Assembly: GCA_020725545.1 (NCBI GenBank)
Contig: DYEV01000005.1
Location: 1-41,468 of the forward strand
DNA length: 41,468 nucleotides
From: Desulfobacca sp.
GTDB taxonomy: Bacteria > Desulfobacterota > Desulfobaccia > Desulfobaccales > Desulfobaccaceae
Direction of reading: 5' to 3'
The notes beneath the pieces were generated by a model. That model searched no databases, was not told where the DNA came from, and saw only the letters and a list, made by a program, of their open reading frames with translations. A program made the translations under genes and the position numbers. This document shows, piece after piece, positions 1-41,468 of the stretch; the first letter of the stretch is position 1, and every line of letters starts with the position of its first letter.

Positions 1-954
1 GTAACGCGCTTTGCAATGAGCTGTTTCCTGCTGCTCTCGCCGTTGGACGTTGCCAGGTCTGGCAGCTCATACTTCCAAAGGATTTTCCAGCGCCCAGGTC
101 TCAGCGATGGAGGCCTTATAGCCTTTCCCCTTGCGGCCATGGGCAGCATCGGGATCGGCCGGACTTGGGCGGGAGTCGGCGGGTATCTCCTAAGGTTCCT
201 TGAGGGTTGCTAGTTCAGGATCAGCTTCGTTGATGTGGCACTGCTCCCGCAACAGACGCTCCAGGGGCCGGTAGACTTTCAGATGGCTGCTCTCGGCATG
301 AGCGCGCCAGCGTCCCCTCCAGGTCAAACAGGTGCCGGGCGCCTTGGACCAGACAGCGCCGGGCTGGGGATGACTTGACGTCAGCACAATGGCCGGAGCG
401 CTGGCGATGAACCTGGTCATAGACTTGGGGAAGTTTTTGCTAGAGTTGGGGTTACGGTTTCTCCTGACGTTGCATAAACCCTGCGATGCCCCAGATAAAA
501 AGCCCCAGGCGGGTCAGATGGGACATATTGGAGATAATATGGGTGAAGTCCAGACGCTGCTTCTCGGTGCTCAGACCGGCGGCAAGCAGATCATCGGTCA
601 GACCTTGAAAGAGCTGGCGGGCTTGCTCGTTGGCGGTCACCAAAACCCGAAAATTCTGTCGAGTCTTCTGGCAGATATGCGCCCCAAACATATTGATAGC
701 AAAAGCATATTGCCAACGCAGAGCGAATTCTAACGAGCCCAGGACCTCCTGGTCAGTCAGGTTATCCAGTTCTTTTAAAATGCACATCCCGGTTAAGATG
801 GCCGCCGGCGCCTTCGGTCTGCCATTATTCGGGCAATGGAAAGGACGGACAGGCTCCTCCGGGATTTTCGGCACAACGGTCTTCCGAAGGGGACCGGCCA
901 GGATCTCTCCAAGGGATTCTGCCGATCCTCCGGGAGGTAAATGTCATGATCCAT
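1..954 (-). pseudogene. Decayed IS1182-type transposase (DUF772 type), broken by frameshifts and a nonsense codon
   Basis: Read on the minus strand, pieces of one transposase appear in order. The start (MDHDIYLPEDRQNPLER, ATG at 954) shifts frame near 895-905 into a second piece (452-874 and just upstream) with the DUF772-like stretch RPKAPAAILTGMCILKEL. That piece ends at 452. A further shift leads into 190-420, and the same frame is cut by TAG at about 190 before resuming with EIPADSRPSPADPDAAH and HGRKGKGYKASIAETW. The DPDA...GxKGKGY...AET pattern is typical of the C-terminal half of IS1182-type transposases. The element runs off the window edge. At least two frameshifts plus one stop make it non-functional. 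The family call rests on motif memory, not a search. Confidence 0.7.
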
Positions 955-1018
955 AATGGTCTTTTGCTTCCTTTGAGATCTGCACAAAGCCTGAGCTCCG
1001 ACAGCAAATAATTAGTTA

Positions 1019-1038
1019 ATATCATATAGTTATGATAT
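1019..1038. repeat. 8-bp perfect inverted repeat (ATATCATA-TAGT-TATGATAT)
   Basis: ATATCATA at 1019-1026 and TATGATAT at 1031-1038 are exact reverse complements separated by TAGT. The repeat lies in AT-rich DNA between the transposase relic and the ribonuclease gene. It could be an operator for the ribonuclease gene or debris of the insertion-sequence end. Nothing in the sequence decides between them. Confidence 0.4.
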
Positions 1039-1163
1039 GTTGCCCCAAAAGCTTGTCAAGCTCGAAATAGCTTAATTGCCAATATATTTATTAGGTTGAT
1101 GCCATAATGAGGTTTTTACAAACTCATCAATCATATTGCAATCACAAGGTTTCCACAGGCGCC

Positions 1164-1191
1164 TTGACATTTTCCTTATTATTGATAAATT
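1164..1191 (+). promoter_or_regulatory. Candidate sigma70-type promoter for the RNB ribonuclease gene
   Basis: A perfect TTGACA lies at 1164-1169 and TAAATT (4 of 6 to TATAAT) at 1186-1191, a 16-bp spacing. The ribonuclease start codon is 30 bases further on. The surrounding 955-1220 interval is AT-rich and holds no gene. The -35 box is convincing and the -10 box is weak. Confidence 0.35.
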
Positions 1192-1220
1192 AACATGATT
1201 ATTAAAAATAACGATATATT

Positions 1221-3212
1221 ATGGCAAACTCCCAAGTAGTCGAATTTTTTGAAGACCGCAAGATCTATTGCGCTTTTGTGGGGGATGATCGGGGTGACCG
1301 TTTGCACGTCATCACCGAACAAAATCGGGAATTAAATCTCCCCCGGAAGCGCCTCATCCATGTCACCCCATGGACGGGTGGCGTCAATCTCTCGCGGCTG
1401 GAGTTGGTGGAACACCTGAAAGCCATCGGGCAACGTCGCGAGTCCCTAAAACGCGAGATCAATCTGCAGGAAATCTGGGAGTTGCTGGTCAACGAGGCAG
1501 AGGGCCTCCCCCTGACGGAGCTGGCCCGCTCCTGGTTCGGCGCCGCAGTGACCGCGGATCAGAGTGCCGCCCTGGGCCGGGCCTTATTTGAAGATCGCTT
1601 CTATTTCAAATTTAAAGGCAGTCTCTGGCAACCACACCCGCCGGAGGTGGTGGAGCTCCTCAAAGAGCAATACCAGCGGGAACTGGCGCGCCGTCAGGAA
1701 CGGCAAGCGGCCGCGGCTTGGCTGCAAGCGGCTTGGGAGGGCCAGGAAATTGCCGACCCACACTGGCGGCAGAAATTAGTGGCAATCCTTCGGGATATGG
1801 CCGTCTTCGGCACCGCCGGGCAACACTATGAGGTGGGCAAAGAATATCTGGAGGAAGCCAAGTTCACCAAACCTGATGCCCCTTTTAAGCTGCTCTTGAA
1901 AATGGGGGTTTTCTCTCCTGACGAAAACCTTGATCTCTACCGGTACGAAGCCCCCCAAGAATTTTCTCCCGAGGTCCAGGAGACTGCGCTGCGTCTCAGT
2001 GCCGCGCCCCGGCGAGAAGATCCCTTGGCCCCGTTCCGTCTGGATCTCACAGAGTTGGTTACCTTCACCATCGATGGGGAACGGACCCGGGACTTTGATG
2101 ATGCCTTGAGTCTGGAACAGACCGCCGAGGGTTGGCGCTTGGGGATTCATATCACTGATGTGGCTACACACCTGCAGCCAGGCGACCTGTTGGATCAGGC
2201 CGCCTTGGAAAGAGGCACTTCCCTCTACCTCCCCGAGCGCCGCATTCCCATGCTGCCCGAGACCCTTTCCGAAAATGCCTTCAGTCTGTTGGCCCAGGAA
2301 CCGCGTTTGGCGGTTAGCTTTCTGGTCAACCTGTCCCCCGAAGGGGAAATCATGGACTACCAGATTGCCCCCAGCCTGATTCGGGTGCATCAACGTCTCA
2401 CCTATTACGAGGTGGACCTGGGCATCAGACAGGAAGAGCGGTGGGCCACACTCCATCGGCTGGCGACCCATCTCCGGGAACGGCGGCTGCGCCATGGCGG
2501 TGTCCATTTGCAATTTCCGGAAGTCATGATCTACATCGACCCCCATGGCGAGGTCCGGGTGGAAATCGAGGACACGGAGACCCCCAGTCACGAGATTGTC
2601 TCAGAAGCCATGATTCTGGCCAATTTTCTAGGGGCGTCGTTTTTGGCGGCACACGCCCTGCCGGCTCTGTATCGTACCCAAGCTCCACCCCGGGAAGACC
2701 TGGCGGTGGGGGAAGGCCGCTCTCTCCTGCATCTCTGGCAGAATCGCCGGCGGCTCAGCCGGGTACTTTTGGAGGCCGAACCACAACCACATTGGGGGCT
2801 GGGGCTGCCCGTCTACACAACCTTAAGTTCGCCCATCCGGCGGTATTTGGACATCGTCATCCAACGCCAGTTGCTGGCTGCTTTGTGCAAACAACCGCTG
2901 CCGTATAGCCGGGAATCCCTGGAGGACCTGCTCAACGTCTTGGAACCGGCGCTCCGCCGGGCCGCCATCCTCAAGACCAAACGCATCCGCTATTGGCTGC
3001 TGAAATATTTAAGCCAGCGCCTGGGCCAGAAAATGGCTGCCCTGGTTTTGGAGCAGCACCCCAATCGGTACCGGCTGCTGCTGCCTGACCTCCTTCTGGA
3101 AACAGAAATGCCGGCCCCCTCCGGCCGCCAGTTTCATCCGGGGGAAACGATCATGGTGCGTATAGATCGGGCCATACCGCAGGAAGATATCCTGAGGGTC
3201 AGTCTGGCCTGA
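1221..3212 (+). CDS. RNB-domain exoribonuclease (RNase II/RNase R family)
   Basis: This 663-aa protein carries the RNB catalytic core. The motif TIDGERTRDFDDALSL at about residues 283-298 supplies Asp285, Asp291, Asp293 and Asp294, with the spacing of the catalytic aspartates of E. coli RNase II (201/207/209/210). Later conserved stretches include SLYLPERRIPMLPETLSE and TLSSPIRRYLD. Family members degrade single-stranded RNA 3' to 5' in the cytoplasm. The length is close to RNase II (about 640 aa) and shorter than RNase R; only a short basic/S1-like tail follows the RNB domain. The N-terminal region (1-240) looks specific to this subfamily. The ATG at 1221 has no clear Shine-Dalgarno sequence, but the protein reads sensibly from it. 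It stands alone behind a decayed transposase. Confidence 0.88.
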   Translation: MANSQVVEFFEDRKIYCAFVGDDRGDRLHVITEQNRELNLPRKRLIHVTPWTGGVNLSRLELVEHLKAIGQRRESLKREINLQEIWELLVNEAEGLPLTELARSWFGAAVTADQSAALGRALFEDRFYFKFKGSLWQPHPPEVVELLKEQYQRELARRQERQAAAAWLQAAWEGQEIADPHWRQKLVAILRDMAVFGTAGQHYEVGKEYLEEAKFTKPDAPFKLLLKMGVFSPDENLDLYRYEAPQEFSPEVQETALRLSAAPRREDPLAPFRLDLTELVTFTIDGERTRDFDDALSLEQTAEGWRLGIHITDVATHLQPGDLLDQAALERGTSLYLPERRIPMLPETLSENAFSLLAQEPRLAVSFLVNLSPEGEIMDYQIAPSLIRVHQRLTYYEVDLGIRQEERWATLHRLATHLRERRLRHGGVHLQFPEVMIYIDPHGEVRVEIEDTETPSHEIVSEAMILANFLGASFLAAHALPALYRTQAPPREDLAVGEGRSLLHLWQNRRRLSRVLLEAEPQPHWGLGLPVYTTLSSPIRRYLDIVIQRQLLAALCKQPLPYSRESLEDLLNVLEPALRRAAILKTKRIRYWLLKYLSQRLGQKMAALVLEQHPNRYRLLLPDLLLETEMPAPSGRQFHPGETIMVRIDRAIPQEDILRVSLA

Positions 3213-3252
3213 TGAGCTGTTGCCCGCCGCAGCGCCTTAGTCAGCGAAGACA

Positions 3253-3350
3253 GTTGTTGGTTGATAGTTGATAGTTGTTAGTTGATAGTTATTGGTTATT
3301 AGTTGTTAGTTGTTGGTTGTTAGTTTTTAGTGGTCAGGTAGTAGTGGTCA
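3253..3350 (+). repeat. Heptanucleotide tandem repeat, 14 units in register
   Basis: Starting at 3253 the DNA divides into consecutive 7-mers: GTTGTTG, GTTGATA twice, GTTGTTA, GTTGATA, GTTATTG, GTTATTA, GTTGTTA, GTTGTTG, GTTGTTA, GTTTTTA, GTGGTCA, GGTAGTA, GTGGTCA. The register holds for 98 bases with no slippage and the drift is gradual, from GTTRWTR to GTGGTCA. It sits between the ribonuclease and the 112-aa gene. Related short stubs occur at 5074-5094 and 14174-14194. It resembles short tandemly repeated heptamers known from some bacterial intergenic regions. Its function is unknown. Confidence 0.85.
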
Positions 3351-3478
3351 AGTGGGGCGGGCCTCCGTGCCTGCCCACGCCAGCCAGAAACAGCAAGCGT
3401 GATTTTCAAGGTCCCTGGGTGATTTATAGAAGCAACGGCAATTATCACTGACAAGCCTGACAGCGAAGGAAAGATAAC

Positions 3479-3817
3479 ATGAGCCGGACCATGCAGCTGA
3501 CCGTCATCGTCAAACCCTTTTATCAACCCGATTTTCAGGCTGCCTACCCTCGTCTGGCCCGCCACCTGGGTTATCTGCAGCCGGACCTGGTGGCCCGGAA
3601 TCCCTCTTTGTATGAATTGGCCAGCCGGTTGGATCATCTCCTGTATAAATTTGACTCCACGCCGCTGCGTACAGTGCTGCTGCCCCACCGCGCCAAGATA
3701 CTGGCCCTGCAGAAAGAGATTGAGCAGCATATCGCCGCTTGGCGTTTGGCCCAAGCCGATGCCCTGCTCTATCAACTGGAAGATATCTTTGACGACATCG
3801 AACAGCAATTGGCTTAA
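3479..3817 (+). CDS. Conserved-looking small protein of unknown function
   Basis: This 112-aa protein is not one I recognise. The start at 3479 follows an AAGGAAAG Shine-Dalgarno-like stretch at good distance. The sequence is soluble in character, without signal peptide or membrane segment. Its second half (about residues 55-112) is rich in heptad-like Leu/Ile/Ala with charged residues and should form two helices ending in LEDIFDDIEQQLA, so a helical-hairpin protein that interacts with a partner is plausible. There are no cysteines or obvious catalytic motifs. It lies between the heptamer repeat and moaA, but moaA has its own promoter candidate, so a shared operon is not indicated. Confidence 0.6.
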   Translation: MSRTMQLTVIVKPFYQPDFQAAYPRLARHLGYLQPDLVARNPSLYELASRLDHLLYKFDSTPLRTVLLPHRAKILALQKEIEQHIAAWRLAQADALLYQLEDIFDDIEQQLA

Positions 3818-3890
3818 ACACTAACCTGCCACCCCGACCCGTTGGCGTCAACCAAAACCTCGTCATCCAGGCCGCCGCGCCGATCTTTCA

Positions 3891-3919
3891 TTGACAATTT
3901 CTTCCTGGCCAATTATATC
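3891..3919 (+). promoter_or_regulatory. Candidate moaA promoter (TTGACA-17-TATATC)
   Basis: A perfect -35 box TTGACA at 3891-3896 is followed after 17 bp by TATATC at 3914-3919, about 40 bases before the moaA ATG at 3959. Its position inside the longer in-frame reading (TTG at 3842) argues that the longer reading is not the real protein start. Confidence 0.5.
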
Positions 3920-3958
3920 ATTAAAAGCATATTTAACCGGCAGCCGGGGAAACGCCTC

Positions 3959-4939
3959 ATGGAAGACCAGCATCACCGCCAGATCACCTACCTGCGGCTT
4001 TCCATTATTGATCGCTGCAACCTGCGCTGTTTTTATTGCACGCCGGTGCAGGAGCTGGTCAAACTCCAGCATGCCGACATCCTCCGTTACGAAGAGTTGC
4101 TGCGGCTGGCCCAGGTCGCCGTGGCGGTGGGCATCAGGAAGATTCGGGTCACCGGCGGCGAACCTTTGATCCGTCTCGGCGTTGAATCTTTTCTGGCGGC
4201 TTTGGGGGCCATCCCCGGCCTGGAGGAGATCTGCCTGACCAGCAACGGCGTCCTGCTGGCAGACAAGGCCGCCGCCCTCTGGGAAGCCGGCGTGCGCCGC
4301 CTGAACATCAGTTTGGACTCCCTGCAACCGGAGCGCTTTGCCCGGATTACCGGCCGCGACCAGTTGGCTCGGGTTCTCGATGGCCTGCGCCTCGCCACCA
4401 CTCAGGGGTTTGAGCCCATCAAAATCAACTGTGTCGTTCTGCGGGGCATCAATGATGACGAAGTGGTGGATTTTGCCCGTCTGTCTCTAGATTACCCCTG
4501 GCATATCCGCTTTTTGGAATTTATGCCCATCGGCCACCCGCGGCGCCGATGGCAGGAGTACTATCTGCCAACCGCTGAGATCCAGGCTCGCTTGACTACT
4601 CTCGGCTCCCTCCAGAGGCTGCCGACGGTGGCCAATGGCGGACCGGCGGTCAGATACCGATTCGCTGGGGCGCCCGGCGAAATCGGCTTTATCAGTCCGG
4701 TGAGCCGCCATTTCTGCGAGGCGTGCAACCGCCTGCGCCTTACCGCCGACGGTCGCCTGCGGCCCTGCCTGTTCCAAGATGATGAAGTTGCCATCAAGGG
4801 CCCGCTGCGGGCCGGTGCCTCAGATGCCACTTTGCGAGACCTCTTCCGCCAGGCGATCTGCCTCAAACCATCCCGCCATCACCTCGACCACAGTTTAACC
4901 TCTCCGTGTCGCCGCACAATGGCTCGGATCGGAGGTTAA
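3959..4939 (+). CDS. moaA: GTP 3',8-cyclase MoaA (molybdenum cofactor synthesis)
   Basis: MoaA is the radical-SAM enzyme that, with MoaC, turns GTP into cyclic pyranopterin monophosphate, the first step of molybdopterin synthesis. From ATG 3959 the protein is 326 aa, the usual size. The radical-SAM cluster cysteines are Cys20, Cys24 and Cys27 (CNLRCFYC), followed by VTGGEPLIR. The C-terminal substrate-binding cluster is Cys253, Cys256 and Cys270 (CX2CX13C). The protein ends in the characteristic Gly-Gly needed for MoaA activity. An upstream in-frame TTG (3842) would add 39 residues unlike the family and would swallow a promoter candidate, so 3959 is preferred. No other moa genes lie nearby. 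Molybdoenzymes elsewhere in the genome are implied. Confidence 0.95.
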   Translation: MEDQHHRQITYLRLSIIDRCNLRCFYCTPVQELVKLQHADILRYEELLRLAQVAVAVGIRKIRVTGGEPLIRLGVESFLAALGAIPGLEEICLTSNGVLLADKAAALWEAGVRRLNISLDSLQPERFARITGRDQLARVLDGLRLATTQGFEPIKINCVVLRGINDDEVVDFARLSLDYPWHIRFLEFMPIGHPRRRWQEYYLPTAEIQARLTTLGSLQRLPTVANGGPAVRYRFAGAPGEIGFISPVSRHFCEACNRLRLTADGRLRPCLFQDDEVAIKGPLRAGASDATLRDLFRQAICLKPSRHHLDHSLTSPCRRTMARIGG

Positions 4940-5073
4940 TCTCTGGAAATACTTGCATACCTTGGTTCTAATGCATACAGTATTTTTTAATCTGCTGGGC
5001 CGGCCTTCCGTCTGCTTCGGCGGTCGCCCCAGTCACCGTAGCAGGGCTGCATAGTGCTGCGCCGCGCCGTTTT

Positions 5074-5094
5074 TGACAACTAACGACTAACAAC
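5074..5094 (-). repeat. Three-unit heptamer repeat, same family as 3253-3350
   Basis: On the minus strand the bases read GTTGTTA, GTCGTTA, GTTGTCA, the same 7-base period and consensus as the longer array at 3253-3350 but in the opposite orientation. It lies in the moaA to DUF362 spacer, about 30 bases before the DUF362 start codon. Confidence 0.7.
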
Positions 5095-5124
5095 TGCTTG
5101 ACAACGCCCTTGAAGAGGACTTTT

Positions 5125-6048
5125 ATGGATCGTCGGGAATTTTTACAGCGCGTCGCCGCCCTGGGTGTGTTGGCCGGGGCGGGCAAACTTTTGACCTTCC
5201 CTCCGGAGCTTTTGGCCATGGCACCGGCCGAGCGGCCGGAACCGGTTCTGGCTCTGGCCAGCGGGACCAATTATGCCCACCTGGTAGGGGATGCCATCCA
5301 GGCCTTGGGGGGGATGAAAAAATTCGTCAATCCCAATGAAGTGGTGGTGGTCAAGCCCAATATGGCCTGGGACCGCACCCCCGAGTTGGGCGCCAATACC
5401 CACCCCGTGGTGGTCCGCAAGATCGTGGAACTCTGCTTGGAGGCCGGGGCCAAAAAGGTCAAGGTCCTGGATCATACCTGCCATGACGCCCGCCGGGCCT
5501 ATGCCAACAGCGGCATCAAGGCCGCAGTGGAAGATATCAAAGATCCCCGGGCCGTGGTGGAATATGTGGATGAGCGCAAGTTTGTGGAAATGACTATCCC
5601 CAAGGCCAAGTCCCTGAAAAAATGGTCTTTTTATAAAGATATTTTGGAAGCCGACCGCTTCATCAATGTGCCGGTGGCCAAACATCATTCCGAAGCCCGG
5701 CTGACCATGGCCATGAAGAATATGATGGGGGCCATCGGCGGCTGGCGGGGCCGCATCCATGTGGGTTTGCACCAAAATATCGCAGATATGAATCTACTTC
5801 TGCGGGCTGATCTGACCATTCTCGACGCCACCCGCATCATGACCCAGGGCGGGCCCTCGGGCGGCAACCCGGAATATGTTCAGGTCAAAAACCTGGTCAT
5901 TGCCGGGGTGGACCCGGTGGCCATCGACGCTTACGGGACGACCACGCTCTTCGGTCTCCAGCCCCAGGATATGGGTTATATCATTAAAGGCTATGAATTG
6001 GGCCTAGGTGAGATGGATATCAATAAAATCAAAATATTATCAGTTTAG
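5125..6048 (+). CDS. Tat-exported DUF362-family protein
   Basis: The protein is 307 aa from ATG 5125, which follows a GAAGAGGA Shine-Dalgarno sequence; a TTG at 5098 in the same frame is less likely. It opens with a twin-arginine signal (MDRREFLQRVAALGVLAGAG) and then matches DUF362: VVVKPNMAWDRTPE, KVKVLDHTCHD, the NVPVAKHHSEARLTMAMKN stretch and a C-terminal GVDPVAIDAYGT. DUF362 proteins are often linked to iron-sulfur proteins, but their chemistry is poorly defined. This one lacks the ferredoxin domain many relatives carry. The Tat signal suggests it folds in the cytoplasm, perhaps with a cofactor, and acts outside. The membrane polyferredoxin gene starts 68 bases downstream on the same strand, so the two probably form one redox unit. 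Confidence 0.82.
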   Translation: MDRREFLQRVAALGVLAGAGKLLTFPPELLAMAPAERPEPVLALASGTNYAHLVGDAIQALGGMKKFVNPNEVVVVKPNMAWDRTPELGANTHPVVVRKIVELCLEAGAKKVKVLDHTCHDARRAYANSGIKAAVEDIKDPRAVVEYVDERKFVEMTIPKAKSLKKWSFYKDILEADRFINVPVAKHHSEARLTMAMKNMMGAIGGWRGRIHVGLHQNIADMNLLLRADLTILDATRIMTQGGPSGGNPEYVQVKNLVIAGVDPVAIDAYGTTTLFGLQPQDMGYIIKGYELGLGEMDINKIKILSV

Positions 6049-6116
6049 GAGTATAAAGGGCGGAGCTGGCAGGCCGGGCGCACCAGTTTTCCGGCCCCGA
6101 CCTTCAAAAATATTTT

Positions 6117-7757
6117 ATGGTGAACACCCACGATATATCAGAAACCGCGGCGGCGGACTCGCCGGTACCAATGCCAGAGGCTGAACCGGAGCAGAGTCCG
6201 CCACCGGTTTTCCCCTTGCCGGTGCCCTGGCGGGGTTGGGTTCTGGTCCGGCGGTTGAGCCAACTCTTTTTTCTCCTGCTTTTCCTGATACTGTTCCTGC
6301 AAGCCACCTATCAGGGCGAAGATCACCTCAAGTGGCCGGTGGATCTGTTCTTCCGTTTCGATCCGTTGCTTCTCCTGGAGCATACGTTGGCTACCGGCAG
6401 CATCGTCCCGAGCTTGTTGCTGTCGCTCCTGTTTGTCGGCCTGACCCTGTTTGTCGGCCGTTTTTTCTGTGGCTGGGTCTGCCCGTTGGGGACTACGCTG
6501 GATGGCTGCCGCCGTCTGCTCCGGCGCCACCGGCCCGACCCGCCCCCTGTTTTTAAACTGCGCCGGGTCAAATATTATCTCCTTTTCTTTCTCCTGGGGG
6601 CGGCGGTCTTTCACCTCAATCTGGTGGGATTGCTGGATCCCTTGTCCCTCCTGTTCCGGACCCTGGCCACGATTATCTATCCGGCCCTGTCATACGGACT
6701 GGAGGAGGCCTTTGCCAAGGCCTATGACTGGGGGCCGCCCCTGACCTATGTCAGCGAACCCGTCTATGGCTATCTGAAGGACACAATCTTGCCGTTTCGC
6801 AAGCCGGTCTTTCTTTTGCCGCTTTTGACCCTGACCATTTTTTTGACCATTGCCAGTCTGGAGCGGGTCGCCCCACGCTTCTGGTGCCGCAGCTTTTGCC
6901 CTTTGGGGGCGCTGTATGGCCTGGTGGCCCGATTTGCCTGGCTGCGCAAACGGCCGGTGAAACTCTGTCCTGATTGCGGTGACTGCCAACCGGTCTGCAA
7001 GATGGGGGCGATTCACCGTGAGGAAGCGCCCCGGCATCAGTCCGCCGAATGTATCCTATGTCTGGATTGCCAGGAGCATTGTCCGAAGGACCGGGTCGCC
7101 TTCCGCTTCGGTGGTAAAACACCGCGACCGGCCTTGGATCTGGGGCGGCGTCAGGTGATCACCGCGGCGGCGGCCGGGGTGGTAGCCGTGCCGTTCCTCC
7201 GCTTGGGGTCGTTGGCGCACCGTCCCGATGAGTTCCTGCTCCGGCCGCCGGGGGTGGCCTCGGAGGCGGACTTCCTGGCGCAATGCGTCCGCTGCGGCCT
7301 GTGTTTCAAAGTCTGCCCGACCGGTGCCCTGCAGCCCCTGGGTTTCGAGCAAGGTCTAGACGGTCTCTATACTTCCCGGCTGGTCCCCCGCTTGGGTTAT
7401 TGTGAATATAACTGCACCTTATGCTCTCAGGTCTGCCCCACGGGCGCCATTCCAGCCCTGCCCCTTGAGGTCAAGCAGGCCAGTCCCATGGGGACCGCTT
7501 TTATCAACCACTACCGCTGCATTCCTTACACCGAAGGGCGGGATTGCCTGGTCTGCGAGGAACACTGCCCCACGGCCCCCAAAGCCATCAGCTACTATGC
7601 CGGGGAAGTTCCCGACCGGCACGGCAAAAAAACGTGGGTGAAGCTGCCGGTGGTCAACCCTGAGCAATGCATCGGCTGCGGTATCTGTGAGAACAAGTGT
7701 CCGGTGGGCGGTGAAGCGGCTATCCGGGTGAAACGCTCCCTGCGCTTGGAGATGTAA
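6117..7757 (+). CDS. Membrane polyferredoxin, NapH-like and NapG-like regions in one chain
   Basis: This 546-aa protein has an N-terminal NapH/CcoG-like membrane half with about four or five hydrophobic segments, FCGWVCPLGT near residue 118 and FWCRSFCPLGAL near 255. Two cysteine motifs follow: CPDCGDCQPVC near 284 and CILCLDCQEHC near 311. A second segment, GRRQVITAAAAGVVAVPFLR at about 343-362, resembles the Tat-like start of NapG. After it come further cluster motifs: CVRCGLCFKVCPTGAL (about 390), CTLCSQVCPTGAI (about 433), CLVCEEHCP (about 475) and CIGCGICENKCP (about 518). NapG and NapH are usually separate and pass electrons from quinol toward periplasmic reductases. Here they appear joined. 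No catalytic nap gene is present. The partner is probably the DUF362 protein just upstream. The Shine-Dalgarno sequence is weak. Confidence 0.82.
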   Translation: MVNTHDISETAAADSPVPMPEAEPEQSPPPVFPLPVPWRGWVLVRRLSQLFFLLLFLILFLQATYQGEDHLKWPVDLFFRFDPLLLLEHTLATGSIVPSLLLSLLFVGLTLFVGRFFCGWVCPLGTTLDGCRRLLRRHRPDPPPVFKLRRVKYYLLFFLLGAAVFHLNLVGLLDPLSLLFRTLATIIYPALSYGLEEAFAKAYDWGPPLTYVSEPVYGYLKDTILPFRKPVFLLPLLTLTIFLTIASLERVAPRFWCRSFCPLGALYGLVARFAWLRKRPVKLCPDCGDCQPVCKMGAIHREEAPRHQSAECILCLDCQEHCPKDRVAFRFGGKTPRPALDLGRRQVITAAAAGVVAVPFLRLGSLAHRPDEFLLRPPGVASEADFLAQCVRCGLCFKVCPTGALQPLGFEQGLDGLYTSRLVPRLGYCEYNCTLCSQVCPTGAIPALPLEVKQASPMGTAFINHYRCIPYTEGRDCLVCEEHCPTAPKAISYYAGEVPDRHGKKTWVKLPVVNPEQCIGCGICENKCPVGGEAAIRVKRSLRLEM

Positions 7758-7837
7758 GGATGGAGTCTGGTCGGTGGTTTCAGGGTTGAAGTGTTGAAAA
7801 ACGGTGCCATTATCGGGGCAGAGGAAGATTTTGTCCT

Positions 7838-8302
7838 ATGAAACGCCGGTATCCTGATCAGCCCATTGTGGGCGTGGCCGGCATCATCTTCCGGGAGCAA
7901 GAGGTCGTGTTGATCCGTCGGGGCCAAGAGCCGGGCTTGGGGGAATGGAGCCTGCCGGGCGGCGCCGTGGAGTTGGGGGAAACCCTGGAGGAGGCCTTGC
8001 GCCGGGAAGTGCGGGAAGAAACCGGCCTGGAAATCGACATCATCGCCCTGACCGCCGTGGTGAATCGGCTGATCCGGGATCAGGCCGGCGCCGTTGCCTA
8101 CCACTATGTGCTCCTGGATTTCCTTTGCCGGACTCTGGCCGGTTCTCCTCGCCCCGGCTCGGACAGCAGTGGCCTGGCCTTCCTGCCGTATGCGGAGCTG
8201 GACACCTGGCCCCTGCCTGAGCAGACCAAAGCCGTCATTCACCGGGCCTGCCAGCAGTTGATGTCTAGCAGCTACCTGCCGCCGTTGCTGTTAACCGATT
8301 GA
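7838..8302 (+). CDS. Nudix hydrolase
   Basis: This 154-aa protein holds an exact Nudix box at residues 42-64 (G-x5-E-x7-REVxEE-x-GL, with Glu57, Glu60 and Glu61 as metal ligands), preceded by EWSLPGG. Nudix enzymes hydrolyse nucleoside diphosphates linked to another moiety; ADP-ribose or an oxidised nucleotide would be typical for this size, but the sequence does not settle the substrate. The start has GAGGAAG upstream at reasonable spacing. The 3' end overlaps the tail of the convergent gene at 8265-9419 by 38 bases. It begins 80 bases after the polyferredoxin gene and may be cotranscribed with it. Confidence 0.9.
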   Translation: MKRRYPDQPIVGVAGIIFREQEVVLIRRGQEPGLGEWSLPGGAVELGETLEEALRREVREETGLEIDIIALTAVVNRLIRDQAGAVAYHYVLLDFLCRTLAGSPRPGSDSSGLAFLPYAELDTWPLPEQTKAVIHRACQQLMSSSYLPPLLLTD

Positions 8303-9419
8303 GGTCAATCGCTTCTTCTTTGGCCATTGACAAGCGTCCTTGCCGGAGCAGCCAGCGCACTTGATAGGCATGTTGAGCCACCTCGGCGATGTGGTCAAGG
8401 AAGGTCCACATCCCCCAGGCTCCCAGGATGGCTCCCACCAAAGGCAGAGTAAACACGGCGAGGGAATCACTAAAAGAAGTCATGGCTAAAGCGATGATGG
8501 CCTCTTTGGTTTCGCCGGTCACCTCGGCCAATTCCATCTCGGTAAGCAAATCTTCGGTGGCACTCTCGCTGATGTCTCGGTGTAATTGACGCAGGTTGGC
8601 CAAGGCACTCTGGTATTCTTCAGGAGTATGGGCCGTTGCCGCCGCCACGATGGCAAAGCTAAAGAGCCGTTCCGTCTCGGTATCAGGGGGATAGCCATAG
8701 CAGAGACCGATACTGTGTATAGTCTTTAAGGCCTGGACAATGGCCAGGGGGATGCTGCCGATGAGACCCAGCGGTCCCAGAATGCCGAACAGCGCCCCTT
8801 CGCTGCTGCCCCAGCGCCAAAGGTTCCTGCGGACGCGACCGGCCAAGCGATCGCAGCTGGCCAACGGCGCCTGCAGCATATCCTGGCACTGGGCCGGGCC
8901 CAGGTCACCACGCAAGTCCTGCCAATTTTCCTGCCATTGTCCTACCAGCCGATCATGTAATTCAAAAATCTTGGCAAACATGGCTTTGGGGAGAAGGCGG
9001 TCCCCTATATTGGTAAAAATGTTCAGGACTCGGGCCAGCCAGGCGAAAACGCCGCCAGGCTTGCTCAGCCAGGCGTTTTTGATGGCCTGCACCTGCTGAA
9101 ACTCATAAGCAGACAGGCCTTGAGCTGTAAAGACATCAAAACGCAGGATGATCTGAGGCGTGATATCAGGGCGCAAGGCTTTTTCGGCACATTCTCGGAT
9201 AAGAGAGAGCGCCCCTGGCGATTGGAGATAGGTGGCATCATATTGTATGATGACACACCCAGCGGTAGGATTCAGCCGCACCGAGGCAACGCCCGGCGCG
9301 GCTTCTAATAAGCCCTGCAGGCGCAGGCCAAATGATTCATCGGCGCGCAGATACGGCAGGCGGACTCGCAGCCGACCTGGCAAGGCATGGCAGACATCAA
9401 CCTGAACCTGAAATGGCAA
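8265..9419 (-). CDS. HMA-like N-terminal domain joined to an EcsC-like region
   Basis: The protein is 384 aa. Residues 1-75 resemble a heavy-metal-associated (HMA2-type) fold: CHALPGRLRVRLP, then GVASVRLNPTAGCVIIQYD. The metal-binding CxxC is absent, so metal transport is unlikely. The C-terminal half has features of the EcsC family: LGLIGSIPLAIVQALKTIHS, CYGYPPDTETERLFSFAI, and the terminal LPLVGAILGAWGMW hydrophobic stretch. It is probably membrane-associated. The only start that fits is TTG at 9419, with GAGGGG eight bases upstream and an in-frame stop close behind. It lies 53 bases after the response regulator on the same strand and may be cotranscribed with the two-component pair. Its function is unknown; the EcsC call is from pattern memory. 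Confidence 0.65.
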   Translation of the reverse strand: MPFQVQVDVCHALPGRLRVRLPYLRADESFGLRLQGLLEAAPGVASVRLNPTAGCVIIQYDATYLQSPGALSLIRECAEKALRPDITPQIILRFDVFTAQGLSAYEFQQVQAIKNAWLSKPGGVFAWLARVLNIFTNIGDRLLPKAMFAKIFELHDRLVGQWQENWQDLRGDLGPAQCQDMLQAPLASCDRLAGRVRRNLWRWGSSEGALFGILGPLGLIGSIPLAIVQALKTIHSIGLCYGYPPDTETERLFSFAIVAAATAHTPEEYQSALANLRQLHRDISESATEDLLTEMELAEVTGETKEAIIALAMTSFSDSLAVFTLPLVGAILGAWGMWTFLDHIAEVAQHAYQVRWLLRQGRLSMAKEEAIDLNRLTATAAGSC

Positions 9420-9472
9420 CGATCAATCCCCTCAGCATGATCTCAAGATTGGGAATACTCTGGATACCTCCC

Positions 9473-10111
9473 TTATATTTCCACCAAGCGATTCTGGATG
9501 GCAAAGAGGGAGAGTTCGGCGTTGTTGCGCAGATTGAGTTTCTTCAGGAGGCGGATGCGGTAGGTGTGCACCGTATTGGTGCTCAGGTGATAGGCCTCGG
9601 CGATCTCTTTGACGGTGCGGCCCAGGGCCAGGTGCCGGAGGACCTGGATCTCCCGGTTAGAGAGAGATTCCAGGGGCGAACGGTTGCGGCTGCCGCCGGC
9701 CAGGTGTTGAGCCAGGGATTCCGCGGCGCTGTCGCTGAGAAAACGCCCGCCCTCATGAACCCGGCGGATGGCTTTGACCAACTGTTCCGGGGCCGAACGT
9801 TTGGTGATATAGCCATTGGCGCCGGCGGCGATGGAGCGGACCACGTATTGCTCCTCTTCATGCATGGTCAGGACCAGAATCGGCAATTTGGGGTAATAAT
9901 GCCGCAGTTGGCTGATGACCTCAAGGCCGTCCAAGCCGGGCATGGAAATGTCGATGACGGCCACATCCGGCGGGTCGCTCTGGACCTTTTCGATGGCCTC
10001 CCGCCCGTCGGCAGCTTCGGCGGTCACCACCATATCCCCGGCGTCTTCGATGATGCGGCGCAGACCGCTGCGCACAATGGAATGGTCGTCGGCCAAGAGG
10101 ATACGAATCAT
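9473..10111 (-). CDS. NarL/FixJ-type DNA-binding response regulator
   Basis: This 212-aa protein has an N-terminal receiver domain with the acidic pair Asp8-Asp9, phospho-acceptor Asp54, Thr82 and Lys104. A C-terminal LuxR-type helix-turn-helix follows (SLSNREIQVLRHLALGRTVK, then EIAEAYHLSTNTVHTYRIRL). Phosphorylation by the partner kinase should switch DNA binding. The start ATG overlaps the kinase stop codon by four bases (ATGA), so the two are translationally coupled and almost certainly cognate. The regulon cannot be read from the window; the downstream HMA/EcsC-like gene is the nearest candidate target. Confidence 0.93.
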   Translation of the reverse strand: MIRILLADDHSIVRSGLRRIIEDAGDMVVTAEAADGREAIEKVQSDPPDVAVIDISMPGLDGLEVISQLRHYYPKLPILVLTMHEEEQYVVRSIAAGANGYITKRSAPEQLVKAIRRVHEGGRFLSDSAAESLAQHLAGGSRNRSPLESLSNREIQVLRHLALGRTVKEIAEAYHLSTNTVHTYRIRLLKKLNLRNNAELSLFAIQNRLVEI

Positions 10112-11826
10112 ATGATCAAACTCCGCTGGCTGAGAGGGAGCCGAAAAAGCACCCGAGTGCCTTTGCCGGGTTTGGCTTGCAGCTCCAGGCTGCCGCCCAC
10201 AAGAGCAGCCCGTTCCCGCATACCAGCCAAGCCCAGACAGAGGGAATCATCCAGGAGTTGGGGTTGGAAGCCCCGGCCATTATCTTTGACCGCGAGGCTG
10301 AAAAGGCCATTTTTAACTTCCAGGGAAACCTGTACTCGGGTGGCAAAGGAATGCCGGGCCACGTTGGTCAGGGCCTCTTGGGCGATCCGATAGGCCGCCG
10401 TGGCTACCAGATCGTCGACCACAATGGGATCGGTGGCCTTGAATTTACAGGCAATGCCTGTCCGTTTGGCAAAATCTTTACAGAACCAATCGAGGGCGTC
10501 GACCAGCCCGAAGTCGTCCAACATTCCCGGCCGCAGCCGGATGGCCAGACCCCGGACTTCGTCAATGGTCTGGTCAATGAGTTCACAGAGGGTCTGGGCC
10601 CGGGCCACGGCCAGGTCGTCACAGCCCTTGAGGCGCTCGCTCAGCCACACCGCGTCCATCCGCATGGCTGTGAGGATCTGTCCCAGTTCGTCATGCAGTT
10701 CCCGGGCGATGGCGGTGCGTTCTTTCTCCTGACTGGCCATGATGCTGCCGGAAAGGAGTCGCAACTGTTCCTGAGCCTTTTTCAATTCGGTGATATCGGT
10801 GGCGATGCCGCAGAGCCCCTCAGGCTCGCCGTGATCATTGTATATGGGGAACTTGACGGCTAGATACGTATGGGGGCCGTCAGGCAGGTTGATCTGCTCC
10901 TCCACCTGCAAAGCCCGCCCTTCCTGCAGCACCTTGAGATCATGGGCCACAAATTGGGCTGCCAGGGCCCGGGAAAAAATCTCCCGGTCGGTCTTGCCCT
11001 GAATATCTTCGTTCTTATAGCCATAGAGTTCTTCAAACCGGGGGTTGACCAGGGTGTAGCGGCCGTGGCGGTCCTTGAGATAGACCGCCGCCGGGGTGTT
11101 GCGCAGGATGCTGGTGATGGCCCGGGTGCGTTCCCGCACCTGACGCTCCAGCTCCTGGGAATAGCGGCTGAGTTCGTCTTTGGTCCGTTTCAACTCCTGT
11201 TCGTTGATCTTGCGCTCCGACAGGTCCCGGGCAACACAGACGCTGCCGATGGTCCGGCCATGTTCTTTGAGCAGGCTGATGGAGATATCCATGGGGACGA
11301 TGCTGCCGTCCTTTTTTTTCATGGTAATTTCGTATTCCCGGACCACCCCATCCTGCTGCAGGATAGTCAGCATGCGACGTAGTTCCTCCGGGTCAGCATA
11401 GAGATCGAAAGCGGTTTTGCCGCTCAATTCTTCAAATCGGTAGCCGTAGATTTCGGCCGCCCGGCGGTTCCAGAGGATAAAGCGGCCATGCCGGTCTACG
11501 ATGCCGATGGCATCCACGGAGTTGTCGATAACATTTTCCAGATATTCTTTGAGGCGTTTCAGTTCCTCTTCGGTGCGTTTGCGCTCCTCAATTTCCTGGC
11601 GGAGTTGTTCATTGGCACGCACCAACTCCAGGGTGCGCTCTTCGATCTGTTCTTCTAGGGCATCATAGGCTCGCCGCAGGGTCTGTTTCAGACGCTGCCG
11701 CTCTTCGTCCAGGGCCTCCAGTTCAGCCAGGCGCCGGCGTAGGACTACGACCTCGGCAATGAGCTCGTCTTTGGTTTTGGCCCGGTCATTATCGCCGGCC
11801 GCTTGCAAGGTGGCAAGTATGGTCAT
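10108..11826 (-). CDS. Cytoplasmic PAS-containing NarL-type sensor histidine kinase
   Basis: The 572-aa protein has an N-terminal coiled coil (about 20-95), a first PAS domain (about 95-215), a linking coil, a second PAS domain with PAC (about 245-365), a HisKA_3 dimerisation domain with phospho-acceptor His378 (RELHDELGQ), and a HATPase_c domain (about 470-566) with NVARHS, DNGRGF and GLAGMRERA. No membrane segment is visible, so it senses a cytoplasmic signal. The PAS domains show no CxxCH haem site and no obvious cysteine cluster, so the ligand is open. Start ATG 11826 follows GGGAGTA. The response regulator gene overlaps its end by four bases. Confidence 0.93.
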   Translation of the reverse strand: MTILATLQAAGDNDRAKTKDELIAEVVVLRRRLAELEALDEERQRLKQTLRRAYDALEEQIEERTLELVRANEQLRQEIEERKRTEEELKRLKEYLENVIDNSVDAIGIVDRHGRFILWNRRAAEIYGYRFEELSGKTAFDLYADPEELRRMLTILQQDGVVREYEITMKKKDGSIVPMDISISLLKEHGRTIGSVCVARDLSERKINEQELKRTKDELSRYSQELERQVRERTRAITSILRNTPAAVYLKDRHGRYTLVNPRFEELYGYKNEDIQGKTDREIFSRALAAQFVAHDLKVLQEGRALQVEEQINLPDGPHTYLAVKFPIYNDHGEPEGLCGIATDITELKKAQEQLRLLSGSIMASQEKERTAIARELHDELGQILTAMRMDAVWLSERLKGCDDLAVARAQTLCELIDQTIDEVRGLAIRLRPGMLDDFGLVDALDWFCKDFAKRTGIACKFKATDPIVVDDLVATAAYRIAQEALTNVARHSFATRVQVSLEVKNGLFSLAVKDNGRGFQPQLLDDSLCLGLAGMRERAALVGGSLELQAKPGKGTRVLFRLPLSQRSLII

Positions 11827-12068
11827 ATTACTCCCGGCGTTACCTGGGGCCGTCCACTGCCGGCTAAAAAAACGCCAGGTAATCTGATCGTCATCTGTCT
11901 GGGAATGAGGATCAGAGCCGTGATACCAGGAATTGAAAAACGATATTCGTGTTGTGCCTTGCCAACAGGCTGTTGCAAGAGCTCTTCACCCTCTGCCGGT
12001 ATGAGAAAATCCCTTATCCTGGCCTTTGGGCCCGGCCAAAAGATCGAGGTGGGGGTGGGGTAAGAGGT

Positions 12069-12140
12069 TTTCAGGGAGGGGCTGGGGGCTGTGTCCCCTG
12101 GCACCCTCCCCGAAAAACACTCTTGCAATACCCTGCCAGT
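12069..12140 (-). repeat. Dispersed palindromic repeat, copy 1
   Basis: On the minus strand this reads CTGGCAGGGTATTGCAA (12123-12139), then GTGTTTTT, then a GC-rich imperfect hairpin (GGGGAGGGTGCCAGGGG paired against CCCCCAGCCCCTCCC), ending in GAAAACC. The 17-mer recurs exactly at 16361-16377. The GTGTTTTT plus hairpin part recurs at 22548-22600. It lies just past the terminator of the carboxyltransferase gene. Confidence 0.7.
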
Positions 12141-12143
12141 GGG

Positions 12144-12166
12144 AAAAGGGGCTGGCAGGCCAGCCC
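12144..12166 (-). terminator. Intrinsic terminator of the carboxyltransferase operon
   Basis: On the minus strand GGGCTGG and CCAGCCC form a perfect 7-bp stem with loop CCTG, followed by C and TTTT. It begins 25 bases after the stop codon at 12191, the expected place for a Rho-independent terminator. Confidence 0.65.
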
Positions 12167-12190
12167 GCCCCCCTGTGCAGTGCTCACGTA

Positions 12191-14152
12191 TTACTTAGCG
12201 ATAACCAAAAGAATGGCATCCTTGGCCACGCTGGCCCCCGGCTCGAAATTAATGGATTTGACGGTTCCCGAGGCCGGGGCATTGAGAGAGTTTTGCATCT
12301 TCATGGCTTCCAGGATGCACACCGGATCGCCGGTCTTGACGGTGTCACCGACCTTGACCTGGTAGCTGATGATCATCCCCGGCATGGGCGCCCGCAGGGG
12401 GACTTCGCCGGCTCCCAAGGACTCAGCCGCCGGCGCACCAGCCGCGGGTTTGGCAGCCGGTGCAGCTGCGGGCTTGGCTGCCGGGGCAGGTTTGGGCGCC
12501 GCGGCCGGCGCCGCCATGGGAGCGATGCCGGTGATGACCGGGGCGCCGGAGGTGCATTCTACCTCAACTTCAAAGTACTGGTTGTCCACAAAGACATTGA
12601 AGGTGCGCAGCCCCGGGCCTTTCTCGGGCAGGGGCTTTTCCAGGTTGTCCAAGTATTCCTTGACCTTGGCGAAGAGGTTTTTCTTCTTGATGGTCAGGTA
12701 GACATCGTCTTCCAGTTTGATCTGTTCCAGGCTCTTGCCCTTGACTTCCTCAGGCACGGGCTCCAGACCGTATTTCCACTTCAGGAAGCGCATACCAGTG
12801 GTGGGATAGAGGGCGTAGATGAGGACGTCGCCTTCGTTCTTGGCGATGCCTTTGGTATCCTCCACCGCCTTTTCCCACTCCGGCTCCAGGATGTCACCCG
12901 GACGTTTGGTGGTGGGTTCTTCGCCCCGCTCATAGCCCTTGAGGATGAGCTTCTGCACTTCCGGATCCATGGGTGCCGGGGTTTTGCCGTACAGACCAAA
13001 GGCCAAGCCCTTGGTTTCCGCCGTAACCTGTTTGTAGCGGCCGAAGAGGACGTTCATCACCGCTTGGATGCCGACGATCTGGCTGGTGGGCGTGACCAAC
13101 GGCGGGTAGCCCAATTCCCGGCGGGTGTTGGGCAGTTCGGCCATGACCTCGTGGATGCGGTCCAAGGCGTTGAGTTCTTTCAGCTGATTCACCAGGTTGG
13201 AGTACATGCCGCCGGGGATCTGGTGCAGAAGCACGCCCGTGTCGATCTGGGCCATCTTGCTGGTATCCAGCAGATCCCGATACTTGACCGCGACTTTCTC
13301 CAGGTCGTAGCCGATCTCAATGAGTTTGGCCAGGTCCATGTCCGTTTCCCGGTCGGTGCCTTCCACGGCCACTACCAGGGGTTCGATGGCTGGCTGAGAG
13401 GTGCGCAGGGCAAAAGGCGACAGACAGGTATCCAGGACGTCGACGCCTGCCTCGATGGCCTTGAGATAGCTCATGGAGCCGGAGCCGCTGGTATAGTGGG
13501 TGTGGAACTCCACCGGAATCTTGATGGTCTCTTTCATGCCCTTGATGATGGCGTAGGCGTCGTAGGGAGAACACATGCCGGCCATATCTTTGAGGACCAC
13601 CGAATCAGCCCCCATCTCCTCGCATTCCTTGGCAAATTTGATGTAGTATTCCAGGTTGAAAATCGGGCCGCCCATGCGCCGCTGGGTCAGGGAGTAGCAG
13701 ACCGCGGCCTGGAAATGGGCCATAAGACCTGCCTTTTTGGCATCCATGAGGGCCTTGACCGCCACTTCCCAGTTGCGCCGATCATTGAGGGCGTCGAAGA
13801 CCCGGAAGATATCAACTCCGGCTTCAGCCGCGTAGCGCACGAACCGATACGTGAGGTCGTCGGCATAATTGCGATAACCCACCAGGTTCTGGCCCCGGAG
13901 GAGCATCATGGTGGGGGTTTTCTTGAGGAGGCCCTTGATGAGGCGGATCCGGTCCCAGGGGTCGTCGCCCAAGAAGCGGTGGGCTGTGTCAAAGGTGGCG
14001 CCCCCCCAGACTTCCAGGGCAAAGTAACCCATCTCGTCCATCCGCTGCATGAAGGGGATGATGTCTTCGGTGCGCATCCGGGTGGCCAACAGCGATTGAT
14101 GGCCGTCCCGGAAGGTGGTGTCGGTAAATTTAATGGGGTTTTTCCCAGCCAT
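12191..14152 (-). CDS. Carboxyltransferase (5S/OadA/PycB type) fused to a biotin carrier domain
   Basis: The 653-aa protein begins with an HMGL-like carboxyltransferase domain: FTDTTFRDGHQSLLATR (Asp11 and neighbours), then the metal-binding pair His217 and His219 in EFHTHYTSG. A conserved PycA/OadA domain follows, then an Ala/Pro-rich linker (about 545-580) and a C-terminal biotinyl domain with EAMKM, biotin on Lys618. Such chains move a carboxyl group between biotin and pyruvate/oxaloacetate. With the 12S-like subunit two genes upstream, the likely assembly is a transcarboxylase (methylmalonyl-CoA + pyruvate to propionyl-CoA + oxaloacetate), or a pyruvate carboxylase B subunit using a biotin carboxylase from elsewhere. 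No OadB/MmdB sodium pump is present. ATG 14152 has AAAGGAG upstream. Confidence 0.9.
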   Translation of the reverse strand: MAGKNPIKFTDTTFRDGHQSLLATRMRTEDIIPFMQRMDEMGYFALEVWGGATFDTAHRFLGDDPWDRIRLIKGLLKKTPTMMLLRGQNLVGYRNYADDLTYRFVRYAAEAGVDIFRVFDALNDRRNWEVAVKALMDAKKAGLMAHFQAAVCYSLTQRRMGGPIFNLEYYIKFAKECEEMGADSVVLKDMAGMCSPYDAYAIIKGMKETIKIPVEFHTHYTSGSGSMSYLKAIEAGVDVLDTCLSPFALRTSQPAIEPLVVAVEGTDRETDMDLAKLIEIGYDLEKVAVKYRDLLDTSKMAQIDTGVLLHQIPGGMYSNLVNQLKELNALDRIHEVMAELPNTRRELGYPPLVTPTSQIVGIQAVMNVLFGRYKQVTAETKGLAFGLYGKTPAPMDPEVQKLILKGYERGEEPTTKRPGDILEPEWEKAVEDTKGIAKNEGDVLIYALYPTTGMRFLKWKYGLEPVPEEVKGKSLEQIKLEDDVYLTIKKKNLFAKVKEYLDNLEKPLPEKGPGLRTFNVFVDNQYFEVEVECTSGAPVITGIAPMAAPAAAPKPAPAAKPAAAPAAKPAAGAPAAESLGAGEVPLRAPMPGMIISYQVKVGDTVKTGDPVCILEAMKMQNSLNAPASGTVKSINFEPGASVAKDAILLVIAK

Positions 14153-14173
14153 ACGAACTCCTTTGCGAGAAAA

Positions 14174-14194
14174 GTGGTCAGGGGGCAGTGGTCA
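14174..14194 (+). repeat. Three-unit heptamer repeat (GTGGTCA, GGGGGCA, GTGGTCA)
   Basis: Three consecutive 7-mers continue the GTGGTCA variant seen at the end of the 3253-3350 array. They lie between the small-subunit gene and the carboxyltransferase gene, just upstream of the latter's Shine-Dalgarno sequence. Confidence 0.6.
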
Positions 14195-14254
14195 GAGGTT
14201 TGCGGCCAAGCAAGACGGCCTCATCTCCTGGCCAATGCTCCTGAAAAAGGGACA

Positions 14255-14479
14255 TTATCGTAAACTGCGGCGTTGCGTCAGCAGGCGCAGGTGCATCGAT
14301 TGTTGGCGACCGGACAGAGCCCAGAGGTTCACGGGCGGTCCCGGCATAGCGCCCATGGCGGCCAGACTCATCAGGGCCGCAGCCTGCTGTTGTTGCTGCA
14401 GGGCCGCCTCTTCGTCGGCCAAATAGGCTGTAATGGCGGCACTGATAGCGGCCAGGACAGGTGGTTTGATACTGCTCAT
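14255..14479 (-). CDS. Small subunit of the carboxyltransferase module (OadG/MmdD C-terminal-like)
   Basis: This 74-aa protein starts at ATG 14479 after a clean GAGGAG. It has VLAAISAAITAYLADEE near the N-terminus, a poly-Gln stretch, and WALSGRQQSM near the end. The ISAAI/AY...W-x-L-x-GR-x-x-x-M pattern recalls the conserved cytoplasmic tail of gamma/delta subunits of sodium-pump decarboxylases (OadG, MmdD, GcdC). The membrane helix of OadG is missing. It lies between the 12S-like and 5S-like genes, so it is probably a structural or assembly subunit of that complex. The assignment is tentative; the reading frame itself is well supported by position and ribosome binding site. Confidence 0.65.
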   Translation of the reverse strand: MSSIKPPVLAAISAAITAYLADEEAALQQQQQAAALMSLAAMGAMPGPPVNLWALSGRQQSMHLRLLTQRRSLR

Positions 14480-14627
14480 GACGTTCTCCTCATGGATACA
14501 AGACAGGGCCGCTGGGGCTATCTACCGCAGTTGCCATCAGAAAGCCCCGACCGGATTGCCTCCGACCATTGGCATACCTTAACAGGACTGATTGCCGACC
14601 GGAGCAGAGCCGCATCCAGGCCAGCCC

Positions 14628-16181
14628 TTAGACCGGGATGTTGCCGTGTTTCTTGGGCGGCAAAGTCTCCCGCTTGGTGCTCAGAATTTCCAAGGCTTCG
14701 ATGAGCCGGGGACGGGTCTCCCGAGGCACAATGACCTGATCCACAAACCCCCGGGACGCCGCGATATAGGGGTTGTAGAGCAGGTTTTCATATTCAGCAA
14801 TGATCTCCGCCCGTTTGGCCGCGGGATCGGCCGCCGCTTGGATCTCCTTCCGGAAGATGACGTTGGCCGCACCAGACGCCCCCATCACCGCGATTTCGGC
14901 GGTGGGCCAGGCAAAAACCATGTCGGCGCCCAGGTCCCGGGAACACATGGCCAGATAGGAGCCGCCATAGTCCTTGCGGGTGACTAAGGTCAGCTTGGGC
15001 ACCGTAGCCTCGGAATAACACCACAGCAGCTTGGCTCCATGGCGGATGATGCCATGCCACTCCTGATCGCTGCCCGGCAGATAGCCGGGCACATCCGCGA
15101 TGGTCAAGAGCGGGATGTTGAAGGCATCGCAGAAACGGATGAAGCGGGTGGCCTTATCCGCAGCATTGACGTCCAGACAACCGGCCAGGACCCTGGGCTG
15201 ATTGGCGATAATGCCGACGCTGCGGCCATTGAGGCGGGCAAAAGCGGTGATGATGTTCTGGGCATAGTAATGGTGGGGTTCAAAGAAATCCCCATCATCC
15301 ACGATGCTGCGGATAAGGTCATACATGTCATAAGAGGCCTGGGGGCTGTCGGGCACTAAGCTGTCCAGGCCAGCATCTTCCCGGGAAGTGGGATCGCCGC
15401 AAGCCACCCGGGGCGGATCCTCCATATTGTTGTTGGGAATGAAACTGAGCAGGCGCTTGATCTGATCCAGACAATCCCGGTCATCCTCACAGGCAAAGTG
15501 GGCCACGCCGCTCTTGGTGTTGTGGGCCATGGCGCCGCCCAAGTCTTCAAAAGTGATCTCCTCGCCGGTGACGCTTTTGATGACATCCGGACCGGTGATG
15601 AACATGTAGGAAGTGTTTTTCACCATGAAGATGAAATCGGTCATGGCCGGGGAATAGACCGCGCCTCCGGCGGTGGGTCCCATGATGGCGGAAATCTGCG
15701 GGATGACCCCGGAGGCAATGGCGTTCCGGTAAAAGATCTGCCCGTAGGCCGACAGGCTGTCCACCCCTTCCTGAATCCGGGCACCGCCGGAATCGTTCAA
15801 TCCCACAAAGGGCACCCCCGCCTTCAGGGCCAGGTCCATGACCTTGGTGATTTTCTTGGAATGCATCTCCCCCAGGGAGCCAGCCCGGGAGGTAAAATCC
15901 TGGGCAAAGGCAAAGACCGGCCGGCCATTGACCAACCCAAAGCCGGTGATCACCCCGTCCGCGGGGATGTCAACCTTTTCCATGCCAAAATTGACACAGC
16001 GGTGCTTGACGAAAATGTCCGTTTCCCGGAATGTCCCCGGGTCAAAGAAGTGATCCAGGCGTTCCCGGGCGGTGAGCTTGCCGGCCTCATGCTGCTTGGC
16101 CACCGCCGCCGCCCCACCCATGGCTTTGATCTGGGCTTCTTTCTCCTTTAATTCCTGGATCCTCTGGGCCACTGTCTTCAT
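14628..16181 (-). CDS. Acyl-CoA carboxyltransferase subunit (12S/MmdA/PccB type)
   Basis: The protein is 517 aa from ATG 16181 (GGAG seven bases upstream); an in-frame TTG at 16193 is weaker. It is a biotin-dependent carboxyltransferase with two crotonase folds: GLNDSGGARIQEGVDSL and GPTAGGAVYSPAMTDF form the first CoA/biotin site, and DVPGYLPGSDQEWHG with MGASGAANVIFRKEI the second. These subunits move carboxyl groups between biotin and acyl-CoA (propionyl/methylmalonyl-CoA is the best guess). It is the first gene of a three-gene minus-strand unit with the 74-aa protein and the 5S-like biotinylated subunit. No biotin carboxylase gene is adjacent, which favours transcarboxylase or a dispersed carboxylase. 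Confidence 0.92.
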   Translation of the reverse strand: MKTVAQRIQELKEKEAQIKAMGGAAAVAKQHEAGKLTARERLDHFFDPGTFRETDIFVKHRCVNFGMEKVDIPADGVITGFGLVNGRPVFAFAQDFTSRAGSLGEMHSKKITKVMDLALKAGVPFVGLNDSGGARIQEGVDSLSAYGQIFYRNAIASGVIPQISAIMGPTAGGAVYSPAMTDFIFMVKNTSYMFITGPDVIKSVTGEEITFEDLGGAMAHNTKSGVAHFACEDDRDCLDQIKRLLSFIPNNNMEDPPRVACGDPTSREDAGLDSLVPDSPQASYDMYDLIRSIVDDGDFFEPHHYYAQNIITAFARLNGRSVGIIANQPRVLAGCLDVNAADKATRFIRFCDAFNIPLLTIADVPGYLPGSDQEWHGIIRHGAKLLWCYSEATVPKLTLVTRKDYGGSYLAMCSRDLGADMVFAWPTAEIAVMGASGAANVIFRKEIQAAADPAAKRAEIIAEYENLLYNPYIAASRGFVDQVIVPRETRPRLIEALEILSTKRETLPPKKHGNIPV

Positions 16182-16328
16182 AGGCGACTCCAATATGTAG
16201 AATTACCTCTGACTGCGCTTGTCGCACAAGAGCATGAGAAGGTTACAGACTCTCTCACAGAGAACTATAATTTTAGCAAACCTATCAGAACCGGGAAAGA
16301 TTAAAAATCACGTGCGTTATGATTTTCC

Positions 16329-16347
16329 TGTCATAAAAACTATGACA
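16329..16347. promoter_or_regulatory. Inverted repeat TGTCATA-N5-TATGACA upstream of the 12S-like gene
   Basis: Perfect 7-bp arms at 16329-16335 and 16341-16347 are separated by AAAAC, about 150 bases upstream of the carboxyltransferase start at 16181. The minus strand also offers TTGTCA, a possible -35 box, within it. An operator for the carboxyltransferase unit is plausible but unproven. Confidence 0.35.
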
Positions 16348-16360
16348 AGGAGGCCGGGAC

Positions 16361-16400
16361 CTGGCAGGGTATTGCAAAGGTCTTTGGGGGAGGGGCTGGC
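16361..16400 (+). repeat. Dispersed palindromic repeat, copy 2 (partial)
   Basis: CTGGCAGGGTATTGCAA at 16361-16377 matches copy 1 exactly in the opposite orientation. A variant of the following segment (GGTCTTTGGGGGAGGGGCTGGC) comes next and then the similarity ends, so the second hairpin arm is missing or diverged. Confidence 0.6.
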
Positions 16401-16762
16401 AAGAAATTCTTAGCCAGGAGAAACCGCAACCTCAAGCTGGTATAACCATTGCATTGGATAAGGCAACGGTGCGCGGCGCCCCCATCTGGCCCGCGCCACC
16501 CACGCCGACGGCGGCAACAAACACCGCCCTGGCAGGCCCGCAATCCCCCAGCGGTGGCGGCAAGGGCTAGCTGCCCCAAAAAAAACTACAGCCATCGGGA
16601 GGACCGGCAATAAAAAGTAGCCAAAACGGCGATATAACTACCTCAAAAAAGCAGCCCGGTTGTAGCCACTAGCGTCAGGTCGGCCCTGTCTTCCCCCCAG
16701 CACGATGAGTCTGAACGGTTTTCGGCTCGGCGAGCCGTTGCCGCGGGGGCATGCATGCAACC

Positions 16763-16804
16763 AAATTAACAATATTGTTAATTTCTCCGGCTAATTTTTA
16801 CAAT
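16763..16804 (+). promoter_or_regulatory. 22-bp perfect palindrome overlapping a promoter candidate
   Basis: AAATTAACAAT at 16763-16773 is followed directly by its exact reverse complement to 16784. Its right arm contains TTGTTA (16775-16780), and 18 bp later TACAAT (16799-16804, 5 of 6 to TATAAT) completes a sigma70-like promoter pointing at the glutamate-synthase-like gene. A protein bound to the palindrome would cover the -35 box. The resulting leader would be nearly 290 bases. Confidence 0.5.
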
Positions 16805-17047
16805 AATGGCAAAATGATGCCAAGGGAATATAATGTCTAATATTTACAATTAATTAAAATAAGTTAAGATTACTGTTTTTTTTGCCGGTAAATCTCAGAA
16901 TGTCTAGGACTGATATTGCGGCTTTTATATTAGTCAATATTTTTAATAAATTAACCGGTTTCTGGCTATTTTTCGTTGGCCTTTGCCAGGAAAGTCTGTT
17001 CCCTGGGAACTGACAATCCTGTGAATTTTTCTGCAGCACGTTATATT

Positions 17048-17067
17048 CCTGGCCCGTTGGGGCCAGG
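17048..17067 (+). promoter_or_regulatory. GC-rich stem-loop in the 5' leader of the glutamate-synthase-like gene
   Basis: CCTGGCCC and GGGCCAGG form a perfect 8-bp stem with loop GTTG, ending 24 bases before the ATG at 17092 and just ahead of the GGAGGA ribosome binding site. It has no U-run, so a leader structure or stabiliser is likelier than a terminator. Confidence 0.45.
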
Positions 17068-17091
17068 CCACGACACTCAAGGAGGAATATC

Positions 17092-18669
17092 ATGGTATTA
17101 AGCAACCCTAACCGCAGTCCTGCTACTTTAACCAAAACCCGGGTCAAAGCCGCACCCATTTCGGGTATCTGTGTCACCTGTCTGGACGGCTGTCCTGGCC
17201 CCTGCGAGATTGGCCGCTCGGCCGTCCGAGGTCGGGAGATGCTCTACCCCATGCCTTTTGGCAAGGTAACCTCTGGCGCCGATAAAGAATATCCCTGTGA
17301 TTTTTCCCACTTCAATATTCAGGGTACTTGTGTCGGCGCGGTGGGGATGGAAGCTGATTCTGACAAGGCCATCTTCCCGGCAGTGGATGTCACCGCCCAG
17401 ATCGGCGTCAAAGATAAAGTTACCTTAAGCTTCCCCTGTTTTACCGGCGCTCTCGGGTCCACGGAGATCGCCCGGGTGCACTGGGAGGCCATGGCCATCG
17501 GTGCGGCCATCAGCGGCATTATCCTGGTCTGCGGCGAAAACGTCTGCGGCATGGACCCACAGTCTGAAATCAAAAACGGCCGGGTGGTGCGCTCGCCGGA
17601 GATGGAACGGCGGGTCAAGACCTTCAAGAATTGGTATCAGGGCCGGGGCGATATCATTGTCCAGGCCAATGTGGAAGACACCCGACTGGGTGTACCCGAA
17701 TATGTCATTGAAAAACTGGGCGTCGAGTCGTTTGAACTCAAGTGGGGCCAGGGCGCCAAAAACATCGGCGGCGAAGTGAAGCTGCCGAATCTGGAGCGGG
17801 CCAAACAATTAAAAGACCGGGGCTATATCGTGTTGCCCGATCCCACCGATTCAGGGACCGTGGAGCAGTATAATGTCCGGGGCATCCGGGAATTTGAGCG
17901 CCACTCCCGTCTGGGCATGGTGGAAGAGGAAGGTTTTTACAAGATGGTCGAACACTTGCGCAAAGTGGGCGCCAAACGTATTTCTCTCAAGACCGGCGCT
18001 TACCGTCCCGCTGATCTGGCCCGGGCCGTGAAGTTCGCCTCCCAAGCCAAGATCGATCTTCTCACCGTGGACGGCGCTGGCGGCGGCACCGGCATGAGCC
18101 CCTGGCGGATGATGAACGAATGGGGCATCCCCACCGTGCATCTGGAATGTCTCCTCCACGAATACCTCTCCTTCCTGGACAAGAAAGGTGAATTCGTGCC
18201 GGATTGCGCCATTGCCGGCGGCCTTTCGCTGGAAGATCATGTCTTCAAGGCCCTGGCTTTGGGCTCTCCCTACGTCAAACTGGTCTGCATGGGCCGCTCC
18301 ATCATGACTGCGGCCATGGTGGGGAATTATGAAGGGAAAAAGCTGGCCGAAACCTGTGCCCACGAACAGCGCAGCCTGAAGGAAGCCTATCTGGAACATT
18401 TCGCCGAGGCTGCTAAGATCCGCAAAATGTTCCCCCTGGGCGATTATGATCAGATTCCCGCCGGCGCCATCGGCATGTACAGCTACATCAGCCGCATGAC
18501 TCAGGGGCTGCAGCAGTTCATGGCCGGGGCCCGGAAATTCGCCCTGAAACACATCACCCGGGACGATCTGGTCGCCCTGACAGAAGAGGCTGCCCGCATC
18601 TCCGGCATTCCTTTTGTCATGGACTCGGATGCCGACGAAGTGGAGAAAATCCTGGGCTACCGGCGCTAA
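17092..18669 (+). CDS. FMN-dependent glutamate-synthase-like protein with N-terminal cysteine motif
   Basis: This 525-aa protein matches the FMN-binding Glu_synthase domain (GltB domain 2): ARVHWEAMAIGAAISG, RISLKTGAYRPADLARAVKF, DLLTVDGAGGGTGMSP and an IAGGLSLEDHVFKALALG flavin/phosphate region. It lacks the glutaminase domain of large GltB, like archaeal-type short glutamate synthases. The N-terminus carries Cys27, Cys30, Cys34 and Cys38 in CVTCLDGCPGPCEIG, a CX2CX3CX3C array that could bind an iron-sulfur cluster. Classical reaction: 2-oxoglutarate + ammonia/glutamine + reductant to glutamate; the true substrate of this short class is uncertain. ATG 17092 follows GGAGGA. The gene is monocistronic, with a terminator-like hairpin after it and a long structured leader before it. 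Confidence 0.85.
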   Translation: MVLSNPNRSPATLTKTRVKAAPISGICVTCLDGCPGPCEIGRSAVRGREMLYPMPFGKVTSGADKEYPCDFSHFNIQGTCVGAVGMEADSDKAIFPAVDVTAQIGVKDKVTLSFPCFTGALGSTEIARVHWEAMAIGAAISGIILVCGENVCGMDPQSEIKNGRVVRSPEMERRVKTFKNWYQGRGDIIVQANVEDTRLGVPEYVIEKLGVESFELKWGQGAKNIGGEVKLPNLERAKQLKDRGYIVLPDPTDSGTVEQYNVRGIREFERHSRLGMVEEEGFYKMVEHLRKVGAKRISLKTGAYRPADLARAVKFASQAKIDLLTVDGAGGGTGMSPWRMMNEWGIPTVHLECLLHEYLSFLDKKGEFVPDCAIAGGLSLEDHVFKALALGSPYVKLVCMGRSIMTAAMVGNYEGKKLAETCAHEQRSLKEAYLEHFAEAAKIRKMFPLGDYDQIPAGAIGMYSYISRMTQGLQQFMAGARKFALKHITRDDLVALTEEAARISGIPFVMDSDADEVEKILGYRR

Positions 18670-18697
18670 TACCGGCTGTCCGAAAACCGCAAGCCAT

Positions 18698-18720
18698 GGG
18701 GGGGGAAAACTCCCCCCTTT
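18698..18720 (+). terminator. Probable intrinsic terminator after the glutamate-synthase-like gene
   Basis: A run of eight G (18698-18705), AAAACT, and six C (18712-18717) forms a short strong stem followed by TTT, 29 bases past the stop codon. The T-run is short, so termination may be partial. Confidence 0.55.
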
Positions 18721-18805
18721 GCCCCAGTTCTTTCTCTCTGTAGCTCTGCCGCCAGGGGACGACGCCTGGCAACAACTCGAAATTCCCCTCACCTGCTCCT
18801 TGCCG

Positions 18806-19597
18806 TTAAGGGGAGCTGATCACCTTTTTCTTGTCCGTTTCTTTCCGCAGATGATAAGCCACGCTGTTCTTTTTGCTCCAGCGCCGCAGCCAGCGGTAAA
18901 CGGTCTCCTTATAGAGAAAAAGCAAAAGACCGGCGAGCAGGAAAACAGCCAGTAAAATGAAGAAGGTAATATAATTGCCTTTGTAAACGTTGGCGCCTTG
19001 CAACGTGAGCAGAAAGGTGCCGGGCATGCGGCCAATGGTCACAATCAGGAGGAAGATCCGCAAGGGCATCTTGCTCAGGCCTAAAATAAAGCATAAATAA
19101 TCCTTGGGAAAGCCGGGAATCAAGAACAACAGAAAGGCGATCAACGTCCCCTGCCGTTCAACGATAAAATCAAACTTATCCAAAGTCTCCTTAGCCACGA
19201 TTTTTTCCACGAAATGGATCTCCAGCCAGCGGCCAAGGAGGAACGCCATGGTCGAGCCGATGGTGAGACCCATCGTGGACAACAGAAAGCCATTGGTGAT
19301 GCCGAATAAATAGCCCCCCAAAAATCCGGTGGCCTCCCCTGGGATAGGCGCGACGATCACTTGCAGGGACTGAATGGCGACGAAGACCAGGGGTGCGGCC
19401 TTGCCGAAGGAGAGCAGCCAAGCCCGGACCCTCTCTTTGCTGGCGAGAAATTTTGACCAATCTTCAATCCACGGGCTGATGTAGCTCCAGAAAAAAGCAA
19501 GCAGCAGGCCCAAGACGATGACTATAACAATGACACCCACCAGGACACCGATCCAGACGCCATTTTTCGGGGGTGTTTTTTTGGGGGAGGGTAACAC
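18806..19597 (-). CDS. TVP38/TMEM64 (DedA/VTT-like) membrane protein
   Basis: The protein is 263 aa when started at GTG 19597, which follows AGAGGA nine bases upstream and lies beyond the end of the preceding gene; a longer in-frame reading to 19720 would overlap that gene by over 100 bases. It has an N-terminal transmembrane helix, the VTT-domain signature region (APIPGEATGFLGGYLFG, then GSTMAFLLGRW) and IPGFPKDYLCFILGLSKM, followed by further helices and a basic tail. Family members sit in the inner membrane. Proposed roles are lipid scrambling or small-molecule transport, and the substrate is not known. It is the last gene of a minus-strand run with the radical SAM gene, rsmE and prmA. Confidence 0.85.
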   Translation of the reverse strand: MLPSPKKTPPKNGVWIGVLVGVIVIVIVLGLLLAFFWSYISPWIEDWSKFLASKERVRAWLLSFGKAAPLVFVAIQSLQVIVAPIPGEATGFLGGYLFGITNGFLLSTMGLTIGSTMAFLLGRWLEIHFVEKIVAKETLDKFDFIVERQGTLIAFLLFLIPGFPKDYLCFILGLSKMPLRIFLLIVTIGRMPGTFLLTLQGANVYKGNYITFFILLAVFLLAGLLLFLYKETVYRWLRRWSKKNSVAYHLRKETDKKKVISSP

Positions 19598-19613
19598 GTA
19601 ACAAAATCCTCTT

Positions 19614-20570
19614 TTATGAGCCTCTGGCGGCTTGACAAGCCGGCTTCCAAAGGCGACCTTGGAACGTCTGGCGGTCAAGAAATTTTTTTTTAATCTGTTG
19701 CAAAACGGCACTTTTGTCAAGACACCAGGTGGGAGCCACCAGTTCTTCGGGGTGGGGATCTCCAGTCAACCGATGGATAACAAGCTGTGGCGGCAGGAGC
19801 TCAAGGAAAGACACCACGATATCCACATAGTCTGCCCGGCTGAGCGGTTGCACCTCGCCTCGGACATACAGTTCGGCCAGCCGCGTCCCCTTGATGATAT
19901 ATAACAGATGAATCTTGACGCCGGCCAGGGGCAGGGTCGCCAGAAACTTGGCCGTCGCCAACATGTCGGCCTGATCTTCCTGGGGCAGGCCCAGAATGAC
20001 ATGGGCCAGCACCTGGAGGCCCTGGTTCGCCGCCTGCTGCACGGCCTCTGCAAAACAGGCCACATCATGGCCCCGATTGAGCAGCCGCAGGGTCCGGTCA
20101 TGGGCCGATTGCAGGCCCAATTCCAGCCAGACTAAGTGGGTGCGGCTGTAGGAGGCGAGCAAGTCGATGCTTGTTGGCGACAGGCAATCGGGGCGGGTGC
20201 CGATGCTCAAGCCCACCACCTGGGGATGGGCCAAGGCTTGGTCATAGAGCTCTTGCAACCGGGCCAGGGGCGCATAGGTATTGGAAAAACTCTGAAAATA
20301 AGCAATAAATTTCCGGGCCTGATACCGGGCCGACAGCTTGCCGATGCCTTCGACCAATTGCTGGGAAATGCTCTGGCCCTGGGCCGCGGCGCCGGTTCCC
20401 GAACCCCGGGCGTTGCAATAAAGACAGCCACCCCAGCCCACCCGGCCGTCCCGGTTGGGGCAGGTCAGGCCGGCGTCCAACGTGACCTTTTGCACCCGTT
20501 CGCCGAACCGGCTCTGCAGGTAGTCTTTTAGACTATAATAGGGGAGGGTAGGGGAGAGGATCGGTCTCAT
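19614..20570 (-). CDS. TIGR01212-family radical SAM protein (YhcC-like)
   Basis: The protein is 318 aa from ATG 20570, whose ATGA overlaps the rsmE stop codon by four bases; the alternative start at 20588 is less likely. The radical SAM cysteines are Cys37, Cys49 and Cys52 (CPNRDGRVGWGGCLYC, the CX11CX2C spacing of this family). Later motifs include IAYFQSFSNTYAP, VVGLSIGTRPDCL and HVILGLPQED. The family is distantly related to Elp3; its reaction is not established, though tRNA or protein modification has been proposed. Sitting beside two translation-related methyltransferases (rsmE, prmA) fits such a role. Confidence 0.88.
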   Translation of the reverse strand: MRPILSPTLPYYSLKDYLQSRFGERVQKVTLDAGLTCPNRDGRVGWGGCLYCNARGSGTGAAAQGQSISQQLVEGIGKLSARYQARKFIAYFQSFSNTYAPLARLQELYDQALAHPQVVGLSIGTRPDCLSPTSIDLLASYSRTHLVWLELGLQSAHDRTLRLLNRGHDVACFAEAVQQAANQGLQVLAHVILGLPQEDQADMLATAKFLATLPLAGVKIHLLYIIKGTRLAELYVRGEVQPLSRADYVDIVVSFLELLPPQLVIHRLTGDPHPEELVAPTWCLDKSAVLQQIKKKFLDRQTFQGRLWKPACQAARGS

Positions 20571-21346
20571 CCGGGCATATCCCCCCACAAATACTGCAGG
20601 AGACTGACGGCCGCGACCGCGGCGGTCTCCACCCGCAGACGCCGGGGGCCCAACCCCAGCAGTTGATAGCCGGCGGCTTGGGCCGCAGCCACCTCCTTTT
20701 CCGTAAATCCGCCCTCTGGACCGATGAGCATGCGTACCTTCTCAGGGTGAGGTTTGGCCTTTAACTCCCTCTGGGCTTCTTGCCGACGCAGGTCTTCCCA
20801 ACATAAGACCTTAAGCGGTTCATCGCCAGCCAAGGCCTGGGAAAATGCCACCGGCGACGCAATGTCCGGCAAGAACGAGCGCTCAGAAGATTTCAAAGCT
20901 TCTTGGGCCAGCCGGCGCCAGCGGTCCAGTTTGCCGGGGTGCCAGTTTTCTGGTCTGGCCAGCGACCGGCTGGCGTAAAAAGGGACCAGGCGCCAAACCC
21001 CCATCTCGGTCATCTGGCGGACAATGAGATCAAAGGTGTCGGAACGGACCAGGGCGATGCCGAGGGTGATCTGCAAAGGCGATTCTCCCGAGGCCAGGAC
21101 TGCCGCCAGCAAGCGCAGACGGGCGCTGGCGCCGCTGAGCTGGCAGATTGCCGCGGTAAAGATATGTCCGCAGCCATCCGCCACCTCCACCTGATCACCC
21201 ACGGTCAGGCGTAAGACCCGACTGAGGTGATGGGTCTCGTTGGGGGTTAGGAAGACTTCATCACCCCGGAATTGCTCCGGCCCGGCGTAGACCCGACGAG
21301 GGGGGCGCTCTGGCGCTGGCGATGTTATAGATCTGTCTGGCGGCAT
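20567..21346 (-). CDS. rsmE: 16S rRNA (uracil-1498-N3)-methyltransferase RsmE
   Basis: This 259-aa SPOUT-class protein has an N-terminal PUA-like domain (THHLSRVLRLTVGDQVEV) and the C-terminal trefoil knot: MLIGPEGGFTEKEV followed by LGLGPRRLRVETAAVAAV, the AdoMet-binding signature of RsmE. EMGVWRLVPFYASRS is also typical. It methylates U1498 of 16S rRNA in the 30S subunit. It lies seven bases after prmA and overlaps the radical SAM gene by four, so the three are one transcription unit. Confidence 0.94.
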   Translation of the reverse strand: MPPDRSITSPAPERPPRRVYAGPEQFRGDEVFLTPNETHHLSRVLRLTVGDQVEVADGCGHIFTAAICQLSGASARLRLLAAVLASGESPLQITLGIALVRSDTFDLIVRQMTEMGVWRLVPFYASRSLARPENWHPGKLDRWRRLAQEALKSSERSFLPDIASPVAFSQALAGDEPLKVLCWEDLRRQEAQRELKAKPHPEKVRMLIGPEGGFTEKEVAAAQAAGYQLLGLGPRRLRVETAAVAAVSLLQYLWGDMPG

Positions 21347-21353
21347 GGCGGGC

Positions 21354-22244
21354 TTATCGGCGGAGGAGCAAGGCTATCCAGTCATCTTTCTGATGAGTCT
21401 TCCGAGCCGTTAAGCCTTGCCGCTGAAAATGCTGTTGCAGAGTGGGCAGATCACTGCTTAAAAAGCCGGAAATAATCAGATGGCCGCCGGGCAGCAGACG
21501 CCCTGCCAAAGACTCAGCCAAGGCCTTGAGATCCGGGGCCGTGAGGTTGGCTAAAATCAGGTCAAACTGCTGCCGGATGGCCGTCAACGGGATGTCCTCG
21601 GCCCTGATCCGGTCTTGCAATTGGTTCAAACCGATGTTCTGCCGCGCCGCTTCCAAAGCTTCCGGGTCAATATCAATGGCCAGAACCGAGGCGCCTAACC
21701 GGGCCGCAGCCAGTCCCAGGATGCCCGTCCCCGTGCCCACGTCCAGCACCAGGGGGGGTGCTTCCGGAAGCCACTCCTGCGCCGTTTCCTCCAAAGCCCG
21801 CAGGCAGAGCCAGGTGCTGGGATGCCGGCCGGTGCCAAAGGCCATCCCCGGATAAATGGTCAGAACCACCTCATCACCCACCGGCGTATACTCTTCCCAG
21901 GGCGGTTTCACCACAAAACGACCGGTGAGGCGGCTGGCTTTGAAATGCACCTGCCAGGCCTTTTCCCAATCTTCCTCAAGGATCAGCTGCTGCTGCACTT
22001 GACCGATGCGATAGCCCAGAGCCACAAGATTATCCAGATAGTGCAACAATTCCTGACGCTGAGCAGCCGTCAAGTCCGCGGCTGGCACATAGGCGCGGAT
22101 CGCCGCCACCGGCGGGGAGCTCGTGCTGTCTTCTTCTTCCAAGACCACGCCCCGGCCGCTCCAAGCCGTTAAAAAGATGCCGGCTTCCTCCTGAAGGGAG
22201 GCCGGTAAAGTCAGGCGAATCTCCAGCCATTCACGTCTTCCCAT
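21354..22244 (-). CDS. prmA: Ribosomal protein L11 methyltransferase PrmA
   Basis: This 296-aa class I methyltransferase has an N-terminal L11-recognition domain (about 1-130), a conserved YPGMAFGTGRHPSTWLCL stretch, the AdoMet motif VLDVGTGTGILGLAA (about 166-180), AIDIDPEA, and FDLILANLTAPDL in place of the usual ANI. The length is standard for PrmA. It methylates lysines of L11. It is the first gene of the prmA-rsmE-radical SAM run; the promoter is probably in the AT-rich spacer 22245-22460. Start ATG 22244 has a modest GGGTAGAG ahead of it. Confidence 0.94.
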   Translation of the reverse strand: MGRREWLEIRLTLPASLQEEAGIFLTAWSGRGVVLEEEDSTSSPPVAAIRAYVPAADLTAAQRQELLHYLDNLVALGYRIGQVQQQLILEEDWEKAWQVHFKASRLTGRFVVKPPWEEYTPVGDEVVLTIYPGMAFGTGRHPSTWLCLRALEETAQEWLPEAPPLVLDVGTGTGILGLAAARLGASVLAIDIDPEALEAARQNIGLNQLQDRIRAEDIPLTAIRQQFDLILANLTAPDLKALAESLAGRLLPGGHLIISGFLSSDLPTLQQHFQRQGLTARKTHQKDDWIALLLRR

Positions 22245-22617
22245 ACTCTACCCGCTTATCGTTAAAAACCGATGAAAAATAAACTATTTCCTGGTGAGGC
22301 ACCAAGCCCACTGGGCTTTTGGCTTAGAAAAATTCTCTGGAAATTGCCGGCAAAGGCCCGCGCCACACCGCCGCCCATCGCTTTGACCTCATAATTTTTC
22401 AGCCGGCAACCATAAAAATTATCCTAACTACTATTTAATATATATTTTTAGCACAAATGGCAATGCCCCTTAGCCGGCCGCCGCCGTGCCTCTGGCGTCC
22501 CGCCGGCGTGTCCTGAGCAATAACGGGCCAAGCTGGGATTGGGGGGGATTTAGGGAAGGGGGCAGAGGTCTAGGTCTCCTGGCCCTCTTCCTTAAAAACA
22601 CTTTTTCAACAACTGGA
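22245..22617. other. Spacer between the exported unknown gene and prmA
   Basis: The 373 bases contain dispersed repeat copy 3 (22548-22617), a very AT-rich stretch near 22420-22455 suited to the prmA promoter on the minus strand, and a 15-base inverted repeat AAGCCCA-C-TGGGCTT at 22304-22318 about 60 bases upstream of prmA that could be an operator. No gene is supported. Confidence 0.55.
22548..22617 (-). repeat. Dispersed palindromic repeat, copy 3
   Basis: Directly after the stop codon at 22618 the minus strand reads GTTGAAAAAGTGTTTTTAAG, then AAGAGGGCCAGGAGACC and the partly complementary CCTCTGCCCCCTTCC, ending in CTAAATCC. This aligns base for base over long stretches with copy 1 at 12069-12140, which also follows a minus-strand gene. 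Confidence 0.65.
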
Positions 22618-23223
22618 CTAGCGTTTTTTGCTTTTGGTGGTGGGCGGCCCCGGAGGAGCCGGTGGAGAACCAGGGGCAGTCGGAGGGGCCAGGGCCTTTT
22701 GCAGCGATTCGGTCGTGGCTTTGATATAAGCCTGAGAAAATCCGAAAAATTCGCCCCGCAGCACCACCGCCTGGCGCAGCGTGCTTTCCACCCGGTCAAC
22801 CTGGGGATTTTTCAACACAAAGGCGGTGTTGCGGCGGAGGAGGGATTCGGGAACCTCGAATTTATAATAAATATTAGGGAAATTGTTGACGATGACCACC
22901 ATGCCGCTCTGATCCAGGATCGTGGCCGGATTGAACTCTGCCATATCCGGTTGTACGTTTCCCGTAAGCTCACCCCTGACCAACAGGTTTTTACCACCTT
23001 GCCGCAATCCCGCCAGTTTGGTCTCTACCTCCGACAAGAGGCGTTCTTTCTGAGCCTGCTTCAGCCTGCCAAAGGATAGAAAGACCCCGGGCGGCCAGTG
23101 ATAGGTTTCCACAGCCATGGTGGTGGGAGGGGCTGCGAGGCTCGCACTCCAGGACAACACCATGAACGTCAGCAGCATAGGAGTCAAAAGAAGACGCTGG
23201 GGCAGGCCCTTTAGAAATTGCAT
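22618..23223 (-). CDS. Exported protein of unknown function
   Basis: This 201-aa protein begins with a Sec signal peptide (about residues 1-31, basic start, hydrophobic core, SASLAA cleavage region). The mature part (32-175) has mixed helix and strand character, with SFGRLKQAQKERLLSEVETK and GMVVIVNNFPNIYYKFEVPE; no known domain is recognised. There are no cysteines in the mature chain, so disulfides or cluster binding are not expected. The tail is Pro-rich and ends in KSKKR. ATG 23223 has GGAG upstream. It is divergent from the lipoprotein hydrolase gene across a 223-bp spacer and ends directly at a dispersed repeat. Confidence 0.65.
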   Translation of the reverse strand: MQFLKGLPQRLLLTPMLLTFMVLSWSASLAAPPTTMAVETYHWPPGVFLSFGRLKQAQKERLLSEVETKLAGLRQGGKNLLVRGELTGNVQPDMAEFNPATILDQSGMVVIVNNFPNIYYKFEVPESLLRRNTAFVLKNPQVDRVESTLRQAVVLRGEFFGFSQAYIKATTESLQKALAPPTAPGSPPAPPGPPTTKSKKR

Positions 23224-23446
23224 AGTTCACTCCTGCCGATACCGAGCCGGCACCAGAACTGGATGGTCTCGCTGCGCAGCAAAGCGCTGCTGGACTTGAT
23301 CCTGCTGAGGCAAGGTATTAACCTATGGTCTGGGCATCGAGGGTTAGAAAAGACAAAGTCTCCAGCCTGAGGTGCGCTGAACCATTTCTTCTGGCTTGGG
23401 GGGCGAAAACCTCAAATAAAACCTATCTGATAGAAACCAAAAATCT

Positions 23447-24598
23447 ATGTATACCATACAACACCTGCTCAAGGTTATAAAGGCCCTCATCCTGCTGCCT
23501 CTCGTTTTTCTGCTAGGCTGCGCCGGTTCCGGTGGATCCGAGGGGCCGGTGCCGCCGGAGAGCCACGGGCAGTCGCCGGCGCCGCACCACGCTGCGGGCA
23601 AGTTTCGCAACCCATATTTGCCGGCCACAGGACGTTGGGGTGATTTTTGGCGCTGGCGCCTTGGTCTCGGCCCCCAGGAAAACACCGCCCTGCCCCGGGA
23701 GAGTCTGCCGCCCTATCAACCCAAAATTCTCAGCCCTGATCTGAATTGTTTGAATCACGCCGACCCTCAGACCATCCAGGTCACCTGGCTTGGCCATGCC
23801 ACCTTTCTCATTCAAGTGGCCGGGCTGAATATCCTGACCGATCCCATGTTCAGTGACCGGGCCTCCCCGGTGAAGTTCGCGGGCCCCAAAAGGCTGGTGC
23901 CGCCGCCCCTCCGTCCTGAGGAGCTGCCGCCTATCGATGCCGTGGTTATCAGCCATAACCATTATGATCATTTGGACAAAGACAGCGTCACCAGGTTGGG
24001 ACCGGCGGCGTCCTTTTTCGTGCCCCTGGGGTTGGCCGACTGGTTTCGCCAGGCGGGCTTACCCAGGGTGCAGGAGCTGGATTGGTGGCAGAGCGCAACA
24101 TTTGGCCCCATCCGCGTCCATTGTGTGCCCGCCCAACATTTCTCCATCCGCACGCCCTTTGACGCCAATAAAACCCTATGGGCCGGCTGGGTGGTGGAGA
24201 CGCCGGCGGGGAAGATCTTTTTTGCCGGTGACACCGGTTACTCAAAGGATTTTCGGGAAATCGGCCGGCGCCTCGGTCCCATGCGTCTGGCCCTCATTCC
24301 CATCGGCGGCTATATGCCCCGTTGGTTCATGAAGCCCATGCACCTTGATCCCCCCGCGGCGATACAGGTGCATCGGGATGTGGGCGCCCAACAGTCCATC
24401 GGCATGCATTGGGGGACCTTTAAACTTACCGAGGAACCGCTGGCCGAACCGCCCCTGTATCTGCGCCAGGTCCTGGCGGAGCAGCAGATACCCCAGGAGC
24501 AGTTTTTGGTCATGGGCTTTGGGGAGACCAGGGTATTTTCTGCTGCCCCTGAAAGGGTGGCAGTGCTCCCGTCAAACCAGGGCGTTGGCGGGCCGTAA
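23447..24598 (+). CDS. Lipoprotein metallo-beta-lactamase-fold hydrolase (NAPE-PLD-like)
   Basis: This 383-aa protein has a lipoprotein signal with lipobox LLGC (Cys25), so it is probably anchored in the outer or inner membrane. The mature part is an MBL-fold hydrolase: WLGHATFLIQV, ILTDPMFSDRASPVKF, and the metal motif His170-x-His172-x-Asp174-His175 (SHNHYDHLD), then FFAGDTGYSKDF and IGMHWGTFKLTEEPL. The order of motifs matches the NAPE-hydrolysing phospholipase D/RomA-like branch, which acts on phospholipid or phosphodiester substrates. The exact substrate is unknown. Start ATG 23447 has only a weak ribosome binding site, but the signal peptide begins there. Confidence 0.87.
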   Translation: MYTIQHLLKVIKALILLPLVFLLGCAGSGGSEGPVPPESHGQSPAPHHAAGKFRNPYLPATGRWGDFWRWRLGLGPQENTALPRESLPPYQPKILSPDLNCLNHADPQTIQVTWLGHATFLIQVAGLNILTDPMFSDRASPVKFAGPKRLVPPPLRPEELPPIDAVVISHNHYDHLDKDSVTRLGPAASFFVPLGLADWFRQAGLPRVQELDWWQSATFGPIRVHCVPAQHFSIRTPFDANKTLWAGWVVETPAGKIFFAGDTGYSKDFREIGRRLGPMRLALIPIGGYMPRWFMKPMHLDPPAAIQVHRDVGAQQSIGMHWGTFKLTEEPLAEPPLYLRQVLAEQQIPQEQFLVMGFGETRVFSAAPERVAVLPSNQGVGGP

Positions 24599-24743
24599 GG
24601 CGGGGGCCCGGAGGTTAAACGGCCGGTGATTGGGGAGAGAAGGAATTTTAGCGATTTCCAAGAGGTTCGGGCAGGCAAGGATAGCATGAGTTAGATTGCT
24701 TTGGCTGCCGCGGCTGGCAGGGTAGGGCAGGGGAGCACCGCCC

Positions 24744-25199
24744 TCAAACGGGAGTCGTTTCGCCTCGGGAGACGAGCACTTCCTCCAGACACTGGCGCAA
24801 TTCCAATGGCAGCGGCACCGGTTTGCCGGCAAAGGAGATGCAGACAGTGGTCAGGTGGACTTCGGTGGCCAGTTTACCCGAAGCAGAAAGAAAAAGCTGC
24901 TGGTGAAAGGTGATGCTCCGGCTTTTCAGGGCGGTTACGCTCGTATAGATCTCGATCGCATCATCATACCGCACCGGCTGGCGATAGCGGCAATGAGCCT
25001 CGACCACGGCCAGATGCAATTGCCGGGCGACCAGTTCCGGATAGCCAAAACCCTGCTGGCGCAACAGGGCCTCCCGGGCCATCTCAAAAAAATGGTAATA
25101 GTTGCCATGATAGACGGCCTGGCCGATGTCAATCTCATAGAGCGGCACCCGCCACGCAAAGCGGTGGCCGACAGCCGGCGGTTGATGCGGTGGGGCCAT
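24744..25199 (-). CDS. YbgC/4HBT-family acyl-CoA thioesterase
   Basis: The 151-aa hot-dog-fold protein has the family signature YEIDIGQAVYHGNYYHFFEM near the N-terminus, with Asp24 in the catalytic position and His31 in YHGNY, then RYDDAIEIYTSV and SRSITFHQQLFL. It hydrolyses acyl-CoA or acyl-ACP thioesters; chain specificity is not evident. In many proteobacteria YbgC sits with tol-pal genes, but here it stands alone just downstream of the ribosomal cluster terminator. It is convergent with the hydrolase gene at 23447-24598. Confidence 0.88.
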   Translation of the reverse strand: MAPPHQPPAVGHRFAWRVPLYEIDIGQAVYHGNYYHFFEMAREALLRQQGFGYPELVARQLHLAVVEAHCRYRQPVRYDDAIEIYTSVTALKSRSITFHQQLFLSASGKLATEVHLTTVCISFAGKPVPLPLELRQCLEEVLVSRGETTPV

Positions 25200-25253
25200 A
25201 ATCTGAAGTGCTCTTCCGGTTCGTGAGAACTACTGCGGTCCTCTGGCAGAAAG

Positions 25254-25281
25254 GCAAAACGAGGGGTGAGCTCCCCTCGTT
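25254..25281 (-). terminator. Intrinsic terminator of the S10-spc-alpha cluster
   Basis: AACGAGGGG and CCCCTCGTT form a perfect 9-bp stem (25258-25281) with a six-base loop; on the minus strand it runs into TTTTG. It starts 24 bases after the rplQ stop codon, where the long ribosomal transcript should end. Confidence 0.85.
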
Positions 25282-25305
25282 GCGCAAGTCGCCTTGGCCG
25301 ACAGT

Positions 25306-25704
25306 TTAAGCCGCAGCTTTGGATTTTTTTGCCTTTTTGAATTTTTCCGGACGTCCCAACAACTCAATGATGGAGATGGGGGCGGCGTCGCCCAGCCGCT
25401 GACCTTTGGGGATGATCCGGCAATACCCGCCGGGGCGATCTTGAAAACGTTCCCGCAGATCAGTAAAGAGTTTGGCCACTACGTCTTTGGAGCGAACCAC
25501 GGCCAAAGCCTGACGTCGGGCATGGAGATCGTTCCTTTTGGCCAGCGTGATGATCTTCTCGGCTAATTGGCGCAATTCTTTGGCTTTAGCCTCGGTGGTC
25601 TCCAGGCGTTCGTGCTCTAAGAGGGAGGTGACCAGATTGCGCATCATGGCCAGACGATGTTCCTTGGTCCGGGAGAGAGGCCTTCCGGCTTTCCGGTGTC
25701 TCAT
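25306..25704 (-). CDS. rplQ: 50S ribosomal protein L17
   Basis: The 132-aa protein begins [20 protein letters not shown], the conserved L17 start that lines the exit region of the large subunit. It ends in a Lys/Ala-rich tail. Its ATG overlaps the rpoA stop codon by four bases (ATGA), so translation is coupled to the polymerase alpha subunit. It is the last gene of the alpha operon and is followed by a strong hairpin terminator. Confidence 0.97.
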
Positions 25705-26711
25705 GATAGAGTATCCTTCCCTTCAAGAACTGCTTCCCGGGGAGGGAAGTTGTCCAATTTCATTCCCAGGCTCAGTCCCATTTCACTCAGGATTTCCTTG
25801 ATTTCATTGAGAGATTTGCGACCGAAATTCTTGGTTTTCAACATCTCGGCTTCGGTTTTTTGGACAAGTTCGCCGATCAGACGGATGTTGGCATTTTTCA
25901 GACAATTGGCCGAACGCACCGATAGTTCCAGTTCGTTGACCGGCCGGAAGAGGTTTTCGTTCAGGCGGCTGGATTCAATCGCCGGCTTCTCTTCCGATTC
26001 TTCTCTAGGTTCCTCAAAATTGATGAAAATGGTCAGCTGGTCTTTGAGAATTTTGGCGGCCAGGGCCACGGCATCTTCGGGGGTGACGCTGCCGTCGGTC
26101 CAGACCTCCAGGGTCAATTTATCATAGTCCGTCTGTTGGCCGACCCGAGCCTGAGTGACGATATGATTTACCTTCTTGATGGGGGAGAAGATGGCATCAA
26201 TGGGGATCACCCCGATGGCCTGGCCTTCCTCTTTATTGCTTTCCCCTGGCAGATAGCCTTTCCCGGTTTTCACCGTGGCTTCGATGACCAATTCGCCGTC
26301 TCGGGCCAGGGTGGCAATGTGGGCCTCGGGATTCAGGATTTCCACCGTGCCATCCGTCTGGAAGGCCCCAGCCTTCACCTCTCCCTCACCCTTGGCGCTC
26401 AATACCAGTACTTTTTCATCTTTGGAATGGAGTTTGAACCGCACTCCCTTGAGATTCAAGATGATTTCAGTAACATCCTCAACTACCCCTGGAATGGGAG
26501 AAAATTCGTGATAAACCCCTTTGATCTTGACTGAGGTAATGGCCGCCCCCCGCAGCGAGGACAATAAGACCCGCCGCAAGGCATTGCCCAAGGTGGTGCC
26601 AAAGCCTCGTTCCAGGGGTTCGCACGTGAATTTTCCATAAAAGCGGCTGTGGGTCTCAGGATCGATTTCTAACTTCTTGGGTTTAATCAATTCACTCCAG
26701 TTCTTGTGCAT
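25701..26711 (-). CDS. rpoA: DNA-directed RNA polymerase subunit alpha
   Basis: The protein is 336 aa from ATG 26711 (AAGGAG upstream); an extension to 26729 lacks support. The N-terminal dimerisation domain shows [20 protein letters not shown] and the assembly interface; the C-terminal domain (about 255-320) has [20 protein letters not shown] and [14 protein letters not shown] for contact with UP elements and activators. Alpha seeds assembly of the core polymerase. It lies between rpsD and rplQ. The 116-base spacer before it holds an AT-rich inverted repeat next to the ribosome binding site. Confidence 0.97.
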
Positions 26712-26727
26712 TCGCTCTCCTTCGCAC

Positions 26728-26748
26728 AAAAACCATGTTCTGGTTTTT
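26728..26748 (-). promoter_or_regulatory. Inverted repeat just upstream of the rpoA ribosome binding site
   Basis: AAAAACCA (26728-26735) and TGGTTTTT (26741-26748) are exact reverse complements with a five-base loop. In the transcript the hairpin sits about 16 bases before the rpoA start codon. The arms are mostly A-U, so the structure is modest. It could tune rpoA translation or mark an RNA processing site. Confidence 0.35.
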
Positions 26749-26827
26749 CGCGCCCCTTGCCAAAATTTTTCCTTGCATTAAAAAAGGAGGTATCCCTTGG
26801 TACGGCGAGGTTCGAAACCAAAACCCA

Positions 26828-27454
26828 TTATTTGGAATACAATTCGACAATGAGATGTTCCTGGATCGGCATGGTGATATCTTCCCGGGAAGGCAGCAAC
26901 CGAATGGTGCCCCGGAAATTATCTTTATCCACTTCCAACCATTGGGGAACACCACGCCGCTCCACCGCCTTTAAAGATTCAACGATTTGTGGAATCTCCC
27001 GGCTCTTTTCCCTGACTTCGATGACATCCCCCACATTCACTAACATCGAGGGAATGTTGACCTTCTGGCCATTGAGGAGAAAATGATTATGGCTGACTAA
27101 TTGCCGGGCCTGGGCTCGGGAAATGGCAAAGCCCAACCGATAGATGACGTTGTCAAAACGGCGCTCGAGTAAGGTCAAAAGATTGGTGCCGGTAATGCCC
27201 TTTTGTCGATCCGCACTGGCAAAATAGCTCCGAAACTGTTTTTCCAGAAGGCCGTACATCCGTTTGACCTTCTGTTTTTCCCGCAACTGAATGCCGAAAT
27301 CCGAGAACTTGGCGCGGCCCTGACCATGCTGCCCCGGCGGATAGCTATGCCGTTCAAAGGCGCACTTATCGGTATAGCAGCGATCTCCTTTAAGAAATAA
27401 TTTCATCCGCTCCCGCCGGCAGAGCCGGCAGACTGATTCACGATATCTGGCCAA
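26828..27454 (-). CDS. rpsD: 30S ribosomal protein S4
   Basis: The 208-aa protein starts at TTG 27454 (GAGGTGATCA upstream; the nearby ATG runs into a stop). It begins [18 protein letters not shown] and keeps Cys9, Cys12, Cys26 and Cys31, the zinc-binding form of S4. The S4 RNA-binding domain ([10 protein letters not shown]-like, here [13 protein letters not shown]) follows. S4 is a primary 16S rRNA binder and in many bacteria represses the alpha operon. Confidence 0.97.
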
Positions 27455-27574
27455 TGATCACCTCATGCAATAAATGATTAAAACCTCAAGCCACGGCCGC
27501 TTGCTGGCTGGCAGCCCCGATTATTCTGGCCGGTTCACGCGGTCGGCAGAACCAACCGGCGGGGTCCTGGAACC

Positions 27575-27970
27575 TTAAACCCGTCGACGTTTGGGCGGTC
27601 GGCAACCGTTATGCGGTATCGGCGTCACGTCCCTGATGAGATTGATGGTAAAACCGGCCACCTGCAGGGCCCGGATGGCGGCTTCCCGCCCAGCCCCCGG
27701 TCCCTTCACATAGACATCGATAGTGCGCATCCCGTGTTCCATGGCTTTCTTGGCCGCGTCTTCGGCCGCCAATTGGGCGGCAAAGGGGGTGCTCTTCCGT
27801 GAGCCCTTAAAACCCTGGGTGCCAGCCGATGACCAAGAGACCACGTTGCCAGCAGGGTCGGTGATGGTGATAATAGTATTATTGAACGTGGATTGGATAT
27901 GGGCGACGCCGGTAGGGATGTTCTTTTTCTCTTTTTTCTTCTTGACACCCCGACGGGATACTTTTGCCAT
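27575..27970 (-). CDS. rpsK: 30S ribosomal protein S11
   Basis: The 131-aa protein has the S11 core [20 protein letters not shown] and the C-terminal [18 protein letters not shown], part of the platform of the small subunit beside the mRNA exit. ATG 27970 has AAGGAGAG upstream. It follows rpsM with a nine-base gap in the usual rpsM-rpsK-rpsD-rpoA order. A 120-base spacer separates it from rpsD. Confidence 0.97.
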
Positions 27971-27979
27971 GGTCTCTCC

Positions 27980-28354
27980 TTACGATTTTTTCCTTTTGCC
28001 AACCACTGAACGGCGCGGGCCTTTCCGGGTGCGGGCATTGGTATGGGTCCGCTGGCCCCGCACCGGCAAAGATTTCCGGTGTCGCAAACCCCGGTAGCAG
28101 CCGATATCCATGAGTCTTTTGATATTCATGGAGATTTCCCGCCGCAGATCGCCTTCCACCTTATAATGGCTGTCGATCACATTACGGATGCGGGTCAATT
28201 CGGCGTCCGTCAGATCGTCCGATTTGGTATGTTCACTGACCTCAGCCTCTTGGAGAATCTTTTTGGCCGCGGTCCGACCGATGCCGTAGATGTAAGTTAA
28301 GGCGATCTCCATCCGCTTATTGCGTGGCAAATCCACCCCTGCAATTCTGGCCAA
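27980..28354 (-). CDS. rpsM: 30S ribosomal protein S13
   Basis: The 124-aa protein reads [20 protein letters not shown], the standard S13 start, with TTG at 28354 as the only start that gives it; AAGGGGGA precedes it. The helix-two-turn-helix and basic C-terminal tail ([14 protein letters not shown]) contact 16S rRNA and tRNAs at the head of the 30S subunit. It lies between rpmJ and rpsK. Confidence 0.97.
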
Positions 28355-28368
28355 GTTCGTCCCCCTTG

Positions 28369-28482
28369 CTATCCTTGTCGCTGCTTATGTTTGGGGTTTT
28401 CGCAGATGACGCGCACCACCCCTTTGCGTTTGATGATCTTGCATTTGCTGCAGATGCGTTTGACTGAAGCTTTTACTTTCAT
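28369..28482 (-). CDS. rpmJ: 50S ribosomal protein L36 (zinc-binding form)
   Basis: This 37-aa protein is easily missed because of its size. Translation from ATG 28482 gives [20 protein letters not shown] and ends [12 protein letters not shown]. Cys11, Cys14, Cys27 and His32 form the zinc ribbon of the C+ form of L36. It sits between infA and rpsM, its conserved place. The ribosome binding site is an AGGA a few bases upstream. Confidence 0.95.
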
Positions 28483-28518
28483 CCTGCCATCCTGTCCGCC
28501 CGCGTCGGGCCCCGGTGT

Positions 28519-28737
28519 TTATTTCGCCCGGTAGACAATGCGTCCCCGCTTTAAATCGTAAGGCGAAAGCTCCACCGTCACCCGGTCTCCGGGCAAGATC
28601 TTGATATAGTGCATCCGCATTTTCCCGGAAATATGCGCCAGAACCTTGTGGCCGTTTTCTAATTCCACCCGAAACATGGCGTTGGGCAACGGTTCAATGA
28701 CGGTGCCTTCTACTTCTATGGCTTCTTCTTTGGGCAT
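28519..28737 (-). CDS. infA: Translation initiation factor IF-1
   Basis: The protein is 72 aa from ATG 28737, the exact family length; longer in-frame readings add foreign residues. The OB fold is complete: [40 protein letters not shown] and the terminal [15 protein letters not shown]-1 binds the A site of the 30S subunit during initiation. The gene lies between map and rpmJ. Confidence 0.97.
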
Positions 28738-28840
28738 ATACTGCCACTCCCATGTGTGCTCAAGAAAACTACACGGTTGCCCAACCATCCCTGTCGGCTG
28801 CCGCAACCCTCTTTATTTATTGTACCAAGTAATTATATCC

Positions 28841-29587
28841 TTAAAGTTTACTTAAAATCAAGACACCTTTTTCCGTCAGGGCGACACTGTGTTCAAAATG
28901 GGCTGCCAGGCTGCCGTCTCTGGTTTTGGCCGTCCAACCATCGGGGAGGACCACGATTTCCCAACTGCCGGCGCTCACCATCGGCTCAATGGCGAACGTC
29001 ATGCCCGGCTGCAGGACCGGACCATGTCCGGGCGGGCCGAAGTTCGGAATCTGTGGATCCTCGTGCAAGGACCGACCGATGCCATGCCCGACAAAATCTC
29101 GAATTACTGAAAAACCCTGGGCTTCCACGGTCTTTTGAACAGCATGGGAGACGTCGCTCAGACGGTTCCCCGACACCACCTGGGCAATGCCCGCATACAA
29201 AGCCTCTTCCGTGGTAGCGATCAGCCGCTGTGCCGTGTCGCTGACCTCGCCCACCGCTACGGTCAGGGCCGCATCCCCAAAATAGCCGTCATAGCGCACA
29301 CCAAAATCAATGCTGACCACATCACCGGCCTGCAAACGGCGATGGGAGGGGATACCATGCACTACTTCATCGTTGATGGACACACAGATGGAGCTGGGAT
29401 AGCCCCGATAATGTTTGAAGGCCGGTTTGACCTTCTGGCGCCGGCAGATCTCCTCAGCCAGGGCGTTCAACTCCAGGGTTTCTACATCTGGTCTAATATG
29501 TTCCTTGATCTCCGCCAAGGCTTCGGCCACAATCTGATTGGCCTTGTGCATTTTGGCTATTTCCAGCGGAGATTTTAGTTTGATCAT
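28841..29587 (-). CDS. map: Methionine aminopeptidase, type I
   Basis: The 248-aa enzyme removes the initiator methionine from nascent proteins. All metal ligands are present: Asp94, Asp105, His168, Glu201 and Glu232, with His77 near the active site. It lacks an N-terminal zinc-finger extension, as expected for type Ia. The gene stands between adk and infA. A strong hairpin lies in the adk-map spacer just before its start. Confidence 0.97.
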   Translation of the reverse strand: MIKLKSPLEIAKMHKANQIVAEALAEIKEHIRPDVETLELNALAEEICRRQKVKPAFKHYRGYPSSICVSINDEVVHGIPSHRRLQAGDVVSIDFGVRYDGYFGDAALTVAVGEVSDTAQRLIATTEEALYAGIAQVVSGNRLSDVSHAVQKTVEAQGFSVIRDFVGHGIGRSLHEDPQIPNFGPPGHGPVLQPGMTFAIEPMVSAGSWEIVVLPDGWTAKTRDGSLAAHFEHSVALTEKGVLILSKL

Positions 29588-29598
29588 AGTATATCAGA

Positions 29599-29636
29599 GC
29601 CTGGGAACCCCAACCCCCGGGCCGGGGCTCCCAGGC
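29599..29636 (-). promoter_or_regulatory. Strong stem-loop in the adk-map spacer
   Basis: GCCTGGGA (29599-29606) and TCCCAGGC (29629-29636) pair perfectly; after one mismatch CCCC (29608-29611) pairs with GGGG (29624-29627). The 38-base hairpin fills most of the 58-base spacer. It has no U-run, so it may be a processing site or block to 3' exonucleases rather than a terminator. Confidence 0.5.
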
Positions 29637-29645
29637 AGAACTTGC

Positions 29646-30293
29646 TTAGCCTAAAATGCTGCAGATCTGATTAAAAATGTCGTTAATGCCGCCCACCCCT
29701 TTAATGGTTTTCATGATTCCCTGTTTGCTGTAATAATCGATGAGGGGCTTGGTGGCCTGGTTATAGGTCGCCAACCGGGAACGAACGGTGGTCTCGTTGT
29801 CATCATCCCGTTGATAGAGCTCAGACCCGCATTTATCACAGATGCCCTCTTTCTTGGGCGGGGTGAATTTAATGTGGTACATCTGCCCGCAGGCCTGATT
29901 TTTACAGGTTCGCCGGCCGGTCAGACGGGTGACCAGCTCTTCTTCATCCACTTCGATGCTCAGGACGTGGTCAATCTTGGAGCCCATCTTTTTTAAGGTG
30001 GCGTCCAAGGCCTCGGCCTGGGGCACGGTCCGGGGAAAGCCGTCCAAGATAAAGCCCTTCTGGGCATCTGGCTGTTTTAACCGGTCTTCGATGATGCCGA
30101 TGACCACTTCATCGGGTACCAGTTTGCCGGCGTCCATATATTCTTTGGCCTTCTTGCCCATTTCCGTGCCTTCCTTGACGGCCGCCCGCAAAATGTCACC
30201 GGTGGAGATCTGGGGAATCTTGTACTTGTCGATCAACAGTTTGGCCTGCGTCCCTTTGCCCGCGCCGGGCCCGCCCAACAGAATCAGATTCAT
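29646..30293 (-). CDS. adk: Adenylate kinase, long zinc-LID form
   Basis: The 215-aa enzyme interconverts ATP + AMP and 2 ADP. It has the P-loop GGPGAGKGT at 7-15, DGFPRT near 84-89, and a LID domain with Cys130, Cys135, Cys152 and Cys155. The first pair is spaced CX4C (CKNQAC) rather than the usual CX2C, two residues longer than the common zinc-LID pattern. The gene lies between secY and map in the standard order. Confidence 0.96.
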   Translation of the reverse strand: MNLILLGGPGAGKGTQAKLLIDKYKIPQISTGDILRAAVKEGTEMGKKAKEYMDAGKLVPDEVVIGIIEDRLKQPDAQKGFILDGFPRTVPQAEALDATLKKMGSKIDHVLSIEVDEEELVTRLTGRRTCKNQACGQMYHIKFTPPKKEGICDKCGSELYQRDDDNETTVRSRLATYNQATKPLIDYYSKQGIMKTIKGVGGINDIFNQICSILG

Positions 30294-30393
30294 GCCTGCC
30301 TCCTTTGTCCTCTCTTCATTGCGGCTTGTGCCGCGTGACTCCTCTTTTGCCTCAAGGTTGGTCTTTGCTGCGCCTTCTCGTCAATGTGGCTGT

Positions 30394-31707
30394 TTAACGC
30401 CGCACCCGGCCACCGATCCGCTTTTTCATGAACCCTTCGTAGTGGCGGGTTAACATGTGCGATTCAATCTGCCCCACGGTGTCCATAGCCACCCCTACGA
30501 CGATGAGGAGGGCCGTGCCCCCGAAGTAAAAGGGGACGTTAAACCGCTGCACCAGGATGGTGGGCAGGACGCAGACCGCCGACACATACAGGGCGCCTCC
30601 CAGGGTGATGCGCGCCAGAATGCGTTCGATATATTCGGACGTGGGTTTGCCGGGCCGCAAGCCTGGGATATAGCCGCCATATTTTTTCATATTGTCGGCC
30701 ACATCCACCGGATTGAAGGTCACCGCCGTGTAAAAATAACAGAAGAAAATGATGAGGATAACATAAAAAATCTCATGCAGCAGGGCTCCCGGCGAAACCC
30801 ATTCGGTGGCCCGCCGCACCCACTCCGTGCCGATAAACGTCGCCACCGTCGCGGGAAACATGAGAATGGAAGAGGCGAAGATGGGTGGGATAACCCCGGC
30901 GCTGTTGACCTTCAAGGGCAAATGCGTGGTCTGCCCGCCATACATCCGCCGTCCCACCACTCGCCGGGCATACTGCACCGGGATGCGCCGCTGCCCCCGC
31001 TCCATGAAGACGATGAAGCCGACCACGACCACCATGAAGATGGTGATGAGCAAAAGGACGACGGTGCCGATTTCCCCCGTTTTCATCAACTGGAAGGTGT
31101 TGATGATGGCCGAGGGCATGCGGGCCACGATGCCGGCGAAGATAATGAGGGAAATGCCGTTGCCGATGCCCCGCTCGGTGATCTGTTCTCCCAACCACAT
31201 GATGAAAGCGGTCCCCGAGGTTAGGGTCAAGACCGTCATAAGCCGGAAACCCCAACCGGGGTGGAGCACCGCCGGGGTGCCACCGCTCTCCATCCCCATG
31301 CTTTCCAGACCGATGGCAATACCCATGCCCTGAATGGCGCTCAGGACAATGGTGCCGTAGCGGGTGTATTGCTTGATCTTCTTTTGGCCGGCTTCCCCTT
31401 CTTTATAGAGCTTTTCAATGGCGGGGATGACGATCTTCAGCAGCTCCATGATAATGGAAGCGCTGATATACGGCATAATGCCCAGGGCGAAAACGCTGAG
31501 GCGTTCCAGAGCCCCACCCGAAAACATGTCAAAGAGGCCAAAAATAGTCCCCCGGTGCCGGGCAAAAAAATTCATTAAGGCCTCGGCGTCGATGCCCGGG
31601 GTGGGGATGTGGCAACCGATCCGGTAGACCGCCAACAGCAGCAGGGTTACCACGATCCGCCGCTTCAGTTCGGGGATTTTGGCAATATTTTGGAAGCCGC
31701 CCAGCAC
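30394..31707 (-). CDS. secY: Protein translocase subunit SecY
   Basis: The 437-aa polytopic membrane protein shows ten hydrophobic segments and SecY signatures: YRIGCHIPTPGIDAEAL at the first helix, VNSAGVIPPIFASSIL, and the cytoplasmic loop GGYIPGLRPGKPTSEY. It forms the protein-conducting channel with SecE and SecG. The start is GTG 31707, with GAGGTGAT of the rplO end as ribosome binding site, and rplO ends one base before, so the two are coupled. Confidence 0.97.
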   Translation of the reverse strand: MLGGFQNIAKIPELKRRIVVTLLLLAVYRIGCHIPTPGIDAEALMNFFARHRGTIFGLFDMFSGGALERLSVFALGIMPYISASIIMELLKIVIPAIEKLYKEGEAGQKKIKQYTRYGTIVLSAIQGMGIAIGLESMGMESGGTPAVLHPGWGFRLMTVLTLTSGTAFIMWLGEQITERGIGNGISLIIFAGIVARMPSAIINTFQLMKTGEIGTVVLLLITIFMVVVVGFIVFMERGQRRIPVQYARRVVGRRMYGGQTTHLPLKVNSAGVIPPIFASSILMFPATVATFIGTEWVRRATEWVSPGALLHEIFYVILIIFFCYFYTAVTFNPVDVADNMKKYGGYIPGLRPGKPTSEYIERILARITLGGALYVSAVCVLPTILVQRFNVPFYFGGTALLIVVGVAMDTVGQIESHMLTRHYEGFMKKRIGGRVRR

Positions 31708-31708
31708 C

Positions 31709-32149
31709 TTAGATCACCTCGACTTTGCCCCCCTGGGCAGCAATGATTTCTTTGGCCTGGGTACTGGCCGCCTGGACCTTGACGATCAGGGGAACGCTGA
31801 CCGTGCCTTGACCCAACAACTTGATCCGGTCGGTGGCTTTTTTGATGATCCCGGCCCTGGCCAGCAGTTCAGCATCCACCACCGTCTCGGCGGGGAAGCG
31901 GGCCAGGTCCCGGACATTAACAATGGTCCAGGGCTTTTTAAAGATATTCGTGAAGCCCCGTTTGGGCAGACGCCGGATGAGAGGCATCTGGCCGCCTTCA
32001 AATCCCGGGCTGAGTTTCGCTCCTGAGCGGGAACGTTGTCCTTTGTGGCCACGACAGGCGGTCTTGCCGTGTCCCGAACCGGGGCCGCGGCCAACTCGCT
32101 TTTTTTTGTGTTTCGAGCCCTCGGCGGGCTTTAATTCATCTAATTTCAT
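31709..32149 (-). CDS. rplO: 50S ribosomal protein L15
   Basis: The 146-aa protein begins [20 protein letters not shown] and continues with the glycine/arginine-rich [19 protein letters not shown] extension that threads into 23S rRNA, then a globular C-terminal part. ATG 32149 follows the rpmD stop by 12 bases. Its last codons carry the ribosome binding site of secY. Confidence 0.97.
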
Positions 32150-32161
32150 GACGCTTTAACC

Positions 32162-32356
32162 TTATTCGGCGCTGCCGATCCGCACATCCACCAGGTAGGC
32201 CACTTGCCGGACCATACCCCGGATGGAAGGGGTATCCCGATGGCGGACGGTTTTGTTCATTTTGGTCAAACCCAAGGTGGTCAGTGTCACGCGATGACGT
32301 TGCGGCCGACCGATGGGGCTGCGCTTCAGTGTGATTTCCAACACCTGTTCTGCCAT
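32162..32356 (-). CDS. rpmD: 50S ribosomal protein L30
   Basis: This 64-aa protein has the L30 pattern [20 protein letters not shown] and [20 protein letters not shown], ending in a short acidic tail. The size is normal for bacterial L30. It lies between rpsE and rplO, its conserved position. Confidence 0.95.
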
Positions 32357-32380
32357 GACTCAACTCTATTTCCAGGCCGC

Positions 32381-32878
32381 TTAGGCCCTGATTTCTTCGA
32401 GGGGACGATTTCGTTTCTGAGCGATCTCTTCCGGATGGGCCAACTGTTTGAGTGCGTCGAAGGTGGCTTTGACGGCGTTGTGGGGATTGTTGGACCCCAA
32501 ACACTTGGTCAGGATATTATGGATGCCGGCCACTTCCACCACCGCCCGCACCGGGCCGCCGGCGATCACCCCGGTTCCTTCCGAAGCCGGCTTTAGGATA
32601 ACCCGGCCAGCTCCAAACCTTCCCAAGACCGTATAGGGAATGGTCCGGTTGATGATGGGAATTTTGATCATGCTTTTTTTGGCCTGCTCCATGGCCTTGC
32701 GGATGGCTTCCGGCACTTCATTGGCTTTGCCCAATCCGGCTCCCACCTGCCCTTGGCCATCACCCACCACTACCAGGGCATTGAAGCTAAACCGCCGGCC
32801 GCCTTTAACCACTTTGGCCACCCGACTGATATGAACCACTTTATCCAGAAGCTGGGATTCAGAATCGCTCTCGAACAA
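32381..32878 (-). CDS. rpsE: 30S ribosomal protein S5
   Basis: The 165-aa protein has the N-terminal double-stranded-RNA-binding-like domain ([37 protein letters not shown]) and the C-terminal S5 domain ([18 protein letters not shown]). It starts at TTG 32878 with GGAGGAGA just upstream; no ATG in frame gives the proper N-terminus. S5 acts in decoding accuracy and mRNA entry. Confidence 0.97.
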
Positions 32879-32927
32879 GGTCTCCTCCGTTTTACCTGCC
32901 TGTTTACCTAACTGTCAGCCGACCCGG

Positions 32928-33296
32928 CTAGAATTCCAACCCGTGTTCCCGGCAGCCGTCGGCCAATTCTTTGATCCGGCCATGATACAAGAAACCGCCC
33001 CGATCAAAGGCCACTTTGGTGATGCCCGCCGCCTTGGCCCTTTCGGCCAACAATTTACCCACCAGTTTGGCGGCTTCCACCTTTTTTAAAGGGCCGACTT
33101 CCGACCGCAACTGTTTGCTCAAGGTGGAGGCGGCTACCAGGGTCTGGCCTTGCTGGTCGTCAATAATCTGGGCATAAATATGTTTGGCGCTTTTAAACAC
33201 CGACAAGCGGGGGCGCTGGGAATTGCCGGAGATCTTGCTCCGCACCCGTTTTTTCCGCTTTAATCTGGCGATTACCTTTGGATTTGTCTGTCCCAT
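32928..33296 (-). CDS. rplR: 50S ribosomal protein L18
   Basis: The 122-aa protein shows the basic N-terminus and L18 core: [40 protein letters not shown], and the terminal [18 protein letters not shown]18 binds 5S rRNA in the central protuberance. ATG 33296 starts it, between rplF (74-base gap) and rpsE. Confidence 0.97.
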
Positions 33297-33370
33297 ACCG
33301 ATATACCTTCAGATCCTGCTGTCAGGGGCCCGCGGCCCGCTTTTTTGCTCTCATGGAGCAACAAAATGGT

Positions 33371-33910
33371 TTACCTGCCACCCGATTTGCCGACCTTGCG
33401 ACGGATGACCTCTTCGGCATATTTGATGCCCTTGCCTTTATAAGGTTCGGGCGGCCGCATCTGGCGGATAATGGCTGCGGTCTGCCCCAATGACTCTTTA
33501 TCCGAGCCTTGCAGGATCAAACGGTTTGCCTTCTCCACCTGGGCGGTGATGCCAGTCGGCAGTTTAAATTCAATGGGATGGGAATAGCCCAGATTGAAAA
33601 CCAGATGGCTGCCCTTGTCTTCCACTTTGTAGCCGGTCCCGACGATTTCCAAAGTCCGGGTAAATCCGGTGGTCACACCCGTTACCATATTGGCCACCAA
33701 AGTCCGCTCCAGACCCCAATAGCGCCAATTGGCCGGAGTACTATCCTTGGGGAAGACCTTGATCTCGGTGGGGTTGATCTCCAACTCTACGGCCGGATGG
33801 ATGGTGCGACCCAGGGTGCCCCTGGGCCCTTTCACCTCTAATGTCCGGTTCTCGTAGGTCACCTTGACGTCTTTTGTCAGAGGTATTGGCTTTTTTCCAA
33901 TGCGCGACAT
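33371..33910 (-). CDS. rplF: 50S ribosomal protein L6
   Basis: The 179-aa protein begins MSRIGKKPIPLTKDVKVTYE and ends with the L6 signature region RPPEPYKGKGIKYAEEVIRR followed by KVGKSG. It is made of two repeated alpha/beta domains and sits near the factor-binding site of the 50S subunit. It lies between rpsH and rplR. Confidence 0.97.
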   Translation of the reverse strand: MSRIGKKPIPLTKDVKVTYENRTLEVKGPRGTLGRTIHPAVELEINPTEIKVFPKDSTPANWRYWGLERTLVANMVTGVTTGFTRTLEIVGTGYKVEDKGSHLVFNLGYSHPIEFKLPTGITAQVEKANRLILQGSDKESLGQTAAIIRQMRPPEPYKGKGIKYAEEVIRRKVGKSGGR

Positions 33911-33960
33911 ACCACTCGTTCCTTATTGCCGGTTCAACCGCATACCGACGCCATGGGCCA

Positions 33961-34359
33961 TTACCAGATCGTGCAGAGGACCTCGCCGCCAATCCCCAAG
34001 CGTCTGGCCTCGCGATCCGTCATGACGCCTCGGGAGGTGGAGACCACGGCGATGCCCAGACCGCCCAAGACCTGGGGGATTTCTTCCTTGCCGGCATAGA
34101 CCCGCCGGCTCGGCTTGCTCACCCGCTGCAGGCCATTGATTAATGGCTTGTTAATTTCGTCATATTTCAGATAGACCCGGAGCACGCCCTGCTTCTTATC
34201 CTTGATAATCTTATAATTCTTGATATAGCCTTCTTCTTTCAGGATGCGTGCCAGGCTGATCTTCATCTGGGAAGCAGGAATATCGACCTTATCGAACCTC
34301 GCCCCCCCCGCATTCCGGATTCTGGTTAACATGTCCGCCAGGGGATCGGTTAAACCCAT
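33961..34359 (-). CDS. rpsH: 30S ribosomal protein S8
   Basis: The 132-aa protein begins [20 protein letters not shown] and ends in [20 protein letters not shown] plus VLCTIW, the signature of S8, which binds the central domain of 16S rRNA and in E. coli represses the spc operon. An unusually wide 158-base spacer with a hairpin separates it from rpsN upstream. Confidence 0.97.
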
Positions 34360-34482
34360 GATTTCTGGCTCCTCTGTATCCTTAAAAACAATCTGCTCAT
34401 GTTCACTCTACACCACTTACCTTTGCTCGCCTCTAGGCTGTAAGCTCTGCGCCATCTGCCACTTCACATCCACTGGCCGGAC

Positions 34483-34510
34483 TGCCAAAACGGCACGATA
34501 CCGGTTGGCA
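34483..34510 (-). promoter_or_regulatory. Stem-loop just after rpsN in the wide rpsN-rpsH spacer
   Basis: TGCCAA (34483-34488) pairs with TTGGCA (34505-34510), and CGG (34491-34493) with CCG (34501-34503). It begins eight bases after the rpsN stop codon. The rest of the 158-base spacer shows no gene. A control or processing element for the downstream half of the spc operon is possible. Confidence 0.35.
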
Positions 34511-34517
34511 AAACTTG

Positions 34518-34703
34518 CTACCAGCTTGACTTGATGACGCCCGGGATCTCCCCTTTGAGGGCCAGGGACCGGAAACAGAGGCGACAGATGCCAAATTTCC
34601 GCAGAAAAGCCCGCGGCCGGCCACACAAGGGACAGCGGTTGTATCTGCGGACACTGAATTTCGGATCTCGTTTCGCTTTGGCAATAAGAGATTTTTTAGC
34701 CAC
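34518..34703 (-). CDS. rpsN: 30S ribosomal protein S14, zinc (type Z) form
   Basis: The 61-aa protein is the short zinc-binding S14: Cys24, Cys27, Cys40 and Cys43 in [20 protein letters not shown], ending [11 protein letters not shown]. The start is GTG 34703, with AGAGGAT upstream; a nearby ATG is out of frame. It lies between rplE and rpsH as usual. Confidence 0.96.
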
Positions 34704-34716
34704 GCATCTATCCTCT

Positions 34717-35256
34717 CTAGCTCCTAAAAGGCATTCCCAAGCGCCGGAGGAGAAATTTAGCCTCTTCGTCGGTCTTGGCTGTCGTTACGATGGTAATATT
34801 CATGCCTTTAATCTTATCGATCTTGTCATAATCGATTTCCGGGAAGATGATCTGTTCTTTGATCCCCAGAGTATAGTTGCCCCGGCCGTCAAAGGCCTTG
34901 TCGGAGACGCCCCGGAAGTCCCGCACCCGGGGCAGGGCGACGTTCACCAGGCGGTCCAGGAATTCAAACATCCGTTCCCGGCGCAAAGTGACCATGCAAC
35001 CGATGGGCATCCCTTCCCGCAACTTAAAGGCGGCAATGGATTTCCGAGCCCGGGTGATCACCGGCTTCTGTCCGGTGATGGCGGCCAGCTCGGCGCTGGC
35101 CGAGTCCAGAATCTTGATGTTCTGACTGGCCTCCCCCAACCCCATGTTGATGACAATCTTTTCCAGGCGGGGCACTTGCATGGGGCTTTTGTAGCGGAAC
35201 TCCTGCATCATCGCCGGGACGCATTCTTCTTTATAGAGATCACACAACCGCGCCAT
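34717..35256 (-). CDS. rplE: 50S ribosomal protein L5
   Basis: The protein is 179 aa from ATG 35256 (AAGGAT ten bases upstream); a TTG at 35274 would overlap rplX. L5 motifs include [37 protein letters not shown] and [20 protein letters not shown]. It binds 5S rRNA and contacts P-site tRNA. It lies seven bases after rplX. Confidence 0.97.
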
Positions 35257-35263
35257 AATGATA

Positions 35264-35614
35264 TTATCCTTCAATTAATTCGCCGCACTTTTTACAGGTG
35301 CGCGCCCATTGCCCATCGGGGAGTTGGGTCTTCTTGATACGGCTGGCCTCGGTGCATTTCCCGCAGATCAACATGACATTGGAAATATGCAAGGGGGCTT
35401 CTTTTTCCACAATACCACCCTGGCCGCTAGTGGGACTGGGCCGGGTGTGCCGTTTGATCATATTGATCTTTTCGACCACCACCCGATTTTTGTCCCGCAG
35501 CACCCGCAAGACTTTCCCCGTCTTGCCCTTTTCTTTGCCGGCAATGACTTCTACTTTATCATTCTTTTTAATGAGGGTGGGCAAGGGTTTCACTGTCGGT
35601 TTCTTTTTGGCCAT
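35264..35614 (-). CDS. rplX: 50S ribosomal protein L24 with a C-terminal zinc ribbon
   Basis: The 116-aa protein has the KOW motif ([20 protein letters not shown]) and the following [20 protein letters not shown]. After [10 protein letters not shown] it carries a second CxxC, giving Cys84, Cys87, Cys107 and Cys110, a probable zinc ribbon absent from E. coli L24. L24 is an early assembly protein at the exit tunnel. It lies between rplN and rplE. Confidence 0.96.
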
Positions 35615-35622
35615 AAGTGCAC

Positions 35623-35991
35623 CTATAAGACTTCGGGAGCCAAGGAGATAATTTTCATGAACCGCTTGGCCCGCAATTCCCGGGCCACCGGGCCGAAAAT
35701 GCGGGTGCCGATGGGTTCACCCGCGGGATTGATCAACACCGCCGAGTTGTCGGAAAATCTGATATAGGAGCCGTCCGGGCGCCGCGTTTCTTTGATGGTC
35801 CGCACCACTACGGCCCGCTTGACATCGCCCTTCTTGACCTTAGAGTTGGGCAGCGCCTCTTTCACCGAGACGATGATGATGTCGCCCACCCGGGCATAGC
35901 GCCGTCTCGTGCCCCCCAGGACGCGGATACACTGCAGCTGTTTGGCCCCGGAATTATCCGCGACATTCAATTTGGTTTGTACCTGAATCAT
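35623..35991 (-). CDS. rplN: 50S ribosomal protein L14
   Basis: The 122-aa protein has exactly the usual length and sequence: [54 protein letters not shown] and the C-terminal [20 protein letters not shown]. It forms part of the intersubunit bridges on the 50S subunit. It is the first gene after rpsQ, where the spc part of the cluster begins. Confidence 0.98.
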
Positions 35992-36069
35992 AACCGACCT
36001 TCACTTCCTAAGCTTCACCCAACCTACCGGTGCAAGCTTTGGGTTGCTTATCTGCGGCCAATACCCGCC

Positions 36070-36330
36070 TTACAGTGCCTTGGCCAGTATTTCTTTGACC
36101 CGCCACCGTTTGTCTCGGCTCAAAGGACGGGATTCAATAATTATCACCTTATCGCCGACGCCACACTGGTTGGTCTCGTCATGGGCTTTGAATTTTTTCC
36201 GCCTTTTTACTGTCTTGTGATAGATGGGGTGCCGGACTAACCGTTCCACCCGAACGACCACGGTTTTATCCATCTTATCACTGACGACGATGCCGGTTAA
36301 GGTCTTGCGATTGCCACGTTCTTCACTCAT
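36070..36330 (-). CDS. rpsQ: 30S ribosomal protein S17
   Basis: The 86-aa OB-fold protein reads [20 protein letters not shown], then [20 protein letters not shown] and [20 protein letters not shown], the S17 pattern. It binds the 5' domain of 16S rRNA and closes the S10-type set after rpmC. A 78-base spacer separates it from rplN. Confidence 0.97.
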
Positions 36331-36364
36331 ACTGTTTCTCTCTGCCTCAGGCGTTCAGCAGTCC

Positions 36365-36568
36365 TTAGGCCTGGATTGCTGGCCGGGCTTTTTCCCGCAA
36401 CACGGTCTGGATCCGGGCGATATCCCGACGGGATTCCTTCAGGCGGGCGGTGTTTTCCAACTGTTGACTGGCCAACTGGAAGCGCAGATTAAAGAGTTCT
36501 TCTTCCAGTTCTTTGAGTTTGGCCTGTAATTCTTCGGGCGTCAGTTCCCGCAGGTCGGCAGCTTTCAT
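36365..36568 (-). CDS. rpmC: 50S ribosomal protein L29
   Basis: This 67-aa helical protein begins [20 protein letters not shown] and contains [20 protein letters not shown], the standard L29 coiled coil near the exit tunnel, where it helps dock trigger factor and SRP. Its ATG overlaps the rplP stop codon by four bases. Confidence 0.97.
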
Positions 36569-36981
36569 GCCCCTTCCTCCCGAGCCACAAATTTGGTCCT
36601 GATGGGGAGCTTATGGCTAGCCAAACGCAGGGCTTCTTTGGCTACATCTTCTGGCACTCCGGCCATTTCATAGAGGACCCGTCCCGGTCGGATAACGGCT
36701 ACCCAGCCTTCCGGACTGCCTTTGCCTTTGCCCATCCGGGTTTCCGCCGGCTTCCGGGTAATGGGTTTGTCCGGGAAGATCCTGATCCAGATCTGACCGC
36801 CCCGTTTGACATACCGGGTCATGGCGATACGGGCGGCCTCGATCTGCTGGGAGGTCAGATAGCCGCATTCCAGGGCCTGGAGACCGTAGGTGCCAAAGGC
36901 CACGAAGTTGCCCCGGGAGGCTTTGCCCCGCATCCGTCCCTTTTGCTGTTTCCGGTATTTTACTCGTTTTGGACTTAACAT
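36565..36981 (-). CDS. rplP: 50S ribosomal protein L16
   Basis: The 138-aa protein begins [20 protein letters not shown] and shows [40 protein letters not shown] and [20 protein letters not shown]. It lines the A-site tRNA path. It follows rpsC and overlaps rpmC by four bases. Confidence 0.98.
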
Positions 36982-37017
36982 GAGCCTATTCCATTCTTTC
37001 CGTGGGCGACCGACGCT

Positions 37018-37668
37018 TTATAAAGCCAGCCGCTCTTCCGGCAAAATTTCCCCTTTAAAGATCCAGGCTTTGACGCCGATGACGCCGTAGGTTGTCCGAG
37101 CTTCGGCCATACCGTAATCGATATCAGCTCGCAGGGTATGCAACGGCACCCGGCCTTCCCGGTACCATTCCTTCCGGGCCATCTCAGCGCCGCCCAAGCG
37201 TCCGGCCACCCGCACTTTGATGCCTTGCGCGCCGAATTTCATGGCCTGCCCCACTGCTTTTTTCATGGCCCGCCGGAAGGCCACCCGGCGTTCCAATTGC
37301 AGGGCAATATTTTCAGCCACCAACTGGGCATTCAATTCCGGTTTGCGCACTTCATGGATGTCAACGATCAGTTCCCGACCCACCAGCTTCTCTAATTTCT
37401 GGCGGAGTTCCTCGATCTTGCGGCCCTTCTGGCCGATGACGATCCCCGGGCGGGAGGTGTGGATCTTGATCTTGACTTTATTCGCCGCCCGTTCGATATC
37501 AACGGCGGCAATCCCGGAGCCCTGTAACTCTTTTTCATTCTTGATGAATTTCCGGATCTTTTGATCCTCAATCAAGAGAGCGGCAAAGTTTTTCCGGGCA
37601 AACCAGTAGGAGTGCCAGCGGCGATAACTTCCCAAGCGAAAACCCACAGGGTGAACTTTTTGTCCCAA
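37018..37668 (-). CDS. rpsC: 30S ribosomal protein S3
   Basis: The protein is 216 aa from TTG 37668, whose AGAGGAGGATC upstream is the best ribosome binding site in the region and which gives the family start [15 protein letters not shown]. An ATG at 37707 in frame would add 13 foreign residues and has no such site. The KH domain ([20 protein letters not shown]) and the C-terminal [20 protein letters not shown] are intact. S3 guards the mRNA entry channel. A 121-base spacer to rplV follows from this start choice. Confidence 0.95.
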
Positions 37669-37789
37669 GCGATCCTCCTCTTGCCAACGACGTCGAGGCG
37701 TTGACATGCAGTCGCGGTCTGCTGCCGGGAATTCGGCCGGCACCTCTTCTGGAGCCGTCTGCTGCCGCTCCCGGCCACTTTCTCAATTT

Positions 37790-38125
37790 TTATTCTTTTT
37801 CCGCCAACACCACGGTGATGTGGCTGGTGCGTTTGATGATCCGGTTGACCCGCCCCATGGCCCGGGCCATATACCGTTTGGCCGACGGTCCGCCATCCAC
37901 GTAAACCCTCTTGATATACAGACTATCCACATCAATTTGGGGGCGCTGGGTCGCATTGGCCAACGCTGAGGCCACCACCCGCCGGACCAGGCGGGCCGCC
38001 TTTTTCGGGATAAACTGCAACACGGCCAAGGCCTCTTCCACCTTTTTGTCCTGAATGGCTCTGGTCACGAGACGGGCTTTTTGGGGCGAAATGTGGACGT
38101 ATTTGGCTTGAGCTCGAATTTCCAT
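37790..38125 (-). CDS. rplV: 50S ribosomal protein L22
   Basis: The 111-aa protein has the L22 pattern KYVHISPQKARLVTRAIQDK, KAARLVRRVVASALANATQR, and the beta-hairpin end RAMGRVNRIIKRTSHITVVL. The hairpin reaches into the exit tunnel, where macrolide resistance changes occur. It lies between rpsS and rpsC. Confidence 0.97.
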   Translation of the reverse strand: MEIRAQAKYVHISPQKARLVTRAIQDKKVEEALAVLQFIPKKAARLVRRVVASALANATQRPQIDVDSLYIKRVYVDGGPSAKRYMARAMGRVNRIIKRTSHITVVLAEKE

Positions 38126-38160
38126 AGTAAACCTGTCGGCACCCAGGGTGCCCGTAAGCG

Positions 38161-38445
38161 TTATTTACCCTTAACCTTGGTCTTTTTTGCCCCGGCATGA
38201 CCATAATACGTGCGCGTCGGAGCAAATTCTCCCAATTTGTGGCCGACCATATTCTCAGTCACAAAGACCGGGATAAATTTCTTGCCGTTGTGCACTGCCA
38301 ACGTCAACCCGACAAAATCCGGGGTGATGGTGGAACGCCGGGACCAGGTTTTGATGACCTTGCGATCCTGGGTCTCCTTGGCCTTTAATACCTTGACCAA
38401 GAGACTTTCCTGCACATAAGGGCCTTTTTTCAGTGAACGCGGCAC
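38161..38445 (-). CDS. rpsS: 30S ribosomal protein S19
   Basis: The protein is 94 aa from GTG 38445, behind GGAGGAAAC, giving the family start [19 protein letters not shown] longer in-frame reading from 38484 is not S19-like. The C-terminal [20 protein letters not shown] and the basic tail are typical. S19 binds 16S rRNA in the head with S13. It follows rplB. Confidence 0.96.
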
Positions 38446-38515
38446 GTTTCCTCCGTGGCGGCCACCCCACCGGCAACATCCCATGCAGGGGGCCTGGTGG
38501 GCAGCCTTTTCTTAC

Positions 38516-39337
38516 TTATTTCCGCCGTTTGATGATATAACGGTCACTCTCTTTGGGTTTGCGGGTCTTATAGCCTTTGGTGGGTTTCCCCCAAGGAGTA
38601 ACGGGATGACGGCCACCGGATGATTTCCCTTCGCCGCCGCCCATGGGATGGTCCACCGGGTTCATGGCCACGCCCCGGACGTGGGGGCGCCGCCCCAGCC
38701 ATCGTTTCCGGCCGGCCTTGCCAATGGAGAGGTTTTCGTGTTCCACATTACTCAACTGGCCGATGGTAGCCTTGCAATTCACATGCACCTGCCGCACTTC
38801 GCCGGAGGGCAGCCGGAGCTGGGCGTAATTGCCTTCTTTGGCCACCAACTGCGCTGCAGCCCCCGCCGACCGGGCCAATTGCCCGCCTTTGCCGGGCTTC
38901 AGCTCAATGTTATGGATCAAGGTGCCCAAAGGAATATTGCGCAATGGCAAGGCATTACCCGGTTTAATATCTGCCGCGGGGCCGGCGACCACCGTATCCC
39001 CCACCTTCAGGTCAATGGGCGCCAGGATATAGCTTTTTTCGCCGTCCGCATAATGCAGCAGGGCAATCCGAGCGGAGCGATTCGGGTCATATTCAATGCT
39101 GGCCACTTTGGCCGGCACGTCTTCTTTCTTCCGTTTGAAGTCGATGATCCGGTAAAGCCGCTTGTGTCCCCCACCCCGATGGCGGGCCGTCACCCGGCCG
39201 GCATTATTGCGCCCCCCAGATTTGGGCAGGGAGATCACCAGACTCTTTTCCGGCTCGGTCTTGGTAATTTCTTGAAAATCATGGCCCGTTTGGAAACGGC
39301 GGCCTGCGGAAGTCGGTTTTCTCTGTATTAATGCCAT
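38516..39337 (-). CDS. rplB: 50S ribosomal protein L2
   Basis: The 273-aa protein is of standard length, with [40 protein letters not shown], and the C-terminal region [20 protein letters not shown] that includes the conserved histidine near the peptidyl-transferase centre. It is a primary 23S rRNA binder, needed for subunit joining. It lies between rplW and rpsS. Confidence 0.98.
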
Positions 39338-39388
39338 AATCCTGTCCTCTCCCGGACCCTCCCGGGAAATGGGGTATCTCTGCTCTGG

Positions 39389-39679
39389 TTAGGCGCCTTC
39401 AAAGAAGGGAATCTTTTCTCCCGGTGCCAGCGTGATAATTGCCTTTTTCCAATCCGGTCGCTTGCCTTCGGTGCGGCCCAACCGCTTCTTTTTGCCTTCG
39501 TAGCGGCAGGTATTGACGGCCAGGACCTTGACCTTAAAAATCTCTTCCACCGCTTTGCGGATCTCGATCTTATTGGCCGTGGGGACGACCTTGAGGGTAA
39601 TCTGGTTGGCCTTTTCCTTTTGGAGAAGGGTTTTTTCCGTCACCACAGGGCCTTTGATGAGATGATGATACGCTTTCAC
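39389..39679 (-). CDS. rplW: 50S ribosomal protein L23
   Basis: The 96-aa protein has [40 protein letters not shown] and [20 protein letters not shown], the L23 pattern. L23 forms the docking site for trigger factor and SRP at the tunnel exit. It starts at GTG 39679, overlapping the rplD stop codon (GTGA) by four bases, so translation is coupled. Confidence 0.97.
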
Positions 39680-40299
39680 GCTGCCAACCTCTCTTCGATC
39701 CGGCTGATGGCCGGTTGCAATACTACCAGGTAGTCGTAGCGCAGGATGTCATAGACGTTCAGACCCTCGGTCGGCATTACCTGGACATAGGGGACATTCC
39801 GGGACGACAGCGTCAGATTCTTGTCGTAGCCGGCAGTGACGAACAGGACCTTGCGGAGGTCAAGATTCTCCAGAACTTTGACAAAATCCTTGGTCTTCGG
39901 CGCGGTGTAAGGATATTGATCCAAGACCAGGAGCTGACCGTTGGCCAATTTACTGGAAAGGGCCATTTTTAGAGCCAGGCGCCGCACTTTCTTGGGGACC
40001 TTATAGGCATAGCTGCGGGGTTTGGGGCCAAAGACCACACCGCCGCCCCGCCACAGGGGTGAACGGATCGATCCGACCCGGGCCCGACCGGTACCTTTTT
40101 GCCGCCAGGGTTTGCGACCGCCGCCTCTGACTTCGGAACGACCTTTGGTCGAAGCGGTGCCAGCCCGCCGACAGGCCAACTGCATGGTCACGATCTCGTG
40201 CAAGATGTGGCCCTGCACCGGCACGCTGAATATGTCATCGCGCAACGTGGCTTCTCCCACCTTGGTGCGATTCACGTCATAGACATCAACTACAGGCAT
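39676..40299 (-). CDS. rplD: 50S ribosomal protein L4
   Basis: The 207-aa protein shows the extended rRNA-binding loop [40 protein letters not shown] and [20 protein letters not shown], plus the globular domain with [16 protein letters not shown]4 lines the exit tunnel and in E. coli represses the S10 operon. It lies between rplC and rplW. Confidence 0.98.
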
Positions 40300-40318
40300 G
40301 TCGATTCCCCACTATCCC

Positions 40319-40942
40319 TTAGGACTTTTTGATCAGCAGGAGGCCATGGCGTGCTCCCGGCACGGCACCCTTCACTAACAGCAGGTTGTTTTCCGGGCGG
40401 ACGTCCACGACTTGCAAAGACCTTACCGTTATCCGGGCATTGCCCATCCGGCCGGGCATTTTCTTGCCCTTAATCACCCGGGAAGGATAGGCACTGGCGC
40501 CGATGGAACCAGGGGCCCGGTGGGACATGGAGCCATGGGTCTCGGGACCCCGTTGGAACTTCCACCGCTTGATAACCCCGGCAAAGCCCCGGCCTTTGCT
40601 GAAGCCGATGACATTAATCCGTTGGCCGATCTCAAACTGGGTGACATCCAGTTCCTGCCCGACTTCCAGGCCTGCCACGGAATCCAGCCGAAATTCTTTG
40701 AGGTAGCGAAAACCGCTCTTAAAGCCGTTTTTTTCAAAATGGCCCCGCAAAGGTTTCGGGCACTTATCCAACCGCTTGCGGATAAAGCCAAGCTGCACGG
40801 CGTCATAGCCATCCAGGGCCGCGGTCTTCTTCTGCACCACATAGCACGGTCCCGCCTCAATAACAGTTACGGCCAACGCGGTTCCCTCGGCATCAAATAT
40901 CCGGGTCATGCCCAGTTTTTTCCCCAACAGCCTTCCAATCAT
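40319..40942 (-). CDS. rplC: 50S ribosomal protein L3
   Basis: The protein is 207 aa from ATG 40942 (GAGG upstream), giving MIGRLLGKKLGMTRIFDAEG; the in-frame extension upstream lacks family similarity. The long internal loop (KGRGFAGVIKRWKFQRGPET, GSMSHRAPGSIGASAYPSRV, KGKKMPGRMGNARITV) reaches the peptidyl-transferase centre. L3 starts large-subunit assembly. It lies between rpsJ and rplD. Confidence 0.97.
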   Translation of the reverse strand: MIGRLLGKKLGMTRIFDAEGTALAVTVIEAGPCYVVQKKTAALDGYDAVQLGFIRKRLDKCPKPLRGHFEKNGFKSGFRYLKEFRLDSVAGLEVGQELDVTQFEIGQRINVIGFSKGRGFAGVIKRWKFQRGPETHGSMSHRAPGSIGASAYPSRVIKGKKMPGRMGNARITVRSLQVVDVRPENNLLLVKGAVPGARHGLLLIKKS

Positions 40943-41001
40943 GATAGTCCTCAATACCCACTCTGGCTTTAGAGTCACAGGCCGAGCCGTGCTGGCGGCC
41001 T

Positions 41002-41310
41002 TTATAGCTTGATTTCGACATCAACCCCAGCGGCCAGATCCAGTTTCATAAGCGCATCCACGGTCTGTTGCGTCGGTTCGAGTATATCCAACAAGCGTTT
41101 ATGAGTCCGTATCTCGAATTGCTCCCGAGATTTCTTGTCGACATGGGGGGAACGCAAGACACAGAATTTATTAATATCAGTAGGCAAAGGGATGGGACCG
41201 GCCACCCGCGCCCCTGTGCGCCGGGCCGTATCCACAATCTCACCGACGGATTGATCCAATAATTTATGGTCGAACGATCTTAAGCGGATGCGAATCTTAT
41301 GGGTAATCAT
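41002..41310 (-). CDS. rpsJ: 30S ribosomal protein S10
   Basis: The 102-aa protein reads [40 protein letters not shown] and [20 protein letters not shown], the S10/NusE pattern. Besides its role in the 30S head it takes part in antitermination with NusB and links transcription with translation through NusG. It follows tuf with a 13-base gap, so the str and S10 operons are joined here. Confidence 0.98.
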
Positions 41311-41323
41311 GGGTCATCCTGAA

Positions 41324-41468
41324 TTATTCAATGATATCGGTGACGACGCCGGCGCCCACGGTGCGGCCGCCTTCCCGGATGGCAAAACGTAGTTCTTTTT
41401 CCAAGGCTACCGGGGTGATCAGGTGGACCTCGATGGCCACGTTGTCGCCCGGCATGACCATCTCCACA
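41324..41468 (-). CDS. tuf: Elongation factor Tu, C-terminal fragment at the window edge
   Basis: The last 47 codons are visible on the minus strand: [40 protein letters not shown] and VVTDIIE before a TAA stop. This is domain 3 of EF-Tu, which carries aminoacyl-tRNA to the ribosome. The rest of the gene lies beyond position 41468. It is followed directly by rpsJ, the common fusa-tuf-rpsJ arrangement. Confidence 0.95.

Follow-up and report, generated by a model that had tools for sequence, protein, structure and literature searches.

A Tat-signal protein of the DUF362 family encoded next to a membrane-bound polyferredoxin (PFD) raises the question of what such a protein does outside the cytoplasm and why an electron carrier should accompany it. 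The two genes lie in the window, the whole stretch of 41,468 nucleotides of Desulfobacca sp. DNA that was analysed. The papers naming DUF362 that were consulted, from an open-access collection without most subscription journals, give no function for it; the open-access literature searched contains nothing combining DUF362 with twin-arginine and reports no nickel-pincer cofactor (NPN), metal or activity for any DUF362 protein found there. By sequence, no DUF362 structure was found in the PDB.

The first gene (5125..6048, + strand) encodes a 307-residue protein that matches PF04015 with 185 bits (Pfam gathering score 24) and the twin-arginine signal model TIGR01409 with 19.5 bits (cut-off 16.7), and in which the domain scan found neither a Fer4 domain nor an Fe-S motif, in agreement with the preliminary description of a Tat-signal DUF362 protein without a ferredoxin domain. 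The signal starts with MDRREFLQ (R3 R4; 5125..5148, + strand). Among the 31 proteins of the DUF362 alignment (A3), from which L085 and several of the window's close relatives are left out, all 31 match PF04015, R3 is invariant and R4 nearly so; L048 is the sole row without the twin arginine, which an upstream start restores there and likewise in L085. A DUF362 match is present in 40 of 40 relatives, and when 28 other genomes from the order were searched, 27 proved to have an orthologue with 70–93% identity, in G002 as a fragment; the exception is G020. Upstream, positions 3842–4939 encode a protein that by eye resembles a MoaA-type radical SAM protein and ends 185 bp before the DUF362 gene.

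The second gene (6117..7757, + strand) encodes a one-chain NapH-NapG polyferredoxin of 546 residues, with five predicted membrane helices and seven 4Fe-4S sites. Its NapH-like half (6117..7106, + strand) contains four hydrophobic helices, the motifs FCGWVCP and CRSFCP and two ferredoxin motifs (C284–294 and C312–322); it is followed by an internal twin arginine (R344 R345; 7146..7151, + strand) before helix 5, a putative second, Tat-dependent insertion signal, and by a NapG-like half with four 4Fe-4S sites that is predicted to be periplasmic (7245..7757, + strand; NF007012, TIGR00397). The domain scan returned two Fer4_5 stretches and ferredoxin domains. NapH models fit the N-terminal half and NapG/MauM models the C-terminal half, all below their curated cut-offs: NF007012 and TIGR00397 cover residues 344–539, both under cut-off, and the NCBIfam NapH and NapG equivalogs score 89.7 of 234 and 98.5 of 269 bits. 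Twenty-eight of the 29 cysteines fall in seven sets conserved among relatives, corresponding to the seven 4Fe-4S sites, and in 29 aligned homologues (A4, which omits the fragments L007 and L077 and the close relatives L027, L034, L065 and L067) 27 of these 28 are invariant, the last nearly so, and the internal twin arginine is present in all 29; in a larger set it occurs in 33 of 35 rows, the exceptions being the two fragments. Helix 5 (residues 347–365) is the least hydrophobic, with a hydropathy maximum of 1.70 against 2.16–2.35 for the other four. The earlier claim of a one-chain NapH/NapG-like membrane protein with FCGWVCP, CRSFCP and several cysteine cluster motifs is confirmed in each of these respects. 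An AlphaFold2 (AF2) model of PFD built from 17 close homologues reached a pLDDT of 39.8 and was set aside.

A protein of this architecture has been described before. The NapH-NapG fusion Q1NSB0 of delta proteobacterium MLMS-1 has five helices with a twin arginine before helix 5 (Tooke 2017; PMC5449189) and seven 4Fe-4S clusters, of which three lie inside and four outside (PMC5449189); Tat exported reporters fused to its membrane region, and RR to KK variants were also made (PMC5449189). All sequence features listed there are common to the MLMS-1 and window proteins, the match being one of described architecture, with RR344–345 of the window protein standing directly before helix 347–365 and its 28 cysteines grouped identically; the sidedness of its clusters (three and four) is carried over from PMC5449189. 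By its architecture the window fusion matches the Sec/Tat dual-targeted PFD family and is of the quinol-dehydrogenase (NapGH-like) type. It resembles the NapGH quinol dehydrogenase in having a NapH-like membrane half and a NapG-like tetracluster half; unlike NapGH, it is one chain with an internal twin arginine and falls short of the napH and napG cut-offs. The usual client of NapGH is nitrate reductase (PMC5449189); no nitrate reductase gene was seen beside the window PFD. The accessible text of PMC5449189 contains no DUF362 and names no partner for the MLMS-1 protein. The proposal that the pair forms a quinol-linked conduit to DUF362 is partly supported: a NapGH-like PFD of a published family speaks for a quinone-linked conduit, and electron transfer with DUF362 is a step that we infer.

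The association of the two genes was surveyed in 148 genomes of the phylum, taking as DUF362 places those scoring at least 140 bits to the window protein (n = 82) and calling a pair where PFD lies no more than 3 kb downstream, on the strand of the DUF362 gene. PFD follows at 68 of the 82 places and in 64 of 73 genomes; weaker DUF362 matches are accompanied by PFD in nine of 13 cases at 104.5–140 bits and in none of 15 lower. Among the 14 misses, four stand at a contig edge (G008, G086, G046 C216 and G129) and G138 has a PFD piece scoring under the cut-off. G090, G124, G151 and G157 keep both genes apart, as G129 may do, given its contig edge. In a second phylum, nine of 16 DUF362 genes adjoin PFD, with PFD first in three, and in Parabacteroides distasonis (L047) a PFD-type 4Fe-4S protein starts 6 bp after DUF362. 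The window's own genome (G000) has a second pair on contig C29, adjoined by an aldo/keto reductase (L048, 1081–2403) with the Tat-like start NRREFVKAVG. Because the two genes are found together throughout the order, elsewhere in the phylum and in further phyla, the pair is not due to chance, and the pairing across phyla by which the preliminary description had proposed to judge a dedicated system is found. An all-against-all comparison of 38 loci yielded no third gene common to them: most of what forms the other large clusters is short ORFs that, judged by coordinates, overlie the two genes, and the remainder occur in at most three loci outside the order. By eye, some members of the order carry a QueG-like 4Fe-4S protein inserted between DUF362 and PFD (L032, 3190–3993; L065, 5778–6543, where its reading frame is split; L066, 5853–6578), and three loci from three genera (L071, L078 and L081) share ORFs upstream of DUF362 that resemble carboxypeptidase-regulatory-like and right-handed beta-helix secreted proteins.

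Records of Parabacteroides and Bacteroides, as well as G102, also have PFD relatives next to Fe-S aldo/keto reductases that begin with an RR-type start, and PFD is therefore not specific to DUF362. Both kinds of partner would suit alcohol/carbonyl redox chemistry. In G102 (L119, 6708–12050), larC, larB, a Tat-type Fe-S aldo/keto reductase and PFD form a run on a single strand. At the Latescibacterota locus L095, no DUF362 lies by the PFD, and the genes upstream are different by eye.

What DUF362 itself might do is suggested by its predicted fold. The AF2 model of the window protein (23 sequences) has a pLDDT of 85 and a pTM of 0.87, and a Foldseek search with it gave 18 matches at E ≤ 0.001 (top E 9e-7) to LarA-type racemases or LarA-like proteins, including 4nar, titled merely as a Thermotoga protein. 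By VIA, the model aligns with the LarA N-domain at Z 18.9 and an rmsd of 2.5 Å over 205 residues; Z is 16.2–18.9 across 12 LarA-type entries, against 5.8 for the next unrelated fold. The LarA-aligned fold stops at residue 279 of 307, and the LarA C-terminal domain is missing. The model therefore matches a LarA N-domain fold, which the window DUF362 would share; that DUF362 and LarA (Lar_N, DUF2088) belong to one Pfam clan, CL0471, was already known (PMC11770544). Lar_N itself gave no Pfam match to the window protein at E values up to 10.

In the LarA of Isosphaera (LarA Ip), NPN is tethered through K183, H199 provides the fourth ligand to nickel, and H107/H173 act in catalysis (PMC11851776). 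Profile alignment with hhalign places H188 of DUF362 (5686..5688, + strand) on the catalytic H173 and K198 (5716..5718, + strand) on the tethering K183, both residues being invariant in 31 of 31 sequences, and a Viterbi alignment places H212 (5758..5760, + strand) on the nickel ligand H199; a His 13–14 residues past K198 is present in all 31. With 31 DUF362 and 20 same-phylum LarA sequences, H188 and K198 pair with their LarA equivalents at P 0.0029, in an alignment that ends before H212; with 13 distant DUF362 sequences added, P is 1.2e-4 and the -norealign Viterbi mode also pairs H212, the corresponding residues of LarA L109 being H170/K180/H196. The hhalign probabilities are low (11–55%), global alignment failed (P 0.63) so that only local modes align, and the pairing of H212 depends on one alignment mode together with the bridge class described below, the realigned mode putting it out of register. 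A K-x-H...KN pattern with a downstream His is found by regular expression in 12 of the 13 distant sequences. No invariant His or Arg stands at the DUF362 positions of the second catalytic His and of the substrate-carboxylate Arg (R73) of LarA. The invariant H188 and K198, and less firmly H212, thus probably occupy the places of the catalytic His, the tether Lys and the nickel-ligand His of LarA; conserved pocket residues, to which the preliminary description had tied its proposal, are present in H188, K198 and the His 13–14 residues later in all 31 sequences. DUF362 shares with the LarA family the N-domain fold and the H-K-H triad; unlike LarA, the window protein is Tat-exported and tied to an Fe-S electron carrier.

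The bridge class consists of 21 DUF362 proteins containing a ferredoxin. Each has FKxH (F in 20), KN and a third His, spaced much as in LarA, and a CxxCxxC motif about 11 residues past that His. Over the triad they align with LarA across 49 ungapped columns at 27% identity, and they align with the Tat DUF362 class at P 2.2e-10. Pfam matches below threshold occur in both directions (Lar_N on one ferredoxin DUF362, E 4.3e-4; DUF362 on LarA, 6.9e-4), and Lar_N reaches 20.0 of 23.3 bits on L049, a ferredoxin-containing protein with no Tat signal. These proteins resemble the window protein in the PF04015 domain, the triad and the availability of Fe-S clusters, which they carry in-chain and which PFD would supply to the window protein.

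If DUF362 holds NPN, its occurrence might follow that of the cofactor genes. The window's genome encodes LarB (303 bits), LarC (440 bits) and LarE (247 bits), all over cut-off, LarC adjoining ArgJ and SfsA and LarB and LarE lying on contigs other than that of LarC. It has no LarA over cut-off, and its sole Lar_N match (E 3.1e-4) fits the ferredoxin DUF362 on C18, itself E 4.3e-4. LarC is present in 126 of the 148 genomes, DUF362 in 132 and Lar_N (E < 1e-10) in 84. In the 57 good-quality genomes without LarA, DUF362 occurs in 42 of 48 with LarC as against one of nine without (p 1.5e-5); counted by family, DUF362 is present/absent in 29/3 with LarC and 1/3 without (p 0.010). Across 120 good genomes the figures for DUF362 are 98/8 with LarC and 6/8 without (p 3e-5), and those for LarA 58/48 and 5/9 (p 0.26); these Fisher p values take genomes as independent, kinship being handled in the family-level count. 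Of the six good genomes that have DUF362 and lack LarC, five contain LarA, a hint that their assemblies are incomplete. Paired-type DUF362 taken alone shows no association with LarC (63/63 vs 10/12, p 0.82, in 148 genomes; p 0.78 in good genomes), and one genome (G049) has the DUF362-PFD pair and no LarC: the association holds for DUF362 as a whole, not for the paired subtype alone. Among 14 control genomes, LarC is found in six, four of them with DUF362, and DUF362 in one of the eight others.

Tentatively, and at slightly less than even confidence, we read DUF362 as a nickel-pincer redox enzyme for which PFD would mediate electron exchange with the quinone pool; the binding of NPN, the passage of electrons, their direction and the class of substrate are inferred. 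Tat is suited to proteins that must fold with their cofactor inside. DUF362 and PFD would form a self-contained periplasmic redox module. PFD would be inserted first by Sec, which would install four helices and leave three clusters facing the cytoplasm, and then by Tat through the internal twin arginine, which would place helix 5 in the membrane and four clusters outside, yielding a single-chain NapGH-type conduit from the quinone pool to the periplasm. DUF362 would fold in the cytoplasm as a LarA-N-domain protein, be loaded with NPN from LarB, LarE and LarC, and be exported folded by Tat. Outside, NPN would take a hydride from, or give one to, an alcohol/carbonyl-type substrate, and electrons would be exchanged with the NapG-like clusters of PFD, as opposed to racemases, which return the hydride to the same substrate; in LarA the hydride goes from substrate to NPN and back (PMC7583248, PMC11851776). 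A LarA-type site beside Fe-S clusters could let electrons leave and so make an oxidoreductase. The direction could be either periplasmic alcohol oxidation to quinone or carbonyl reduction by quinol. Somewhat more cautiously still, DUF362 in general may be a non-LarA NPN client, an NPN-dependent oxidoreductase family passing hydride-derived electrons to built-in or PFD-supplied Fe-S clusters. No prior DUF362–NPN proposal was found in the open-access literature, most subscription journals lying outside that search.

Rather unlikely, and the strongest of the alternatives, is that the periplasmic redox pair works with another cofactor or a bare metal in the DUF362 pocket, the triad having come from a LarA-like ancestor and being used differently. 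The Bacteroidota speak for it and pose a real problem for any claim that NPN is universal in DUF362: in the Bacteroides ihuae control DUF362 occurs without LarC, so that NPN could be general there only if LarC had been overlooked, and the DUF362 of Parabacteroides retains the triad intact. In the plasmid collection, no Bacteroides or Parabacteroides LarC stands among the 60 of 98 records listed in one search or the 20 listed in another, and those genomes may still have LarC. Also in its favour, D71/R74 of LarA (L109) are not conserved, K77/N79 of DUF362 occupying that region, and six good-quality genomes without LarA retain LarC without DUF362 (G044, G081, G116 and G144 of family f18, G062 and G092), which reflects either missed genes or yet another NPN client. 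Against another cofactor stand the retention by DUF362 of all three cofactor-contacting residues, the closer correspondence of LarC with DUF362 than with LarA in the 120 good genomes, and a Streptomyces linear plasmid on which DUF362 lies about 5 kb from larB-larC, together with a DAHP synthase, a chorismate-binding enzyme and a cyclase, and with no LarA match within 22 kb. In that plasmid region (Streptomyces sp. NBC_01450, NZ_CP109481.1; L138, 6278–14377), the six genes just named stand beside a 2299-residue ORF with condensation-like sequence by eye, and the whole looks like a natural-product cluster carrying its own nickel-pincer genes. Against the NPN reading, 20 LarC neighbourhoods showed no DUF362 nearby.

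It is improbable that DUF362 is no enzyme at all and helps PFD in export or maturation, for instance as a periplasmic cluster or folding guard. The close neighbourhood and the two-gene module without a common third gene would fit such a role, whereas PFD relatives stand beside Tat aldo/keto reductases without any DUF362, other DUF362 proteins have their own ferredoxin, and the conserved DUF362 positions form an active-site-like set. That PFD serves another terminal enzyme elsewhere in the genome, with DUF362 a linked bystander, is very improbable and disfavoured, for although NapGH normally serves nitrate reductase (PMC5449189) and PFD relatives pair with partners of different kinds, the genes are adjacent in 68 of 82 places, are both kept in the four genomes where they are apart, and stay linked in swapped order in three.

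Beyond the preliminary description, the analysis adds the Tat motif inside PFD, the published family to which PFD corresponds, the LarA-like fold of DUF362 with its triad and the link to nickel-pincer genes; the match of the DUF362 model to the LarA N-domain and the placement of the triad by profile alignment are new here. About 15% of surveyed genomes have larB, larE and larC without larA (PMC11796402); Synechocystis genes make active NPN, LarA is missing from most cyanobacteria and the protein using the cofactor was called unidentified (PMC11796402), and Haloferax has been flagged likewise (PMC8305020). A nickel-pincer redox function of DUF362, if true, would take NPN chemistry beyond racemization and epimerization and out of the cytoplasm, and would account for genomes that encode LarB, LarC and LarE yet no LarA. 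A widespread family that keeps the triad, tracks LarC where LarA is missing and has its own electron wire makes the question of the NPN user testable with existing co-expression systems. Such a function would give DUF362 a role and the published dual-targeted polyferredoxin a partner, and DUF362 may be the missing user of the nickel-pincer cofactor in many microbes.
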